59,130 nt of DNA from an uncultured Bacteroidales bacterium (GTDB lineage Bacteria; Bacteroidota; Bacteroidia; Bacteroidales; CHK158-818): contig CASGEW010000005.1 in the NCBI GenBank assembly GCA_949300615.1, positions 1 through 59,130 of the forward strand, written 5' to 3'. How positions within the stretch are numbered: the first letter of the stretch is position 1; the number at the start of each line of letters is the position of its first letter. This document shows, in pieces, positions 1 through 59,130 of the stretch. Under the pieces are notes generated by a model. That model saw nothing but the letters and a program-made list of their open reading frames with translations. It ran no database searches and was not told the origin of the DNA. The translations under genes were made by a program, and so were the position numbers.

Positions 1-365
1 CGCACAATTCATATACCGATTTGATTGGGACCAAGGGAATAGCCAGAATGACTCATGATTTTAAGACAGCTGTAGTAGAGTTGCATGGCGTTACCCGTAC
101 TGAACGGATTGAGAGGCCTTATGGCGGGAAGAATATAGATGTATTGTGTAACCTGTTTGCTCAGCGTATTCTTAAAAGGGAACCTTCTCCGGATTTGCCT
201 CCGATGCGAGATTCGGCAATCGCATCCGGATATGCCTGGAAGTTCTTACAGGATGCCTCGATGCACACCTTGCCTGCTATCGGAGACAATGCCACACTCG
301 AAGAAATCAGACAACGGAGAAGGACAATGACAAACGGTTATGGGCTTTTAAAACACTTTAAATAA
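1..365 (+). CDS. C-terminal end of a probable Gfo/Idh/MocA-type oxidoreductase (5' truncated)
   Basis: The reading frame is already open at the left edge (first full codon at base 3) and stops with TAA at 363-365, so only about the last 120 residues are visible. The piece has the look of the C-terminal substrate domain of Gfo/Idh/MocA sugar dehydrogenases: GTKGIARMTHDF, then RPYGGKNIDVLCN, then a helix with SGYAWKFLQDA. The NAD-binding Rossmann part would lie outside the window, so the assignment rests on the C-terminal pattern and on the complete Gfo/Idh/MocA gene that follows 34 bases later on the same strand. The two probably share a transcript. Codons are more AT-rich than in most of the window, as in the next gene. 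It could be another sugar-metabolism protein. Confidence 0.5.
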   Translation, partial: HNSYTDLIGTKGIARMTHDFKTAVVELHGVTRTERIERPYGGKNIDVLCNLFAQRILKREPSPDLPPMRDSAIASGYAWKFLQDASMHTLPAIGDNATLEEIRQRRRTMTNGYGLLKHFK

Positions 366-399
366 AAACATTGACAGTATTAACTTTAAATTGAATCTT

Positions 400-1875
400 A
401 TGGTAAAAGTTTCTCGAAGAGAGTTTTTGAAGACAGGAGCCGCAACTTTGGCATCTTTTACAATCGCTCCTAATTCTATCTTGGGTAAAAGTTTCGGACA
501 TATTTCACCGTCCGATAAGATGAATATTGCGGCTATCGGTATCGGAGGTATCGGACATAGTAATATCAATGCCGTGAAACGCACTGAAAATCTGGTTGCA
601 TTATGCGATGTGGATTGGAATTATGCAAAAGGGGTATTCGATGAGTTTCCCAATGCGAAAAAATATTGGGACTACCGCAAGATGCTTGATGAGATGGGAA
701 AATCGATTGACGGTGTCATAATTGCTACGGCTGATCATACCCATGCCATCATTACCGCAGATGCGATGACAATGGGAAAACATGTCTATTGTCAGAAACC
801 GTTGACCCATTCGGTATATGAATCTCGGTTGCTGACCAAATTAGCAAAATCGACAGGTGTCGTTACTCAGATGGGAAACCAGGGTGCATCTGGGAAAGGG
901 ACAGACTTGGTCTGCGAATGGGTATGGAACGGTGAAATCGGTGATGTCATGAAGGTGGAATGTGCGACAGACCGCCCTATCTGGCCACAGGGATTGAATG
1001 AACCTGAGAAAGAAGAACGTATTCCGAACACATTGAACTGGGATCTCTTTACCGGTCCGGCAAAACTGAATCCCTATAACTCAATTTATCATCCTTGGAA
1101 CTGGCGAGGATGGTGGGATTACGGTACAGGAGCTTTGGGAGATATGGCTTGTCATATCCTGCATCAGCCTTTTAAAGCCCTGAAACTTGGTTATCCTACC
1201 AAAGTGGAAGCAAGCTCTACGTTGTTGTTGAACGCATGTGCTCCTCAGGCACAGCATGTAAAAATGATTTTCCCTGCCCGCGAGAATATGCCGAAAGTTT
1301 CAATGCCAGAAGTGGAAGTACACTGGTACGACGGCGGTCTGTTGCCTGAACGTCCGAAGGGATTTCCGAAAGGTAAGCCATTGATGCCGGCAAACGGTGG
1401 TCTGACTATTTTCCATGGGACTAAGGATACGTTGGTTTGTAGCTGCTATGGAGAAAATCCATTCTTGCTTTCCGGAAGAGTGCCTGATGCTCCAAAGGTT
1501 TGCCGTCGTGTGACTACTTCTCATGAAATGGACTGGGTACGTGCATGTAAGGAAAACCCCGAAAACCGTGTTCCGGTTAAATCTGATTTCTCTGAGGCAG
1601 GTCCATTTAATGAAATGGTGGTAATGGGCGTACTGGCAGTCCGTCTCCAAGGGCTGAACAAGACATTGGAATGGGATGGCGAAAATATGCGTTTCACGAA
1701 TATAGATGAAAACGAAACGTTGAGGACGTGTGTAAAGGACGGATTTACTATCCATAACGGACATCCATCGTTCAATAAAACCTGGACAGAGCCTATCAAT
1801 GCACAGGAATTTGCCGCTGAACTGATTAAGCATCATTACCGTGCAGGTTGGGCATTGCCGGATATGCCGAAATGA
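400..1875 (+). CDS. Gfo/Idh/MocA family oxidoreductase with Tat signal
   Basis: NAD(P)-dependent sugar oxidoreductase predicted to be exported folded by the Tat system. I chose the ATG at 400 (491 aa) over a TTG at 391; it puts the twin-arginine motif SRREFLKTG at residues 5-13, followed by a short hydrophobic stretch. A Rossmann GIGGIGHSN motif sits near residue 47, followed by VALCDVDW, which ends the second strand. The motif CQKPLTHSVYE near residue 130 corresponds to the family's EKP loop, with Gln in place of Glu. The middle has GWWDYGTGALGDMACHILHQP, the conserved GDMxxH segment of the large exported subfamily. Exported members usually act on glycosides or aminosugars, including 3-keto-glycoside chemistry; the substrate here is unknown. 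The family is certain, the function is not. Confidence 0.9.
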   Translation: MVKVSRREFLKTGAATLASFTIAPNSILGKSFGHISPSDKMNIAAIGIGGIGHSNINAVKRTENLVALCDVDWNYAKGVFDEFPNAKKYWDYRKMLDEMGKSIDGVIIATADHTHAIITADAMTMGKHVYCQKPLTHSVYESRLLTKLAKSTGVVTQMGNQGASGKGTDLVCEWVWNGEIGDVMKVECATDRPIWPQGLNEPEKEERIPNTLNWDLFTGPAKLNPYNSIYHPWNWRGWWDYGTGALGDMACHILHQPFKALKLGYPTKVEASSTLLLNACAPQAQHVKMIFPARENMPKVSMPEVEVHWYDGGLLPERPKGFPKGKPLMPANGGLTIFHGTKDTLVCSCYGENPFLLSGRVPDAPKVCRRVTTSHEMDWVRACKENPENRVPVKSDFSEAGPFNEMVVMGVLAVRLQGLNKTLEWDGENMRFTNIDENETLRTCVKDGFTIHNGHPSFNKTWTEPINAQEFAAELIKHHYRAGWALPDMPK

Positions 1876-2043
1876 TTATCCGAAACATCCATATAGCCTT
1901 TTCTAAAAACAATGATGGTAGATAACTTTATGTGATTACTATTCTTTATTATTTATCTTATCAATTATTGTAAATGAAATAGCATCGAAACGATATTCAA
2001 TACCCCACACCTACATACCGTTTATAAATATATTCGGTACAAA

Positions 2044-2072
2044 AAAAGGATTGCCACATGGGCAATCCTTTT
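2044..2072. terminator. Bidirectional Rho-independent terminator
   Basis: A perfect 12-bp stem (AAAAGGATTGCC with GGCAATCCTTTT) closes a 5-nt loop between the convergent oxidoreductase and aminotransferase genes. Read on the minus strand the hairpin is followed by seven T residues, so it serves the aminotransferase best; the plus strand also ends in TTTT. Confidence 0.85.
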
Positions 2073-2095
2073 CCATATTAAAACAACCGACTCTA

Positions 2096-3289
2096 TTATT
2101 TCAATTTTGCCAACACCTCTTTGATACGGCGCAATGCTTCGATCAGGTTTTCGTCGGAGGTAGCGTACGAGAAACGCAAGCAGTTGGGAGCTCCGAAAGC
2201 AGCCCCGCCCACGGTTGCCACGTGTCCCTCTTCCAACAGGAACATCGCCAGATCGGCAGAGGATTCTATCTTCTTGTCGCCAAACGATTTACCCAAATAA
2301 TAACTTACTTCGGGGAAGAGATAAAAGGCCCCTTGGGGATTGTTTACCTTGAAACCGGGTATCTGCGAAGCCAAATCGACTACCAGTTTACGACGGCGTT
2401 CAAATGCCTGACGCATTTCTTCTACACAAGTCTGGTCTCCGGTAAAGGCTGCCACGGCTGCCTTTTGGGCAATGGAGCAGGGTCCCGAGGTATATTGGCT
2501 CTGCAATTTATTGCAAGCCTTGGCCACCCACAACGGAGCGGCAATAAAACCGATACGCCAACCGGTCATGGCATAGCCTTTCGATACACCGTTCACGATA
2601 ACCACCCGGTCGCGGATATTTTCAAACTGGGCGATGCTTTGGTGCCCACCCACATAATTAATATGTTCGTAGATTTCATCCGACAGAATCATCACCTGCG
2701 GATATTTGGCCAATACATCGGCCAATCCTTTCAATTCGGCCTGCGAGTAAACGCTTCCGGTCGGGTTGGAGGGAGAACACAAAATCAACAATTTGGTTTT
2801 CGGCGTGATGGCAGCTTCCAACTGTTCAGGCGTAATCTTGAAATCCTGTTCGATACCTGCGCTGACAATCACGTTGGTACCTTCGGCCAGCTTCACCATT
2901 TCCACGTAACTAACCCAATAGGGGGCCGGGATGATTACTTCGTCGCCTTTTCCCACCAAGCTCAGAACAGCGTTGCAGATAGATTGTTTGGCTCCGCCCG
3001 AAACCACTATCTGGTCAGGCGTAAAATCCAAGTGATTTTCATTTTTCATCTTGCCGCAAATGGCTTTGCGCAGGTCCATATAGCCGGGTACCGGCGAATA
3101 GAATGAAAAATTGTCATCTATGGCTTTCTTAGCGGCCTCCTTAATATGATCGGGGGTGTTGAAATCGGGTTCACCCACACTGAGGTTAATCACATCAATT
3201 CCCTGAGCTTTCAGCTCATTGCTCTTTTGAGACATGGCCAACGTCTCCGACGGAGACAAACTTGCCAAACGATCTGAAACTTGATTCAT
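2096..3289 (-). CDS. aspC: Class I pyridoxal-phosphate aminotransferase (aspartate aminotransferase-like)
   Basis: A 397-residue fold-type I aminotransferase moving an amino group between an amino acid, probably aspartate, and a 2-oxo acid in the cytoplasm. The visible signature is complete: SVGEPDFNTP near the N-terminus, GAKQ phosphate-binding segment, SPSNPTGSVYS, DEIYEH carrying the Asp that contacts the PLP ring nitrogen, the Schiff-base lysine in SKGYAMTGWRIGF (about K237), and the substrate-carboxylate arginine in CLRFSYA near the C-terminus. Length fits the I-gamma aspartate aminotransferases of Bacteria. It is monocistronic, with its own promoter at 3322-3352 and a terminator just downstream. 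Substrate preference (aspartate versus aromatic or prephenate) cannot be fixed from sequence alone. Confidence 0.92.
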   Translation of the reverse strand: MNQVSDRLASLSPSETLAMSQKSNELKAQGIDVINLSVGEPDFNTPDHIKEAAKKAIDDNFSFYSPVPGYMDLRKAICGKMKNENHLDFTPDQIVVSGGAKQSICNAVLSLVGKGDEVIIPAPYWVSYVEMVKLAEGTNVIVSAGIEQDFKITPEQLEAAITPKTKLLILCSPSNPTGSVYSQAELKGLADVLAKYPQVMILSDEIYEHINYVGGHQSIAQFENIRDRVVIVNGVSKGYAMTGWRIGFIAAPLWVAKACNKLQSQYTSGPCSIAQKAAVAAFTGDQTCVEEMRQAFERRRKLVVDLASQIPGFKVNNPQGAFYLFPEVSYYLGKSFGDKKIESSADLAMFLLEEGHVATVGGAAFGAPNCLRFSYATSDENLIEALRRIKEVLAKLK

Positions 3290-3321
3290 TACTTGTACTG
3301 TTTTAATTTGTTTTCAGGTTA

Positions 3322-3352
3322 CAAAGATACTACAAAGCGGATTGACGTACAA
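3322..3352 (-). promoter_or_regulatory. Bacteroidota-type promoter for the aminotransferase gene
   Basis: On the minus strand TTG (3350-3352), 20 bases, then TATCTTTG (3322-3329) fit the -33/-7 consensus TTG/TAnnTTTG. Predicted start about 3315 leaves a leader of about 25 nt before the ATG at 3289. Confidence 0.7.
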
Positions 3353-3471
3353 CTGCTTTTACTTATTTTAGCGGTTTATGTTGCAAAAATCTTGCTATTT
3401 CACAAAACAAACGACAAATTGCCATTACATCAAACAGACTGTCTCACTATTTTATTCCGATCGGGGATTTT

Positions 3472-4701
3472 TCAAAACATCTCTTTCAACAACAACGAAC
3501 TGTCGCCGTAACTCAGAAAACGGAATCCATGCGACAAGGCATAGTCGTATATCCGACGCCAATCCCCATCCACAAAAGCCGACACCAACAACAGCAAGGT
3601 ACTTTTGGGCTGATGGAAATTCGTAACCATCCCCCGGACGATTTTAAACCGATAACCCGGAGCGATGATTATACGGGTAGCTGTAACCAGCCGCGACATC
3701 CCGTTTTTTTCGAGATAGGCAACAATGCGCAGCAACGCCTCTTTTACCGGTATCTCGCGGAGGGTACTGTCATACGGCATCCACTGTTCCACCTCCAATT
3801 GTCGCCCGGTGGCTTCCGGATTTTCAGCCAAAATAAGCCCCACGTAATAGAGGCTTTCCAAGGTCCTTACCGAAGTAGTACCCACGGCCACAACACAACC
3901 GAGGTTCTCGGCCAACTCCGCTATCAACTGTTTTTCGACCGAAATAAATTCGGTGTGCATGGTATGCCCCTCCATGGTTTCGCTCTTCACGGGCTTGAAA
4001 GTACCAGCTCCTACGTGCAAGGTCAGTTCCCGTCGGCGAATCCCGTTGGCATCGAGTGCGGCAAGCACCTCGGGCGTAAAATGCAACCCGGCGGTAGGCG
4101 CCGCTACCGATCCCTCGACTTTGGAATACACCGTCTGGTAGGTCTCCTTGTCGCGCTCTTCCGTTTCCCGGTTCAGGTACGGGGGAATGGGCAATTCGCC
4201 CACCGCATCGAGCACCGAGGCAAAGGTCATTCCGGCATCGTCCCACGAAAAGCGCACCTCGTGGGATGTCCCGCAAGCAGCTCCCCGCTCGGCTTTCAAG
4301 GTCACCCGACGGCCGTTCACCGTCAATGTCCGGCTCAACGTACCTTCTTTCCACTTTTTCAGGTTACCGATCATGCAAAGCCAACTACAATGTTCCACGG
4401 CCTGGAACGAGAGCGCATAATCGTGCGGACGGCAAGGTTCCAGACAAAACACCTCGATCAGGGCACCGGTCTCTTTCCGAAAATGTATCCGGGCCTGTAT
4501 AACACGCGTATTGTTGAAAACCAACAACGTACGAGCAGGCAACAATCGGGATATATCCGAAAAGCGGTGTTCTGCTATTTCGCCGGAACGATACACCAAC
4601 AATTTAGAAGCATCCCGTCGTTCCAACGGATACTTGGCGATTCGCTCGTCCGGCAACGGATAATCGAAATCCTCGATTCTTATATCTTGTGTTTTTTGCA
4701 T
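3472..4701 (-). CDS. queA: tRNA S-adenosylmethionine ribosyltransferase-isomerase QueA
   Basis: Transfers and isomerises the ribosyl group of S-adenosylmethionine onto 7-aminomethyl-7-deazaguanine in tRNA, making epoxyqueuosine. The ATG at 4701 (409 aa) starts at MQKTQDIRIEDFDYPLP, which matches the usual QueA N-terminus (IEDFDYxLPxExIA); the frame stays open 14 codons further but has no better start. Family motifs are clear: DASKLLV, LLVFNNTRVIQARI, GSVAAPTAGLHFT, TLHVGAGTFKPV, HTEFISVE and, near the C-terminus, NFHQPKSTLLLLVSAF followed by YGDSSLL. The gene stands alone, divergent from the Smr-protein gene with only 78 bases between them. A TATTTTTG box on the minus strand at 4721-4728 could be its -7 element. 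Confidence 0.97.
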   Translation of the reverse strand: MQKTQDIRIEDFDYPLPDERIAKYPLERRDASKLLVYRSGEIAEHRFSDISRLLPARTLLVFNNTRVIQARIHFRKETGALIEVFCLEPCRPHDYALSFQAVEHCSWLCMIGNLKKWKEGTLSRTLTVNGRRVTLKAERGAACGTSHEVRFSWDDAGMTFASVLDAVGELPIPPYLNRETEERDKETYQTVYSKVEGSVAAPTAGLHFTPEVLAALDANGIRRRELTLHVGAGTFKPVKSETMEGHTMHTEFISVEKQLIAELAENLGCVVAVGTTSVRTLESLYYVGLILAENPEATGRQLEVEQWMPYDSTLREIPVKEALLRIVAYLEKNGMSRLVTATRIIIAPGYRFKIVRGMVTNFHQPKSTLLLLVSAFVDGDWRRIYDYALSHGFRFLSYGDSSLLLKEMF

Positions 4702-4779
4702 CTTCTGTTTGAATTCTCTGCAAAAATAAGCAACTTTGTACAATTAAACAGCGCAAGCCCCAACTAAATAGAGCAAAGT

Positions 4780-5832
4780 ATGGTAAAGATTGGAGACAAA
4801 GTAAGATTTCTGAATGCCGTAGGCGGAGGCATCGTCCGGCAGATCACCAAAGACATCGCCATGGTAGAAGAAGACGACGGGTTTGAAACCCCGGTACTGC
4901 TACACGAATGCGTGGTAATAGAGCCGGTATCCGAACAAAAGAGTTCCGGTAAAGAGAAACAACCGCACATCGTTCCGGTAGAGATTGTCCCAGAAAAGAA
5001 AGAAGAGATACCCATTCTGGAAATATCGGGCGGAGACCGGTTGAACCTTTCGCTCGCCTTTGTCCCGGACGACATCAAAAAACTCAGCGAAACTTCGTTC
5101 AACTGTTACCTGATAAACGACAGCAACTACTACGTATTCTTCTCCTACGCGATACGCGAAAAAGAGCTCTGGAAAATACATTACGCCGGGCTGATCGAAC
5201 CGAACCTGAAACTGTACGTCGAAACTTTCGGACACGAACACCTGAACGACATGGAACGGGTATGCGTGCAGTACGTCGCTTTTAAAAAGAACAAAGGATA
5301 TGCCTTGAAAAATCCGGCGTCGGTAGAACTCCGCATCGACACCGTAAAGTTCTACAAACTGCACAGTTTCAAGATAAACGACTATTTCGACGAAGGGGCC
5401 ATTGTCTATCCGATCGTCCACAACGACGTTCCCGAACAGAGCGTCCGCATCCCGGCAGCAGAACTGGAACAGGCCATGAGGTCGAAAATCGGGCAGGACA
5501 AAGCCACCCATAAACCCCAAGCCGTACCCGAAACAAAAACGAACGCTGCGGAGATACTCGAAATAGACCTGCACATCGACGAGCTGCTCGACAGCACCGC
5601 CGGAATGGACAGCGCCGACATCCTGAAATACCAGCTCGACACGTTCAGGAAAGTCCTGGAAGAGAACAAACGCAACAAAGGGAAAAAGATCGTCTTCATA
5701 CACGGTAAAGGCGAGGGAGTACTTCGCAAGGCGATTCTCAACGAACTCAACACCAAATACCGTAACTTTTACCACCAGGATGCCTCGTTCCGCGAATACG
5801 GATTCGGAGCCACCATGGTAACCATCCGGTAA
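4780..5832 (+). CDS. DUF2027 and Smr domain protein
   Basis: A 350-residue cytoplasmic protein. The first 60 residues form a small beta domain (KIGDKVRFLNAVGGGIVRQI) like that of Bacteroidota DUF2027 proteins and MutS2 linkers. A central beta-rich region follows (about 85-220), then a charged linker and a C-terminal Smr domain (about 260-350). The Smr domain has the DLHIDEL strand, the loop HGKGEGVLRKAIL and the final GFGATMVTIR strand. Smr domains bind or nick branched nucleic acid, and in MutS2/SmrB-type proteins they act on collided ribosomes or recombination intermediates. This protein has no MutS ATPase. The role is inferred only from the domain. A strong terminator follows directly. Confidence 0.85.
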   Translation: MVKIGDKVRFLNAVGGGIVRQITKDIAMVEEDDGFETPVLLHECVVIEPVSEQKSSGKEKQPHIVPVEIVPEKKEEIPILEISGGDRLNLSLAFVPDDIKKLSETSFNCYLINDSNYYVFFSYAIREKELWKIHYAGLIEPNLKLYVETFGHEHLNDMERVCVQYVAFKKNKGYALKNPASVELRIDTVKFYKLHSFKINDYFDEGAIVYPIVHNDVPEQSVRIPAAELEQAMRSKIGQDKATHKPQAVPETKTNAAEILEIDLHIDELLDSTAGMDSADILKYQLDTFRKVLEENKRNKGKKIVFIHGKGEGVLRKAILNELNTKYRNFYHQDASFREYGFGATMVTIR

Positions 5833-5839
5833 TCAAACA

Positions 5840-5880
5840 CCAAGAGGTGTCTCAACTTTTTAAGTTAAGACACCTCTTGG
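5840..5880 (+). terminator. Strong stem-loop terminator
   Basis: A perfect 13-bp stem (CCAAGAGGTGTCT with AGACACCTCTTGG) is continued by a five-pair inner stem (AACTT/AAGTT) after one mismatch. It begins 8 bases after the Smr-protein stop codon. No T-tract follows, so efficiency is uncertain. Confidence 0.7.
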
Positions 5881-6226
5881 CAATATGACATCCAGTATAA
5901 ATCTGAAAAATGTATCTCCGATGAAGGCTGAATAACCGAATCCCTATCCAATTAAACCCATCGTTTGCCGGATACTACAATGGTAGAAACCGCATAAAAA
6001 GAGAAAAGATCAGAAAGTGTCAATAACGAATTACGTATCAGCGACACGCTATTTCATCAAACAACATCCGAGTATTACCGCCAGACAAATAACTCCCGAT
6101 ACAAAATTCTCCGACCCATTGCTCCGAAGCTAACCCACATCTCAACACCGCTTCGCATGGATTCATCCTACCCGAGGACGGAAGAAAAGGGAAGCACGTC
6201 TTTTCCCCCCAAACGAGACATAACGG
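5881..6226. other. Non-coding interval
   Basis: About 345 bases between two convergent genes. I see no ORF with coding character, no RNA gene, no repeat and no clear second terminator for the penicillin-binding protein gene that ends at 6227. Confidence 0.5.
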
Positions 6227-8644
6227 CTAATCGAAAATACCGTCTATACCCACTTCGACAGCAGGAGATTCTACCTCGCTCTCTTCTGAACCCACCTCTT
6301 CGTCTGTGCCATAATCCATGACCTCGTCCTCGCCTTCGTATTTTCCTTCGGCGGAAGTGGCAACAAACTGGTTCGACATATTGAAATCTTCGGTTTCAGA
6401 ATATCCCAATTCCGGGGTTTCATACACTTTCTTGATAAACATGGCAAAAATAGGCAAGGCCATCTCGGCACCCTGTCCCTGGGTGATACGGTCGAAATGG
6501 ATCGAAGGATCTTCGCCACCGACCCACGTACCGGCTACCAGACTGGGCGTAAAGGCCATAAACCATCCGTCGGCATTGTTGTTGGTTGTCCCCGTTTTGC
6601 CCCCCATCGGTGCCTTGATACCATACCGGAAACGGATACGGGCTCCCGTACCGCCATCTATAACATCCCGCAACATGGGCAGCATCTTGTTGTAAGCATC
6701 CTCCCCGAATACCTCGGTCATGGTAGGCGTGAAGGTAGAAATCACATTGCCTAAATTATCCTCGATACGAGTTACATACAACGGATCTACCCGTACCCCG
6801 CCGTTCGAGAAGGTGGAGTATGCCGTTACCATCTCCTCTACCGATACCTCGGCCGGGCCCAGACAGAGCGAGATAACCGGGTCGATTTTGTTTTTAAGCC
6901 CGAACGAGTGCAACATCCGAACAAAGGCATAGGGAGACAATTTCGACATGATGTTGGCCGAAATCCAGTTGTTGGAATTGGCCAATCCCCAACGCAGGGT
7001 AACCATCTCGCCTACCCGCTTGTTGCTGGCGTTACGAGGCGTCCATATCTTTCCGTTCTCGTCGGCCAGCCGCGGCTGTACGTTGGGCGACAAGTCATCG
7101 GGAGAGGCTCCCTCCTGCATCGCCATCGTATATAAGAACGGTTTAATGGTAGAGCCGATCTGCCGACGTCCTTCCGACACCATATCATACTGGAAATTCT
7201 TGAAGTCCACCCCGCCGACATAGGCCTTTACATGGCCTGTTTTGGCCTCCATGGCCATAAACCCGGCTCTCAGGAAATACTTCTGGTAACGTATCGAATC
7301 CAACGGCGACATCAACGTATCAATAGGCCCGTTCCAAGAGAAGACCCGCATCTCGATGGGTGTATTAAACGCTTTTTCAATCTCTTCGGCCGTATGTCCG
7401 GCCTTTTTCATCATGATATAACGTTCGCTCTGCCGCATGGAACGCCGCATGATATTATTGATCTCCTCTTTTTTGATCCGGCTGGCAAAAGGTGCGGTAC
7501 TGCGCCCCTTCTTTTCGGCAAAGAATTTGGGTTGCAAGTAATGGCCGATGTGCTCGGTTACGGCATCTTCGGCATATTGCTGCATACGCGAGTCGATGGT
7601 GGTGTAGATTTTCAAGCCATCGGTATAAATATTGTATTTCGTCCCGTCGGCTTTTTTGTTTTTTTCGCACCAGCCATACAACGGATTGGTTTCCCACGCC
7701 AGCGAGTCGTCCGAGAACTTTTGATTCTGCCACGAAGCATAATTCTTACGTACGGGTTTCTTAGCCACCATCATCATCCGCAAATGTTCGCGGAAATAAG
7801 GAGCCAACCCCTCTTTATGGTCCACCCGGCTGTAATGCAGCTTCAAGGGGAGTTGAGAAAGCGAGTCGGCCTCTGCCCGGGTGATGTATCCGGCTTTCCG
7901 CATCTGTTCGAGCACGACATTCCGGCGTCCGCGGGTCCGTTCGTTTTTACGGATGGGATTGAAATAAGAGGAGTTCTTGCACATCCCTACCAACGTAGCG
8001 GCCTCTTCGATAGAGAGTTCCGAAGGAGTCTTGCCGAAATAGATCGAGGCAGCCGACTGTATCCCGACGGCGTTGTTCAAGAAATCGTACTTGTTCAGGT
8101 ACATATTGATAATCTCCTCTTTCGTATAGAACCGCTCCAACTGTACGGCAATGACCCACTCGATTGGTTTCTGGAAAAGGCGCTCCATGATATTTTCAGC
8201 ACTGGGAGAATAGAGTTGCTTGGCCAACTGCTGCGTAATGGTACTACCCCCTCCGGCATTGGACTGCAACAAAATCACCCGCTTTATGATAGCCCGGAAC
8301 AAAGCCTTCACGTCGATACCCGAATGGCTGGTAAAGCGAATATCTTCGGTAGCGATCAACGCCTTCACCAGATAGGGAGAGAGTTCGTTGTAACTGACAT
8401 AAACCCGGTTCTCCTTCTCTTTGAAGAAACGTCCTATCACCTTCATATCCGACGAAAATATTTCGGAAGCATATTTATTTTTCGGATTTTCAAGCTCTTC
8501 GATCGGGGGCATATAGCCGATTTTCCCCTTGGCAATCAGCATAAAGACCGTGGCAATCGACAATACACCGGCAACAAACAACACCCACATCGAAATGACG
8601 ATGTAGCGAACCAGACTTCCCTTATTTTTTTTCGTTGTATTCAT
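6227..8644 (-). CDS. mrcA: Class A penicillin-binding protein 1A (transglycosylase/transpeptidase)
   Basis: Bifunctional peptidoglycan synthase: polymerises lipid II and cross-links stem peptides in the periplasm. I chose the ATG at 8644 (805 aa) over a TTG at 8659. Residues 11-38 form one inward-anchored membrane helix. The GT51 transglycosylase domain follows, with ATEDIRFTSHSGID carrying the catalytic Glu and GGSTITQQLAKQLY. The transpeptidase domain has the nucleophile motif GSTIKPF (Ser about residue 497), the SNN motif in LANSNNWIS and KTGTTNNNADGW. The C-terminus ends in a strongly acidic tail of about 50 residues rich in Glu, Asp and Ser that is not part of the catalytic fold. The gene is divergent from pyrB and has its own promoter. 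Confidence 0.95.
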   Translation of the reverse strand: MNTTKKNKGSLVRYIVISMWVLFVAGVLSIATVFMLIAKGKIGYMPPIEELENPKNKYASEIFSSDMKVIGRFFKEKENRVYVSYNELSPYLVKALIATEDIRFTSHSGIDVKALFRAIIKRVILLQSNAGGGSTITQQLAKQLYSPSAENIMERLFQKPIEWVIAVQLERFYTKEEIINMYLNKYDFLNNAVGIQSAASIYFGKTPSELSIEEAATLVGMCKNSSYFNPIRKNERTRGRRNVVLEQMRKAGYITRAEADSLSQLPLKLHYSRVDHKEGLAPYFREHLRMMMVAKKPVRKNYASWQNQKFSDDSLAWETNPLYGWCEKNKKADGTKYNIYTDGLKIYTTIDSRMQQYAEDAVTEHIGHYLQPKFFAEKKGRSTAPFASRIKKEEINNIMRRSMRQSERYIMMKKAGHTAEEIEKAFNTPIEMRVFSWNGPIDTLMSPLDSIRYQKYFLRAGFMAMEAKTGHVKAYVGGVDFKNFQYDMVSEGRRQIGSTIKPFLYTMAMQEGASPDDLSPNVQPRLADENGKIWTPRNASNKRVGEMVTLRWGLANSNNWISANIMSKLSPYAFVRMLHSFGLKNKIDPVISLCLGPAEVSVEEMVTAYSTFSNGGVRVDPLYVTRIEDNLGNVISTFTPTMTEVFGEDAYNKMLPMLRDVIDGGTGARIRFRYGIKAPMGGKTGTTNNNADGWFMAFTPSLVAGTWVGGEDPSIHFDRITQGQGAEMALPIFAMFIKKVYETPELGYSETEDFNMSNQFVATSAEGKYEGEDEVMDYGTDEEVGSEESEVESPAVEVGIDGIFD

Positions 8645-8675
8645 TTCCCAATTTTGCAAAACGGTTTATCCAGCG

Positions 8676-8708
8676 CAAAGGTAACATAAAAATCTTTTAC
8701 TCCTCCAA
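8676..8708 (-). promoter_or_regulatory. Promoter for the penicillin-binding protein gene
   Basis: Minus-strand TACCTTTG at 8676-8683 fits the -7 box exactly; a TTG at 8706-8708 lies 22 bases upstream. The predicted start is about 25 bases before the ATG at 8644. Confidence 0.6.
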
Positions 8709-8745
8709 AATAGCCCCGCACTCCATAAAAATTAAACATAAATGC

Positions 8746-8774
8746 TTGGCAAAACACTTTTTTTTGTAAATTTG
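8746..8774 (+). promoter_or_regulatory. Promoter of the pyrBI operon
   Basis: TTG at 8746-8748, 18 bases, TAAATTTG at 8767-8774: a good Bacteroidota -33/-7 pair. The expected start is about 8779-8782, giving a leader of about 165 nt before pyrB. Confidence 0.65.
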
Positions 8775-8781
8775 TCTGCGT

Positions 8782-8895
8782 ATGAGGCAAAAGATATTAA
8801 AATATAACAACCTGTATTTTACATATATAAAAGAGTATCAACCCCGGCCGATACCTCGTATGCCACATTGCAACCAATCCCTGCCCGGCAAATGA
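8782..8895 (+). CDS. Putative pyrBI leader peptide ORF (37 codons)
   Basis: An ATG at 8782 opens a 37-codon frame that ends with TGA at 8893-8895, inside the loop of the leader hairpin at 8872-8907. It begins MRQKILKYNNLYF and ends NQSLPGK. The ATG lies almost at the predicted transcription start, so translation would be nearly leaderless; an in-frame internal ATG at 8860 would give an 11-codon version. Ribosomes finishing this ORF would cover the hairpin, which is how pyrL of enterobacterial pyrBI controls attenuation. Nothing but position supports translation, so this is a candidate. Confidence 0.4.
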   Translation: MRQKILKYNNLYFTYIKEYQPRPIPRMPHCNQSLPGK

Positions 8896-8915
8896 GCACG
8901 ATTGGTTATTTTTTT
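8872..8915 (+). terminator. Candidate transcription attenuator in the pyrBI leader
   Basis: AACCAATC (8872-8879) pairs with GATTGGTT (8900-8907), with a further TGC/GCA pairing inside, and the hairpin is followed by seven T residues (8909-8915). No gene lies upstream on this strand, so an intrinsic terminator here only makes sense as a control point between the promoter at 8746-8774 and pyrB at 8947. Confidence 0.6.
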
Positions 8916-8946
8916 ACAGAAAAAGCTCATATAAAAACATACTTGA

Positions 8947-9861
8947 ATGAGAAAAGAAAGTTTAGTATCCATTACAGATTACTCGAAAGAACAAATTCTG
9001 GATCTGCTGGAAAAGACGAAAAAATTTGAAGCAAACCCCAACCGCCGCGTGCTCGAAGGGAAAGTGATCGCCACGCTCTTTTTCGAGCCCTCCACCCGTA
9101 CCCGGTTGAGTTTTGAAACCGCCGTAAACCGATTGGGAGGACGCGTCATCGGATTCTCGGACGCCGCCACTACCAGTTCGTCCAAAGGAGAAACCCTCAA
9201 AGATACCATTATGATGGTGAGCAATTATGCCGACCTGATCATCATGCGGCATTACCTGGAAGGAGCGGCCCGTTACGCATCGGAAATCTCCTCGATACCC
9301 ATTGTCAACGCCGGCGACGGCGCCAACCAGCACCCCTCGCAGACGATGCTCGACCTCTACTCCATCTACAAAACACAGGGGACGCTCCAAAACCTGAACA
9401 TCACCATGGTAGGCGACCTGAAATACGGCCGCACCGTACACTCGCTGCTGATGGCCATGTCGCACTTCAACCCCACATTCCACTTCGTGGCCCCCGACGA
9501 ACTGAAAATGCCCGAAGAGTACAAAGAGTTTTGCCGACAAAAGGACATCCCCTACCAGGAACACTCCGACTTTACCGAAGAGGTGATCAACCAGGCCGAC
9601 ATCCTCTATATGACCCGCGTACAGCGCGAACGGTTTACCGATTTGATGGAATACGAAAAGGTCAAAAACGTGTACACCCTGCACAATCAGATGTTGGACG
9701 GCAGCAAGCCCAACCTGAGGGTATTGCATCCCCTGCCCCGCGTAAACGAAATTTCGTACGACGTGGACGACAACCCCAAGGCATACTATTTCCAACAGGC
9801 CCAAAACGGACTCTATGCCCGCCAGGCCATTATCTGCAACGTTTTAGGCATTGAAATTTAA
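8947..9861 (+). CDS. pyrB: Aspartate carbamoyltransferase, catalytic chain
   Basis: Condenses carbamoyl phosphate with aspartate to N-carbamoyl-aspartate, the committed step of pyrimidine synthesis. At 304 residues it has the usual length of PyrB chains that pair with PyrI. All active-site segments are present: [12 protein letters not shown] (carbamoyl-phosphate loop), [10 protein letters not shown] (the mobile loop Ser-Lys), [12 protein letters not shown] (the catalytic His), [15 protein letters not shown] and HPLPRVNEI. It is first in a run with pyrI (21-base gap), a flavin reductase and an outer-membrane protein. The leader carries a hairpin with a T-tract, so expression may be attenuated in response to pyrimidine supply. 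Confidence 0.98.
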
Positions 9862-9882
9862 CCCGCAAAGAACAGACAGATT

Positions 9883-10344
9883 ATGAATACCACCAAAAAA
9901 GAGCTCGAAGTAGCCGCCCTCGAAAACGGCACCGTCATCGACCACATACCCTCCGAACAACTGTTCAAAGTAGTATCGCTGCTGAAACTCGACAAGATGA
10001 CCGGCAGCATCACCATAGGCAATAACCTCAAAAGCAAAAAGATCGGCAAGAAGGGCATCATCAAGCTGGCCGACACTTTCTTTCAGGAAGGCGAAATCAA
10101 CCGCATCGCCCTACTGGCACCCAACGCCAAGATAAACGAGATACACGACTACCAGGTGACGGTCAAGAAACAGGTTACGCTGCCCGATGTATTGGTGGGA
10201 GTCGTCAAATGCGACAACCCCAAGTGTATCACCAACAACGAACCGATGGATACCCTCTTTGAAGTGATCGACAAAGAAAAAGTAGAGCTCAAATGCCACT
10301 ATTGCGAACGCATCATTGAAAAGGAGAGAATCGAAATCCGGTAA
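9883..10344 (+). CDS. pyrI: Aspartate carbamoyltransferase, regulatory chain
   Basis: Regulatory subunit of the PyrB6-PyrI6 type ATCase; binds nucleoside triphosphates in the N-terminal allosteric domain and links catalytic trimers through a C-terminal zinc domain. The 153-residue length is typical. The four zinc cysteines are all present at about C110, C115, C138 and C141 (CDNPKC and CHYC). The N-terminal part has [16 protein letters not shown], the usual nucleotide-binding start. It lies 21 bases after pyrB and is clearly co-transcribed. With PyrI present, allosteric feedback on the enzyme would add to any transcriptional attenuation at the leader. Confidence 0.98.
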
Positions 10345-10412
10345 ACGAACGATATGCCGATAGCCTCTGTTATATTTATATTCCAAGAAACGTTCCACCA
10401 AAGCCTGTCGAT

Positions 10413-10991
10413 ATGAAACAAAACTGGAAACCCGGTACCCTGATATACCCATTACCCGCCCTTTTGATCAGTTGCGGCGATTCCCCAGAGAATTACAACC
10501 TAATGACCGTCAGCTGGGCCGGGACATTGTGTACCAACCCGCCGATGTGCTACATCTCGGTTCGTCCCGAACGCCACTCGTACCCAATCATCAAAGAGAC
10601 CGGCGAATTCGTCATCAACCTGACCACCGAGGCGCTTGCCTATGCCACCGACTGGTGCGGCGTAAAATCAGGAAAAGATTTCCAGAAATTCAAGGAGATG
10701 AACCTGACCCCCGTTGCCGGGGCCGTGGTCAAAGCACCGCTGGTTAAAGAATCCCCCCTAAACATCGAATGTAAGGTCAAGGAGATCGTCCCCTTGGGTT
10801 CACACGACATGTTCATTGCCGATGTGGTAAACGTCGTAGCCGACGACCGGTACCTGAACCCCGACACCGGAGCGTTCGATTTGGCGGCAGCCCGTCTGCT
10901 CGTCTATACCCACGGGCACTACTACAAAACAGGAGAAGAGATCGGCAAATTCGGATGGAGCGTCCAAAAGAAAAAGAAAAACAACGAATGA
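10413..10991 (+). CDS. Flavin reductase family protein (FMN-binding split barrel)
   Basis: A 192-residue cytoplasmic protein of the flavin-reductase-like, FMN-binding split-barrel family. Family features are PALLISCGD...NLMTVSWAGTLCTNPPMCYISVRP in the first 60 residues, the flavin-binding strand-loop, then GEFVINL and ATDWCGVKSGKDFQKF. These proteins bind FMN and either reduce free flavin with NAD(P)H or act as flavin-dependent reductases of unknown substrate; Bacteroidota carry several of unassigned function. The last seven residues are mostly Lys and Asn. It sits 68 bases after pyrI and overlaps the next gene by 4 bases (ATGA), so it is likely part of the pyr transcript, although no metabolic link to pyrimidines is obvious. 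Confidence 0.88.
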   Translation: MKQNWKPGTLIYPLPALLISCGDSPENYNLMTVSWAGTLCTNPPMCYISVRPERHSYPIIKETGEFVINLTTEALAYATDWCGVKSGKDFQKFKEMNLTPVAGAVVKAPLVKESPLNIECKVKEIVPLGSHDMFIADVVNVVADDRYLNPDTGAFDLAAARLLVYTHGHYYKTGEEIGKFGWSVQKKKKNNE

Positions 10992-11704
10992 GACCAAAAC
11001 ATGTTCTACTCCTGCTGTGGATAATTTTCGTCCCCACCACCATCCTTGCCCAAGAACGCCAGAAATGGGTCGAATGGGGAGTCAAGGCGGGGGTAAATGC
11101 CCCTTACATCTCCATCGAAGAGTTTGAGATAGACGGTATCAAAAAGGACGATCCCGAAACACAAACACAAGTGGGCTACTTTTTTGCCCTCTTTTCAAGG
11201 GTCAATTTCCACAAGCACTATATCCAGTTGGAGGCCTCTACCCACTATACCCGTTCAGAAATAGCCATCGACCTGACAGACTTCGGATACAGCCTGGAAA
11301 ACACGGGGATCAACCCCGATTCCAAACTAAAATTCCACCGCCGGACCCTGGAATTTCCCCTGCTGTACGGATACAATTTTGTCAAAAAGAATCCGTATGA
11401 ACTGGCCCTGTTCGTCGGGCCCAAACTACGCTATACCTTCGACCGGGGAAACGACGATACCAAAAGCAGCAACAACGCCATCGAAATCCTTGAAAAGAGC
11501 AAACCGCTGACCGCCTGCATCGTATTCGGATTAGGTACCCGTATCTCCAATTTCGTACTCGATGTCAGGTACGAATTCGGGATGGACAACATCTCCAAAT
11601 CATCCGCCTATACATTAAAACTGCCTACCGGCGAAAACAGCGGGGAATTGACCCTCAACCGAAGGATGAACCTGATGAGCTTCTCGTTAGGTGTCATTTT
11701 TTAG
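10988..11704 (+). CDS. PorT-like outer-membrane beta-barrel protein
   Basis: Predicted small outer-membrane barrel of 238 residues. I chose the ATG at 10988 because it begins a clean signal peptide ([22 protein letters not shown]) and overlaps the flavin-reductase stop in an ATGA; the frame is open 11 codons further upstream. The mature part alternates polar and hydrophobic residues, begins [16 protein letters not shown] as PorT-family (outer membrane beta-barrel) proteins do, has several amphipathic strands ([31 protein letters not shown]) and ends in an aromatic strand finishing with Phe ([10 protein letters not shown]), as expected for BAM-mediated insertion. The function of such barrels is mostly unknown outside type IX secretion. 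Confidence 0.8.
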
Positions 11705-11781
11705 CAAACAGGCCCGATACAAGAGACGATACACCGATATACTTTTTAGGGCAAAATCTTTACCAATCGACATCAAATACG

Positions 11782-11789
11782 TATATTTG
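11782..11789 (+). promoter_or_regulatory. Probable -7 box of a glyA promoter
   Basis: TATATTTG matches TAnnTTTG and lies 40 bases before the glyA ATG. No convincing TTG occurs about 20 bases upstream (only CTTTACC), so the call rests on the -7 box and position. Confidence 0.45.
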
Positions 11790-11828
11790 CTGTCTAAATT
11801 ATACGAGAACCATTCAATCACCCATAAA

Positions 11829-13109
11829 ATGAAAAGAGATACCGAAATTTTCGACATTATCGAAAAAGAACATCAACGCCAGTTGAAGGGAATAGAATTG
11901 ATCGCTTCCGAAAACTTTGTCAGCGATCAGGTAATGCAAGCCATGGGCTCCTGCCTGACCAATAAATATGCAGAAGGATACCCCGGCAAACGCTATTACG
12001 GAGGCTGCGAGGTAGTTGACCAGAGCGAACAGATCGCCATCGAACGCATCAAAAAAATCTTCGGGGCAGAATGGGCCAACGTACAACCCCACTCGGGTGC
12101 ACAGGCCAACATGGCCGTATTCATGGCTACGCTGAACCCGGGAGACAAATTCCTGGGATTGAACCTCTCACACGGTGGTCACCTCTCACACGGTTCACCC
12201 GTCAACTTCTCCGGGCTGATGTTCCAACCCCTGGAATACAGTGTCAAAGAAGATACCGGATATGTCGATTACGATATGATGGAAGAGGTTGCCCTGTGCG
12301 AACGCCCCAAACTCATCATCGGCGGAGCATCGGCCTATTCGCGCGAATGGGATTATGCCCGTATGCGTAAAATCGCCGATGAGATAGGCGCCCTGCTGAT
12401 GATAGACATGGCACATCCCGCCGGACTGATCGCCGCCGGAGAGTTGGACAACCCCCTGAAATACGCCCACATCGTAACCTCCACTACGCACAAAACCTTG
12501 CGGGGCCCGCGCGGAGGGATCATACTCTTAGGGAAAGACTTCGACAACCCTTGGGGCAAAACCACCCCGAAAGGCGAAATCAAAAAGATGTCCGCCCTGT
12601 TAGACTCGGCCGTATTCCCCGGTGTACAAGGCGGCCCGCTCGAACACGTCATTGCCGCCAAAGCCGTATCCTTCGGCGAAGCACTTACCCCCGAATACAA
12701 ACAATACCAGGCACAGGTCAAAAAAAATGCCGCCACCATGGCCGCAGCCTTCATGGCCAAAGGGTATAAAATTATCTCCGGGGGGACAGACAACCACTGT
12801 ATGTTGATCGACCTGCGGACCAAATTCCCCGAGCTGACCGGTAAAGTAGCTGAAAAAGTACTGGTACAGGCAGACATCACGGTCAACAAGAACATGGTTC
12901 CGTTCGATAGCCGCTCTCCGTTCCAGACCTCCGGTATCCGTGTCGGCACACCGGCCATCACCACCCGCGGAGCCAAAGAAGAGTTGATGGGAGAGATCGT
13001 TGAGATGATCGACACCGTACTTTCCAACCCCGAAAGCGAGGCAACCATCAAGGCCGTCCGCGAAAAGGTAAACCAGACAATGAAAAACTATGCCTTGTTC
13101 GCATACTAA
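11829..13109 (+). CDS. glyA: Serine hydroxymethyltransferase
   Basis: PLP enzyme that interconverts serine and glycine with transfer of a one-carbon unit to tetrahydrofolate. The ATG at 11829 gives 426 residues and the expected start ([15 protein letters not shown]); an open extension of 46 codons upstream overlaps the previous gene and lacks family sequence. Motifs include [40 protein letters not shown], the PLP lysine in [13 protein letters not shown] (about K222), [11 protein letters not shown] and, near the C-terminus, [21 protein letters not shown] promoter box lies just upstream and a strong hairpin just downstream, so it can be transcribed alone. Confidence 0.98.
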
Positions 13110-13132
13110 GATATCTCCATTACCCTGAGCCG

Positions 13133-13169
13133 AAAGTCATAGAACAATTACCGGTTGTTTTATGACTTT
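13133..13169 (+). terminator. Terminator after glyA
   Basis: A 15-pair stem with one G-U wobble (AAAGTCATAGAACAA with TTGTTTTATGACTTT) closes a 7-nt loop and is followed by a pyrimidine-rich run with six T residues. It starts 24 bases after the glyA stop. Confidence 0.8.
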
Positions 13170-13205
13170 CCCTCTTTTTTCTTTTACCCGAAAACATTCC
13201 AGAAT

Positions 13206-13850
13206 ATGAAACAAATTTGCCGCTGGCTGTGGAGCGATGCTCCCATCAAAGCAGAACAACTTTCGCTGGCCATCCTCTTTTTACGTGTTTTTATCGGCAT
13301 TATGATGATACCCTACGGTTGGGGAAAGATTACCGATTTCGACCGTTATGCCGAAAACTTCTTTGAAGACCCCATCGGTATAGGACACCTTCCCTCCTTA
13401 ATCCTGACCATCTTTGCACAAGTCATCTGCTCCGTCTTTCTGATTGTCGGATTTCAAACCCGTATCTCGGCATTGATTCTGGCCTTCAACATGGCGGTGG
13501 CCACCAAATACCACTTTTACGATCCGTTCAGCGTAAAGGCCCTGCCCATCCTGTTTTTAGGCATCTACATCGCCGTAGTCATGTTCGGTGGCGGCCGTTA
13601 CACCATAGACCGGTGGCTGTTCTCCTATGCGAAAAAGAACGACTCGATACCCCTTTGCACCCCCAACATAGCACCCGTAGAACGCACCATACGGATGTTA
13701 CTCAGTTTCGTGTTGTGCTGCATTGTCTTTTCCAACAGCACCTCCGACCCTGTATCCATCCTCTTGCTGGCCGTGTCGTTCCTCCTGCTGGTAAGCTCCT
13801 TTACCGGATACTCCCTGATATATCGCCTGAAAAAGACGAAACAGTGCTGA
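13206..13850 (+). CDS. DoxX family membrane protein
   Basis: A 214-residue inner-membrane protein. I chose the ATG at 13206 (MKQICRWLWSD); an earlier in-frame ATG at 13155 lies within the terminator stem. The DoxX-type bundle is visible: AILFLRVFIGIMMIPYGWGKI (helix 1 with the conserved G-x-x-K), FAQVICSVFLIVGFQTRISALILAFNMAVA (helices 2-3) and FLGIYIAVVMFGGGRYTIDRW (helix 4). A fifth and sixth hydrophobic stretch close the C-terminus. DoxX-like proteins are linked to quinone or thiol redox systems, but most members, including this one, have no known role. The stop is separated by one base from the start of the next small gene, so the two are coupled. Confidence 0.82.
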   Translation: MKQICRWLWSDAPIKAEQLSLAILFLRVFIGIMMIPYGWGKITDFDRYAENFFEDPIGIGHLPSLILTIFAQVICSVFLIVGFQTRISALILAFNMAVATKYHFYDPFSVKALPILFLGIYIAVVMFGGGRYTIDRWLFSYAKKNDSIPLCTPNIAPVERTIRMLLSFVLCCIVFSNSTSDPVSILLLAVSFLLLVSSFTGYSLIYRLKKTKQC

Positions 13851-13851
13851 G

Positions 13852-14058
13852 ATGAAAGAGCTGATCTTTTCCGTCGTCCTGTTCCTGCTGGGAGGAGTCG
13901 CCATCTTTGCGGCATGTACCGGAGCCCGCTGGTTCTTTTCCACCAAAAACGCCGCATTTTTCGTGCGGACATTTGGACTTAAAGGGGCCCGCTGGTTCTA
14001 TTTTATCCTGGGGGCGGCACTTTGCCTGATGGCCTATACCGTCGCTTTCTCCCATTGA
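13852..14058 (+). CDS. Small two-helix membrane protein, Imm17-like
   Basis: A 68-residue protein made almost entirely of two hydrophobic helices (about 4-23 and 47-65) joined by a basic, aromatic linker (GARWFFSTKNAAFFVRTFGLKGARWFY). The linker and size resemble the Imm17 family of small membrane proteins named as polymorphic-toxin immunity proteins, but I identify this from memory of the pattern only. No toxin gene is visible next to it; it follows the DoxX gene by one base and is probably co-translated with it. If the Imm17 match is right, this would be an orphan copy or a family member with a housekeeping role. Confidence 0.6.
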   Translation: MKELIFSVVLFLLGGVAIFAACTGARWFFSTKNAAFFVRTFGLKGARWFYFILGAALCLMAYTVAFSH

Positions 14059-14154
14059 ACCGCCTGCTCCGAAGATCATTTTTACACACGCAACACGAGA
14101 AAATCCGAACTTTATTTCTAATTTTGTTCTCATCCACCACAAACAAACACACAC

Positions 14155-16203
14155 ATGGCATCATCTTCAAGACAATACGTATTACGGAACATCGTACTTC
14201 TGATCATCTTCGCCGGTGTCGTCGGGGCAGCCGTTTACTACTGGCCGGAAATTACCGGTAACAACAAACAGACCCTACGCAGAGCCGACAGCTTTTTCGG
14301 GTTCCACTTCGATTTCCACGCCGGGGCCGACTGTAACCAAATCGGGCACCTGCTGACCGAAGAGATGATCGACACCTTCCTTCTACAAACACAACCCGAC
14401 TACATACAGGTAGATTGCAAAGGGCACAACGGCTATTCCAGTTACCCGACCCAAGTAGGCAACCAGGCACCCGGCTTTGAAAAAGATATCCTCCAACTGT
14501 TCCGGGAGGTTACCCGCAAACACCACGTAGCCTTGTACGTCCACTACTCCGGCATTTGGGACAACGTCGCCATGCAGGCTCACCCCGAATGGGCCGCCCG
14601 CCATGCCGACGGGACACCCGATACCCAGAAAGCCTCTTTCTACGGAGCATACGACGACAGCCTGCTGATACCCCAACTTAAAGAATTGGCCCAACGGGGC
14701 ATCGACGGCATCTGGGTGGACGGCGAGTGTTGGGCTGCCATCCCCGACTACTCAGACACCATGCGCGTGCGCTATCAGGAACTGACCGGGCTCACCTCAC
14801 TCCCCCAACCGGGCGACGCCGATTATAAAAAGTTTCTGGAACTGAACCGCACTGCCTTCCGCGACCATATACGCTATTATATAGATGCCGTACACAAAGA
14901 GTATCCCGACTTCCAGATTACCAGTAACTGGGCCTATTCGTCCATGATGCCCGAAGAGGTCGATACGCCCGTAGATTACCTTTCGGGCGACGTAGCCGGA
15001 CAAAACGGCGTATATAGCTCGGCCTGGGAAGCCCGCTGTCTGGCCCCGCAAGGGAAATCGTGGGACTTGATGTCGTGGGGATTTACCTACAACTCCGGAC
15101 AAGGATTGCCGGCAGCCAAATCGGTTGTCATGTTGCAGCAGGAGGCGGCAGAGGTCATCTCGATGGGCGGAGGGTTCCAGGTCTATTACCAGCAAAACCG
15201 GGACGGTTCCTTAAAAACCGCCTACTTCCCGCAGATGGCCGAGATTGCCCGCTGGTGCCGCGAGCGGCAGGAATATTGCCACAAGAACACCCCCCTTCCG
15301 CAAATCGCCCTCTGGTACTCCACCTATGCGTGGAAAGATGCCCAAAACGGCATCTATTCCAGCGGGCCCAACTATCGGATGTCGAATATCCTGGCCCTGC
15401 TGCTGGACGGCAAACAGTCGGTAGAGGTACTGATGGACCACCACCTGAAAAAATCAATCGACCAATATCCGTTGATCGTACTGCCCGAATGGGCTAATGT
15501 AGGAGAAGAGATGAAAAAATTCGTACTCCAATATGTCGAAAACGGCGGCAATCTGTTGGTAATGGGCGTAGATGCCACCCGCGTATTCGCCCCGGAACTG
15601 GGCATCCAGACCGACGGCGAACCGGTGGTAGGCAACACCTTCATCTCCCAGGGAGAACACCTGGCAGCACTCCACACCCGCTGGCAACAGATTGTAGCCC
15701 AGGATGAAACACAGACCCTGGGCGAGATCCGTACTACCGACGACAAATCGGTACAACCCGCATCCTACCCCTTCGCCACCTACCGCACCTACGGCAAAGG
15801 GAAGATCGGTGCCATCACCGTCGATCTGGCACAACCCTACGCCTCGCAACGCTCCTCGGAGTGTACCCACCTTGTCAATCAGGTGATCTCCGCCCTCTAT
15901 CCCGCCCCGCGGGTAGCGGTCGAAGGCAACAGCCGCATCCACCTGGTAGCCACGCAGCGCGAGCACAAATGGGTGATCAACCTGATCAATGTAGATGGAG
16001 ACCACAGCAACGGCAATGTCTATGTGTATGACCAGATAAACCCCACGCGTCCGGTCAAACTCATCATCCGCCCCGAACACTCTGTCCGGAACGCCTACCT
16101 GATACCCGGCGGAGAGAAATTGTCGGCCAAAAAATCGGGCGACCACTTCGAGCTGGAAATTCCTTCGTTCGACGTACACACGGCCGTGGTACTGTCGTTC
16201 TAA
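14155..16203 (+). CDS. Membrane-anchored putative glycoside hydrolase (GHL6-like barrel plus amidotransferase-like domain)
   Basis: A 682-residue protein with an uncleaved-looking N-terminal helix (about 11-30, LLIIFAGVVGAAVYYW) and no lipobox, so probably anchored in the inner membrane with the rest outside. Residues 40-400 look like a TIM-barrel hydrolase of the GHL6/alpha-fucosidase-like type: GFHFDFHAG, QVDCKGHNGYSSYPT, YVHYSGIWDN, then IDGIWVDGECW, whose Asp and Glu are candidate catalytic residues. Residues 430-560 look like a beta-galactosidase-trimerisation/class I amidotransferase-like domain (YPLIVLPEWANVGEEM...GGNLLVMG). A beta-sandwich ends the chain. The substrate is unknown. It stands alone after a TAATTTTG -7-like box at 14119-14126. 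Confidence 0.7.
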   Translation: MASSSRQYVLRNIVLLIIFAGVVGAAVYYWPEITGNNKQTLRRADSFFGFHFDFHAGADCNQIGHLLTEEMIDTFLLQTQPDYIQVDCKGHNGYSSYPTQVGNQAPGFEKDILQLFREVTRKHHVALYVHYSGIWDNVAMQAHPEWAARHADGTPDTQKASFYGAYDDSLLIPQLKELAQRGIDGIWVDGECWAAIPDYSDTMRVRYQELTGLTSLPQPGDADYKKFLELNRTAFRDHIRYYIDAVHKEYPDFQITSNWAYSSMMPEEVDTPVDYLSGDVAGQNGVYSSAWEARCLAPQGKSWDLMSWGFTYNSGQGLPAAKSVVMLQQEAAEVISMGGGFQVYYQQNRDGSLKTAYFPQMAEIARWCRERQEYCHKNTPLPQIALWYSTYAWKDAQNGIYSSGPNYRMSNILALLLDGKQSVEVLMDHHLKKSIDQYPLIVLPEWANVGEEMKKFVLQYVENGGNLLVMGVDATRVFAPELGIQTDGEPVVGNTFISQGEHLAALHTRWQQIVAQDETQTLGEIRTTDDKSVQPASYPFATYRTYGKGKIGAITVDLAQPYASQRSSECTHLVNQVISALYPAPRVAVEGNSRIHLVATQREHKWVINLINVDGDHSNGNVYVYDQINPTRPVKLIIRPEHSVRNAYLIPGGEKLSAKKSGDHFELEIPSFDVHTAVVLSF

Positions 16204-16208
16204 ACAAC

Positions 16209-16240
16209 AAGCGGGCCGCCTTTTCTCAGACGGTCCGCTT
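16209..16240. terminator. Hairpin between convergent genes
   Basis: AAGCGGGCCG (16209-16218) pairs with CGGTCCGCTT (16231-16240), ten pairs with one G-U. It starts 6 bases after the hydrolase stop codon and lies before the convergent tsaE end. There is no T-tract on either side. Confidence 0.5.
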
Positions 16241-16271
16241 GCCTATATAACCCCATCGAGAAAGTTACACG

Positions 16272-16694
16272 TTACATCTCCACGGTCAATATCCGTGTCC
16301 CGTTCTCTGCCTCCTCGATGCAAACATCCACACAATCGGCCGGCAACAGCTCTTCCACCTTCTCCGGCCATTCGATAAAACAGAGTGCACCGCTGTAAAA
16401 ATAGTCTTCACAGCCAAAATCATACGCCTCTTCGAGTTTGTTGATCCGGTAAAAGTCGAAGTGGTAAATCAATTCGCCACTGGCCGAGCGGTATTCATTC
16501 ACGATAGCAAAGGTAGGGCTGTTTATCACATCTTCCACCCCCAATGCCTCGCACACGGCTTTGATAAAAGTCGTCTTTCCGGCACCCATCGCTCCGCGAA
16601 AAGCAAACACGGTACGATCGCCCATCATCTCTATAAACCGGCGGGCTGCGCCGTTTATCTGATCCAATCCGGTTATTTCGATTCTTTCCATCAT
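16272..16694 (-). CDS. tsaE: tRNA threonylcarbamoyladenosine biosynthesis ATPase TsaE
   Basis: ATPase partner of the TsaB-TsaD complex that places t6A at position 37 of tRNAs reading ANN codons. The 140-residue length is usual. The Walker A loop GAMGAGKTT lies at about residues 34-42, followed by [13 protein letters not shown] (the family's SPTF segment), and the C-terminal half holds FDFYR and [15 protein letters not shown] with the conserved EW. It is last in a minus-strand run after aroB (2-base gap), a HAD phosphatase and a Sua5/YrdC gene that supplies the threonylcarbamoyl-AMP used in the same pathway. The position at the end of the operon, just before a hairpin, suggests co-transcription with those genes. 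Confidence 0.96.
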
Positions 16695-16696
16695 CC

Positions 16697-17761
16697 TTAA
16701 ATATTAAACAGGTCGCGATACAAGTCCAGCATCGCCTCTATCTCTTTTTTATCGGCCGTACAGTTTATCTTGACGCACCCTACGTCAGCCAACAGCGTAA
16801 AGTTGATGTGCGAAGATTCATTCTTTTTGTCGTGCGTCATCCGCTCATACAGCCGATCGTAGTCCTGACAGGTAATGTAGAACACCCCGTAATGCCGACG
16901 GACAAAAGCGGCCAGCTGCCTGACACGCTCTACGGGGAAGCCTAATTGCAGGTGCGAGAGCAACAGCTCGCATACCAGTCCCCACGCCACGGCATACCCG
17001 TGCATCACCGGCTGGTTACGTTCGTGCGAAAGGCTCTCGAAAGCGTGCCCTACGGTATGGCCCAGGTTCAGCGATTTACGCAATCCCTTCTCAAAGGGGT
17101 CTTCCGCCACCACACGCTCCTTCACCTGCACCGATGCTTCGAGCAACGGCAGTAGCTGCTGCATATCGGGGTGCAGCATATCCATCTCGATCAGGCGGTC
17201 GTAAGTAGCCGCATCGCTGATCAAGCCGTGTTTCAACATTTCGGCATATCCCGACAACAGGTTCTCGGACGACAAGGTATGGAAGAACTCCGTCCCGATC
17301 ACCACCGACCGGGCCGAATTGAACACCCCTATCTCATTTTTAAGACCGTTGAAATTGATTCCCGTCTTACCTCCCACAGCGGCATCGACCGCCCCCAACA
17401 AAGTAGTGGGCACATTGACAAAGGCAATGCCCCGTTTAAAGGTCGAGGCGGCAAACGCCCCCAAATCGGTCACCATACCGCCCCCCAGATTCACCAGAAA
17501 CGACTTGCGGGTAGCCCCGTTGCGGCTCAACGCCATCCATACCGACGAAAGGGATTCCAGATTCTTGTGCGTATCGTCGGCCGGTATCGTGATCGGCATC
17601 GCCTGTGTCAACGGTTCGCAATCCTGAAACAGCGGCATACAATACCGGCGGGTATTCGTATCGGTCAAGACAAACAACTTGTCGTATGCGTAACGCGATA
17701 AAACATCCGCCAATGTGCGGCTGATGTGCGGCGTAAATAAAACCTCCTGTTGTTCTTTCAT
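16697..17761 (-). CDS. aroB: 3-dehydroquinate synthase
   Basis: NAD- and metal-dependent cyclisation of DAHP to 3-dehydroquinate, second step of the shikimate pathway. The 354-residue protein has the NAD-binding run [20 protein letters not shown], then [19 protein letters not shown], the metal and substrate segments [24 protein letters not shown] (His ligands) and HGYAVAWGL. The N-terminus (residues 1-60) is short and lacks some strands seen in proteobacterial AroB, as is usual in Bacteroidota. It overlaps the upstream HAD gene by 4 bases and leaves 2 bases before tsaE, so translation of the three is probably coupled. Confidence 0.96.
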
Positions 17762-18510
17762 TGTTTTTCTCTTTTGGTCTCTTGCATGGCCCGCACGATA
17801 GCGGGAAAATCGTCAGACAGTTGAGCCATCGAAGGCAGCAGATAATCGGCTCCTGCATCGAGCAGAACCTGATCGGGTAACGGCCCCGTATTGACGGCCA
17901 CGGTAAAAATACCGGCCGCGACACCGGCCTCCACCCCTAACGGCGCATTCTCTACTACGAAAGCCTCGTTGGGACAAATTCCGTATTTGCGCAACCCCAT
18001 CAGGTAAGGTTCCGGATGAGGCTTGCCAAACTTGACATCGAAGGCTGTAACCATATACCGGGGATCGAATATGCCGGGGAAACTGCGGTTCAACCGGTCT
18101 ATGAGCGACACCTGTCCCGAACCGGTTACCAGAACCGGCTGCAACCCGGCAGCCTTCACCTGGCAAAGCAACTCATAGGCTCCCGGCATCCGTTGCGCCT
18201 CAGGCAGGGCGTTGAAATTTTCCGACTTCACCCGGTAGATACGCTGTTGCTCCTCTTCGGTTGCCGGCCGACCGTACATCCGTCGGTATAAAATATCAAT
18301 GGTACCGGCCCCGGTACGTCCCTCGTGCATATAAAACTCTTCGGGCGTACACGTTATTCCCAATCCCTGAATGGTCTTGTACCAGGCTTGGGTATGATTC
18401 TTCATCGAATCGTACAACACCCCGTCCATGTCAAAAAGAACGGCTTTGAGCGACATCTGCTCGTATCCATGCTTTTCCAGATATTGCTGGATAGCTGTTT
18501 TCAGTATCAT
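17758..18510 (-). CDS. HAD-superfamily phosphatase/phosphoglucomutase-like hydrolase
   Basis: A 250-residue HAD subfamily IA hydrolase. Motif I is FDMDGVLYDS with nucleophile D27 and acid D29; the alpha-helical cap follows (about 35-105); motif II is VLVTGSGQ; motif III and IV are represented by KFGKPHPEPYL and FVVENAPLGVEAGVAAG. The sequence is closest in feel to beta-phosphoglucomutase or sugar-phosphate phosphatases. An N-terminal extension of about 18 residues (starting MILKTAIQQYLEKHGYEQ) precedes the usual start; I kept it because homologues in the order have it too and no closer start gives better spacing. It lies 10 bases after the Sua5 gene and overlaps aroB. The substrate cannot be named. 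Confidence 0.88.
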   Translation of the reverse strand: MILKTAIQQYLEKHGYEQMSLKAVLFDMDGVLYDSMKNHTQAWYKTIQGLGITCTPEEFYMHEGRTGAGTIDILYRRMYGRPATEEEQQRIYRVKSENFNALPEAQRMPGAYELLCQVKAAGLQPVLVTGSGQVSLIDRLNRSFPGIFDPRYMVTAFDVKFGKPHPEPYLMGLRKYGICPNEAFVVENAPLGVEAGVAAGIFTVAVNTGPLPDQVLLDAGADYLLPSMAQLSDDFPAIVRAMQETKREKQ

Positions 18511-18520
18511 ATATTTTGGT

Positions 18521-19129
18521 TTACCAAATCAATTCACCTTTCCCCTGCCGGACGATTTCGGCCTCTTCCGAGGTACAATCCACCACCGTCGAGGGTTCCA
18601 ACCCGCCGTAACCGCCGTCGATAACCATATCGGCCGTACCTTCGTACTTCTCGGCTATCAGTTCCGGATCGGTAGAATATTCCAGCACCTGGTCATCGTC
18701 GTGCACCGATGTGGTCAAAAGCGGAGAGCCCAAAGCCTTCACCAGTTCGCGGACGATGGAGTTGTCGGGCACCCTTATCCCCACCGTTTTCCGGTTCTTA
18801 TATATCTTGGGCAGGTTGCTGTTCGTAGGCAGGATAAAGGTAAATGCACCGGGCAGGTTCTTCTTCATCAATTTAAAGTGTGCATCGCTCACCTTGACGT
18901 ACTGGCTCAAATTACTCAAATCCGAGCAGATGATGGAGAGATTCACTTTGGCCGGGTTGATGTTTTTCAAACGACAGATACGTTCGACGGCCCGGACATT
19001 CAACGCATCGCATCCGATGGCATACACCGTATCGGTAGGATAGACTACCAATCCGCCGTCCCGAAGCACATCGACCACCTTGTCTATCTCTTTCGGATTG
19101 GGGTTCTGGGGATAAATCTTTACCAACAT
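18521..19129 (-). CDS. tsaC: L-threonylcarbamoyladenylate synthase (Sua5/YrdC/TsaC family)
   Basis: Makes threonylcarbamoyl-AMP from threonine, bicarbonate and ATP, the first intermediate of the t6A tRNA modification. The 202-residue protein is a single YrdC domain without the C-terminal Sua5 extension. Visible features: GGLVVYPTDTVYAIGCDALN with the substrate-binding PTDT motif, CRLKNINPAKVNLSIIC (the usual KxR is changed in spacing), FTFILPTN, and VGIRVPDN near the C-terminal third, followed by SPLLTTSVH. It is first in the run tsaC-HAD-aroB-tsaE. The tRNA-Thr and SRP RNA genes lie just upstream on the same strand, separated by a terminator. Confidence 0.93.
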   Translation of the reverse strand: MLVKIYPQNPNPKEIDKVVDVLRDGGLVVYPTDTVYAIGCDALNVRAVERICRLKNINPAKVNLSIICSDLSNLSQYVKVSDAHFKLMKKNLPGAFTFILPTNSNLPKIYKNRKTVGIRVPDNSIVRELVKALGSPLLTTSVHDDDQVLEYSTDPELIAEKYEGTADMVIDGGYGGLEPSTVVDCTSEEAEIVRQGKGELIW

Positions 19130-19348
19130 GATCGTCTCTCTTTGTTTTGACCAACGGCCCTCGTTCCATCAGGTCGTTTTCGGACTACGAAGATACATTT
19201 AATTATCGGTAACCTTCAACTATTTAACAAAAAAAACGACGTTCGTCGAGCAGGTCCGGAGCCGCATCCGTCCGGAGCGGGTCGCCGTATTGTCAACTGC
19301 CTCCCCCTTACAATCACCTCTTTTGTCGGTACCTTACGCACCTGCACA

Positions 19349-19389
19349 AAAAAAGGTGCACCAAATGTTTCCTTTGACACACCTTTTTT
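19349..19389 (-). terminator. Terminator after the SRP RNA-tRNA unit
   Basis: Read on the minus strand, AAAAAAGGTG pairs with CACCTTTTTT, 10 bp, with the T-tract extending one base past the stem. It starts 6 bases after the 3' end of the tRNA-Thr. Confidence 0.85.
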
Positions 19390-19394
19390 CGTTG

Positions 19395-19468
19395 AGCCGA
19401 TAGAGGGATTCGAACCCACGACCCCGAGATTACAAATCACGTGCTCTGGCCAACTGAGCTATATCGGC
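19395..19468 (-). tRNA. tRNA-Thr (anticodon TGT)
   Basis: The 74-nt gene folds as a normal cloverleaf: acceptor GCCGATA/TATCGGC is perfect, the D stem is GCTC/GAGC, the anticodon loop is TTTGTAA with anticodon TGT (threonine), and the T loop is TTCGAAT. CCA is not encoded; the discriminator base is T. The anticodon stem (CGTGA/TCTCG) and the T stem (GTGGG/CCCTC) each hold one U-U mismatch. Position 37 is A next to U36, as needed for t6A modification. Confidence 0.96.
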
Positions 19469-19471
19469 AAG

Positions 19472-19569
19472 CGGGTAAGCTGACTACATCGCGCCGCTAC
19501 AACCAACTACCCTTGCTGCGGTCAAGCCCTGGGGGATTCGAAGGGAGCTGGCCGTGTAGGACTTACCCG
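19472..19569 (-). ncRNA. ffs: Signal recognition particle RNA, small bacterial type (4.5S-like)
   Basis: About 98 nt. The ends pair perfectly (CGGGTAAG with CTTACCCG), followed by CTACA/TGTAG and a longer helix CAGCTCCCTT/AAGGGTAGTTG. The tip holds CCCCCAGGGCTTGACCGCAG followed by CAAGGG, which matches the Ffh-binding domain with its AGG...GCAGCAAGG pattern; the apical loop reads GCTTGA between GG and CC and not GGAA. The 3' end lies 3 bases before the 5' end of the tRNA-Thr gene. I recognise it from the domain IV pattern and the fold, not from a covariance search. Confidence 0.85.
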
Positions 19570-19573
19570 GCTG

Positions 19574-19603
19574 CAAAGGTAGCCATTTTTTTTACTCCGG
19601 CAA
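19574..19603 (-). promoter_or_regulatory. Promoter of the SRP RNA-tRNA-Thr unit
   Basis: On the minus strand TTG (19601-19603), 19 bases, TACCTTTG (19574-19581): an exact Bacteroidota promoter. Only 4 bases separate the -7 box from the first base of the SRP RNA stem, so the RNA starts essentially at the transcription start site. Confidence 0.8.
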
Positions 19604-19773
19604 CCCTCCATCCAAAAAAAATTCGTTAAGACACTCCTTAGAGGCTGATTATAAGGGCCTCGCTTAACATCTTTTCCCACAATCCCGATCGTTACACCAA
19701 TACAAGAAGCAGAAAAACACCCCCAAAACCCTCTCCTGTTAAAAAATAAACGTTAATACAGGAGCGGCATTTC

Positions 19774-19801
19774 TTTGCCTCGGTAAAGTTTCATACATTT
19801 G
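19774..19801 (+). promoter_or_regulatory. Probable promoter of the DUF4199-apbE gene run
   Basis: TTTG (19774-19777), 16 bases, TACATTTG (19794-19801). The -7 box is exact; the spacer is a little short. The predicted start leaves about 45 nt before the ATG at 19854. A 7-bp inverted repeat (CTCCTGT 19733-19739, ACAGGAG 19758-19764) lies just upstream. Confidence 0.5.
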
Positions 19802-19853
19802 TAGTATATTTCGATACGTATGTCATCTACACAAAACCAAGATAGGAACAAAT

Positions 19854-20396
19854 ATGGAAAATAACAGACCTGTTTCTCTTACAAAATGCGCCATGGAATA
19901 CGGGTTATATATGTCCGTTTACCTGTTAATCCTATTTTTGTGTTTCATCAACAGCCAGCTCCCCTTTATCGGGACCGTTTTAATGGCCCTGTTCATCCTG
20001 GTGCCGTTCGTCCTGTACAAACTGATTTTGCGATATGCCCTGCTGATTCCCCGTGAACAGGCGATATTCTCACACTTGTGGTTATTCGGTATTCTGCTGA
20101 TGGTTTTTGCATCCATCCCCACAGGGCTTGTCCAGTATATCTATCACCAATACATCAACCCCGCATGGTTCGGGCAACAGATAGAACTCATGCAAGCCTC
20201 GTTCGCCTCGATAGAGAATCCGGACAAGTTCCTCTCCGACTTAAAACAACAGTTGGACCTGCTCATCGAACCCACGGCCATCGAGCTGACTGTACAGTAT
20301 ATGTGGCTGACGGCGTTTCTGGGAACATTTGCCTCGCTGCTGGCAGCACTTTTTGCCGTTTCCGCCCGCAGGCGAAAACCCGACATCCGATTATAA
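19854..20396 (+). CDS. DUF4199 family membrane protein
   Basis: A 180-residue inner-membrane protein with four hydrophobic segments: about 18-36, 39-61, 72-92 and 146-166. The pattern (a first helix pair, a helix ending in a glycine/proline loop, a long soluble loop with LMQASFASIENPDKFLSDLKQQ, then a last helix and a basic tail) fits the Bacteroidota DUF4199 family, whose function is unknown. The next gene, a GT2 glycosyltransferase, starts 13 bases after the stop. DUF4199 genes are commonly found beside such glycosyltransferases in this order, which hints at a joint role in envelope glycan or lipid-linked sugar synthesis; that is inference only. Confidence 0.8.
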   Translation: MENNRPVSLTKCAMEYGLYMSVYLLILFLCFINSQLPFIGTVLMALFILVPFVLYKLILRYALLIPREQAIFSHLWLFGILLMVFASIPTGLVQYIYHQYINPAWFGQQIELMQASFASIENPDKFLSDLKQQLDLLIEPTAIELTVQYMWLTAFLGTFASLLAALFAVSARRRKPDIRL

Positions 20397-20409
20397 CACA
20401 CACCAGACC

Positions 20410-21360
20410 ATGGATATTTCATTAGTCATACCCTTATACAACGAAGCCGAATCATTGCCCGAGCTTACCCAATGGATCACCCGGGTGATGGAAGAAAACC
20501 ACTTCTCGTACGAAATCCTGTTCATCAACGACGGCAGTACCGACGCCTCTTGGCAAGTAATCGAATCGTTGAAAAAGCAATACCCCGACACGGTAAAAGG
20601 GATCAAATTCCGCCGGAATTACGGGAAGTCCCCCGCCCTCTTCGTGGGGTTTGAAAAGGCCGCCGGCGATGTTGTCATCACCATGGATGCCGATTTGCAG
20701 GACAGTCCCGACGAAATACCCGAACTCTACCGAATGATTACCGAAGAGAAATACGACTTGGTATCGGGGTGGAAAAAGAAACGTTACGACCCGCTCTCCA
20801 AGACACTGCCCACCAAACTGTTCAATGCCACGGCCCGCCAAGTTACCGGCATCCGCCTGCACGACTTCAACTGCGGCTTAAAGGCCTACCGCAACGAGGT
20901 GGTAAAAAGCATCGAAGTGTACGGCGATATGCACCGGTACATCCCCTACCTGGCCAAAAATGCCGGCTATGGGCGCATCGGCGAGAAGGTAGTACACCAC
21001 CAGGCCCGCAAATACGGCGTTACCAAATTCGGGATGAACCGCTTTGTCAACGGCTACCTGGACCTGATGACACTCTGGTTCTTCTCCAAATTCGGCGTAA
21101 AGCCCATGCACTTCTTCGGGCTGTTGGGCAGCGCGGTTTTCGTATTGGGGCTATTGGCCACCATCGGGATTGGCGTCAACAAACTCTATGCCCTGCACGC
21201 CAACCTTCCCGCACGGCTGGTTACAGACTCTCCCTATTTTTACCTGGCCCTGACAGCCATGATCGTAGGGACACAGCTTTTCCTGACCGGATTTTTGGGC
21301 GAACTGATTTCGCGCAACTCCACCGAACGCAACAAATACAACATCGAAAAAGAGATATAA
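20410..21360 (+). CDS. GT2 family glycosyltransferase (polyprenyl-phosphate sugar transferase-like)
   Basis: A 316-residue membrane glycosyltransferase. The ATG at 20410 starts right at the first strand (MDISLVIPLYNEAESL); the longer open frame overlaps DUF4199 and is not used. The GT-A domain covers residues 1-225: IPLYNE, INDGSTD, FRRNYGKSPAL, the metal motif MDADLQDSPDEIPE and the acceptor segment HDFNCGLKAYRNEVV. Two C-terminal membrane helices (about 235-260 and 277-302) follow, the layout of DPM1/GtrB-type enzymes that move a sugar from a nucleotide to undecaprenyl phosphate. The donor sugar is unknown. Confidence 0.92.
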   Translation: MDISLVIPLYNEAESLPELTQWITRVMEENHFSYEILFINDGSTDASWQVIESLKKQYPDTVKGIKFRRNYGKSPALFVGFEKAAGDVVITMDADLQDSPDEIPELYRMITEEKYDLVSGWKKKRYDPLSKTLPTKLFNATARQVTGIRLHDFNCGLKAYRNEVVKSIEVYGDMHRYIPYLAKNAGYGRIGEKVVHHQARKYGVTKFGMNRFVNGYLDLMTLWFFSKFGVKPMHFFGLLGSAVFVLGLLATIGIGVNKLYALHANLPARLVTDSPYFYLALTAMIVGTQLFLTGFLGELISRNSTERNKYNIEKEI

Positions 21361-21363
21361 CCT

Positions 21364-21897
21364 ATGAAAACCGATCATCTGGAACCATTCCATACATTAT
21401 CCCAACAACGTTATTCCGTCAGAGACTACGCCGACACGCCGGTAAGTAAAGAGCAGATAGAGGCATTGCTCGACACGGTTCGGCTGGCACCCTCGGCCGT
21501 CAACCGGCAGCCGTGGATATTTATTGTCATTACCCAACCCGAGGTAAAAGAGAAAATACAACGCTGCTACGCGCGCGAATGGCTCCGGACAGCACCGGCA
21601 TACATCGTCATCTGCGGCGACCACTCCACCTCGTGGAAACGTCCCTCAGACGGCAAAGACCATTGCGACATCGACATCGCCATCTGCACCGAACACCTTT
21701 GCCTGGCGGCTACACAGATGGGACTGGGAACGTGTTGGGTCTGCAACTTCGACGCCCGGCAATGTGCCGACATCCTGTCGTTACCGTCCCACATCGAACC
21801 GATCGTCATCGTCCCGATAGGCTATGCCAAGGAGCCCCGCGTTCCTGAAAAAAGCCGCAAACCGCTAACAGAAATCATCCGATGGGAAAAATACTAA
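21364..21897 (+). CDS. Nitroreductase family flavoprotein
   Basis: A 177-residue FMN-dependent oxidoreductase of the nitroreductase fold. Visible: the N-terminal RYSVRDYADTPVSKEQIEALLDTVRLAPSAVNRQPW block with the FMN-phosphate Arg and the Ser-x-x-x-x-Gln-Pro motif, the middle DIDIAICTEHLCLAATQMGLGTCWVCNFD and the C-terminal PIVIVPIGYAKE. These enzymes reduce nitro groups, quinones or flavins with NAD(P)H; short anaerobe versions have no defined substrate. It starts 3 bases after the glycosyltransferase stop and overlaps the next gene by 16 bases, so it belongs to the same transcript. Confidence 0.93.
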   Translation: MKTDHLEPFHTLSQQRYSVRDYADTPVSKEQIEALLDTVRLAPSAVNRQPWIFIVITQPEVKEKIQRCYAREWLRTAPAYIVICGDHSTSWKRPSDGKDHCDIDIAICTEHLCLAATQMGLGTCWVCNFDARQCADILSLPSHIEPIVIVPIGYAKEPRVPEKSRKPLTEIIRWEKY

Positions 21898-22403
21898 CAT
21901 ACCTGTTCCCCCTCTTCGGGCTCATCCCGTTCCTGGCAGCCATCCTGCACGCCTGCAACGACGCCGGCTGCATGGATAACCGCAGCAGCATCCCCTTTGC
22001 ACAATTCTACCAGAAGGGAAACCTATACACTACCATATCGGTCGATTCGCTGACCATTTACGGCATCGGGCAAAAAAACGACTCGCTGATTGTCGATAGC
22101 GCCCGATCGCTTTCCAGCGTCAGCCTGCCATTCCGCAACGACGACTCGATAACCCAGTTCGTACTGCAATACAACTATACCTGGAACAAGAGCCGGCAAT
22201 CGAACGATACGCTGACCTTCATCTACCGACCATACGTGTATTTCGCCTCGGTAGATTGCGGCGTCATGTTCAACTATACCCTGAAAGAGGGACTGTACAC
22301 CCGCCACATCTTAGACTCGGTGATTATCGTAACGTCCGAGATAACCAACCAAAACATCGAAAACATCAAACTCGTATTCCCCGCAGAAGAAAATGAAGAG
22401 TAG
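21882..22403 (+). CDS. DUF6452-like exported protein
   Basis: A 173-residue protein with an N-terminal signal (TYLFPLFGLIPFLAAILHAC); the Cys at about residue 25 in LHACND could be a lipidation site, although the preceding residues are not an ideal lipobox. The mature part is beta-rich with repeated short strands (SVDSLTIYGIG, FVLQYNYTWN, DTLTFIYRPYVYF) and matches my memory of DUF6452 proteins that are found next to DUF6048 barrels in Bacteroidales. The start overlaps the nitroreductase end by 16 bases, and its end overlaps the next gene by 11 bases. The function is unknown; a pair with the next outer-membrane protein is likely. Confidence 0.7.
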   Translation: MGKILTYLFPLFGLIPFLAAILHACNDAGCMDNRSSIPFAQFYQKGNLYTTISVDSLTIYGIGQKNDSLIVDSARSLSSVSLPFRNDDSITQFVLQYNYTWNKSRQSNDTLTFIYRPYVYFASVDCGVMFNYTLKEGLYTRHILDSVIIVTSEITNQNIENIKLVFPAEENEE

Positions 22404-23187
22404 ATTTCTCATAGCCATCCTCGCCTTGTGGGTTCTGTCGCTATCGGCACAAGCCCAGGAATACGAACGCAAACTCTCCCCCAGAGGGAAAGAGAAAGCC
22501 CGACAGGAGCAGATGCGGACCGCTACACAAAAAGAGGAAAAGCCCAAAGTACAATACCCCTTGTTGAACGGTCTGATGATCGGTGTCGATCTATTCGATC
22601 CGGCAGCCAGGCTTTTCGGCCAAAAATACGGCTCCTACCAAGTAAGCGCCGAGCTGAACCTGTACAACCGTTTCTTCCCCATTTGGGAGATAGGTATCGG
22701 GAGCGCTAAGGACACCCCCGAGGATCAGAACTTTACCTACGAAGGGAAACCGGCACTCTACAACCGTATCGGGATGAATTACAACTTCCGCTACGGCAGC
22801 GAAAGCCCTAACTTTTTTTACGTGGGAATACGGTACGGATTCTCCTCCTTCACATACGACATCACCGACATTTCCATCAACTCGCCCTACTGGGACCAAA
22901 CCTTTCAGGAGAACATCCTCGACCAGAAATCGACCGCCCACTGGCTCGAATTTGTCGGAGGCATCCGCGTAAAGATCATCGACAACCTCTATATGGGATG
23001 GAGCATCCGCTACAAACGGACACTATCCGTATCCAAGACCCCCCAGGCATCGCCCTGGTACATCCCCGGATTCGGGACAAAAGACTCCAACTTCGGGTTT
23101 GCATACACCCTGTCGTACAACATTCCCATCCGGAGCAAACTAAAACCGAAAAAAACAGAACAGGCAATTCCCCCGCTTAACCCATGA
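22393..23187 (+). CDS. DUF6048-like outer-membrane beta-barrel protein
   Basis: A 264-residue protein with a signal peptide (MKSRFLIAILALWVLSLSAQAQ), a basic linker (about 23-55) and a predicted barrel: GLMIGVDLFDPAARLFGQKYGSYQ, then alternating strands such as PNFFYVGIRYGFSSFTYDI and LYMGWSIRYKRTLS. The last strand (FAYTLSYNIPI) is followed by a short hydrophilic tail, so the C-terminal aromatic signal is not at the very end. This fits DUF6048, a PorT-like barrel family of Bacteroidales. It overlaps both neighbours (11 bases before, 4 bases after as ATGA), so translation is coupled across the set. Confidence 0.72.
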   Translation: MKSRFLIAILALWVLSLSAQAQEYERKLSPRGKEKARQEQMRTATQKEEKPKVQYPLLNGLMIGVDLFDPAARLFGQKYGSYQVSAELNLYNRFFPIWEIGIGSAKDTPEDQNFTYEGKPALYNRIGMNYNFRYGSESPNFFYVGIRYGFSSFTYDITDISINSPYWDQTFQENILDQKSTAHWLEFVGGIRVKIIDNLYMGWSIRYKRTLSVSKTPQASPWYIPGFGTKDSNFGFAYTLSYNIPIRSKLKPKKTEQAIPPLNP

Positions 23188-23753
23188 CCTTTTTAGAGAT
23201 ACTACTTCTATCGCTGGCACTATCCATGGACAGCTTCGCCATCTCCCTGACAAGTGGAGTAATCATGCGTACCCCATCGGTTTGGAGAACCGTAAAAATC
23301 GCGCTTTTCTTAGCCGTATTTCAAGCCGCCATGCCGCTCATAGGCTGGTTCATCGGAGGAGAGTTCAAACACTTTATCGAAGATTGCGACCACTGGATCG
23401 TCTTTGCCATCCTGCTCTTTTTAGGAGGGAAGATGATTATCGAGTCCATACGCCACCAAGACGAAGAGCACGCCTGCTTCGACCCCTCCAACACCAAAAC
23501 CCTGATAGGGCTGTCGCTGGCCACCAGCATAGATGCCTTGGCCGTAGGCATATCATTGGCATTTTTGGGGCAAACCCTGCTGGTTACCCTGCTGACTTTG
23601 GGCATCACCACCTTTATCTGTTCAGTAGCAGGTATCCGCATCGGTGCCCGGTTTGGCAAACGGATGAAATCGGGAGCCGAAATCCTGGGCGGGATATTGT
23701 TAATCCTTATCGGTGTCCGCGTCTTGATAGAACATTTGGCAGATTGCAACTAA
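23184..23753 (+). CDS. mntP: Putative manganese efflux pump MntP
   Basis: A 189-residue inner-membrane protein with six predicted helices in two repeats, each carrying the family's acidic signature: LSMDSFAISLTSGV near residue 14 and ATSIDALAVGISLAF near residue 115. The DxxA and its repeat are the metal-binding positions known for MntP of enterobacteria, which exports Mn(II). A short soluble loop (RHQDEEHACFDPSN) divides the halves. It overlaps the DUF6048 gene by 4 bases. No Mn riboswitch (yybP-ykoY) is visible, which is expected for a gene inside an operon. Confidence 0.95.
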   Translation: MTFLEILLLSLALSMDSFAISLTSGVIMRTPSVWRTVKIALFLAVFQAAMPLIGWFIGGEFKHFIEDCDHWIVFAILLFLGGKMIIESIRHQDEEHACFDPSNTKTLIGLSLATSIDALAVGISLAFLGQTLLVTLLTLGITTFICSVAGIRIGARFGKRMKSGAEILGGILLILIGVRVLIEHLADCN

Positions 23754-23768
23754 CTTAACCGTACCGAC

Positions 23769-24794
23769 ATGAATAAAACCAAAGGCTTCATTGCCGCCCT
23801 CCTATTCTTACTTGTTTTCTTATCCATCTATTTTTTCCGGGAAGAGTCTCCCCAACCCTACCAGGCAAACAGCGGGATGATTTTCGGAACCCTCTACAAC
23901 ATCAAATACCAATACAAAAAAGACATACAAGCCGACATCGAAGCAGAGTTAAAGCGGTTCGAACTTTCGCTCTCGCCCTTCAACCCCAACTCGGTCATCG
24001 CCCGTATCAACAACAACGACCCTGACATCCGGGCCGATGAATGGTTTACCACCGTATTCAACAAGTCGAAAGAGATCTACCAACTGAGTAATGGATACTT
24101 CGACCCCACGGTCTCTCCACTGATCAACGCCTGGGGATTCGGGTTCGAGAAAAGCGACTCCATTACCCAGGAACTGATAGACAGCCTGCTCGTTTTCGTA
24201 GGGATGGATAAAATATCGCTCTCCCCGGAGGGGAAAGCCATCAAGTCCGACCCGCGTATCAAGCTCGACTTCTCGGCCATCGCCAAAGGCTACGGCTGCG
24301 ATGTGGTGGGTACCTACTTGGAGAAACGGGGTATCCGCAATTTCATGGTCGAAATCGGGGGCGAAGTCGTGGCACGAGGGGTGAATCCCTCCGGCAACTG
24401 TTGGCGTCTGGGTATCCGTGTACCCAAAGAGGGCGATGCGGCGGGCCCCATCCCCTGGATAGAAAAAATAGCGTTGTGCGATGCCGCCATGGCCACATCG
24501 GGCAATTACCTGAATTACCGTATCAAGGACGGGAAAAAGTTTGCCCACACCATCAACCCCAAAGATGGCAAACCCATACAACGTTCGCTTCTCAGCGCAA
24601 CAGTCTTATCAAAAGATTGCATGACGGCCGACGCCCTGGCCACCACGTTCATGGTAGTAGGATTAGAGAAGGCGATGGAGATAGCCGAATCGCTACCCGA
24701 TGTAGAGGCCTATTTCATCTCGGCCAGCGAAACAGATACTACCGGATACCACATCACCCAAACCTCGGGGATGAAGCAGCATATCGTACCCTAA
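23769..24794 (+). CDS. apbE: FAD:protein FMN transferase (ApbE)
   Basis: Attaches FMN covalently to Thr or Ser of target flavoproteins such as NqrB/NqrC or RnfG outside the cytoplasmic membrane. The 341-residue protein starts with a hydrophobic anchor (about 8-23) with no lipobox. Family features: NSGMIFGTLYNIKYQY, LSPFNPNSVIARIN, NGYFDPTVSPLINAWGF, IKLDFSAIAKGYGCDVV, MVEIGGEVVARG and, near the C-terminus, AHTINPKDGKPIQRSLLSATVLSKDCMTADALAT, which holds the Mg-binding Asp/Thr region. It is last in the seven-gene run and is followed by two hairpins. Confidence 0.96.
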   Translation: MNKTKGFIAALLFLLVFLSIYFFREESPQPYQANSGMIFGTLYNIKYQYKKDIQADIEAELKRFELSLSPFNPNSVIARINNNDPDIRADEWFTTVFNKSKEIYQLSNGYFDPTVSPLINAWGFGFEKSDSITQELIDSLLVFVGMDKISLSPEGKAIKSDPRIKLDFSAIAKGYGCDVVGTYLEKRGIRNFMVEIGGEVVARGVNPSGNCWRLGIRVPKEGDAAGPIPWIEKIALCDAAMATSGNYLNYRIKDGKKFAHTINPKDGKPIQRSLLSATVLSKDCMTADALATTFMVVGLEKAMEIAESLPDVEAYFISASETDTTGYHITQTSGMKQHIVP

Positions 24795-24799
24795 AAAAT

Positions 24800-24852
24800 A
24801 AGGCAGCCCCTTTTTCAGTACACACACTCAAACTGAAAAAGAAGACTGCCTT
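24800..24852 (+). terminator. First of two hairpins after apbE
   Basis: AAGGCAG (24800-24806) pairs with CTGCCTT (24846-24852), with an inner TTTTTCAGT/ACTGAAAAA stem separated by a small internal loop. It starts 6 bases after the apbE stop. No T-tract follows. Confidence 0.6.
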
Positions 24853-24853
24853 G

Positions 24854-24907
24854 AATCGTACTCTCCGAACATTCCGATCAAGGAGTTATTGGAGAGTACG
24901 ATTTTTT
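24854..24907 (+). terminator. Second hairpin after apbE, with T-tract
   Basis: A perfect 13-bp stem (AATCGTACTCTCC with GGAGAGTACGATT) with a 24-nt loop, running into TTTTTT. It lies one base beyond the previous hairpin and looks like the true intrinsic terminator of the operon. Confidence 0.75.
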
Positions 24908-24964
24908 CGCTCCGTCCAAACAACCAACAAACAATTTGAACCAAACGGAGTGTATTTATCCGCG

Positions 24965-25492
24965 CTAAACCTCTACGGCCTGTTTCAGGAGTTCATCCGA
25001 CAGTTTCTGGGCATCATCCCCCTGAAAAGTAAGCAACGGAGAGGCAACGTCGTACGAAAACGGCTTATACTGGGACAGCTGAACAGTGAGGTACTGACGG
25101 TCGTCCGACACCAACATCTCCATTTTTATTCCCGAATTGTCGTTCGTGAACTGTTTCAAACGCGAAATATCGGCAAACTGTTTCGTTTCGATGGCAGCAC
25201 TCAACCGGCCATAATCCCGTACATCGAAAAACAATTCATACTCTCTCACCCGTTCACCGGTCGCTTTCAGGAAGATTCTCTTCTTCCCTCCCAACAACGA
25301 TACCAAAGCGGCACAGAACATGGCGAACGAAACCACCAGGTAAGCCATCCGGATAGAGGCACCGGCCTCTCCCTGGTACGAAGAGTACAAATAGGCCGTA
25401 ACCACCGCGATAGCTAAAAACAACAACGAATAAACAGAGAATTTTCTCTTTCTGACAACATCTTCACACTGGGATATCATAACTGTTTCCAT
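24965..25492 (-). CDS. Hypothetical membrane protein (two N-terminal helices)
   Basis: I do not recognise the family. With the ATG at 25492 the protein has 175 residues; the frame is open 24 codons further but that part is low-complexity hydrophobic. A short basic start (CEDVVRKRKFS) is followed by two close membrane helices (about 18-36 and 48-67). A soluble domain of about 105 residues follows (KATGERVREYELFFDVRDYGRLSAA ... LSDELLKQAVEV), with mixed strands and helices, so likely cytosolic. It has its own orientation, convergent with apbE, and no clear partner. Confidence 0.65.
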   Translation of the reverse strand: METVMISQCEDVVRKRKFSVYSLLFLAIAVVTAYLYSSYQGEAGASIRMAYLVVSFAMFCAALVSLLGGKKRIFLKATGERVREYELFFDVRDYGRLSAAIETKQFADISRLKQFTNDNSGIKMEMLVSDDRQYLTVQLSQYKPFSYDVASPLLTFQGDDAQKLSDELLKQAVEV

Positions 25493-25628
25493 AATAAATA
25501 AAATAATCGTAAGGGTTTGTAATAAAATTAGATATAGGTATAAAACTTTCTCACGGCCGCACACACGACACGACGCAAGAAGTACGATCCCTGGATGGGA
25601 CCTCCATAAAAGGCTGCGTTACAAACCG

Positions 25629-26030
25629 CTAAATGATTATTTCCCGAAGGGTATAGATATAGTACCTTGTCCCCTGCCATCCGGGAATCCCGGCGTGGAC
25701 ATCCTGCAACATAGCCCGGTATGCGGCCTGTTGTACCCCGTTATAATAGAAACGGGAATATCCGCAGGTTTGCTGCCAGGTACTGTGAGAAGAGAAGGGT
25801 TGAATTCGGAAAGAGAACGGAGTAAAACTGCCGCCGAATGTCTCCGGAAGAATATAGAGATCAATAACCGGCCCGTCAAAAGCGCCTGCGTCCGAATGTT
25901 CCTGCTCTACCGCTTGACCCCGGTCAAAGGGGAGACTTCCCGAAAACAGACCGGAGGAACTCTCCGATACGATTTTACCGGGTAACAGGATACACAAAAG
26001 AATAATCAGACAAGGAATGACCTTTCGCAT
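25629..26030 (-). CDS. Hypothetical exported protein
   Basis: I do not recognise this 133-residue protein. The ATG at 26030 starts a signal peptide (MRKVIPCLIILLCILLPGKIVS), so export is likely. The remainder is Ser-, Phe- and Gly-rich without clear repeats, with a Tyr-rich C-terminal third (CGYSRFYYNGVQQAAYRAML ... TRYYIYTLREIII). Two Cys are present (one in the signal peptide). A minus-strand TATCTTTG box at 26057-26064 could be its -7 element. It could be a real lineage-specific gene or a chance frame with a hydrophobic start. Confidence 0.45.
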   Translation of the reverse strand: MRKVIPCLIILLCILLPGKIVSESSSGLFSGSLPFDRGQAVEQEHSDAGAFDGPVIDLYILPETFGGSFTPFSFRIQPFSSHSTWQQTCGYSRFYYNGVQQAAYRAMLQDVHAGIPGWQGTRYYIYTLREIII

Positions 26031-26097
26031 AGACAGGTTCTCTCTTTCAAACGGCACAAAGATAATATTTTTCCATGAATAAACGATGATAACATTT

Positions 26098-26123
26098 TTT
26101 GTTTTTATTTTACCTTATATTTG
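26098..26123 (+). promoter_or_regulatory. Probable promoter of the symporter gene
   Basis: TATATTTG at 26116-26123 is an exact -7 box; a TTTG at 26098-26101 lies 14 bases upstream, shorter than usual. The expected leader is about 100 nt. Confidence 0.45.
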
Positions 26124-26226
26124 CAGTCTATTGAAACAGGTTTGCAGCGAACATAAAACCGGAATCTCCGTTATAGTTTATATGCTATCATAATCCATGT
26201 AGTAGAACCCAAAGAGAACAGATGAT

Positions 26227-27501
26227 ATGAGCAAGAGCAAAAAATTTCCCCTCTACATACAGATTCTTATCGGGATGGCAGCCGGTATCCTGGCCGGTAT
26301 CCTTCTCTCCCAACTCGGACTAAACAGAATCGTCATTTTCTGGATAAAGCCTTTTGGCGACATCTTTATCAACCTCTTGAAACTGGTGGCCGTACCGTTG
26401 GTTATCTTCTCCCTGCTCAAAGGCATCGGGAACCTGTCGGACATCAGCCGGCTGTCGCGAATGGGAGTAAAAACCATTGCTATCTACCTGGCTACCACGA
26501 TTGCCGCCGTCTGTTTAGGATTGGGACTGGCCTTGCTGATACAACCCGGCAACAGCCTTGCCCCCGAAGAAAGCGCCCAGTTGCAACAAGCGTATCAGAA
26601 TGTCGTTTCGCAGCAAAACGAGAACGCAACCGCCCTGCAAGAAAAAGGGCCGCTTGAATTCCTGACCAACATCGTACCCGACAACATCGTGACTGCCATG
26701 GGAAATAACGGGAATATGCTCCAAATCATATTCATCTCCATCCTGATAGGCATTGCCATCGTCCTGTGCGGAAAAGAGAAGATGGCACCCTTTATGAAGC
26801 TGATAGATGCCTTGGATACCCTGATACTGAAAACCGTCGATCTGATTATGCTGTTCGCCCCCATCGGGGTTTTTGCCCTGATGAGCGGAATCATCGCCGA
26901 CAGTTCCGGAAACTTATCCATCCTCAGTGCATTAGGCATATATGCCTTGACAGTAATCGCCGGATTGGTCATCCTGATAACCCTCTTCTATCCGACACTT
27001 ATCCATCTCTTTACCCGGGTGCCGGTAAAAAAATTCTTCCAAGCGATGATGCCCGTACAGCTGCTGGCGTTTTCTACCAGTTCCAGCGCAGCCACGCTGC
27101 CCCTTACCATGGAAAAGGTGGAAAAAGATTTGAAGATACCCAACGAAGTTACCTCGTTTGTCCTGCCGGTAGGGGTTACCATCAACATGGACGGCACCAG
27201 CTGTTACCAAGCCATAGCGGCCATCTTCATCGCACAGGTAATGGGCATCGAGTTAGGCTGGACCGAGCTATTGACCCTGATTGCCACCACGACCATCTCC
27301 TCCATCGGCACACCCGGTATCCCGGGCGGGAGTGTCGTCATCCTGATCATGGTACTGGCCTCCATCGGAGTTCCCCCCGAAGAGATGGCGCTGATATTGG
27401 GCATAGACCGCCCGCTCGACATGATGCGGACGGTTGTAAACGTTACCGGCGATGCAACCGTAGCCTCTATTATTGCGGCAGGAGAACCGGAGCAGCGGTA
27501 G
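26227..27501 (+). CDS. Dicarboxylate/amino acid:cation symporter (DAACS family)
   Basis: A 424-residue inner-membrane carrier of the GltP/DctA family, importing C4-dicarboxylates, glutamate or aspartate with Na+ or H+. Visible: the first helices (IQILIGMAAGILAGILL), KLVAVPLVIFSLLKGIGNL, the Ser-rich hairpin motif AFSTSSSAATLPLTM, NMDGTSCYQAIAAIFIAQ (helix 7 with the cation-site NMDGT), GTPGIPGGSVVI (the second hairpin tip) and, near the C-terminus, IDRPLDMMRTVVNVTGDATVA with the conserved Asp and Asn of helix 8. It is complete. Its 3' end overlaps the next gene, on the other strand, by 32 bases. Confidence 0.96.
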   Translation: MSKSKKFPLYIQILIGMAAGILAGILLSQLGLNRIVIFWIKPFGDIFINLLKLVAVPLVIFSLLKGIGNLSDISRLSRMGVKTIAIYLATTIAAVCLGLGLALLIQPGNSLAPEESAQLQQAYQNVVSQQNENATALQEKGPLEFLTNIVPDNIVTAMGNNGNMLQIIFISILIGIAIVLCGKEKMAPFMKLIDALDTLILKTVDLIMLFAPIGVFALMSGIIADSSGNLSILSALGIYALTVIAGLVILITLFYPTLIHLFTRVPVKKFFQAMMPVQLLAFSTSSSAATLPLTMEKVEKDLKIPNEVTSFVLPVGVTINMDGTSCYQAIAAIFIAQVMGIELGWTELLTLIATTTISSIGTPGIPGGSVVILIMVLASIGVPPEEMALILGIDRPLDMMRTVVNVTGDATVASIIAAGEPEQR

Positions 27502-27877
27502 GACGACGTACCGACAAGATGCTGTCCACGATAAATTTACTATATCCACGCCACGGCAGAGCTCCCAGATACTCCTTGTATTGCAGCTCCACCTCCATAC
27601 CACCCATCCGTTCCAACTGTTTGGCTACCGATTCGTTATCGACCGAAAAAAGGAACTGGTTGGACTGTATGGTCCCGGGAGTTTTGGACGACACCCCCGA
27701 AAGAATCATCTCGCCCTCGTACGTCTTAAAGAGATACCCCTTGTAAACCACATAATTCAACGTCCCGGTCTTGATACCCGAACCAAATACGAAATAGTAT
27801 TTGAAATAGACAAAACCGACTCCGCACAGCAACAATACAGCCAATGCGATAACAAGTATCTTTTTCAATTTCTGCAT
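27470..27877 (-). CDS. Conserved hypothetical membrane-anchored protein
   Basis: A 135-residue protein with a signal-anchor helix (about 7-26, ILVIALAVLLLCGVGFVYF) and a small beta-rich domain (TGTLNYVVYKGYLFKTYEGEMILSG ... VELQYKEYLGALPWRGYSKFIVDSI). The tone of the domain (one basic strand, YKGYLFKTYEGEM) is shared by a family of unknown function common in Bacteroidales, where it has sometimes been misnamed 6-phosphogluconate dehydrogenase. It starts 38 bases beyond the end of the TolC gene on the same strand, so it may be the last gene of the efflux operon. Its last 11 codons lie inside the symporter gene on the other strand. Confidence 0.75.
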   Translation of the reverse strand: MQKLKKILVIALAVLLLCGVGFVYFKYYFVFGSGIKTGTLNYVVYKGYLFKTYEGEMILSGVSSKTPGTIQSNQFLFSVDNESVAKQLERMGGMEVELQYKEYLGALPWRGYSKFIVDSILSVRRPTAAPVLLPQ

Positions 27878-27915
27878 ATTTTTTATTCGTAAAAACAGTT
27901 TAACCGGCCGAAAGT

Positions 27916-29214
27916 TTACATATGCAGACTTCCGCTCAACAACATCAGCGAAATCTCGGCTGTCTTGGCCTGGAACTCGGCCGAGAGCTTACGGGTGATG
28001 GCACTGACATAACTGCGTTGAAATTCGCGGAATTCAATCCCCGACAAATCGCCGATCCGATACCGTTCCATCGCAGCCTGCAACGTCTCATACGCCACCT
28101 CGGCACTTTCCGATTCAAAGGAAACCATCAACAAACTGTTTTCGTAACTGTTGTATAACTGAGCCAAATTACTCTTCATCTGCAATTCCAGGTCCTGATA
28201 ATTGAGCTCGCTGTTTTTCAACTCCACCTTGGAGTTTTTCAGTTTCGTACTGTTCTCCAACTTGTCGAAAATGGGAAAACTCATGGAGAAACCCCAAAAC
28301 AACCCACTGGATTGAGACGAGGTGGTAATTGATTGCGGAGAATCCGATTTAGAGAAGCTGTATCCCGATTCAAAATCAACGGTCGGGAAGAATGCCGAAC
28401 GGGCCAGCTTCAAATCCAATTCTGAAATCTTCTTGTCCCGCCGTGCAATTTCCAGCGACGTATTGTTGGCAATCATCCCGTTCTGGACATCCTCGTATTG
28501 GAACATCGGCAACAACACGATGGAGTCTTCTACATAATCGGCCGTCCTCAAATCAATATTCATCAACGTATTCAGGTTGATGTACGCACTTCGCAACGCC
28601 TCCTGCTGTTCTACCAACGAGGAGCTGTCTGCATTCAGGTCTATTTTGGTCTGTTTGAGTTCAAGCCCCGACAAATTACCTATTTTATACTTTTGCGTGG
28701 CAACCTCAAAACGTTGTTCCGACAAATCGAGCGTCTGTTTAGCCGCCTTTAACAATCCTGTCTGCACCAGGATATTGTAATAACCGGTACTTACCTGGGC
28801 AATCAAATTCTCAACCGCCAGCTGGGTTTCCAACTCTCCCCGCGAAACGATCTCTTTCAACCGGGCATGAGTGGTAAACATGGCCAATCCGTCAAAAATC
28901 CGCCAATTCAGGTTCACGCTGGCCGACAGGTTATCGGTAACGGTATTGTTGAATGTACTCTCGGCGCCATTCGAGTCGATACGTTTTGAATCGACCGTCG
29001 ATTCTCTTTGCGAAGCATTTGTCGAAAGCGAAGGCATAAAGACACCGTAATTGCGGTTGTTCCGATTGATCTCTTCGTTATTGACGGCAATACGGATACC
29101 GTAATTGGCATCCAACGCCTGAGCAATGCAATCCGACAAAGACATCATTTTTTGTGCCGAGCCCGGAACAACAGCCGACAACAGAGAAAATATACAGAGG
29201 AAGGTCCGTTTCAT
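27916..29214 (-). CDS. TolC family outer-membrane efflux protein
   Basis: A 432-residue outer-membrane channel of the TolC/OprM family with a signal peptide (MKRTFLCIFSLLSAVVPGSAQ). The repeated coiled-coil helices are clear: LSDCIAQALDANYGIRIAVNNEEINRNN at the start, and LSEQRFEVATQKYKIGNLSGLELKQTKIDL and LQAAMERYRIGDLSGIEFREFQRSY as the two matching helix-turn segments of the internal repeat. No Cys for lipidation. It overlaps the RND transporter by 4 bases (ATGA), so the three components of the pump are translated as a set. It would form the exit duct for the adaptor and inner-membrane pump encoded next to it. Confidence 0.95.
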   Translation of the reverse strand: MKRTFLCIFSLLSAVVPGSAQKMMSLSDCIAQALDANYGIRIAVNNEEINRNNRNYGVFMPSLSTNASQRESTVDSKRIDSNGAESTFNNTVTDNLSASVNLNWRIFDGLAMFTTHARLKEIVSRGELETQLAVENLIAQVSTGYYNILVQTGLLKAAKQTLDLSEQRFEVATQKYKIGNLSGLELKQTKIDLNADSSSLVEQQEALRSAYINLNTLMNIDLRTADYVEDSIVLLPMFQYEDVQNGMIANNTSLEIARRDKKISELDLKLARSAFFPTVDFESGYSFSKSDSPQSITTSSQSSGLFWGFSMSFPIFDKLENSTKLKNSKVELKNSELNYQDLELQMKSNLAQLYNSYENSLLMVSFESESAEVAYETLQAAMERYRIGDLSGIEFREFQRSYVSAITRKLSAEFQAKTAEISLMLLSGSLHM

Positions 29215-32200
29215 TCTTTTACTTCTATTTTTTTATCGTCATTAACATTTATTTTCGATGCCGACAGATAAGAGTAGATAGCCGGTATGACAAACAGGGT
29301 CAGCAACGTGGCAAAGATCAATCCGCCGACCACTGCAATCCCCATGGCCACGCGGCTTTCAGCTCCTGCACCGGTAGCCAGGGCCATCGGCAAAGTACCG
29401 AGGACGGTAGAGAAACTGGTCATCAAGATCGGTCGGAAACGCGATACGGCCGACTCGGTAATGGCATCGTACAGCGACAAACCGTCCGCTTTACGTTGAT
29501 TGGCAAACTCTACGATCAAGATACCGTTTTTGGTTACCAACCCAATCAACATGATGATACCGATCTCACTGAATATATTCATCGTCTGCCCATAGCATTT
29601 GAGCATGGCCAACGCTCCGATCAGAGCCAACGGAACGGTAAACATGATGATCAAGGGGTCCCGGAAACTTTCAAACTGAGCTGCCAAAACCAAATAAATG
29701 AATATCAATGCCAGGATAAAGGCAAACAGCAAACTGGATGAACTTTCGACAAAATCTTTTGAACTTCCCGACAAGGTCGTCTTGAAAGAATCGTCCAGCA
29801 CCTTTTCGGCAATGCGGTCCATCTCTTCGAGGCCGTCACCCAACGTATGCCCTTTGGAGGGAGAAGCCGATATGGTAGCCGACACAAAGCGGTCGTAACG
29901 ATACAACGCCGGCGGCATACTGTTCTCTTCCATCGACACTACGTTGTCTATACTAATCAACTTCCCTTGCGTATTGCGCACATACACTCCGGCCAAATCA
30001 TTGGGCTTACTCCGCTTATCCTTATCAAATTGCGTAATAATCTGGTACTGTTTCCCATCCAGGATGTAATAGTCTATGCGCTGGTCGCTCATGGTCAACT
30101 GCAAGGTTTCCGAAATATCCTGTACCGAGACGCCCAACAACGCCGCCTTATCGCGGTTAATTTGCAGGGTCAATTCGGGTTTGGTGAATTTCAGGTTCAA
30201 ATCGTAGGCCGAAAACATCGAACTGTTCGACACCTCTTCCATGAAATCGGGCAATACCCGTTTCAACTCATCCAGATTCTTGGCCTGGATAACATACTGT
30301 ATGGGCAATCCGCCCCGGGTACTCCCGAAGGTTTGTTTTTGCGAGATGATCGTCCGCGCACCGGTAAACTCACGCACCTTCACGGCCAGGTCTTCGGCTA
30401 TCTCCTGCTGGGTTCTGGTCCGCTCTTCGGGATCTTTCAACATGATATTTCCCGACCCGGAGTTGGTAGAACCACCACGTCCCACCATAGCCATAATCAC
30501 GCGGTTTTCGGGAACATCTTTTTCCAAGAAATCAGCCAACTCGTCCATATACTGTTCCATATACTCGAACGAAGAGCCTTCGGTAGCCGTAGAGGAGATG
30601 GCGAGCTGGGACCGGTCTTCCAACGGAGCCATTTCAGAAGGCAAATCCATCCACAAAAAGTAGATTCCGATCGTAGCCAATACCAAGATAATGGGAGCCA
30701 GGAAACGCACCTTCATAAACTTATGCAACGATTTGCGGTATCCCTCAGCCAACCCGAGGAAGAAGGGTTCGGTAAATTTATATATCTTATTATCCGTAGC
30801 ATTCCGCGTAAGCAGTTTGGCCGAAATCATGGGCGTAAACGAAAGGGCCACGAAAGCCGAGATAATCACGGCACCGGATATCACAATACTGAACTCCCGG
30901 AACAACCGTCCGGTCGTTCCTTGCAGGAACACGATGGGCAAGAATACGGCAACCAACGCTATCGTGGTGGCAATAACCGCAAAGAAGATTTCCTCAGAAC
31001 CTTTCAAGGCCGCCTCTTTGGGAGACATCCCCTTCTCTATCTTGTTATAGATATTCTCCATAACCACAATCGCATCGTCCACCACCAGCCCAATGGCAAG
31101 CACCATGGCCAACAGTGTCAAGATGTTTATGGTAAATCCGGCCAAGTACATGATGAAGAAGGTCCCGATCAACGAAATCGGAATAGCCAACGAGGGGATC
31201 AGGGTGGTACGCCAGTTACGCAGGAAGGCGAAGATAATCAACACCACCAGCACAAAGGCTTCGACAATGGTACTGCGAACCTCTTTAATGGAGTTGCGGA
31301 TAAAGACGGTTTCGTCCATATAAACACCGCTTTCATACTCATCCGGCAGGTCTTTTTTTACATCTTCCAATACCTCATATACCCGATCGACAATATCCAC
31401 ATAATTGGCCCCCGGTTGCGGGATAATGATACAGCTGACCATCGGGTCGCCGTTCAACTTCAAGATACTGCGTTTGTTTTCGGCATCGATTTCAGCAATC
31501 CCCACATCCTTGAAGCGAACCACGCGGTCCTCGTTCCGACTGATAATCAAGTTATTGAAATCTTCTACCGTTTGCAAACGGCCTAAGGTTCTCACCGTCA
31601 ATTCGGTTGCATTACCCTCGATACGTCCCGAAGGCAATTCTACGTTTTCGGTGGTAACAGCATTGCTGATATCCATAGGGGTCAGGCCGTATGCCGAAAG
31701 AAGCGCGGGGTCCATTTTCAACCGGATAGCCAAACGCTTTTCCCCCCATATTTCCACACTGCTGACACCGGGAATGGTCTGCAACCGCTCCTTGATATTT
31801 AAATCGGCATAGGTACTTACGTCGATGATTGAACGGGTCTTACTGGTTAAATAGACCCCGAAAATAGGCTGGGCATCGGCGTCGGCTTTCGATACGGTAG
31901 GAGGGTCGATGTCCTTGGGCAATTTCCGCTGAACACCGGACACCTTGTCGCGCACATCGTTAGCCGCTGTTTCCAACGGAATTTCCAACTCGAATTCAAT
32001 CGTAATACGGCTACTCCCGTCGCGGCTCTGGCTCGTAATGGAACGAATCCCGGATATACCGTTGATGGCCGCTTCCAGGGGTTCTGTTATCTGGGTCTCC
32101 ACCACATCGGCATTGGCACCGGTCATGGTAGCACTTACATTGATGATGGGAGGGTCCACACTCGGATAATCGCGCACCCCCAAGAAAGAGAGCCCGATCA

Positions 32201-32276
32201 GCCCGACAATCATCACCAACAGGTTCATCACCGTAGCTAATACGGGACGTTTTATACATGTAGAAGATAGACTCAT
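29211..32276 (-). CDS. RND efflux transporter, inner-membrane subunit (AcrB/MexF-like)
   Basis: A 1021-residue proton-driven multidrug/amphiphile exporter of the HAE1 RND group. The N-terminus has TCIKRPVLATVMNLLVMIVGL. Near residue 400 the helix 4 motif GLVVDDAIVVMENI carries the paired Asp residues of the proton relay. Helix 10 region has GLVTKNGILIVEFANQ. Porter-domain repeats with DIDPPTVSKADADAQPI and FGSTRGGLPIQYVIQA are present. The length is complete. It is flanked by the adaptor (19-base gap upstream) and the TolC gene (4-base overlap). The substrate is not predictable. Confidence 0.97.
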   Translation of the reverse strand: MSLSSTCIKRPVLATVMNLLVMIVGLIGLSFLGVRDYPSVDPPIINVSATMTGANADVVETQITEPLEAAINGISGIRSITSQSRDGSSRITIEFELEIPLETAANDVRDKVSGVQRKLPKDIDPPTVSKADADAQPIFGVYLTSKTRSIIDVSTYADLNIKERLQTIPGVSSVEIWGEKRLAIRLKMDPALLSAYGLTPMDISNAVTTENVELPSGRIEGNATELTVRTLGRLQTVEDFNNLIISRNEDRVVRFKDVGIAEIDAENKRSILKLNGDPMVSCIIIPQPGANYVDIVDRVYEVLEDVKKDLPDEYESGVYMDETVFIRNSIKEVRSTIVEAFVLVVLIIFAFLRNWRTTLIPSLAIPISLIGTFFIMYLAGFTINILTLLAMVLAIGLVVDDAIVVMENIYNKIEKGMSPKEAALKGSEEIFFAVIATTIALVAVFLPIVFLQGTTGRLFREFSIVISGAVIISAFVALSFTPMISAKLLTRNATDNKIYKFTEPFFLGLAEGYRKSLHKFMKVRFLAPIILVLATIGIYFLWMDLPSEMAPLEDRSQLAISSTATEGSSFEYMEQYMDELADFLEKDVPENRVIMAMVGRGGSTNSGSGNIMLKDPEERTRTQQEIAEDLAVKVREFTGARTIISQKQTFGSTRGGLPIQYVIQAKNLDELKRVLPDFMEEVSNSSMFSAYDLNLKFTKPELTLQINRDKAALLGVSVQDISETLQLTMSDQRIDYYILDGKQYQIITQFDKDKRSKPNDLAGVYVRNTQGKLISIDNVVSMEENSMPPALYRYDRFVSATISASPSKGHTLGDGLEEMDRIAEKVLDDSFKTTLSGSSKDFVESSSSLLFAFILALIFIYLVLAAQFESFRDPLIIMFTVPLALIGALAMLKCYGQTMNIFSEIGIIMLIGLVTKNGILIVEFANQRKADGLSLYDAITESAVSRFRPILMTSFSTVLGTLPMALATGAGAESRVAMGIAVVGGLIFATLLTLFVIPAIYSYLSASKINVNDDKKIEVKE

Positions 32277-32295
32277 AACGCAGGGATGTTTTCAA

Positions 32296-33372
32296 TTATT
32301 TAATATCCGTAATATGGATGGAAGCATCGGAACGAATCTGCATCAATCCGGTGGTAATAATCGTATCGCCTACTTCTATCCCCGATAACACTTCTATCTG
32401 TTCGTCTGTCCGTTCGCCGGTTTCTACCGGAACGCTTTGCGCTTTACCGTTTACCAGTTTCCAGACACTCTTTCCGCCCATTTCCGGCACGATAGCCTCG
32501 GTCGGCAACAGGATAGAATGTTCCGACTGGCTCGTTATCAAGTTCAAACGGGCAAACATCCCGGCCGACAAGCGGCTGTCTGCACGGTCGCACCGGGCAC
32601 GCAACATGATGGTGCGGGTTTCCGGATCGACCCGAGGATCAACGGCATACACCGTTGCCGTAAACTCTTTATCGGATGCCTCGATGGTAAACGACACTTT
32701 GGCATTGATCAACGGCAACCCTGCATATTTTTCAGGGATGGAGAATTCTACTTTCAACCGGTTGTCATCTACCAGGCGGCTCACCAGGACGCCCGGTTGC
32801 AGGTAAGCTCCCAAACTGACTTCCCGGAATCCGATCAAACCGTCGAAGGGTGCACGCAATTCGGTTTTGGCTATTTTCACATCCAGCAAGGCAATATCGG
32901 CCTCTACCATGTTAAAGTCGGTTTGTACCTGATCGTACTCTTCGCGGCTCACGGCCTCCTGTTCAAAGAGGACCCGTTGGCGATTCAACTTTTCTTCCAA
33001 CAACTTCCGCTGGAAAGAGGCCCGCTGGTGTTGTGCCAGCAGATCGGAATCGTCCACTTTCAACAACAAATCTCCCTCTTTCACCCGGGAACCCTCTTTA
33101 AAATAGATTCCCACCACTTTCCCAGCACTTTCCGCCGTCAAATCCACCTCTTCGTTGGGCAGCAGCGTTCCCACGGCAGGTATCGATGAGACCAGTTTTT
33201 GCTCTTTGGCAATACAAGCCTGTACATTCAAGGTCGAAGATTTCGCTTTTCCCGGCATCGGATTCTCTTCCGGTTGATCTGCGTTGTCTGGCCAATACCG
33301 ATACGCAACAAGACCGCCGATGAAGAGCAGCGGCAATGATATCATCACAATTCTTTTATACTTAAACATCAT
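32296..33372 (-). CDS. RND efflux periplasmic adaptor (membrane fusion protein)
   Basis: A 358-residue HlyD/AcrA-like adaptor. One N-terminal membrane anchor (about 7-23) has no lipobox. The lipoyl half-motifs flank a short hairpin: SAGKVVGIYFKEGSRVKEGDLLLKVDDSDLLAQ and KIAKTELRAPFDGLIGFREVSLGAYLQPG; the coiled-coil hairpin between them is short (about 60 residues). The barrel and membrane-proximal domains follow, ending with VLSGIEVGDTIITTGLMQIRSDA. Two successive ATGs (33372 and 33369) lie inside the last codons of the upstream flippase-like gene, an 11-base overlap. Confidence 0.95.
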   Translation of the reverse strand: MMFKYKRIVMISLPLLFIGGLVAYRYWPDNADQPEENPMPGKAKSSTLNVQACIAKEQKLVSSIPAVGTLLPNEEVDLTAESAGKVVGIYFKEGSRVKEGDLLLKVDDSDLLAQHQRASFQRKLLEEKLNRQRVLFEQEAVSREEYDQVQTDFNMVEADIALLDVKIAKTELRAPFDGLIGFREVSLGAYLQPGVLVSRLVDDNRLKVEFSIPEKYAGLPLINAKVSFTIEASDKEFTATVYAVDPRVDPETRTIMLRARCDRADSRLSAGMFARLNLITSQSEHSILLPTEAIVPEMGGKSVWKLVNGKAQSVPVETGERTDEQIEVLSGIEVGDTIITTGLMQIRSDASIHITDIK

Positions 33373-34396
33373 TCATTAAGGTTTTATGTTGTGTGTTTTC
33401 TTCTCCTATATTTTCATTGGTTTTATTTTCAAGCATAATGGAAAACATCGTATAGAGGCCCAATAAAACAATCAGCACCATCTGGGCGCCATGGGCCACA
33501 AATGCAAAAGCGCCGGCCTGACTTTCGCCGATGCCGTAAATGACCAACGTGGCCACAATGGCAAAATGCCACGGGCCCACCCCGCCTTGTACCGGCAATC
33601 CCATACTCAGGCTTCCCATCACAAACATGGTCAAAGCCGGCATGATGCCCAAATGTTCACTGAAATCGAATGCAAACAGGCATACATACAGTTGTAAAAA
33701 ATAGCATAACCATATCAGCAGCGTATAAAACAAAAAACTGGTTTTATACTTCATGCGCACCACGGTAACGAATCCGCACCATAAATTGGCCATTACCTGC
33801 CGTATCCTAACTACCCACAGATGGTCTTTATATTTACGGAAAACCCAGACTACCAACAGGACAAATAGCGCTATCCCCAGATACATCCACGGCGAAGCAA
33901 CCATGTCGCGCAGGCGGCTTTCCAACGACGGGTATTGCGACAAAAACCTAAAAAAAACGGGCATCTGTAATAAGAATACCCCTCCTGTCAACAAAGCTAC
34001 CGCAATCGTATCGGACAAACGATCGGAAACTACCGATCCCAACACCTGTGTAAAAGGCATTTTACTACGCCGGGCAATGTATCCGCACCGCCATACCTCG
34101 CCCAAACGGGGGAAAACAAGGTTGACCGCATACGTCCCAAAAATGGCATTTGTCAAACGCACCATCCCCGGGTCGTTCCCCAACGACAGCAACTGCAAAC
34201 GCCACCTCAACGCACGCAGCACATGGCTCAGCAAACCAAAAAGCATGGAAAACAGAATCCACTTATAATGAATGCCCGACTGTAAAATCCGTATTATTTC
34301 CGCTGTATCCAGATGACTGTACAGGTAAACAAAAATAGCGACCCCAAAAAGTAACGGCAATAAAAACTTAACTATATTTCGGACTATTTTTTTCAA
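33362..34396 (-). CDS. Flippase-like polytopic membrane protein (LPG synthase TM / UPF0104 family)
   Basis: A 344-residue inner-membrane protein with about eight helices. Family marks are HYKWILFSMLFGLLSHVLRALRW near residue 45, NAIFGTYAVNLVFPRLGEVWRCGYIARRSKMPFTQVLGSVVSDRLSD (about 88-135), and GLPVQGGVGPWHFAIV. This is the transmembrane part of lysylphosphatidylglycerol synthases without the catalytic domain, a family that includes lipid flippases. The only suitable start is a TTG at 34396 (a TAA lies five codons upstream in frame and no ATG is near). Its last 11 bases overlap the pump adaptor, so it is the first gene of the efflux operon. Confidence 0.9.
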   Translation of the reverse strand: MKKIVRNIVKFLLPLLFGVAIFVYLYSHLDTAEIIRILQSGIHYKWILFSMLFGLLSHVLRALRWRLQLLSLGNDPGMVRLTNAIFGTYAVNLVFPRLGEVWRCGYIARRSKMPFTQVLGSVVSDRLSDTIAVALLTGGVFLLQMPVFFRFLSQYPSLESRLRDMVASPWMYLGIALFVLLVVWVFRKYKDHLWVVRIRQVMANLWCGFVTVVRMKYKTSFLFYTLLIWLCYFLQLYVCLFAFDFSEHLGIMPALTMFVMGSLSMGLPVQGGVGPWHFAIVATLVIYGIGESQAGAFAFVAHGAQMVLIVLLGLYTMFSIMLENKTNENIGEENTQHKTLMNDV

Positions 34397-34425
34397 TTTA
34401 TCGTGTTTTTAGCGATTAAAAACAT

Positions 34426-34433
34426 TACTTTTG
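34426..34433 (+). promoter_or_regulatory. -7 box of the rsmA promoter
   Basis: TACTTTTG fits TAnnTTTG. No clean TTG stands about 20 bases upstream. The predicted start is about 34440, giving an 85-nt leader before rsmA. Confidence 0.5.
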
Positions 34434-34444
34434 TGTGATACTTG

Positions 34445-34476
34445 CAAAAGTACGTATTTATAAAGGAATAAAACAA
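34445..34476 (-). promoter_or_regulatory. Promoter of the flippase-RND efflux operon
   Basis: On the minus strand TTG (34474-34476), 21 bases, TACTTTTG (34445-34452). The predicted start about 34438 leaves about 42 nt before the TTG start codon at 34396. Confidence 0.6.
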
Positions 34477-34525
34477 CTTGACAGAATAAAATTAATGTTA
34501 AGAAAACGCTCCGAGAGGGAATGAT

Positions 34526-35311
34526 ATGATAAAAAGCGTAAAACCTAAAAAAGCCTTAGGGCAACACTTTTTAACCGACCTGAACATTGCCGCCCGGATA
34601 GCGGCAACCGTACAGAGCTATACCATCCCCGTATTGGAGATAGGCCCGGGCATGGGAGTATTGACCCAATTCCTTTTACAACAGGGCAGTGATGTAACGG
34701 TGGTGGAAATAGACAAGGAGTCGGTAAAATACCTGACCGAACATTTTCCCCAACTGCAAGGGAGAATTCTGGAATTCGATTTCCTGAAACTACCGTTGGA
34801 CCGTCTCTTCCCCGATAAGTTTTGTGTAATCGGGAATTACCCATACAATATTTCCAGTCAGATTTTTTTCAAAGTACTCGATTACAAAGAACGGATTCCC
34901 TGTTGCAGCGGGATGTTGCAAAAGGAGGTAGCAGAACGCATCGCCTCCAAACCGGGAAACAAGGCATACGGAATACTGAGCGTATTGTTGCAGGCATGGT
35001 ACGACATAGAGTACCTGTTTACCGTCGATGAAGGGGTGTTCAACCCTCCGCCGAAGGTAAAATCGGCCGTCATCCGGATGACGCGAAACAACGTAACCCT
35101 GTTAGGATGCGACGAGCAGCTGTTTAAAACGGTAGTAAAAACCGGATTCAACCAGCGGAGAAAAACATTGCGCAATTCGTTGAAGCCCCTTTTACCGGAA
35201 AATGCAAAAGGGGACATTTCCGATCCGATATTCGACCAACGACCCGAGCAGTTATCGGTACCGCAATTCATAGAGTTAACCAACCGGATAGCCTCACTCC
35301 GGAATATGTAG
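34526..35311 (+). CDS. rsmA: 16S rRNA (adenine1518/1519-N6) dimethyltransferase
   Basis: Dimethylates two adjacent adenines in helix 45 of 16S rRNA, a late quality-control step in small-subunit assembly. The 261-residue protein begins KPKKALGQHFLTDLNIA (the family start), followed by the SAM loop EIGPGMGVLTQFLL, EIDKESV, the acceptor motif IGNYPYNISSQIFFKVL (NxPY) and, in the C-terminal domain, FNPPPKVKSAVIRM and GFNQRRKTLRNSL. Complete. A bare ATG-ATA-TGA lies five bases upstream and is not a real start. mgtE follows 21 bases later on the same strand. Confidence 0.98.
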   Translation: MIKSVKPKKALGQHFLTDLNIAARIAATVQSYTIPVLEIGPGMGVLTQFLLQQGSDVTVVEIDKESVKYLTEHFPQLQGRILEFDFLKLPLDRLFPDKFCVIGNYPYNISSQIFFKVLDYKERIPCCSGMLQKEVAERIASKPGNKAYGILSVLLQAWYDIEYLFTVDEGVFNPPPKVKSAVIRMTRNNVTLLGCDEQLFKTVVKTGFNQRRKTLRNSLKPLLPENAKGDISDPIFDQRPEQLSVPQFIELTNRIASLRNM

Positions 35312-35332
35312 AACAGAAAAACGGTTGTAAAC

Positions 35333-36679
35333 ATGACAGAATTTACTCCGGAATACATCGAGAACTTCCGCCAAATTATCGCCCGCCGAGACGAACCGGA
35401 AGCATTCAAATTGTTGCAAGACCTGCACCCTGCCGACATCGCAGAGCTGCACAAAGAGTTGAGTTTAGATGAAGCGGAATTCATATACCTGTTGCTTGAC
35501 AGCGAGAAAGCCGCCGAGGTATTGATGGAGCTGGACGAGGACGACCGGAAAAAGCTGTTGAAACATCTGCCCTCGGAGACCATTGCCCGACAATACATCG
35601 ACCACCTCGAAACCGACGACGCCGTCGATCTGATCCGGGAGTTGGACGAAGACGCCCAAGAAGAGATCCTCTCGCACATCGACGACGTTGACCAGGCCGG
35701 CGACATCGTCGATCTGTTGAAATACGACGAAGATACCGCCGGTGGGGTCATGGGTACCGAAATGGTGGTAGTGAACGAGAATTGGAGTATGCCCAAGTGC
35801 CTGGAAGAGATGCGCAAGCAGGCCGAAGAGATGGACGAGATATACTATGTATATGTAGTCGATGACGATTTCCGCCTCAAAGGTGTTTTCCCGCTGAAAA
35901 AGATGATTACCAGCGCCTCGGCCTCGAAAGTAAAACACGTCATGAAGAAAGAGCCGATCTCGGTCAAGACAGATACCCCGATCGAAGAGGTGGCCCAGTC
36001 GTTCGAGAAGTACAACCTGGTAGCCATGCCGGTAGTAGATAGCATCGGCCGGCTGGTAGGACGCATCACCGTCGATGACATCATGGACGAGGTACGCGAA
36101 CAGGCCGAACGCGACTACCAGTTGGCATCCGGTATCTCGCAAGACGTAGAGACCACCGACACCGTATTCGCCCAGACAGCGGCCCGGTTGCCGTGGCTGT
36201 TAATCGGGATGGCCGGAGGGCTGGCCAACTCGGTCATCCTGGGCAATTTTGAAAAGGGGATCGCAACCAATCCGGCCATGGCCCTGTTCATCCCCCTGAT
36301 CGGGGGTACGGGAGGGAACGTCGGCATACAATCCTCGGCTATCGTCGTACAAGGTTTGGCAAACGGATCTCTTTCGCTGCGCAACTCCGGCAAGCAAATT
36401 CTCAAAGAGACGGGCGTAGCGCTCATCAACGCCTGCATGATATCCATCCTGGTATTCATCTACAACTGGATACGCATGGGCAACTCTGACATTACCGTCT
36501 CCGTTTCGCTATCGCTCTTCGCCGTGGTGATATTCGCCTCCATCTTCGGCACCATCGTGCCCATTACGTTGGAAAAATTCAACATAGACCCGGCCATTGC
36601 CACCGGACCGTTTATCACCATTACCAACGATATTATCGGGATGCTCATCTACATGACCATCAGTACAGCCCTGTTCTAA
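35333..36679 (+). CDS. mgtE: Magnesium transporter MgtE
   Basis: A 448-residue Mg2+ channel with its own Mg sensor. The N-domain (about 1-130) is the acidic superhelix with repeated motifs (LHPADIAELHKEL, LMELDEDDRKKLLKHLP, LIRELDEDAQEEILSHI). Two CBS domains cover about 135-255, with PIEEVAQSFEKYNLVAMPVVDSIGRLVGRITVDDIMD in the second. The pore domain of five helices follows (WLLIGMAGGLANSVILGNF, then PLIGGTGGNVGIQSSAIVVQGLANG with the conserved GNVG-QSS, and NIDPAIATGPFITITNDIIGM). The protein ends in the last helix as usual. It is probably co-transcribed with rsmA, an order often seen in the Bacteroidales. Confidence 0.97.
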   Translation: MTEFTPEYIENFRQIIARRDEPEAFKLLQDLHPADIAELHKELSLDEAEFIYLLLDSEKAAEVLMELDEDDRKKLLKHLPSETIARQYIDHLETDDAVDLIRELDEDAQEEILSHIDDVDQAGDIVDLLKYDEDTAGGVMGTEMVVVNENWSMPKCLEEMRKQAEEMDEIYYVYVVDDDFRLKGVFPLKKMITSASASKVKHVMKKEPISVKTDTPIEEVAQSFEKYNLVAMPVVDSIGRLVGRITVDDIMDEVREQAERDYQLASGISQDVETTDTVFAQTAARLPWLLIGMAGGLANSVILGNFEKGIATNPAMALFIPLIGGTGGNVGIQSSAIVVQGLANGSLSLRNSGKQILKETGVALINACMISILVFIYNWIRMGNSDITVSVSLSLFAVVIFASIFGTIVPITLEKFNIDPAIATGPFITITNDIIGMLIYMTISTALF

Positions 36680-36691
36680 CCACACACGGCA

Positions 36692-37312
36692 CTACGGTAA
36701 ACGGGGAAGGATTTCGGCCTCAAAAATAGATTTTTTGATGATGCGGTAATGGGGAGTATATAATTTCTCGAAATTCGGGGAGAGATGCACGACATATCCG
36801 CCGCTGTCTAACAGCGCTGCTATGTCGCGGCGGTCGCTCTCAAAAGCCGCCATCGAGGGATACTCCCGCTCGATGATTTGTAAAATCCGCCCCCACTCCT
36901 CTCTCCATTCGGATACCGGGACAGGCGTTATTCCCTGCACACTGCGTACAAACGCGCTGAAAAAGTCTTCGTACGAAACCAGCTGTTGCTTAATGACCGA
37001 TAGGTTTACCCGGTAGAAATTTCCCTCCCATCCAGTCGGTTCAAAATAGGGGCCGGTTATTTCGGTATATGAGGCCAACTCCCGACGCAGGTAAGCACCG
37101 GCCGCAGCCGTATCGGACAACAAATGCCCCGGACCGTACCGGTCCTGAAAGAAATTTTTGTACACATCTTTCAGGGTCGATTCGGGATACTCCCGCATCT
37201 GATAGGCCAACGCCTGTTTTACTTTCTGTTCAAAAGAGTCGTCCTGTTGACGGCACGCCCCACCGAGGGACAACAGCAAGACGGCTACCCCTCCCAATAA
37301 CAACCGCCTCAT
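36692..37312 (-). CDS. Hypothetical lipoprotein
   Basis: A 206-residue lipoprotein. The signal MRRLLLGGVAVLLLSLGGAC ends in a lipobox with Cys20, followed by RQQDDS, so it is probably sorted to a membrane and faces the periplasm or the cell surface. The mature protein is mostly helical with KNFFQDRYGPGHLLSDTAAAGAYLRREL and YFEPTGWEGNFYRVNLSVI as its most conserved-looking parts. The family is common in Bacteroidales but has no assigned role. Its start overlaps the kdsA stop by 4 bases, and it is the last gene of the minus-strand run from 40952. Confidence 0.8.
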   Translation of the reverse strand: MRRLLLGGVAVLLLSLGGACRQQDDSFEQKVKQALAYQMREYPESTLKDVYKNFFQDRYGPGHLLSDTAAAGAYLRRELASYTEITGPYFEPTGWEGNFYRVNLSVIKQQLVSYEDFFSAFVRSVQGITPVPVSEWREEWGRILQIIEREYPSMAAFESDRRDIAALLDSGGYVVHLSPNFEKLYTPHYRIIKKSIFEAEILPRLP

Positions 37313-38127
37313 GCACCAAAGCGGTTTATCGTTTTCCGGATTTCCACCAACCGCGCAAGCAACCCCTCCAACCGGTCCAGCGGGAGCATATTGGCCCCGT
37401 CCGATTTAGCCTTGGCCGGTTCCGGATGCGTCTCCATGAAAAGGCCGTCGGCTCCCACAGCCACAGCCGCCCGGGCAATCGTCTCGATCAACTGGGGCAA
37501 TCCTCCTGTTACGCCCTGCGTCTGATTGGGCTGTTGCAACGAATGGGTAACGTCCACAATCACCGGGAATCCGAACTGTTGCATCTGTGGAATTCCCCGA
37601 TAATCGACAATCAAATCCTGATAACCGAACGTAGTTCCCCGTTCAGTTATGGCCACCTGCCTGTTACCGGCATCCACCACTTTCTGAACGGCAAACTGCA
37701 TGGCCTGCGGCGAAAGGAACTGCCCCTTTTTGATATTCACCATCTTCCCGGTACGGGCAGCAGCCACCAACAGATCGGTCTGCCGACACAAAAAGGCGGG
37801 AATCTGCAACACATCCACATACGCAGCCGCCATCTCCGCCTCACGGGCATCGTGGATATCGGTTACCGTCGGGATATCGAACGTTTCTCCTACCTTCCGA
37901 AGGATTTTCAACGCCTTTTCGTCCCCGATTCCCGTAAACGAATCTACCCGCGAGCGGTTTGCCTTCCGGTACGAACCCTTGAAGATGTAGGGTATCTGCA
38001 ACCGGTCGGTAATCTCCACAATCCGTTCGGCAATACGCAAGGCCATCTCCTCGCCTTCAATCACACAAGGTCCGGCCAGCAAAAAGAACTGTCCGCTGTC
38101 TGTATGTTTTAATCTGTTCAACTGCAT
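37309..38127 (-). CDS. kdsA: 3-deoxy-8-phosphooctulonate synthase (KDO8P synthase)
   Basis: Condenses phosphoenolpyruvate with arabinose-5-phosphate to KDO-8-phosphate for the lipopolysaccharide core. The ATG at 38127 (272 aa) is the only one that gives the normal N-terminus (QLNRLKHTDSGQFFLLAGPCVIE); the frame runs 14 codons further without family sequence. Motifs: GPCVIEGEEMA, FKGSYRKANRSRVDSFTG, TDIHDAREAE, IPAFLCRQTDLLVAAA, NIKKGQFLSP and ITERGTTFGYQDLIVDYRGI. The signature CRQ and the later metal positions are conserved; the class (metal or non-metal) is not decided here. The gap to rsmE is 11 bases. Confidence 0.97.
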   Translation of the reverse strand: MQLNRLKHTDSGQFFLLAGPCVIEGEEMALRIAERIVEITDRLQIPYIFKGSYRKANRSRVDSFTGIGDEKALKILRKVGETFDIPTVTDIHDAREAEMAAAYVDVLQIPAFLCRQTDLLVAAARTGKMVNIKKGQFLSPQAMQFAVQKVVDAGNRQVAITERGTTFGYQDLIVDYRGIPQMQQFGFPVIVDVTHSLQQPNQTQGVTGGLPQLIETIARAAVAVGADGLFMETHPEPAKAKSDGANMLPLDRLEGLLARLVEIRKTINRFGA

Positions 38128-38138
38128 GATATTATATG

Positions 38139-38840
38139 TTACTGATTTAATACGTGTATGGTATGGCAAGCCACCAGGGCGGCGGTTTCGGTACGCAACC
38201 GGCTCTCGCCCAGGGAAACGGGGAGAAACCCGTTTTCAAGCGCCAACGCCACCTCCTCTTCGCTGAAATCACCCTCCGGGCCTATCAACACAAGAACGTC
38301 TGAACCAGGCCTATACCGTTGCTTCAAGACGCTCTTCTCTGCGGCTTCCCCACAATAGGCAATAAATTTCTGCCCCTCGAACGGTAGGGAAACAAACTGC
38401 TTGAAATCGGTCATCGGCGTCAAGTCGGGCAACATCGCCTTTAACGACTGCTTCATGGCCGAAACCAATATTTTCTGAATCCGTTCGGTTTTCACCTCTT
38501 TCCGCTCCGAGTAGCGGCAACGCAACAACGATAAGGCGTCTATTCCGATCTCGGTGGACTTCTCGGCCAACCACTCGATTCGGTCCATATTCTTGGTAGG
38601 CGCCACCGCTATATGAATCTTTACCGGCCACGGCCGGGGTTGGGGCAAGGCCGAAACAATCTCGACGGCACAACGTTTTTGATGCGCCCGCGTGAGAATG
38701 GCCCGATAAAAAGTACCTTTCCCGTCGGCCAGCATAATCTCGGTACCCTCCGAAAGGCGCAACACCTTGGCGCAATGCAACGACTCTTCCTCGGGCAGCT
38801 CCCGTATCCGTTCAATATCCGGTGTATAAAATATATGCAT
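38139..38840 (-). CDS. rsmE: 16S rRNA (uracil1498-N3)-methyltransferase
   Basis: Methylates U1498 in the 16S rRNA decoding region. The 233-residue protein has the N-terminal PUA-like domain (HIFYTPDIERI, SLHCAKVLRLSEGTEIMLADGKG) and the C-terminal SPOUT knot with EKSTEIGIDALSLLRCRYSERK, QSLKAMLPDLTPMT, VLIGPEGDFSEEEV and VSLGESRLRTETAALVA, all in family order. It lies 12 bases after the nupC stop and 11 bases before kdsA, so it is inside the operon. Confidence 0.97.
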   Translation of the reverse strand: MHIFYTPDIERIRELPEEESLHCAKVLRLSEGTEIMLADGKGTFYRAILTRAHQKRCAVEIVSALPQPRPWPVKIHIAVAPTKNMDRIEWLAEKSTEIGIDALSLLRCRYSERKEVKTERIQKILVSAMKQSLKAMLPDLTPMTDFKQFVSLPFEGQKFIAYCGEAAEKSVLKQRYRPGSDVLVLIGPEGDFSEEEVALALENGFLPVSLGESRLRTETAALVACHTIHVLNQ

Positions 38841-38852
38841 ATTCTGTTTCGT

Positions 38853-40280
38853 TTATCCGATAATAGCCCCCATGATGGTAGCCGACATACAAGAGACCAG
38901 CGCCCCGCACAACATCGACAAAAAACCGTATTTCACAATCTGTTCCCGATGCGAAGGAACTAATGCCCCCAACCCTCCTATCAACATACCGATTGATCCG
39001 ATATTGGCAAATCCGCACAACAGGTAGGTAGATATGACAATTGATTTCTCTTGAAAAAACAGGCCAGCATTTTTCAACGCTGTCAAATCGGCATAGGCCA
39101 CAAATTCGTTCAATACCAGTTTTGTTCCCAGCAATCCACCGACAGTCAAGAGGTCTTGCGAACAAACGCCCATCACCCACGACACCGGCATGAACAGGCA
39201 ACCCAACAGCAACTGGAAGTTCAACTCCGTATAACGTCCGTCGGTCCATTGCGAGATACAGCCGTTCAACCCGGTATATTGGCCGATCAATCCGCCCAGC
39301 AAGTAGTTGGCCATGGCCACCATGGCCACAAACACCACCAGCAGAGCGCCTACATTCACGGCCACCTTCAACCCTTCGAGCGCCCCGCTCACGACCGATT
39401 CCAACAGATTCTTTTTTTTGCCTCCGCCGTCATCCGCAGCCAGGCAATCGGCTACGGGTTCCGTCTGGGGAACGATGATTTTGGCTACCACAATCACCGC
39501 CGGAGCCGCCATGACCGAGGCAGAAATGAGGTACTTGGCAAATTGCAAGCGGGAAGCCGGATCGTTACCTCCCAGCATCCCGATATAGGCCGCCATTACA
39601 CCGCCGGCAATGGTCGCCATACCGGCACTCATAATCAAAAACAGTTCAGAACGGTTCATCGAGGGGAGGTAGCGTTTTATCAACAAAGGCGCCTCGATCA
39701 ATCCCAAAAAGATACTTCCCGAGACGCTCAATCCCTCGGCTCCCGATATGTCGAATATCTTTCTCAGGCACCATCCTACACCTGCAACCAATGTCTGAAT
39801 AACGCGCAGATAATACAACAAACTGGTCAGTGCCGAAAAAAACACCAGCGTAGGCAATACCTGAAAAGCGAATATACTCCCGAATTTTTGCGAATCGGCC
39901 AAACTCCCGAACAGAAATGTGGCGCCTGCTTTCGAAAAGTCCATCACCTTTACAAACACCTTGCCCAGCACCAGAAAAAAAGACTCGACAGCGGGGAGAT
40001 ACAAAATACTCAACGCGATAACGATTTGGAGCGACAACCCGGCTCCCACCAACCGCCAATCAATCTTTTTCCGGTCTTTACTCAACAGTACGGCAATTGC
40101 CAACAATACGGCCAACCCTATCAATCCCCGAAAGAGAGAGCCGATACTCATCCCGCCCGTTGCCAAATGCAAAACAGGCGCCCCTCCCTCAACGGAGGGA
40201 GAAGAAGCAGTAGCAAAAACCGCTTCCGGCAAAAAGCCGAGACACAAACCCAATACGAAAATTTTTAACCATTTATCCAT
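38853..40280 (-). CDS. nupC: Concentrative nucleoside transporter (NupC/CNT family)
   Basis: A 475-residue Na+- or H+-driven nucleoside importer. The ATG at 40280 starts a signal-like helix (KIFVLGLCLGFLPEAVFA) and a short linker before the CNT core, an extension of about 60 residues relative to enterobacterial NupC. The core has ALTSLLYYLRVIQTLVAGVGWCLR, GSIFLGLIEAPLLIKRYL (with the family GxxEAPLL), SAGMATIAGGVMAAYIG, VMGVCSQDLL, TKLVLNEFVAY (the TKxxxNEF motif) and CGFANIGSIGMLIGGLGAL. It follows the nuclease-like gene by 72 bases on the same strand. Confidence 0.93.
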   Translation of the reverse strand: MDKWLKIFVLGLCLGFLPEAVFATASSPSVEGGAPVLHLATGGMSIGSLFRGLIGLAVLLAIAVLLSKDRKKIDWRLVGAGLSLQIVIALSILYLPAVESFFLVLGKVFVKVMDFSKAGATFLFGSLADSQKFGSIFAFQVLPTLVFFSALTSLLYYLRVIQTLVAGVGWCLRKIFDISGAEGLSVSGSIFLGLIEAPLLIKRYLPSMNRSELFLIMSAGMATIAGGVMAAYIGMLGGNDPASRLQFAKYLISASVMAAPAVIVVAKIIVPQTEPVADCLAADDGGGKKKNLLESVVSGALEGLKVAVNVGALLVVFVAMVAMANYLLGGLIGQYTGLNGCISQWTDGRYTELNFQLLLGCLFMPVSWVMGVCSQDLLTVGGLLGTKLVLNEFVAYADLTALKNAGLFFQEKSIVISTYLLCGFANIGSIGMLIGGLGALVPSHREQIVKYGFLSMLCGALVSCMSATIMGAIIG

Positions 40281-40352
40281 AACCGTACCGCTACAACCGG
40301 GAAACATATTTCGGGGAAATTGCTATCGGCGGCAAAACTACTAAAATGAAAC

Positions 40353-40952
40353 CTATTGAATACTGTTTTTCTCTCTTTTTTTCAACTCCTGCTGTATCTG
40401 CGAAGCCAGTTCGTAAGCCTCCGAGGCTACCGCCTGGTTCAACCGCTCCTGCAACTCCTCGTCATCCAGGTCCGTCCAGCCCCTCGGTTCATTCTCTTTT
40501 ACCGCAGCCGATGAAGAAGACGACTCATCAAAAACGATACCGAACTCGCGGACAATCTCTTCGGTAGTATAAATAGGCGCTTTGGCCCGCATGGCAATGG
40601 CTACGGCGTCGGAAGTACGCGAGTCGATACAGATACGGCGTGTACCGTCGTCAAACAGCAACTCGGAACAGAATACCCCGTCGTCGAACTTATAAATAAA
40701 GACCTCCACCAGACGAACACCGAAACTGTGGGCAAAACTGACAAAAAGATCGTGCGTCAAAGGACGGGGAGCAATCAAATGCTCCAACCTCATGGCAATG
40801 GCTTGCGCCTCAGAACTACTAATAATAATCGGGATACGGCGCGGACCATCCTCCTCCGCCAGAATCAAGGCGTATGCCCCCTTTTGTATCTGGGCATAAG
40901 TAATACCCAACACGTTCAACTTTATCCGATTATCTTTTTTTTGTTCTTCCAT
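40353..40952 (-). CDS. Bifunctional nuclease family protein (DUF151 plus UvrB/UvrC-like motif)
   Basis: A 199-residue cytoplasmic protein. The ATG at 40952 is the sensible start; the frame runs 35 hydrophobic codons further. Residues 8-145 form the DUF151/BFN domain (KLNVLGITYAQIQKGAYALILAEEDGPRRIPIIIS and later RRICIDSRTSDAVAIAMRAKAPIYTTEEIV), a fold with reported DNase/RNase activity in plants and mycobacteria. The last 35 residues, after a Ser-rich linker, are a UVR-like helical hairpin (DDEELQERLNQAVASEAYELASQIQQELKKRE). It heads the run to nupC, rsmE, kdsA and the lipoprotein. Confidence 0.9.
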   Translation of the reverse strand: MEEQKKDNRIKLNVLGITYAQIQKGAYALILAEEDGPRRIPIIISSSEAQAIAMRLEHLIAPRPLTHDLFVSFAHSFGVRLVEVFIYKFDDGVFCSELLFDDGTRRICIDSRTSDAVAIAMRAKAPIYTTEEIVREFGIVFDESSSSSAAVKENEPRGWTDLDDEELQERLNQAVASEAYELASQIQQELKKREKNSIQ

Positions 40953-41045
40953 ATCTTCGTTTTTTATAAAAAGAGAGCGATCGCACAAGAGGTCCAACAG
41001 AAGAGAGGCCCAACCGGTCAGAACGCATCCTACTATTCTATACAA

Positions 41046-41075
41046 CAAATATAACAAATTTCAGCCAATAGACAA
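41046..41075 (-). promoter_or_regulatory. Promoter of the nuclease-nupC-rsmE-kdsA run
   Basis: On the minus strand TTG (41073-41075), 19 bases, TATATTTG (41046-41053), a perfect Bacteroidota promoter. The predicted leader before the ATG at 40952 is about 88 nt. Confidence 0.75.
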
Positions 41076-41158
41076 GCCTCATCCGACAAAGCCTTTTCTA
41101 TTTTTTCAAGAGGGACGGATTTATTTTTTATCTTTACACCAAATTTAATTCGCATATT

Positions 41159-42805
41159 ATGAAAAACCAACTTCTTATCCTGCTGCTTTCCATCCTCTTT
41201 TGCGGAGGAAACAACCTCGCGCTGGGACAGACCCGCGACGTATATGCCCAACAGCGTTCCACCTGGCTGCAAAAAGCCGAAGCGGCCAAACCCCCGCTGA
41301 TCAAACAGAACAAGAAACCGGTGTGCGTGGTAAAAGCCGTCAAAGACACATCGGCCTATCAGGGCTGGAAAACGGAAAAGGTAGGAGAAATCGAAACCTT
41401 TTACCGCTCCTCGTTCAAACAGAACAACGTGCAGATAATAGATTTCGGCGAACACCTGACCGGCACGTTCAGCTGTACGTTCGATACGCTGGGCAACATT
41501 TCGGATGCTCCCGTACGGTTCAAACTCACCTTTGCCGAGATGCCGGCAGAGTTGGGCGAAGCCTTCGACCCCTATCCCGGAGGGCTCAGCCGGGCCTGGC
41601 TGCAAGACGAAATCGTTACACTGCCCTACACCCCCTATACGATTACCATTCCTCGCCGTTTATCGTTCCGGTATGTAAAAATAGAGCTGCTGGCCGCCTC
41701 CTCCTATTTCGACGTATGCGTATCCGACATCAACATGACGGCGACCTCGTGCGTACAGGAGTCAAAATTTACACTTGCCCCTCAAACCGACCCGATGATA
41801 CAGGCCATCAACCGGGTAGGGCTGGCCACCCTGAAAGAGTGTATGCAAACCGTATATGAAGACGGGCCCAAACGCGATATGCGCCTGTGGATAGGCGACC
41901 TCTACTTAGAGGCATTGGCTAACACCTACTCCTACCAAAACAACGACCTGACCAAACGGTGTCTCTACCTGCTGGCCGGGCTGGCACAACCCTCGGGGAT
42001 ACTCAACTCCAACATCTCCGAAATGCCCACTCCCCGCGCCCAAAACTCCATCACGCTGGACTACTGCCTGCTCTACAACGTCGCCCTGCACGAATACCTG
42101 CAAGTATCGGGCGACCAGCAGACCGCCCAGGAGCTCTGGCCGGTAGCCCTCAACCAGCTCCGCCTGGCACAATCCTACCTGAACGAGGAGGGACTGTACG
42201 ACACCGCCAAACAACCGCAATACTGGCTGGTTTTCGACTGGAAAGACAACTTCGACCGCCATGCCAGTATCCAGGGACTGATGACCTTCGCATTCCAACA
42301 CACCTACCAACTGGCCGAGCTGTTAGGGAGAGAAGATGAAATCAAAGAGATTCCCGGGTTGATCAAAAAAATGAAGAAAGCATCCCGCAAATACCTGTAC
42401 GACAAGAAACAAGGTGTATTTGTAAGCGGTCCCGACAAACAAGTCTCCTATTTATCGCAAGCGTGGATGACCCTGTCGGAAACCCTCAGCCCCAAAGAGT
42501 GCGCCCGGGCCCTGTTAACGGCCATCGCAAATCCCGAAGCCTGTTACCCCGGATCCCCATACGGGTACCACTACGTCATAGACGCACTCATCAAATGCGG
42601 ACTACACCAAGAAGCCCGCGACATGATGCTTTACTACTGGGGCGGCATGGTACAAAAAGGAGCCGATACCTTCTGGGAGGTTTACGATCCCAACGACGAC
42701 TGCCGCTCGCCCTACAACTCGCACCTGGTAAACAGCTACTGCCATGCATGGAGCTGTACCCCCGTATATTTCATCAACAAATACCCCGAAATATTCCAGA
42801 AATAG
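41159..42805 (+). CDS. Exported alpha-L-rhamnosidase-like protein (GH78-type six-hairpin fold)
   Basis: A 548-residue exported protein (signal MKNQLLILLLSILFCGG... up to about residue 24). The N-terminal 190 residues form a beta-sandwich with IIDFGEHLTGTFSCTFDTLG and RFVKIELLAA-like strands (actual RYVKIELLAA), as in GH78. The (alpha/alpha)6 barrel covers about 215-530, with YEDGPKRDMRLWIGDLYLEALAN, then WLVFDWKDNFDRHASIQGL, and near the end GADTFWEVYDPNDDCRSPYNSHLVNSYCHAWSCTPVYFI. The segment DGPKRDMRLWIGD lines up with the GH78 motif DCPQRERLGWTGD, with Asp at the catalytic Glu position. It is much shorter than usual GH78 enzymes. The substrate is unknown. Confidence 0.8.
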   Translation: MKNQLLILLLSILFCGGNNLALGQTRDVYAQQRSTWLQKAEAAKPPLIKQNKKPVCVVKAVKDTSAYQGWKTEKVGEIETFYRSSFKQNNVQIIDFGEHLTGTFSCTFDTLGNISDAPVRFKLTFAEMPAELGEAFDPYPGGLSRAWLQDEIVTLPYTPYTITIPRRLSFRYVKIELLAASSYFDVCVSDINMTATSCVQESKFTLAPQTDPMIQAINRVGLATLKECMQTVYEDGPKRDMRLWIGDLYLEALANTYSYQNNDLTKRCLYLLAGLAQPSGILNSNISEMPTPRAQNSITLDYCLLYNVALHEYLQVSGDQQTAQELWPVALNQLRLAQSYLNEEGLYDTAKQPQYWLVFDWKDNFDRHASIQGLMTFAFQHTYQLAELLGREDEIKEIPGLIKKMKKASRKYLYDKKQGVFVSGPDKQVSYLSQAWMTLSETLSPKECARALLTAIANPEACYPGSPYGYHYVIDALIKCGLHQEARDMMLYYWGGMVQKGADTFWEVYDPNDDCRSPYNSHLVNSYCHAWSCTPVYFINKYPEIFQK

Positions 42806-42831
42806 GAGGCATTACGACCTCCCATCCCCTT

Positions 42832-42871
42832 CCAGCAAGCGCTCTTTTCTGCGGGAAAGAGCGCTTGCTGG
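42832..42871 (+). terminator. Terminator after the rhamnosidase-like gene
   Basis: A perfect 16-bp stem (CCAGCAAGCGCTCTTT with AAAGAGCGCTTGCTGG), 8-nt loop. Only three T residues follow, so efficiency is uncertain. Confidence 0.7.
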
Positions 42872-43025
42872 TTTACCGACAAAAAGAGACAGATACCCCC
42901 CGATACCCAATCTTCACAGAATCAACCACCAACAAGAAAACGCAAAAATGTCCTGAAAACGAAACCCCACTTATACAATTTATCACTATCTTCGCACATA
43001 AAACAACCTCACACCCCAACAGAGA

Positions 43026-45050
43026 ATGATTGACCAAGCCACCGTAAACCGAATCTTAGACGCTGCCAACATCCTGGAAGTGGTCTCCGATTTCGTCTCC
43101 CTGCGGCGACGGGGTGTCAACTACGTGGGGCTGTGTCCTTTCCACGACGAAAAGACCCCCTCGTTCAGCGTCTCCCCCTCCAAGGGCATTTGCAAATGTT
43201 TCAGTTGCGGCAAAGGAGGCAGCGCGGTACACTTCATCATGGAACACGAACAGATGTCGTATTACGAGGCCCTGAAATACTTAGCCAAGAAATACAACAT
43301 CGAGGTACAGGAGCGGGAGCTGAGCGACGAAGAGAAAAAGGCCCAGGGCGACCGCGAGAGTATGCTGATCCTGAACACCTTTGCCCAAGAGTATTTTTCA
43401 AGCCTGCTGTTCAACCACATAGACGGCAAATCCATCGGGATGGCCTATTTCCGCGAACGGGGATTCCGTGACGACATCATACAAAAATTCAAATTGGGGT
43501 ACGCCCTCGAACAACGAGATGCCTTCGCCACCGAAGCCCTGAAAGCAGGATACAAAAAAGAGTATCTCCTCAAAACCGGGTTGTGCCTGGAAAGCCAGAC
43601 CGGGCAGATGAACGACCGTTTCCGGGGCCGGGTCATCTTCCCCGTATTCAGTCTCTCGGGCAAAGTAATCGCCTTCGGGGGACGCGTACTCAAAAAAACG
43701 GATAAAACGGCCAAATACGTCAACTCCCCCGAATCGGAGGTGTACCACAAAAGCAACGAACTCTATGGCATCTTCCAAGCCAAACAGGCAATCGTCAAGA
43801 ACGACAAGTGCTTTCTGGTAGAGGGTTATACCGACGTGCTCTCCATGCACCAGGCAGGCATAGAAAACGTCGTAGCCTCTTCGGGCACCTCCCTGACAAC
43901 CGGACAGATACGGCTCATACACCGCTTTACCGACAACATAACGGTGCTGTACGACGGCGACAGCGCCGGCATCAAAGCCTCCCTGCGCGGTATAGACCTG
44001 ATCCTGAAAGAGGGGATGAACATCAAAGTGGTATTACTACCCGACGGGGACGATCCCGACTCCTTCTCCAAAAAACAGAGTGCCGCATCGTTTACCGAAT
44101 ACATCAATTCGCACGAAACCGATTTTATCCGATTCAAAACCAACCTGCTGCTGGAATCGGCAGGAGAAGACCCCATCCAACGGGCCTCCCTGATCAGCGA
44201 TACCGTACAGAGCATCGCCATCATCCCCGATACCATCGTCCGGTCGGTCTATATCAAGGAGTGCAGCCGGCTGCTCGACGTAGATGAACAGGTTCTAATC
44301 AAAGAGGTCAACAAAACCCGATACCGTCAAATACAAAAAGAGAAAGAGGAGATCACCCCCCTCCCCCCGGGACAAGAGAGCGAAACCATCAACGAGGCCA
44401 TTGCCCAGAAAATCCAGACGGCACAACCCTCCGACTCTTCCCTGAAAGAAGATTCACCCGCTCAACCAGCCCCGTCTTCCCCCTTCGACCGCTATGAACG
44501 GACGCTGATCCGGTATGTGGTACGCTATGGCGAGGATGTATTATTCACCGCAACCGAAGAGGAGGGACAAGAACCGGTACAATACCGGGTAGCCACCTAC
44601 ATCGAAAAAGAGCTGCAAGGAGACGACATCTCCCTGCAAAACACCCTTTATGCCCAAATACTGAAAGAGGCCTGCCAACACATCTCCTCCGAGGAGCATT
44701 TTTGCTGCGAACGGTACTTCATCTCCCATCCGGAAAACCCCGTCAGTCAGCTGGCGGTCGATCTGGTCAGCGAAAAATACCAGCTCAGCAAATACCACTC
44801 CAAATTCCAGAAGATAGAGACCGAACGGGAACAGTTATTCCATCTGGTTCCCCGAGCCATTTTCGAGCTGAAAGATGCCATCATCAAACAGGAACGGAAA
44901 CGGCTGAACGAGCAGTTGAAAAAAGCCTCTTCGGAAAACGACTTCGAGAAAATCCGCCAAACGATGGGCGAGATAGCCCAACTCGACGAGATAAAAGCCA
45001 TCCTGGCCAAAGAGTTAGGCGAACGGATTATCATAAAACCCAACATATAG
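43026..45050 (+). CDS. dnaG: DNA primase
   Basis: Makes RNA primers for chromosome replication. The 674-residue protein has the complete plan: N-terminal zinc domain with ligands C37, H40, C58 and C61 (CPFHDEKTPSFSVSP, CFSCGKGG); the RNA polymerase core with the TOPRIM motifs FLVEGYTDVLSMHQAGIENVVASSGTSLT and LYDGDSAGIKASLRG; and a C-terminal helicase-binding part (about 480-674) joined by a Pro- and Ser-rich linker (about 445-485). The ATG follows directly on a short AT-rich region with a TATCTTCG box that is close to the -7 consensus. GDPD follows 10 bases later. Confidence 0.97.
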   Translation: MIDQATVNRILDAANILEVVSDFVSLRRRGVNYVGLCPFHDEKTPSFSVSPSKGICKCFSCGKGGSAVHFIMEHEQMSYYEALKYLAKKYNIEVQERELSDEEKKAQGDRESMLILNTFAQEYFSSLLFNHIDGKSIGMAYFRERGFRDDIIQKFKLGYALEQRDAFATEALKAGYKKEYLLKTGLCLESQTGQMNDRFRGRVIFPVFSLSGKVIAFGGRVLKKTDKTAKYVNSPESEVYHKSNELYGIFQAKQAIVKNDKCFLVEGYTDVLSMHQAGIENVVASSGTSLTTGQIRLIHRFTDNITVLYDGDSAGIKASLRGIDLILKEGMNIKVVLLPDGDDPDSFSKKQSAASFTEYINSHETDFIRFKTNLLLESAGEDPIQRASLISDTVQSIAIIPDTIVRSVYIKECSRLLDVDEQVLIKEVNKTRYRQIQKEKEEITPLPPGQESETINEAIAQKIQTAQPSDSSLKEDSPAQPAPSSPFDRYERTLIRYVVRYGEDVLFTATEEEGQEPVQYRVATYIEKELQGDDISLQNTLYAQILKEACQHISSEEHFCCERYFISHPENPVSQLAVDLVSEKYQLSKYHSKFQKIETEREQLFHLVPRAIFELKDAIIKQERKRLNEQLKKASSENDFEKIRQTMGEIAQLDEIKAILAKELGERIIIKPNI

Positions 45051-45060
45051 CACACACATT

Positions 45061-45837
45061 ATGAAAAGAAAAACTCTAACCTTCATCGCACTCAGCGTAC
45101 TCGTAGCAGCCACAAGCACGCTATCGGCCAAAACCAAGGTCATTGCCCACCGCGGATATTGGAAAACCGACGGATCGGCACAGAACTCACTCACTTCGTT
45201 ACGCAAGGCAAACGCCATCAAGACCTACGGCAGCGAACTGGACGTATGGCTCTCTACCGACGGTGTACCGGTTGTAACGCACGACCGCACCATCACCCCC
45301 AACAAACTGGTGATCGAATATACCCCCTACGCCGTATTGAAAGGCATCAAGCTATTGAATGGCGAAACAGTACCCTCCCTGCAAGAGTACCTGACCGTTG
45401 CCAAACAATGCCAGGATACCAAACTGATTATCGAACTAAAATCCCACTCCACCCCCGAAAAAGAGACCCGCTTAGCCGAAAAAGTCGTAGAGATGGTCAA
45501 ACTCAACGGGCTGGAAAACAAAGTAGAATACATCGCATTCAGCCTCCACATGACCAAAGAGCTGATACGGCTGGCCCCCAAAGCCGATGTCTTTTACCTG
45601 AACGGCGACCTCTCGCCCCAAGAGCTGAAAGCCATCGGCTGTGCCGGACTCGACTACCACCTGGGGGTTATGCAAAAGAACGAAAACTGGTTTAAAGAGG
45701 CACACGACTTAGGGCTCAAAGTCAATATCTGGACCGTAAACACCCGGGAAGATATGCAATATTGCATCGACAAGGGAGCAGACTTTATCACCACCGACCA
45801 ACCCGAACTTTTACAAACGGTACTCAAAGGCAACTGA
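45061..45837 (+). CDS. Exported glycerophosphodiester phosphodiesterase
   Basis: A 258-residue GDPD-fold enzyme with a signal peptide (MKRKTLTFIALSVLVAATSTLSA), so it works in the periplasm. It hydrolyses glycerophosphodiesters to glycerol 3-phosphate and an alcohol. The barrel begins KVIAHRGYW (catalytic His), followed by GSELDVWLSTDGVPVVTHDRTI (metal Glu/Asp and second His), LIIELKSH and, at the end, NIWTVNTREDMQYCIDKGADFITTDQPELL. The family's PENT position reads AQNS, so the first metal-binding Glu appears replaced by Gln. It is 10 bases after dnaG and is probably co-transcribed. Confidence 0.93.
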   Translation: MKRKTLTFIALSVLVAATSTLSAKTKVIAHRGYWKTDGSAQNSLTSLRKANAIKTYGSELDVWLSTDGVPVVTHDRTITPNKLVIEYTPYAVLKGIKLLNGETVPSLQEYLTVAKQCQDTKLIIELKSHSTPEKETRLAEKVVEMVKLNGLENKVEYIAFSLHMTKELIRLAPKADVFYLNGDLSPQELKAIGCAGLDYHLGVMQKNENWFKEAHDLGLKVNIWTVNTREDMQYCIDKGADFITTDQPELLQTVLKGN

Positions 45838-45857
45838 CAACAAGCGGATATTCCTTA

Positions 45858-45880
45858 CCCCGAGAGCATACTCCTCGGGG
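45858..45880 (+). terminator. Small GC-rich hairpin after GDPD
   Basis: CCCCGAG pairs with CTCGGGG, 7 bp, 9-nt loop, starting 20 bases after the stop codon. No T-tract. Confidence 0.4.
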
Positions 45881-45913
45881 AACGAAGAATCGCCTTTCAT
45901 ATCCATTAACACC

Positions 45914-45957
45914 GCAGCTGTTTAATTTGAGCTTTTCTACGAAAATTAAACAGCTGC
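45914..45957 (+). terminator. Second hairpin between GDPD and the M3 peptidase
   Basis: GCAGCTGTTTAAT pairs perfectly with ATTAAACAGCTGC, 13 bp with an 18-nt loop. It is followed by CTTTGC and not a T-tract. It may end the dnaG-GDPD transcript. Confidence 0.5.
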
Positions 45958-46033
45958 TTTGCAATCATTAAGAGCTGTTTCAAAAAGGATATCCCTCCGT
46001 TTTGCATCTTTGCAGCCCAAACCAAAAAGACGT

Positions 46034-48124
46034 ATGCAAAAAATATTGTTTATCATTACCCTATTATTTACCTACAACATGACACAAGCCTCCAATCCGT
46101 TTCTGTCCAAATACAGAACGCCATACGGTACGGCACCGTTCGACCAAATAAAGACGGAACATTACGAACCGGCCTTTGAAGCAGGTATCCGGCAACACCA
46201 GCAGGAGATCGACGCCATTGTCAACCAACGCTCCATCCCCACGTTTGAAAACACCATCGAAGCCTTAGACCGTTCGGGCGACCTACTCACCCGGGTAAGC
46301 AGCGTATTCTTCGCCCTGCTGAGTGCCGAAAGCAACGACGAGATGATGGAGATATCCCAACGCATCTCGCCCAAACTGTCCGAACACAGCAACAACATCA
46401 ACCTGAACGAAGGGTTGTTTAAACGGGTAAAAGCGGTGTACGACAACCGGGAGAAGATGAACCTGACACCCGAGCAGACCATGCTGCTGAACGAGACCTA
46501 CAACGGGTTTGTCCGCAGCGGGGCCAACCTCTCGGGGACAGACAAGGAGAAATACCGGCAATTAAGCAGCGAGCTCAGCCAACTGACCCTCACCTTCGGC
46601 CAAAACGTATTGAAAGAGACCAACCGCTTCTCCATGCTGTTGACAGACAAAAAGGAGCTCGAAGGATTGCCGCAAGACATCATCGAGGCCGCCGCAGAGC
46701 TGGCGCGCGAAGAGGGCAAAGAGGGTTGGCTGTTCAACCTCTCCTATCCCAGTTACGTTCCCTTTATGAAATACTCGTCCCGACGCGACCTGCGCGAAAA
46801 GATGTACCGGGCCTACAACTCCCGCTGTACCGGCGGTGAATACAACAACCTGGACATTATGAAACGGATTGCCGAGGTACGGCTGGAAATAGCCCGTTTG
46901 ATGGGTAAGAACACCTATGCCGAATATGCCCTGGAACGGCGCATGGCACAAAACAGCCAGAACGTTTACAACCTGCTGAACCAACTGTTGGAAGCCTACA
47001 CCCCCACCGCCCAGCAAGAGGTAAAAGAGGTACAGAGATTCGCCATCGGCAAGGAGGGCAAGAACATCACACTGATGCCGTGGGACTGGTCTTACTATGC
47101 CGATAAACTGAAAAATGCCAAATACGACCTCAACGACGAAATGCTGAAACCCTATTTCGAGCTGGAAAATGTCAAAAAGGGAATCTTCGGGCTGGCCACC
47201 GACCTCTACGGTATCACCTTCCAGAAGAACGAGGCGATACCCGTTTACCATCCCGAAGTAGAGGCCTTCGAGGTAAAAGATGCCGACGGCCGGATGCTGG
47301 CCATATTATATACCGATTTCCACCCCAGAAGCGGCAAACGCAGCGGGGCCTGGATGACCGAATTCAAAGGACAATGGCGCGAGGAGAACGGCGAAGATAG
47401 CCGCCCCCACATCACCATTGTGATGAACTTCACCCGTCCCTCGGGCAACCAGCCGGCACTGCTGACCTACGACGAGGTAGAAACATTCATCCACGAATTC
47501 GGACACGCCCTGCACGGGATGTTTGCCAATACCACCTACCCCTCGCTCTCGGGGACGAACGTCTACCGCGACTTCGTGGAGCTGCCCTCCCAGATCATGG
47601 AAAACTGGCTCAGCGAAAAAGCCTTTCTGGACCGCTTTGCCGTACATTACCAAAGCGGCGAGAAGATTCCCGCATCGTTGGTACAGAAGATCCGGGATGC
47701 CGGTAACTTCAACGTCGGTTACGCCTGCCTGCGCCAGCTCAGTTTCGGCCTGCTCGACATGGCCTGGCACACCATCACCGCCCCCGTCGACACGGATGTA
47801 GCTACCTTCGAGCAAAAGGCCACCGCCTCCACCCAGATACTGCCTACGGTAGAGGGAGCCGTTACCGGCGCACAATTCAGCCACATCTTTTCGGGCGGAT
47901 ACGCTGCCGGATATTACAGCTACAAATGGGCCGAAGTACTCGATGCCGATGCCTTCGCCCTATTCAAGGAACGAGGAATATTCGATAAAGAGACAGCCAC
48001 ATCGTTTCGCAAGAACATCCTCGAAAAGGGTGGAACCGAACCGCCGATGGAGCTTTACAAACGTTTCCGCGGAAGCGAACCCTCTATCGAGGCCCTGATG
48101 AGAAGAGACGGTATCCTCCCATAA
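46034..48124 (+). CDS. dcp: Exported M3 family metallopeptidase (peptidyl-dipeptidase Dcp-like)
   Basis: A 696-residue zinc peptidase that trims dipeptides or oligopeptides; the signal (QKILFIITLLFTYNMTQA) puts it in the periplasm. The ATG at 46034 is the start of that signal; the open frame upstream is hydrophilic and unlikely. The zinc motif is VETFIHEFGHALHGM (about residues 481-495), with the third Glu ligand in the following helix (RDFVELPSQIMENW). The N-terminal helical region and the C-terminal AQFSHIFSGGYAAGYYSYKWAEVLDADAFALF block match the Dcp/OpdA group. A CATCTTTG sequence upstream is one base off the -7 consensus. The convergent pgi terminator follows. Confidence 0.94.
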   Translation: MQKILFIITLLFTYNMTQASNPFLSKYRTPYGTAPFDQIKTEHYEPAFEAGIRQHQQEIDAIVNQRSIPTFENTIEALDRSGDLLTRVSSVFFALLSAESNDEMMEISQRISPKLSEHSNNINLNEGLFKRVKAVYDNREKMNLTPEQTMLLNETYNGFVRSGANLSGTDKEKYRQLSSELSQLTLTFGQNVLKETNRFSMLLTDKKELEGLPQDIIEAAAELAREEGKEGWLFNLSYPSYVPFMKYSSRRDLREKMYRAYNSRCTGGEYNNLDIMKRIAEVRLEIARLMGKNTYAEYALERRMAQNSQNVYNLLNQLLEAYTPTAQQEVKEVQRFAIGKEGKNITLMPWDWSYYADKLKNAKYDLNDEMLKPYFELENVKKGIFGLATDLYGITFQKNEAIPVYHPEVEAFEVKDADGRMLAILYTDFHPRSGKRSGAWMTEFKGQWREENGEDSRPHITIVMNFTRPSGNQPALLTYDEVETFIHEFGHALHGMFANTTYPSLSGTNVYRDFVELPSQIMENWLSEKAFLDRFAVHYQSGEKIPASLVQKIRDAGNFNVGYACLRQLSFGLLDMAWHTITAPVDTDVATFEQKATASTQILPTVEGAVTGAQFSHIFSGGYAAGYYSYKWAEVLDADAFALFKERGIFDKETATSFRKNILEKGGTEPPMELYKRFRGSEPSIEALMRRDGILP

Positions 48125-48192
48125 CCCTCTCGGGGCACGGGGCAAAACCGTCAGCCCCATGCCAAGCGCCGAAAGACCTTCGACCCAGACAT

Positions 48193-48232
48193 AAAAAAAG
48201 CAGCATCCCCATACGGGGAAGCTGCTTTTTTA
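48193..48232. terminator. Bidirectional terminator between the M3 peptidase and pgi
   Basis: AAAAAAGCAGC pairs with GCTGCTTTTTT, 11 bp, with an inner CCCC/GGGG stem. A T-run follows the hairpin on both strands. Confidence 0.9.
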
Positions 48233-48248
48233 TTGTTTATCTTACCGA

Positions 48249-49592
48249 CTACAATTTTGCTTTGATCGCTTTCGATTCAGCTTCGTATCCGGGTTTGTCG
48301 AGCAGGGCGAACATATTCTTCTTGTAAGCCTCTACGCCCGGTTGGTCAAACGGATTGACCCCCAACAGGTATCCGCTGATACCACAAGCCTTTTCAAAGA
48401 AATAGATCAACTGTCCCAGACAATATTCCGTAATGGTCGGGATTTCAATCTTGATATTGGGAACACCACCGTCCACGTGGGCGATTTGCGTACCCAACTC
48501 TGCCATCTTGTTTACCTGATCCACCCGTTTTCCGGCCAGGAAGTTCAACCCGTCGAGGTTCTCTTCGTCCGAAGGAATAACCACTTCGTGTTGCATATTC
48601 ATCACCGATAATACGGTTTCAAAGATGGTACGTTCACCCTCCTGTATCCATTGTCCCATGGAGTGCAGATCGGTCGTAAAGTCCACCGCAGCCGGGAAGA
48701 TACCCAGGTGGTCTTTCCCTTCGCTTTCGCCGTACAACTGTTTCCACCATTCGGCAAAGAAATGCAGTTTCGGATTGAAGTTGGCCAATATCTCCGTTTT
48801 CTTACCAGCCTTGTACAACGCATTGCGGGTAGCTGCATAGATGGCTGCCGGATTTTGGGCAAAAGGAACGTTGTCGCCACAAAGTTTTTCCATTTCGACG
48901 GCACCGGCCACCAATTTACGAATATCGAAACCGGCTACGGCAATGGGCAACAATCCTACCGGAGTAAGTACCGAGAAGCGTCCCCCCACGTTGTCGGGGA
49001 TGACAAACGTCTTGTATCCCTCCATCGTTGCCAATTTGCGCAACGCACCCTTGGCGGCATCGGTAATGGCAACGATGCGTTTCTTGGCCGCCTCTTTGCC
49101 GACCTGGTTTTCCAACTGCTTCTTCAACAAACGGAATGCAATGGCCGGTTCGGTCGTCGTACCCGATTTAGAGATATTGATAATACCAAATGATTTATTT
49201 TTCAGAATCTCCTGCAATTCGTACAGATAATCTTCTCCGATGTTTTGTCCGGCATAGAGTACGATCGGATTTTTCTTGTCAGCACTCATCCAGGCAAACG
49301 TATTCGACAACGCATCGATAACGGCCTTGGCTCCGAGGTAGCTACCTCCGATACCGATTACCACTACCACCTCACATTGGCTGCGCAGACTTTCTGCGGT
49401 GGCTTCAATATCACTCAAATGGGTCTCGTCGATCGACGAAGGCAGGTGTAACCAACCCAGGAAATCGTTTCCTTTACCTTTTCCCGATTCCAACAAAGCG
49501 GCACTCTCTTCCGCCTTTGCAGCATACGCATAGACCTCATCCCGGGTAACGCAACCCAGCGCTTTGTCTATTGATAATTTTATTGTTTCCAT
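48249..49592 (-). CDS. pgi: Glucose-6-phosphate isomerase
   Basis: Interconverts glucose 6-phosphate and fructose 6-phosphate. The ATG at 49592 gives 447 residues, the length of the short Firmicutes/Bacteroidota type; the earlier in-frame start lies next to gpsA and adds nine unlikely residues. Motifs: [36 protein letters not shown] (sugar-phosphate binding SGTT), [26 protein letters not shown] and HVDGGVPNI, then [18 protein letters not shown]. It is last in lysS-gpsA-pgi, 29 bases after the gpsA stop. Confidence 0.98.
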
Positions 49593-49621
49593 ATCTTTTG
49601 AGGAATTAAAATTTTCCAATT

Positions 49622-50617
49622 TTATTTGAACGTTTGAGACAGAGCCTCGATCTGATTCCCTGCAAACTGTTTTTGGTACAAGATGTTATAAACCGCCTCC
49701 AATATCGGCATCTCCACCCGGTAACGTTCGTTGATCTCCTTGATGCACTTGGTTCCGTAATACCCTTCGACAATCATCTCCATCTGTATCTGAGCCGCCT
49801 TTACCGAGTAGCCCTTCCCGATCATGGTCCCGAAATTGTAATTCCGGCTGAATTGCGAATAAGAGGTTACCAGCAAATCTCCCAAATAGGCCGAGTCGCA
49901 AGTATTCCGCTCGATGGGATGCACCGTATTGACAAAACGGGTCAGCTCTTTGATGGCATTCGATACCAGTACGGCATGGAAATTATCCCCGTTTTTGAGA
50001 CCGTTGCAAATCCCGGCGGCAATGGCATATACGTTTTTCAACACCGAAGCATACTCGATACCCACTACGTCGTTGGAGATAACCGTTTTGATAAAATGGC
50101 AATGCAACAGCGAGGCAAGCATCTCGGCCTTTGCCGTATCCGGACAGGCAATGGTCAGGTACGAAAGCCTTTCGAGCGCTACCTCCTCGGCATGGCAAGG
50201 ACCGCCCACTACCGCGATGTTCTCCTGAGGCACCTGATAAAACTCGTGCAGGTAATCGGTTACGATCATATTCTCCTCCGGCACAATCCCCTTGATGGCC
50301 GACAGAATAAGTTTGTCCTTGATCGGAACTTTCAGCTTTTTCAAATGGAGTTTCAAATAGGGCGAAGGGGTAACCAGAATCAACGTATCGGACTCTTTTA
50401 CCACCTGATTGAGGCTCGAATAGAATGTTATCCGGTTGGTATCGAACAGTACACTGGTCAAATAGGCCGGATTATGGCCCACCTTCCGGAACTCCTCTAT
50501 CCTGTCTTTACGGCGCATATACCAATGGATATGCGAGTGGTTTTTAAGCAACAGCTTGGCAATGGCCGTCGCCCAACTTCCGCCTCCTAAAACCGCTATT
50601 TTCCCGGGGAATGCCAT
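49622..50617 (-). CDS. gpsA: Glycerol-3-phosphate dehydrogenase [NAD(P)+]
   Basis: Reduces dihydroxyacetone phosphate to glycerol 3-phosphate for phospholipid synthesis. The ATG at 50617 gives 331 residues and places the NAD loop [16 protein letters not shown] at residues 8-23; the frame is open ten codons upstream without family sequence. Also seen: [30 protein letters not shown], the catalytic-lysine segment [20 protein letters not shown], and [22 protein letters not shown]. The gap to lysS is 16 bases. Confidence 0.97.
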
Positions 50618-50633
50618 ACTCTTCTCTCCCGTC

Positions 50634-52364
50634 CTATTTCTTCGCATTCTCTACCCAGCTGGCTACATCGGCCGGAGTAGGGTTCTGCAAATTGAGTTTA
50701 TATTTCTTATTCAGCCCGCATATCTCCTGATGCAATTTATTGGGATTGGCCTCCCGTAACGATTCGACGGTCAGGTATCCTCCTTTCTGGATGACTTCCA
50801 CCCACTCCTGAGGGATACCCAACGCCACGTATTGGGCCGGGCTGTCTTTCTTCTGGGTCTTTTCGGGACGCATTTGCGGGAAAAGAAGCACCTCTTGTAT
50901 GGTGGTCTGTCCGGTCATCAGCATCACCAGACGGTCCATCCCGATACCGATACCGCCCGTGGGAGGCATCCCGTATTCGAGGGCCCGCAAGAAATCCTGG
51001 TCGATAAACATCGCCTCGTCATCTCCTTTTTCCGACAAGCGCAACTGTTCTTCAAAGCGTTCACGCTGGTCTATCGGATCATTCAGTTCCGAGTAGGAAT
51101 TGGCCAACTCCTTGCCGTTTACCATCAACTCGAACCGTTCGGTCAGTTGCGGATTGTTGCGATGGCGCTTGGTAAGGGGCGACATTTCAATGGGATAATC
51201 GGTAATAAAGGTAGGCTGGATATAGTTGCCTTCGCATTTTTCCCCGAAAATTTCGTCGATGAGTTTTCCTTTTCCCATGGTTTCGTCCACCTCGATATTC
51301 AATTGCCGGCACACTTCCCGCAGTTGGGATTCATCCATACCGGTAATATCTATTCCGGTAAACTCCTTGATAGAGTCGGTCATGGTAATCCGTTTAAAGG
51401 GGGCCTTAAAACTGATCACGTTATCGCCCATCTTTACCTCGGTGGTACCATTGGTAGCCAAACAGGTCTTTTCGAGCATCTCTTCGGTAAACTTCATCAT
51501 CCAGTTGTAATCCTTATAGGCCACATACAACTCCATCACGGTAAACTCGGGGTTGTGCGTACGGTCCATCCCTTCGTTGCGGAAATCCCGTGAAAATTCA
51601 TATACCCCTTCAAAACCGCCCACAATAAGGCGTTTCAAGTAAAGCTCGTTGGCAATACGCAGGTAAAGCGGGATGTTCAACGTATTGTGATGGGTAATAA
51701 AAGGCCGAGCCGAAGCACCGCCCGGTATGGATTGCAAAACGGGAGTATCCACTTCGATGTAACCGTGCGCGTTCATAAATTCGCGCATGGCATTGAATAC
51801 CTTGGTCCGTTTGAGGAAAATCTCCTTCACCCCATCATTGACAATCAGATCGACATAACGCTGACGATACCGCAATTCCGGATCGGTAAAGGCATCATAC
51901 GCCACACCGTCTTTCATTTTGACAACAGGCAGCGGACGCAACGACTTAGAGAGGATAGTCAACTCCTGGGCATGAACGGTAATTTCGCCCATCTGCGTGC
52001 GGAACACGAAACCTTTGATCCCAACGAAATCTCCTATGTCGGTCAATTTCTTGAAAACCGTATTGTACAGTTCCTTATCTTCTCCCGGACACAGGTCGTC
52101 GCGCGAAATATATACCTGTATTCGTCCTTCCGAATCCTGCAATTCAATAAAAGAGGCCTTACCCATGATGCGACGGCTCATGATACGTCCGGCAATAACC
52201 ACCTGCCGGGGAGCATCGTCATCCTTAAAAGAGGCTTTTATCTCTTTGGTATAGGCTGTTACTTTGTATTCGGCTGCCGGATAGGGATCTATACCCAGTT
52301 GGCGCATCTGGTCAAGACTGTTGCGTCTGATAATCTCTTGTTCGCTTAAATCCAATGAACTCAT
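50634..52364 (-). CDS. lysS: Lysyl-tRNA synthetase, class II
   Basis: Charges tRNA-Lys. The 576-residue protein has the N-terminal OB-fold anticodon domain (about 50-150, [26 protein letters not shown]), then class II motifs: motif 1 near [16 protein letters not shown], motif 2 [20 protein letters not shown] and motif 3 [17 protein letters not shown]-terminal extension of about 75 residues after the catalytic core ([34 protein letters not shown]...) is not in the E. coli enzyme and is seen in Bacteroidota LysS. The gene starts the lysS-gpsA-pgi run; a TATTTTTG -7 box is at 52458-52465. Confidence 0.98.
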
Positions 52365-52457
52365 ACGTATCTGTTTTTCAGCGAGGTTTTATGTACGCAA
52401 GTTTCTTCTCTACAAGCGCATAAAGCCCCCGCCAGTATCTATTCCTGTAAATTTTTG

Positions 52458-52465
52458 CAAAAATA
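52458..52465 (-). promoter_or_regulatory. Probable -7 box of the lysS operon
   Basis: Minus-strand TATTTTTG fits TAnnTTTG, about 95 bases upstream of the lysS ATG. No good TTG lies about 20 bases further upstream. Confidence 0.4.
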
Positions 52466-52716
52466 CGAAAGTTTGCTCTAAAATACACATTCCGAAGGTA
52501 AAAATATAATAAACCACCCGGTTTCTGAACATCCGGTTCCTTCCATTATTTTTCTCCGTCAATACAAATCACAGCTCCGAACCCACAAGTTTTTGGTGCC
52601 GCTTTTTTCAAAAAGCGGTAAAAATATCCATATCGCCCGTACAACAAAAGAGAGTCGCCCCAAAAACGCATCCTGCCTCCGACCCCGAAATACAAGCATT
52701 TCGCATATCCGTTGAC
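52466..52716. other. Non-coding interval with a short inverted repeat
   Basis: Together with 52365-52457 this forms a gap of about 350 bases between lysS and the terminator of the Crp/Fnr gene. It holds no convincing ORF. The only structure is CCGCTTTTTTCAAAAAGCGG at 52599-52618, a 9-bp inverted repeat with a 2-base centre, of unknown meaning. Confidence 0.5.
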
Positions 52717-52757
52717 AAAAACGAAAAGGGGGCAAATAAAAATGCCCCCTTCGTTTT
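52717..52757 (-). terminator. Terminator of the Crp/Fnr-family gene
   Basis: AAGGGGGCA pairs with TGCCCCCTT with an 8-nt loop; the stem is continued by AAAACGAA/TTCGTTTT with a small bulge. On the minus strand it ends in TTTTCGTTTTT. Confidence 0.8.
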
Positions 52758-52781
52758 ATTACTATTTTTCAACAACCCTCA

Positions 52782-53486
52782 CTATCCATTTTCCAACTCG
52801 TCATCCCGATCCATGTTCAAGATCTCCTTCAACTTAAACCGATCCAATATGACGATTTCCTGTGGCGTAAAATCTATAATACCTTTCTCTTTCAACTCAT
52901 TAAGGGCTGCCATAAAAATAGAACGTTGTACCCCGAAAAACGAATAAAGGTCTTTTTGCTTGCAAACAATCCGGATATCGGTCGATTTACGCTGGGTAAA
53001 ACTCAATATCCAAAAAGCCAAACGCTCCTTGACATCGCCGGTAGAGATGGACAGGAATGACTCAATCGTCTTTTGCGAGCGACGGGAAAGGATATTCAAC
53101 AAATTAATCAAGAATATCGATTCGTTTTGCAAGATAGAGACAAATGCTGCTTTGCTCACCTGCATAATACCGGTATCTTCCACGGCAAAAACATCCCCGG
53201 GATAAAACGTACTCCGTCCGAACAAGTGGTTCGGCGCAATTACATTGGGAGCGCTAATCACCTCCGAAACCTTTATTTTCCCGCTTTTATTAACAATCTC
53301 GGAACGAACCTTTCCGGACAAAATGAATTTCAAATGCGTACACTCTTCCCCTTTACGAATTACTTGCTCGCCTGCCGGATATTTCAAAAAGTGAAATTTT
53401 GTTTTTTCTATCAGTTCTGAGATTTTATTCCTACTTATCCCTTGAAATATAGGAAGTTGCATTAGATTCTCATACATACCGTTCAT
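52782..53486 (-). CDS. Crp/Fnr family transcriptional regulator
   Basis: A 234-residue regulator. I chose the ATG at 53486; a TTG at 53510 and an ATG at 53477 are also in frame. Residues about 10-125 are the cNMP-binding-like beta roll (PAGEQVIRKGEECTHLKFILSGKVRSEIVN and FGRSTFYPGDVFAVED), but I see no cAMP-binding Arg-Ser pair, and no Cys cluster for an FNR-type iron-sulphur centre. Residues about 160-220 carry the winged helix: KQKDLYSFFGVQRSIFMAALNELKEKGIIDF, then PQEIVILDRFKLKEIL. Its neighbour on the other strand is the alpha-glucan cluster starting at 53881, so it may control that cluster; this is inference from position. Confidence 0.9.
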   Translation of the reverse strand: MNGMYENLMQLPIFQGISRNKISELIEKTKFHFLKYPAGEQVIRKGEECTHLKFILSGKVRSEIVNKSGKIKVSEVISAPNVIAPNHLFGRSTFYPGDVFAVEDTGIMQVSKAAFVSILQNESIFLINLLNILSRRSQKTIESFLSISTGDVKERLAFWILSFTQRKSTDIRIVCKQKDLYSFFGVQRSIFMAALNELKEKGIIDFTPQEIVILDRFKLKEILNMDRDDELENG

Positions 53487-53880
53487 CTCTCGAAATATTT
53501 TATTCGCCAAATTTATAAATAATTCGTGTAAATAGTTAATACCAAAACAGAAAAAGAGATAAAAATGTTTTAATACCAGATGTTAAATCTTTTCATTGCG
53601 TCGAAAAACAGCCTCTTGTTTTTAGGACTTTTTATGGAAAATAAAACGCGAAACATATATGAAACAGAATTGGCAGAGAGCTGGATATCTTACCGAAAAA
53701 GGAAAGACAAATTTTATTATTTTGCAAAATTTAACAAAATCAGCAAAATACCAAATAAAATGATAACAAAATTTTGTTATCCAGAAAAACTTTAATACAT
53801 TCGTATCAATTAAGTCTCATGACATTTTTCAACCCTCAAAAAAGGGCAATCATCGTTTTTACTTTAATATCAGATATACT
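53487..53880. other. AT-rich divergent intergenic region with two palindromes
   Basis: About 390 very AT-rich bases between the divergent Crp/Fnr and debranching-enzyme genes. It contains ATTTTGCAAAAT (53719-53730) and the perfect 20-bp palindrome GATAACAAAATTTTGTTATC (53762-53781), about 100 bases before the debranching-enzyme ATG. These are candidate operators. I see no clean TTG/TAnnTTTG promoter; the nearest match before 53881 is TACTTTAA. Confidence 0.5.
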
Positions 53881-55824
53881 ATGAGTTACCTGAAATTTGA
53901 TAAAAAGACAATGATAAATTTGGAACAATCGTTGCCCAAAGAGTTGCTCCGCACCAATAAATCCGGAGCATATCATTGTACCACCATTGTCAATTGCAAC
54001 ACACGCAAGCAACACGGGTTGTTGGTCATTCCCATCCCTGAATTGGACGGAGAAAACCATGTACTGCTCTCTTCTTTCGACGAGACGGTGATACAACACG
54101 GAGCAGAATTCAACATGGGGATACACAAGTACCAAGGGGATTGTTACAGTCCCAACGGGCACAAGTACATCCGGGAATTCGATTGTGAGTCAGTCCCTCG
54201 TACCGTGTATCGCGTAGGGGGCGTTATCCTCACCAAAGAAAAGGTCTTTATCTCGCATGAAAACAGGATCCTGATTAAATACACACTGGTAGAGGCCCAC
54301 TCGCCTACGACGTTACGATTCAAACCATTCCTGGCATTTCGGAACGTCAATTCGCTAACCTACGAAAACAACGTGATAGACCGCTCCTACCAAAAAGAAG
54401 AAAACGGCATCAGCGTATGCCTCTATGCCGGGTATCCCCGTTTGTATATGCAATTCAACAAACCCGCAGAATTTATATACCAACCCCATTGGAACAAAGG
54501 GGTAGAATACCTCAAAGAACTGGAACGGGGATACGATTACAAAGAAGACCTTTACGTGCCGGGATACTTTGAATTGCCCATCAAGAAAGGCGAAAGCATC
54601 ATCTTCTCGGCAGGCGTCAGTGAGGTCAAAACCACGACCCTGTCGCGACTTTACAACAAAGAGATTTCGATTCGCACATTCCGTACCAGTTTCCAAAATT
54701 GCTTAAAAAACTCCGCACAGCAGTTTTATGTTCGCAAAAACAAAAAAGAACTTTACTTGTTGGCCGGTTATCCGTGGTTCAAGATACGTGCTCGCGACCT
54801 TTTCGTATCCCTGCCGGGAGCAACCTTGTCCATCGGAGACGTAAAAGCGTTTGAAGATATCATGCAAACGGCCCTCCCCCCTTTGAAACGATTTATGGAT
54901 GAAGGAAAGAGCGATACCACAATTCAAGAGATAGAGATGCCCGATATCCTGCTGTGGTGCATCTGGGCCTTGCAACAATACGCCAAAGAGGTATCGACCG
55001 AAGAGTGTTATAAAAAATACGGCCCCATCATCATCAAAATAATCGGATACCTCCGAAAGAGCAAACACCCCAACCTCTTCCTGCACGACAACGGGCTGTT
55101 GTACAGCAACGGGAAGGAGCAAGCCATTTCATGGATGAATTCATCCGTGAACGGCCGTCCGGTAGTACCGCGCAGTGGCTATTTAGTAGAATTCAATGCC
55201 CTTTGGTACAATGCCCTTTGCTTCTCCGCAGAGGTTTTAAAAGCCACCGGAGAACCCGAAAAGGCCGAAGTATTGGCCGTTCTATCGCAAAAAACAGCCT
55301 CCTCTTTCGTAGAAATGTTCTTAAACGGGTACGGGTACCTATTCGATTACGTCGATGGCAATTTCGCCGATTGGAGCGTACGTCCCAATATGCTGTTCGC
55401 CTTGTCGCTCGATTATTCCCCGTTGGATAAAAAACAGCGAAAAGCCGTATTGGAGGTCATCACCCGGGAGTTATTAACCCCCAAAGGAATCCGCTCCCTC
55501 AGCCCCAAAAGCCTCGGATACAATCCCAATTACGTCGGTACGCAAACCGAACGGAATTATGCCTACCATCAAGGTACGGCGTGGCCATGGCTCATGGGAG
55601 CGTATGCCGATGCCTACCTGAAAATATTCGGGCTTAGCGGCGTCTCGTTCCTGGAACGGATGTTGATCGGTTATGAAGACGAAATGTCCAACCACTGCAT
55701 CGGCTCCATCTCCGAACTGTTCGACGGTAACCCTCCCTTCACCGGACGCGGAGCCATCAGTTTCGCCATGAACGTATCCGAAATACTGAGAGTCTTGAAA
55801 TTATTGAAAAAGTACAACCTTTAA
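53881..55824 (+). CDS. Glycogen debranching enzyme (amylo-alpha-1,6-glucosidase, GH133-like)
   Basis: A 647-residue cytoplasmic protein with the N-terminal GDE domain (NKSGAYHCTTIVNCNTRKQHGLLVIP and onwards to about 225) and the C-terminal (alpha/alpha)6 glucosidase domain (about 270-640). The latter has YPWFKIRARDLFVSLPGATL, NALWYNALCFSAEVL, DWSVRPNMLFALSLDYSPL and AYHQGTAWPWLMGAY. The usual family segment is TWMD followed by PRxGxxVEINALWY; here it reads SWMNSSVNGRPVVPRSGYLVEF, with Asn at about residue 420 where I expect an Asp. It would remove alpha-1,6 stubs from glycogen. It leads an operon with GT4 (12-base gap) and GH57. Confidence 0.92.
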   Translation: MSYLKFDKKTMINLEQSLPKELLRTNKSGAYHCTTIVNCNTRKQHGLLVIPIPELDGENHVLLSSFDETVIQHGAEFNMGIHKYQGDCYSPNGHKYIREFDCESVPRTVYRVGGVILTKEKVFISHENRILIKYTLVEAHSPTTLRFKPFLAFRNVNSLTYENNVIDRSYQKEENGISVCLYAGYPRLYMQFNKPAEFIYQPHWNKGVEYLKELERGYDYKEDLYVPGYFELPIKKGESIIFSAGVSEVKTTTLSRLYNKEISIRTFRTSFQNCLKNSAQQFYVRKNKKELYLLAGYPWFKIRARDLFVSLPGATLSIGDVKAFEDIMQTALPPLKRFMDEGKSDTTIQEIEMPDILLWCIWALQQYAKEVSTEECYKKYGPIIIKIIGYLRKSKHPNLFLHDNGLLYSNGKEQAISWMNSSVNGRPVVPRSGYLVEFNALWYNALCFSAEVLKATGEPEKAEVLAVLSQKTASSFVEMFLNGYGYLFDYVDGNFADWSVRPNMLFALSLDYSPLDKKQRKAVLEVITRELLTPKGIRSLSPKSLGYNPNYVGTQTERNYAYHQGTAWPWLMGAYADAYLKIFGLSGVSFLERMLIGYEDEMSNHCIGSISELFDGNPPFTGRGAISFAMNVSEILRVLKLLKKYNL

Positions 55825-55836
55825 ATAGGAATATCT

Positions 55837-57096
55837 ATGAAAGCACTAATGTTCGGATGGGAGTTTCCTCCCCATATTTTAGGCGGATTAGGAACCGCCA
55901 GTTACGGGCTGACCCGTGGCATGGCCGAATGTGGCGATATGGACATTACGTTTGTCATACCCAAACCCCGAGGCGATGAAGACAAAAGTTTCGCGCACAT
56001 CGTAGGGGCCGGCAACACCCCGGTCGTCTGGAAAGATGTTTCATGGGAATACCTCGAAAGCCGTATCGGGAACGTAATGAACCCACAGGAGTATTACGAT
56101 TTGCGCAGTCATATATATGCCGATTTCCGTTACCTATATACCAACGATTTGGGATGCATCGAATTTTCGGGGCGCTATCCAGACAATTTGCTGGAAGAGA
56201 TCAACAACTATTCCATCGTTGCCGGAGTCATCGCCCGCACATACAAATTCGATATCATCCATTCGCACGACTGGTTAACCTATCCCGCCGGCATCCATGC
56301 CAAACAGGTAACCGGCAAACCGTTAGTCATACACGTTCATGCCACCGATTTCGACCGTAGCCGAGGGAACGTCAATCCCACGGTTTACGGCATAGAAAAA
56401 GACGGTATGGACAACGCCGACCACATCATCACCGTCAGCAATCTGACCCGACGAACCGTCATCGAAAAATACCACATAGACCCGGCCAAAGTAACCACCG
56501 TACACAACGCCGTAGAACCGTTGAGCAAAGAGATACAATCTATCGTGATGCCCCGCAACACGCGCGACAAGGTGGTAACCTTTTTAGGGCGCATCACCAT
56601 GCAAAAAGGGCCCGAATACTTTGTCGAAGCTGCTGCCAAAGTCCTGCAAAAGAAAAACAACGTCCGTTTTGTCATGGCCGGCAGCGGCGACATGATGGAC
56701 AAGATGGTCAGACTGGCCGCCCGGCGCAATATTTCAGACCGGTTCCATTTTACCGGATTCCTGAAAGGTCGCCAGGTTTACGAGATGCTCAAAGCCAGCG
56801 ACGTCTATGTCATGCCCTCGGTGTCAGAACCCTTCGGAATCTCCCCGCTGGAAGCGATGCAAGTAGGCGTTCCCTCCATTATTTCCAAACAATCGGGATG
56901 TGCCGAAATATTGACAAATACCATCCAAGTCGATTATTGGGACATCGACGCCATGGCCAACGCCATCTACTCCATCATCTCCTATCCGGCCATGTACCGG
57001 TATCTAAAAGAGGAAGGGAAGAAAGAAGTAGATGAAATCAAATGGAAATATGCCGGACAAAAGGTAATCGACATTTACCGCCGGTTTGTGCAATAG
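55837..57096 (+). CDS. GT4 family glycogen/starch synthase-like glycosyltransferase
   Basis: A 419-residue GT-B enzyme. The N-terminus MKALMFGWEFPPHILGGLGTASYGLTRG has the glycogen-synthase-like donor loop; DIIHSHDWLTYPAGIHAKQVTGKPLVIHVHATDFDRS marks the first half; the second half has FLGRITMQKGPEYFVEAA, VMAGSGDM and the donor-binding motif SVSEPFGISPLEAMQVGVP with the two Glu of the EX7E pattern. It fits GT4 enzymes that extend alpha-1,4-glucan from an activated glucose. The position between a debranching enzyme and a GH57 protein supports alpha-glucan synthesis, although other acceptors are possible. Confidence 0.92.
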   Translation: MKALMFGWEFPPHILGGLGTASYGLTRGMAECGDMDITFVIPKPRGDEDKSFAHIVGAGNTPVVWKDVSWEYLESRIGNVMNPQEYYDLRSHIYADFRYLYTNDLGCIEFSGRYPDNLLEEINNYSIVAGVIARTYKFDIIHSHDWLTYPAGIHAKQVTGKPLVIHVHATDFDRSRGNVNPTVYGIEKDGMDNADHIITVSNLTRRTVIEKYHIDPAKVTTVHNAVEPLSKEIQSIVMPRNTRDKVVTFLGRITMQKGPEYFVEAAAKVLQKKNNVRFVMAGSGDMMDKMVRLAARRNISDRFHFTGFLKGRQVYEMLKASDVYVMPSVSEPFGISPLEAMQVGVPSIISKQSGCAEILTNTIQVDYWDIDAMANAIYSIISYPAMYRYLKEEGKKEVDEIKWKYAGQKVIDIYRRFVQ

Positions 57097-57128
57097 AATT
57101 ATTAACTTGAAAAATACCTCCATAAGAT

Positions 57129-58514
57129 ATGAAAACAATTTGTTTTTACTTTCAAATTCATCAACCGTTCCGGTTGAAAAGATATCGTTTCTTCGATATA
57201 GGTAGCGATCATTACTACTACGATGATTTCAACAACGAAGAGATCATACACCGCATTGCGCAACGTTCGTACCTGCCCGCCAACCAGACCCTGTTGGAGA
57301 TGATACGCAACTCCAACGGAAAGTTCAAAGTAGCATTTTCCATCTCCGGGGTGGCACTGGACCAACTCGAAATCTATGTTCCCGAATTCATCGACAGCAT
57401 GAAAGAGTTGGCTAAGACCGGGTGTGTGGAATTTTTATCCGAAACGTACGCCCACTCACTCTCTTCGCTGATCGACCCGATAGAGTTCCAGAACCAAGTA
57501 AAAGAGCATGCCGAAAGAATCGAAATGCTATTCGGACAACGGCCCAAGGTATTCCGCAATACCGAGTTGATCTACTCCGACGACATCGCTACCATGGTAG
57601 CCGCCATGGGCTATCAAGGCATGATCACCGAAGGAGCCAAACACATCTTAGGGTGGAAAAGCCCCAACTACCTCTATTGTGCATCCACGGCCCCGCACCT
57701 GAAACTGTTGTTGAAGAACTATAAAATAAGCGACGACATTGCCTTCCGCTTTTCCAATTACGAATGGTCCGAGTATCCCCTTACAGCCGACAAATTCATC
57801 GGATGGATCAAATCGTTCCCCGAAAGCGAACAGATCATCAACCTGTTCATGAACTACGAAACATTGGGAGAACTGCAACCCAAAGAAACGGGCATCTTTG
57901 AATTCATGAAAGCACTGCCCCGTTTCGCCGAAGAAAACGGCATCGGATTTACCACTCCTACCGAAGCCATCTCCCGGTTAAAACCGGTAGATAAACTTTA
58001 CGTTCCCAACGTCATATCGTGGGCCGACGAAGAAAGAGATACCAGTGCCTGGTTAGGCAACATCCTGCAAAACGAAGCCTTTGAGAAACTCTACTCCATT
58101 GGCGAACGGGTACGGTTGTGCGAAGACCGCCGTATCAAACAAGACTGGCAATACCTGCAAACCAGCGACCACTTCTACTATATGTGTACCAAACACCTCT
58201 CGGACGGAGCCGTACACAGCCATTACAGTCCGTACGACAGCCCATACGAAGCATTTACCAATTACATGAACGTATTGAGCGACTTCATCGTCCGGGTAGA
58301 AGCACAATATCCGTTGTCCATTGAGAACGAAGAGCTGAACTCCCTGATAACCACCATCAAGAACCAATCCTCCGAAATAGAGGCATTACAAAAACAGCTC
58401 AAATTAGCCAAAGCAGAAAAAAAGGCCAAAACCGATAAGGCCAAGGCAGATAAAGCAAAAGCCACAAAAGCCGCAGGAAGCACAAAAGAGACAAAGAAAA
58501 AAGAGAAAGCCTAA
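57129..58514 (+). CDS. GH57 alpha-amylase-like protein with basic C-terminal tail
   Basis: A 461-residue GH57 protein. Region 1 is FQIHQPFRLK (HQP at residues 11-13). Region 3 is FRNTELIYSDDIA with the expected nucleophile Glu at about E146. Region 4 reads LFMNYETLGELQ, where family members have DYETxGE, so the Asp that serves as acid/base is Asn (about N242). The last 60 residues are first a coiled coil (LITTIKNQSSEIEALQKQLKLAKAEKKAK) and then an Ala-Lys-rich basic tail. It is the third gene of the alpha-glucan operon (32-base gap after GT4). It could be an alpha-amylase, a branching-type transferase or an inactive homologue. Confidence 0.9.
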   Translation: MKTICFYFQIHQPFRLKRYRFFDIGSDHYYYDDFNNEEIIHRIAQRSYLPANQTLLEMIRNSNGKFKVAFSISGVALDQLEIYVPEFIDSMKELAKTGCVEFLSETYAHSLSSLIDPIEFQNQVKEHAERIEMLFGQRPKVFRNTELIYSDDIATMVAAMGYQGMITEGAKHILGWKSPNYLYCASTAPHLKLLLKNYKISDDIAFRFSNYEWSEYPLTADKFIGWIKSFPESEQIINLFMNYETLGELQPKETGIFEFMKALPRFAEENGIGFTTPTEAISRLKPVDKLYVPNVISWADEERDTSAWLGNILQNEAFEKLYSIGERVRLCEDRRIKQDWQYLQTSDHFYYMCTKHLSDGAVHSHYSPYDSPYEAFTNYMNVLSDFIVRVEAQYPLSIENEELNSLITTIKNQSSEIEALQKQLKLAKAEKKAKTDKAKADKAKATKAAGSTKETKKKEKA

Positions 58515-58516
58515 AC

Positions 58517-58555
58517 AAGCATTACACTCCCGAATTTTTCGGGAGTGTAATGCTT
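58517..58555 (+). terminator. Terminator of the alpha-glucan operon
   Basis: A perfect 17-bp stem (AAGCATTACACTCCCGA with TCGGGAGTGTAATGCTT) with a 5-nt loop, starting 2 bases after the GH57 stop, followed by a pyrimidine-rich sequence. Confidence 0.85.
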
Positions 58556-58600
58556 CCTTCTTGTTACTTTAAATACAATCATGTAAAAACCAATGCAAAA

Positions 58601-59130
58601 ATGAAAAAGACGTGGATGGCCTGCTGTATGCTGTTTGTCTTTATGGCAGGGAATGTTTTCGCAAAAGACAACACATTGTCCCGAAAAGAAAAACGACAAG
58701 GATGGGAACTCCTGTTCGACGGGAAAACCCTGAATGGATGGAAAAACTGGAACAAGGAGCTCCCTGTTTCCGGATGGAGCGTTGAGGATGGCTGCCTTAC
58801 CACACAAGGCGGTGGAGGCGACATCGTTACGTTGAAAGATTACGGAAACTTTGAATTCACATTCGAGTGGAAAATTGAAGAGAACAAAAACAGCGGAGTA
58901 ATGTACCACGTAAAAGAGGGCGAACAATACTGCTGCCCGTATATGACCGGACCTGAATTCCAAGTTTTCGGCGATGCACATTCCCCGAACCGGACCAAAA
59001 ACTCTACCGCATCCAATTACGATATGCACATCCCGGCCACCGACATGGAGTTAAACCCAAACGGTACCTGGAACAAGGCTACCATCATTTACAAAGACGG
59101 GAAAGTAGAACATTGGGTAAACGGAAAGAA
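58601..59130 (+). CDS. DUF1080 family hydrolase (3-keto-disaccharide hydrolase-like), 3' truncated by the window end
   Basis: An open frame starting at the ATG at 58601 and still open at the last base (176 full codons). Residues 1-21 are a signal peptide (MKKTWMACCMLFVFMAGNVFA). The mature part has the DUF1080 start GWELLFDGKTLNGWKNW followed by GWSVEDGCLTTQGGGGDIVT, then FEFTFEWKIEENKNSGVMYHV and GPEFQVFGDAHSPNRTK; these are the lectin-like beta-sandwich strands of the family, which includes enzymes hydrolysing 3-keto-glycosides made by Gfo/Idh/MocA oxidoreductases. It begins 45 bases after the terminator of the glucan operon, so it is a separate unit. Confidence 0.88.
   Translation, partial: MKKTWMACCMLFVFMAGNVFAKDNTLSRKEKRQGWELLFDGKTLNGWKNWNKELPVSGWSVEDGCLTTQGGGGDIVTLKDYGNFEFTFEWKIEENKNSGVMYHVKEGEQYCCPYMTGPEFQVFGDAHSPNRTKNSTASNYDMHIPATDMELNPNGTWNKATIIYKDGKVEHWVNGK

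Follow-up and report, generated by a model that had tools for sequence, protein, structure and literature searches.

A putative pyrL-like attenuator with a near-leaderless leader ORF upstream of pyrBI in Bacteroidales

The control of pyrimidine genes by a race between ribosome and RNA polymerase that senses UTP has been known until now from enterobacteria. In Escherichia coli pyrL the terminator is preceded by a hairpin (about ATG+32 to +49) and by UUUUUCUU (about +60). The pyr attenuators of Firmicutes are of another kind and need the PyrR protein together with an antiterminator/anti-antiterminator RNA. In vivo, termination is suppressed where a ribosome is near a stop codon, at the pyrBI attenuator among others (PMC4824070; PMC5021804). 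In E. coli this holds for a ribosome at a stop codon close to the terminator, and at the pyrBI attenuator the suppression depends steeply on distance (PMC4824070, citing Roland et al. 1988; PMC5021804).

Leader peptides translated from leaderless RNA are known outside the Bacteroidota, for example in trpL of Sinorhizobium meliloti (PMC7298713). Within the phylum, two studies report clues to leader-peptide attenuation of amino-acid operons in Flavobacterium psychrophilum (PMC9723704) and short ORFs in long 5' UTRs of Bacteroides thetaiotaomicron, in which 5' UTRs of less than 10 nt account for only about 3.7% (PMC7366714).

The pyrBI leader of the window

The window, that is, the whole stretch of 59,130 nucleotides analysed in this study, belongs to a genome within the genus of Candidatus Gallibacteroides, and its pyrB is 99% identical to that of DVNA01000146 (residues 26-304). 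On the plus strand it carries pyrB, encoding the catalytic subunit of aspartate carbamoyltransferase (8947..9861, ATG at 8947; TIGR00670, 374 bits, over cut-off), and pyrI, encoding the regulatory subunit (9883..10344; TIGR00240, 159.9 bits, over cut-off). A gene for a penicillin-binding protein with Transgly and Transpeptidase domains is located on the minus strand (6227-8659). As this gene and pyrBI (8947-10344) are divergent, with the leader sitting between both, there is no upstream gene that needs a terminator at 8872-8915, as the first-pass annotation of the window had argued. No further TAnnTTTG box was found between hairpin and pyrB on reading the window sequence, and by this search no second promoter separates the putative attenuator from pyrB-pyrI, which follow it directly.

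All the leader features are on the plus strand. TTG at 8746..8748 is a possible -33 element, and a weak one given that TTG was found in the -33 zone of 26 of 42 leaders. The -7 box TAAATTTG (8767..8774) conforms to the TAnnTTTG consensus of the Bacteroidota primary sigma factor, as given in PMC7366714 and PMC9723704. Since the latter maps this box at -12 to -5 in Flavobacterium, transcription in the window probably starts at about 8779, which would leave a 5' UTR of about 3 nt (8779..8781) before the leader ATG (8782-8784), located 7 nt after the box.

The near-leaderless leader ORF that begins there (8782..8895; MRQKILKYNNLYFTYIKEYQPRPIPRMPHCNQSLPGK), recognized from the sequence, the ORF list and relatives, has 37 codons. 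Its TGA stop (8893-8895) is held between the two 8-bp arms of the terminator hairpin AACCAATC...GATTGGTT (8872..8907), the putative attenuator, which is recognizable from sequence, folding and relatives and is followed by the T-tract ATTTTTTT (8908..8915). A simple terminator scan allowing loops of only 3-8 nt missed this hairpin; the first-pass annotation had described it, and all of its coordinates for promoter, ORF, hairpin with T-tract and pyrB proved correct. The isolated hairpin has a folding energy of -12.1 kcal/mol (z -2.1, matched by 7 of 200 shuffles), and the whole leader one of -27.5 (z -2.4 against shuffles). Taken alone, the leader is mildly unusual, about 10% of its shuffles staying open too. 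The single sequence being barely beyond chance, it is the comparison with relatives that makes the leader significant.

Leader geometry across Bacteroidales

Whole-genome searches together with a scan of GTDB contigs yielded 277 Bacteroidales pyrB loci with distinct upstream sequence. A perfect TAnnTTTG box located 75-121 nt before a terminator hairpin with a T-tract near pyrB was found in 74 of them, and the removal of near-duplicates left 48 promoter-terminator pairs. Compared with dinucleotide shuffles of these 48 leaders, 43 keep the ORF that begins at the first ATG open as far as the hairpin (expected 10.9, P about 1e-24), 36 have its stop no further upstream than 12 nt before the hairpin and no further downstream than the hairpin end (expected 8.4) and in 37 the first ATG follows the box by 4-11 nt (expected 9.2), with the qualification that P values of 1e-19 to 1e-24 assume independence beyond the removal of near-duplicates and are, given shared descent, too small. 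The box precedes the hairpin by 90-120 nt in 68 of 70 leaders, and the median distance from ATG to terminator is 90.5 nt. Little sequence is shared by the leaders between families, and the geometry is kept across about ten GTDB families in which the sequence, the peptide and locally even the frame differ. Among relatives the promoter, the stop of the ORF and the hairpin hence hold their relative positions, in the comparison that the first-pass annotation had put forward. Furthermore, in 1.13 Mb of Bacteroidales DNA around pyrB loci (both strands summed) the architecture was found at 12 places (the window and 11 other loci), all of them before pyrB. Both the conserved geometry and, within the scanned 1.13 Mb, its specificity for pyrB are evident from these sequence comparisons.

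Codon positions 1, 2 and 3 were found to be equally variable within Barnesiella, f106 (the labels f3 to f109 used for families are those of the genome set, with names given where a GTDB contig of identical sequence supplied one), Muribaculaceae and other groups, and Barnesiella leaders with frame-shifting indels remain open to the hairpin or beyond. These two observations indicate that the passage of a ribosome matters and the peptide does not, and the alignments argue firmly for selection for an open frame, not for a peptide. A conserved leader peptide as the product was rejected on account of the equal variability of codon positions. The leader peptide of the window has no Pfam match.

Terminator stems of a CCAA..TTGG type (CCAATC/GATTGG, CCAACA/TGTTGG) are common to several families (L001, L003, L010, L044, L048, L258 and others), which suggests a common descent of the element.

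The distribution of the architecture is patchy, the promoter-terminator pair not being detected in 187 of the 277 loci. It was found in both loci of the window's own family, in all nine of Barnesiella (f109), and in 4/4 and 3/3 loci of f69 and f79, respectively. For Coprobacter (f61) the script recognized three of five loci, and reading showed the remaining two to be laid out alike but with a weaker T-tract; for f22 the script recognized two of five, with the rest recognized on reading and bearing an additional upstream hairpin. The counts were 17/31 in f106, 8/32 in f42 and 2/5 in f20, and in Muribaculaceae (f26) 19 of 74 loci have the architecture, most being without it. In Bacteroides, Parabacteroides and several other families a short 5' UTR with no hairpin was found before pyrB.

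Several variants were also observed upstream of pyrB. Shorter ones in f3 and f42 have about 48-67 nt from box to hairpin, and their ORFs, of 6-11 codons, stop just short of the hairpin; in the short variants of L012, L134, L135, L284, L288, L290 and L026 this distance is 47-67 nt and the ORF, likewise of 6-11 codons, ends 5-14 nt before the hairpin. Three f106 loci (L261, L266, L270) keep the CCAACA-type terminator with no ATG leader found, and these might use a TTG start or possess an ORF-free attenuator. In L124, L128 and L129 (f22) an extra hairpin with a T-tract is located inside the leader before the pyrB-proximal terminator, perhaps representing two attenuators in series. L133, L137 and L138 (f29) are without a leader ORF, and in L137 the pyrB mRNA is instead predicted to begin with a hairpin, AATGAG...CTCATT.

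Attenuation mechanism, signal and alternative readings

The reading preferred here, to which a probability of roughly three in four is assigned, is that the window leader is a ribosome-coupled transcription attenuator of pyrBI which works like E. coli pyrL, with UTP as the most plausible signal. RNA polymerase would start at about 8779 and the leader AUG would emerge almost at once, so that a ribosome could load on RNA with hardly any 5' UTR. Should polymerase lose speed within the leader, for which a shortage of UTP is the most plausible cause, the ribosome would catch up and, at or near the stop within the hairpin, would cover the 5' arm; the terminator could then not fold and pyrBI would be transcribed. 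With ample UTP, polymerase would run ahead, the hairpin would fold in naked RNA and transcription would end at about 8915. We infer transcription start, translation and termination, as well as the UTP signal, the last of these on the basis of which genes are controlled, of the family-wide U enrichment and of analogy. It counts against this reading that close ribosome-polymerase coupling is, to our knowledge, undescribed in Bacteroidota, that the distribution is patchy and that the U enrichment next to the hairpin is absent from the window leader.

In the leaders taken together, U makes up 35% of the segment from -30 to -11 relative to the hairpin, the place at which E. coli pyrL has UUUUUCUU; the fraction is 27% immediately upstream of that segment (P 1e-3) and 25% in pyrB (P 4e-7). 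The window leader is without this enrichment, having 4 U in the 20 nucleotides directly before the hairpin. The first-pass annotation, which had described the region before the hairpin as AT/U-rich, was right in part on this point: an AT-rich stretch is located further upstream, at about 8800-8835. A weak mid-leader hairpin, GTATCAACCCCGGCCGATAC (8835..8854), is a candidate pause hairpin; it is not significant in the window, and mid-leader hairpins are enriched over 42 leaders (mean z -0.94).

A U enrichment that is modest across leaders, and that the window lacks, would also suit a ribosome-coupled attenuator of identical architecture sensing translation speed or an amino acid, in which slow translation leaves the hairpin free and pyrBI is turned off when protein synthesis is poor. 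Compared with PyrB, the leader peptides contain more Cys (4.5-fold), His, Gln and Arg. However, no single-codon run occurs at a fixed place, the peptides are not conserved and the antiterminator of classical amino-acid attenuators is lacking, so that this signal appears unlikely. Over 42 leaders no tendency of the upstream RNA to pair with the terminator 5' arm was found (mean z +0.13), and therefore neither a trp-like nor a riboswitch-like antiterminator is visible.

The near-leaderless start, which the first-pass annotation had regarded as an unusual twist, turned out to be real and widely kept, with a spacing of 5-10 nt from box to ATG in 58 of 70 leaders; if the box lies at -12 to -5 as in Flavobacterium, the predicted 5' UTR is about 1-6 nt across leaders. 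Spacing as nearly constant as this may also point to initiation itself as the sensor, an NTP-dependent choice of the start site, at or just before the AUG, deciding whether ribosomes load on leaderless RNA. In E. coli, start-site switching is known to act on other pyrimidine genes. However, the nucleotides that link box and ATG show no conservation between families (70 leaders), and some leaders have the ATG 13-24 nt from the box, which leaves a sensor of this type with a low probability.

A factor- or ligand-dependent RNA switch, whether PyrR-like or a riboswitch, for which the ORF would be incidental, could likewise account for a terminator within a pyr leader and for a whole leader that folds better than its shuffles. 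It is considered very improbable, since no PyrR over the cut-off was found in the window genome (94.6% complete; best 19.1 bits against a cut-off of 138), no Rfam match, including PyrR-binding RNA, was obtained for the window leader or eight relatives, no antiterminator was found and the openness of the ORF is highly significant. With antiterminator, PyrR and Rfam family all missing from these searches, a ribosome that itself covers the hairpin is the mechanism left. A small-protein or sRNA gene with its own terminator and unrelated to pyrB, of which an ORF plus terminator also has the look, can hardly be entertained given that the architecture occurs only before pyrB in the scanned DNA, that codon-position bias is absent and that the window has no other TAnnTTTG box between hairpin and pyrB.

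For the attenuator working like pyrL, an additional element of the leaders may be relevant. Of the 43 open leaders, 27 have an A[CA]ATA (mostly ACATAT or AAATAT) that starts 15-20 nt downstream of the ATG, against 2.0 expected; the motif was noticed and counted in one dataset, and an independent set should confirm it. In 23 of the 27 leaders it starts at 17 or 18 nt after the ATG; the window instance is AAATATA (8800..8806), and among the other bearers of A[CA]ATA(T) are L005, L020, L037, L044, L181, L254 and L292. It is read in two frames (12 and 15 leaders), as Thr/Lys-Tyr or His-Ile. A motif locked to the promoter was rejected, the offsets from the box being spread over 22-35 nt compared with the 17-18 nt from the ATG. 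Also rejected were a general feature of ORFs, the motif being found in 3.8% of 586 control ORFs, and a feature typical of box-proximal starts, for which one of 46 other box-proximal ORFs of at least 60 aa was positive. As it occurs in two reading frames and moves with the ATG and not with the box, A[CA]ATA is, as far as sequence can tell, a signal at the nucleotide level that goes with the start codon.

With odds of about 1 in 64, the ACAT found in E. coli pyrL at 17 nt from its ATG may be chance. A leader of the mobile tetracycline-resistance gene tet(Q) (L338; G126 contig 1, about 2896183-2896218, minus strand) has the box TAATTTTG, an ATG 8 nt later, the ORF M-R-Q-stop and ACATAT 18 nt after the ATG; this likeness may be chance or may reflect a wider role of the motif.

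Going by general footprint sizes, at the position of the motif the AUG is just out of the polymerase exit channel and the element is at the leading edge of the initiating ribosome. It is an attractive reading that polymerase pauses at A[CA]AUAU as the AUG leaves the exit channel and that a ribosome loads directly behind it. The leaderless AUG and the A[CA]AUAU 17-18 nt downstream might then form a joint signal, evolved in Bacteroidales, which synchronizes ribosome and polymerase, a proposal that we put forward tentatively and hold to be less probable than its absence. If true, ribosome and polymerase would begin their race to the terminator at a defined distance, as would the sensing of UTP that depends on it, and the element would be one not described before.

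Comparison with known attenuators

The leader in Bacteroidales probably works like pyrL, and homology to pyrL is not supported by sequence: PF08052 (PyrBI_leader) gave no match to the window leader at E 5, whereas E. coli pyrL scores 117 bits. In both, a leader ORF upstream of pyrBI runs into an intrinsic terminator shortly before pyrB. The distance from ATG to terminator is 88 nt in E. coli pyrL, close to the Bacteroidales median of 90.5 nt, and a mid-leader hairpin followed by a U-rich tract before the terminator is found in E. coli pyrL and in many Bacteroidales leaders. The two differ at the start, the E. coli ATG being located 25 nt behind the -10 hexamer TATAAT and provided with a GGAGG site, whereas in Bacteroidales it is mostly 7-9 nt behind TTTG. 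They also differ at the end, the stop being usually inside the hairpin in Bacteroidales and beyond it in E. coli pyrL. The A[CA]ATA motif, the Bacteroidota promoter and, in the window, the weak U tract are further features unlike those of E. coli pyrL.

The PyrR-regulated attenuators of Firmicutes also act on pyrimidine genes, but PyrR and the antiterminator needed there were both not found here. Attenuators of the trp/his type possess a codon run and a mutually exclusive antiterminator, neither of which was found in the Bacteroidales leaders. The leader transcript of S. meliloti trpL starts with the ATG of its own ORF, as is predicted here within a few nucleotides, but stalling is at Trp codons with alternative RNA structures, in another pathway and another phylum (PMC7298713). 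The cases in F. psychrophilum and B. thetaiotaomicron resemble the present one in belonging to Bacteroidota and in having short ORFs before operons; they concern amino-acid operons or unknown genes, and pyrBI or near-leaderless starts are not described in the accessible sections of these papers (PMC9723704, PMC7366714). The first-pass annotation knew of no described pyrL-like attenuator before pyrBI in Bacteroidota, and none was found in the literature searched. Attenuation of the pyrL type is a known class, and as far as that literature shows it is new for Bacteroidota, as is its near-leaderless and motif-bearing form.

The leaders provide strong comparative evidence that coupling of ribosome and polymerase in Bacteroidota is close enough for gene control. 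Bacteroidota make little use of Shine-Dalgarno sequences, and these leaders could serve as ready-made reporters of coupling. They also bring to light the AUG-locked nucleotide motif, and they suggest that near-leaderless translation probably has a physiological function in major gut bacteria. On the reading preferred here, pyrL-type attenuation of pyrBI would extend beyond the enterobacteria, having apparently converged on the same geometry of 88-91 nt.
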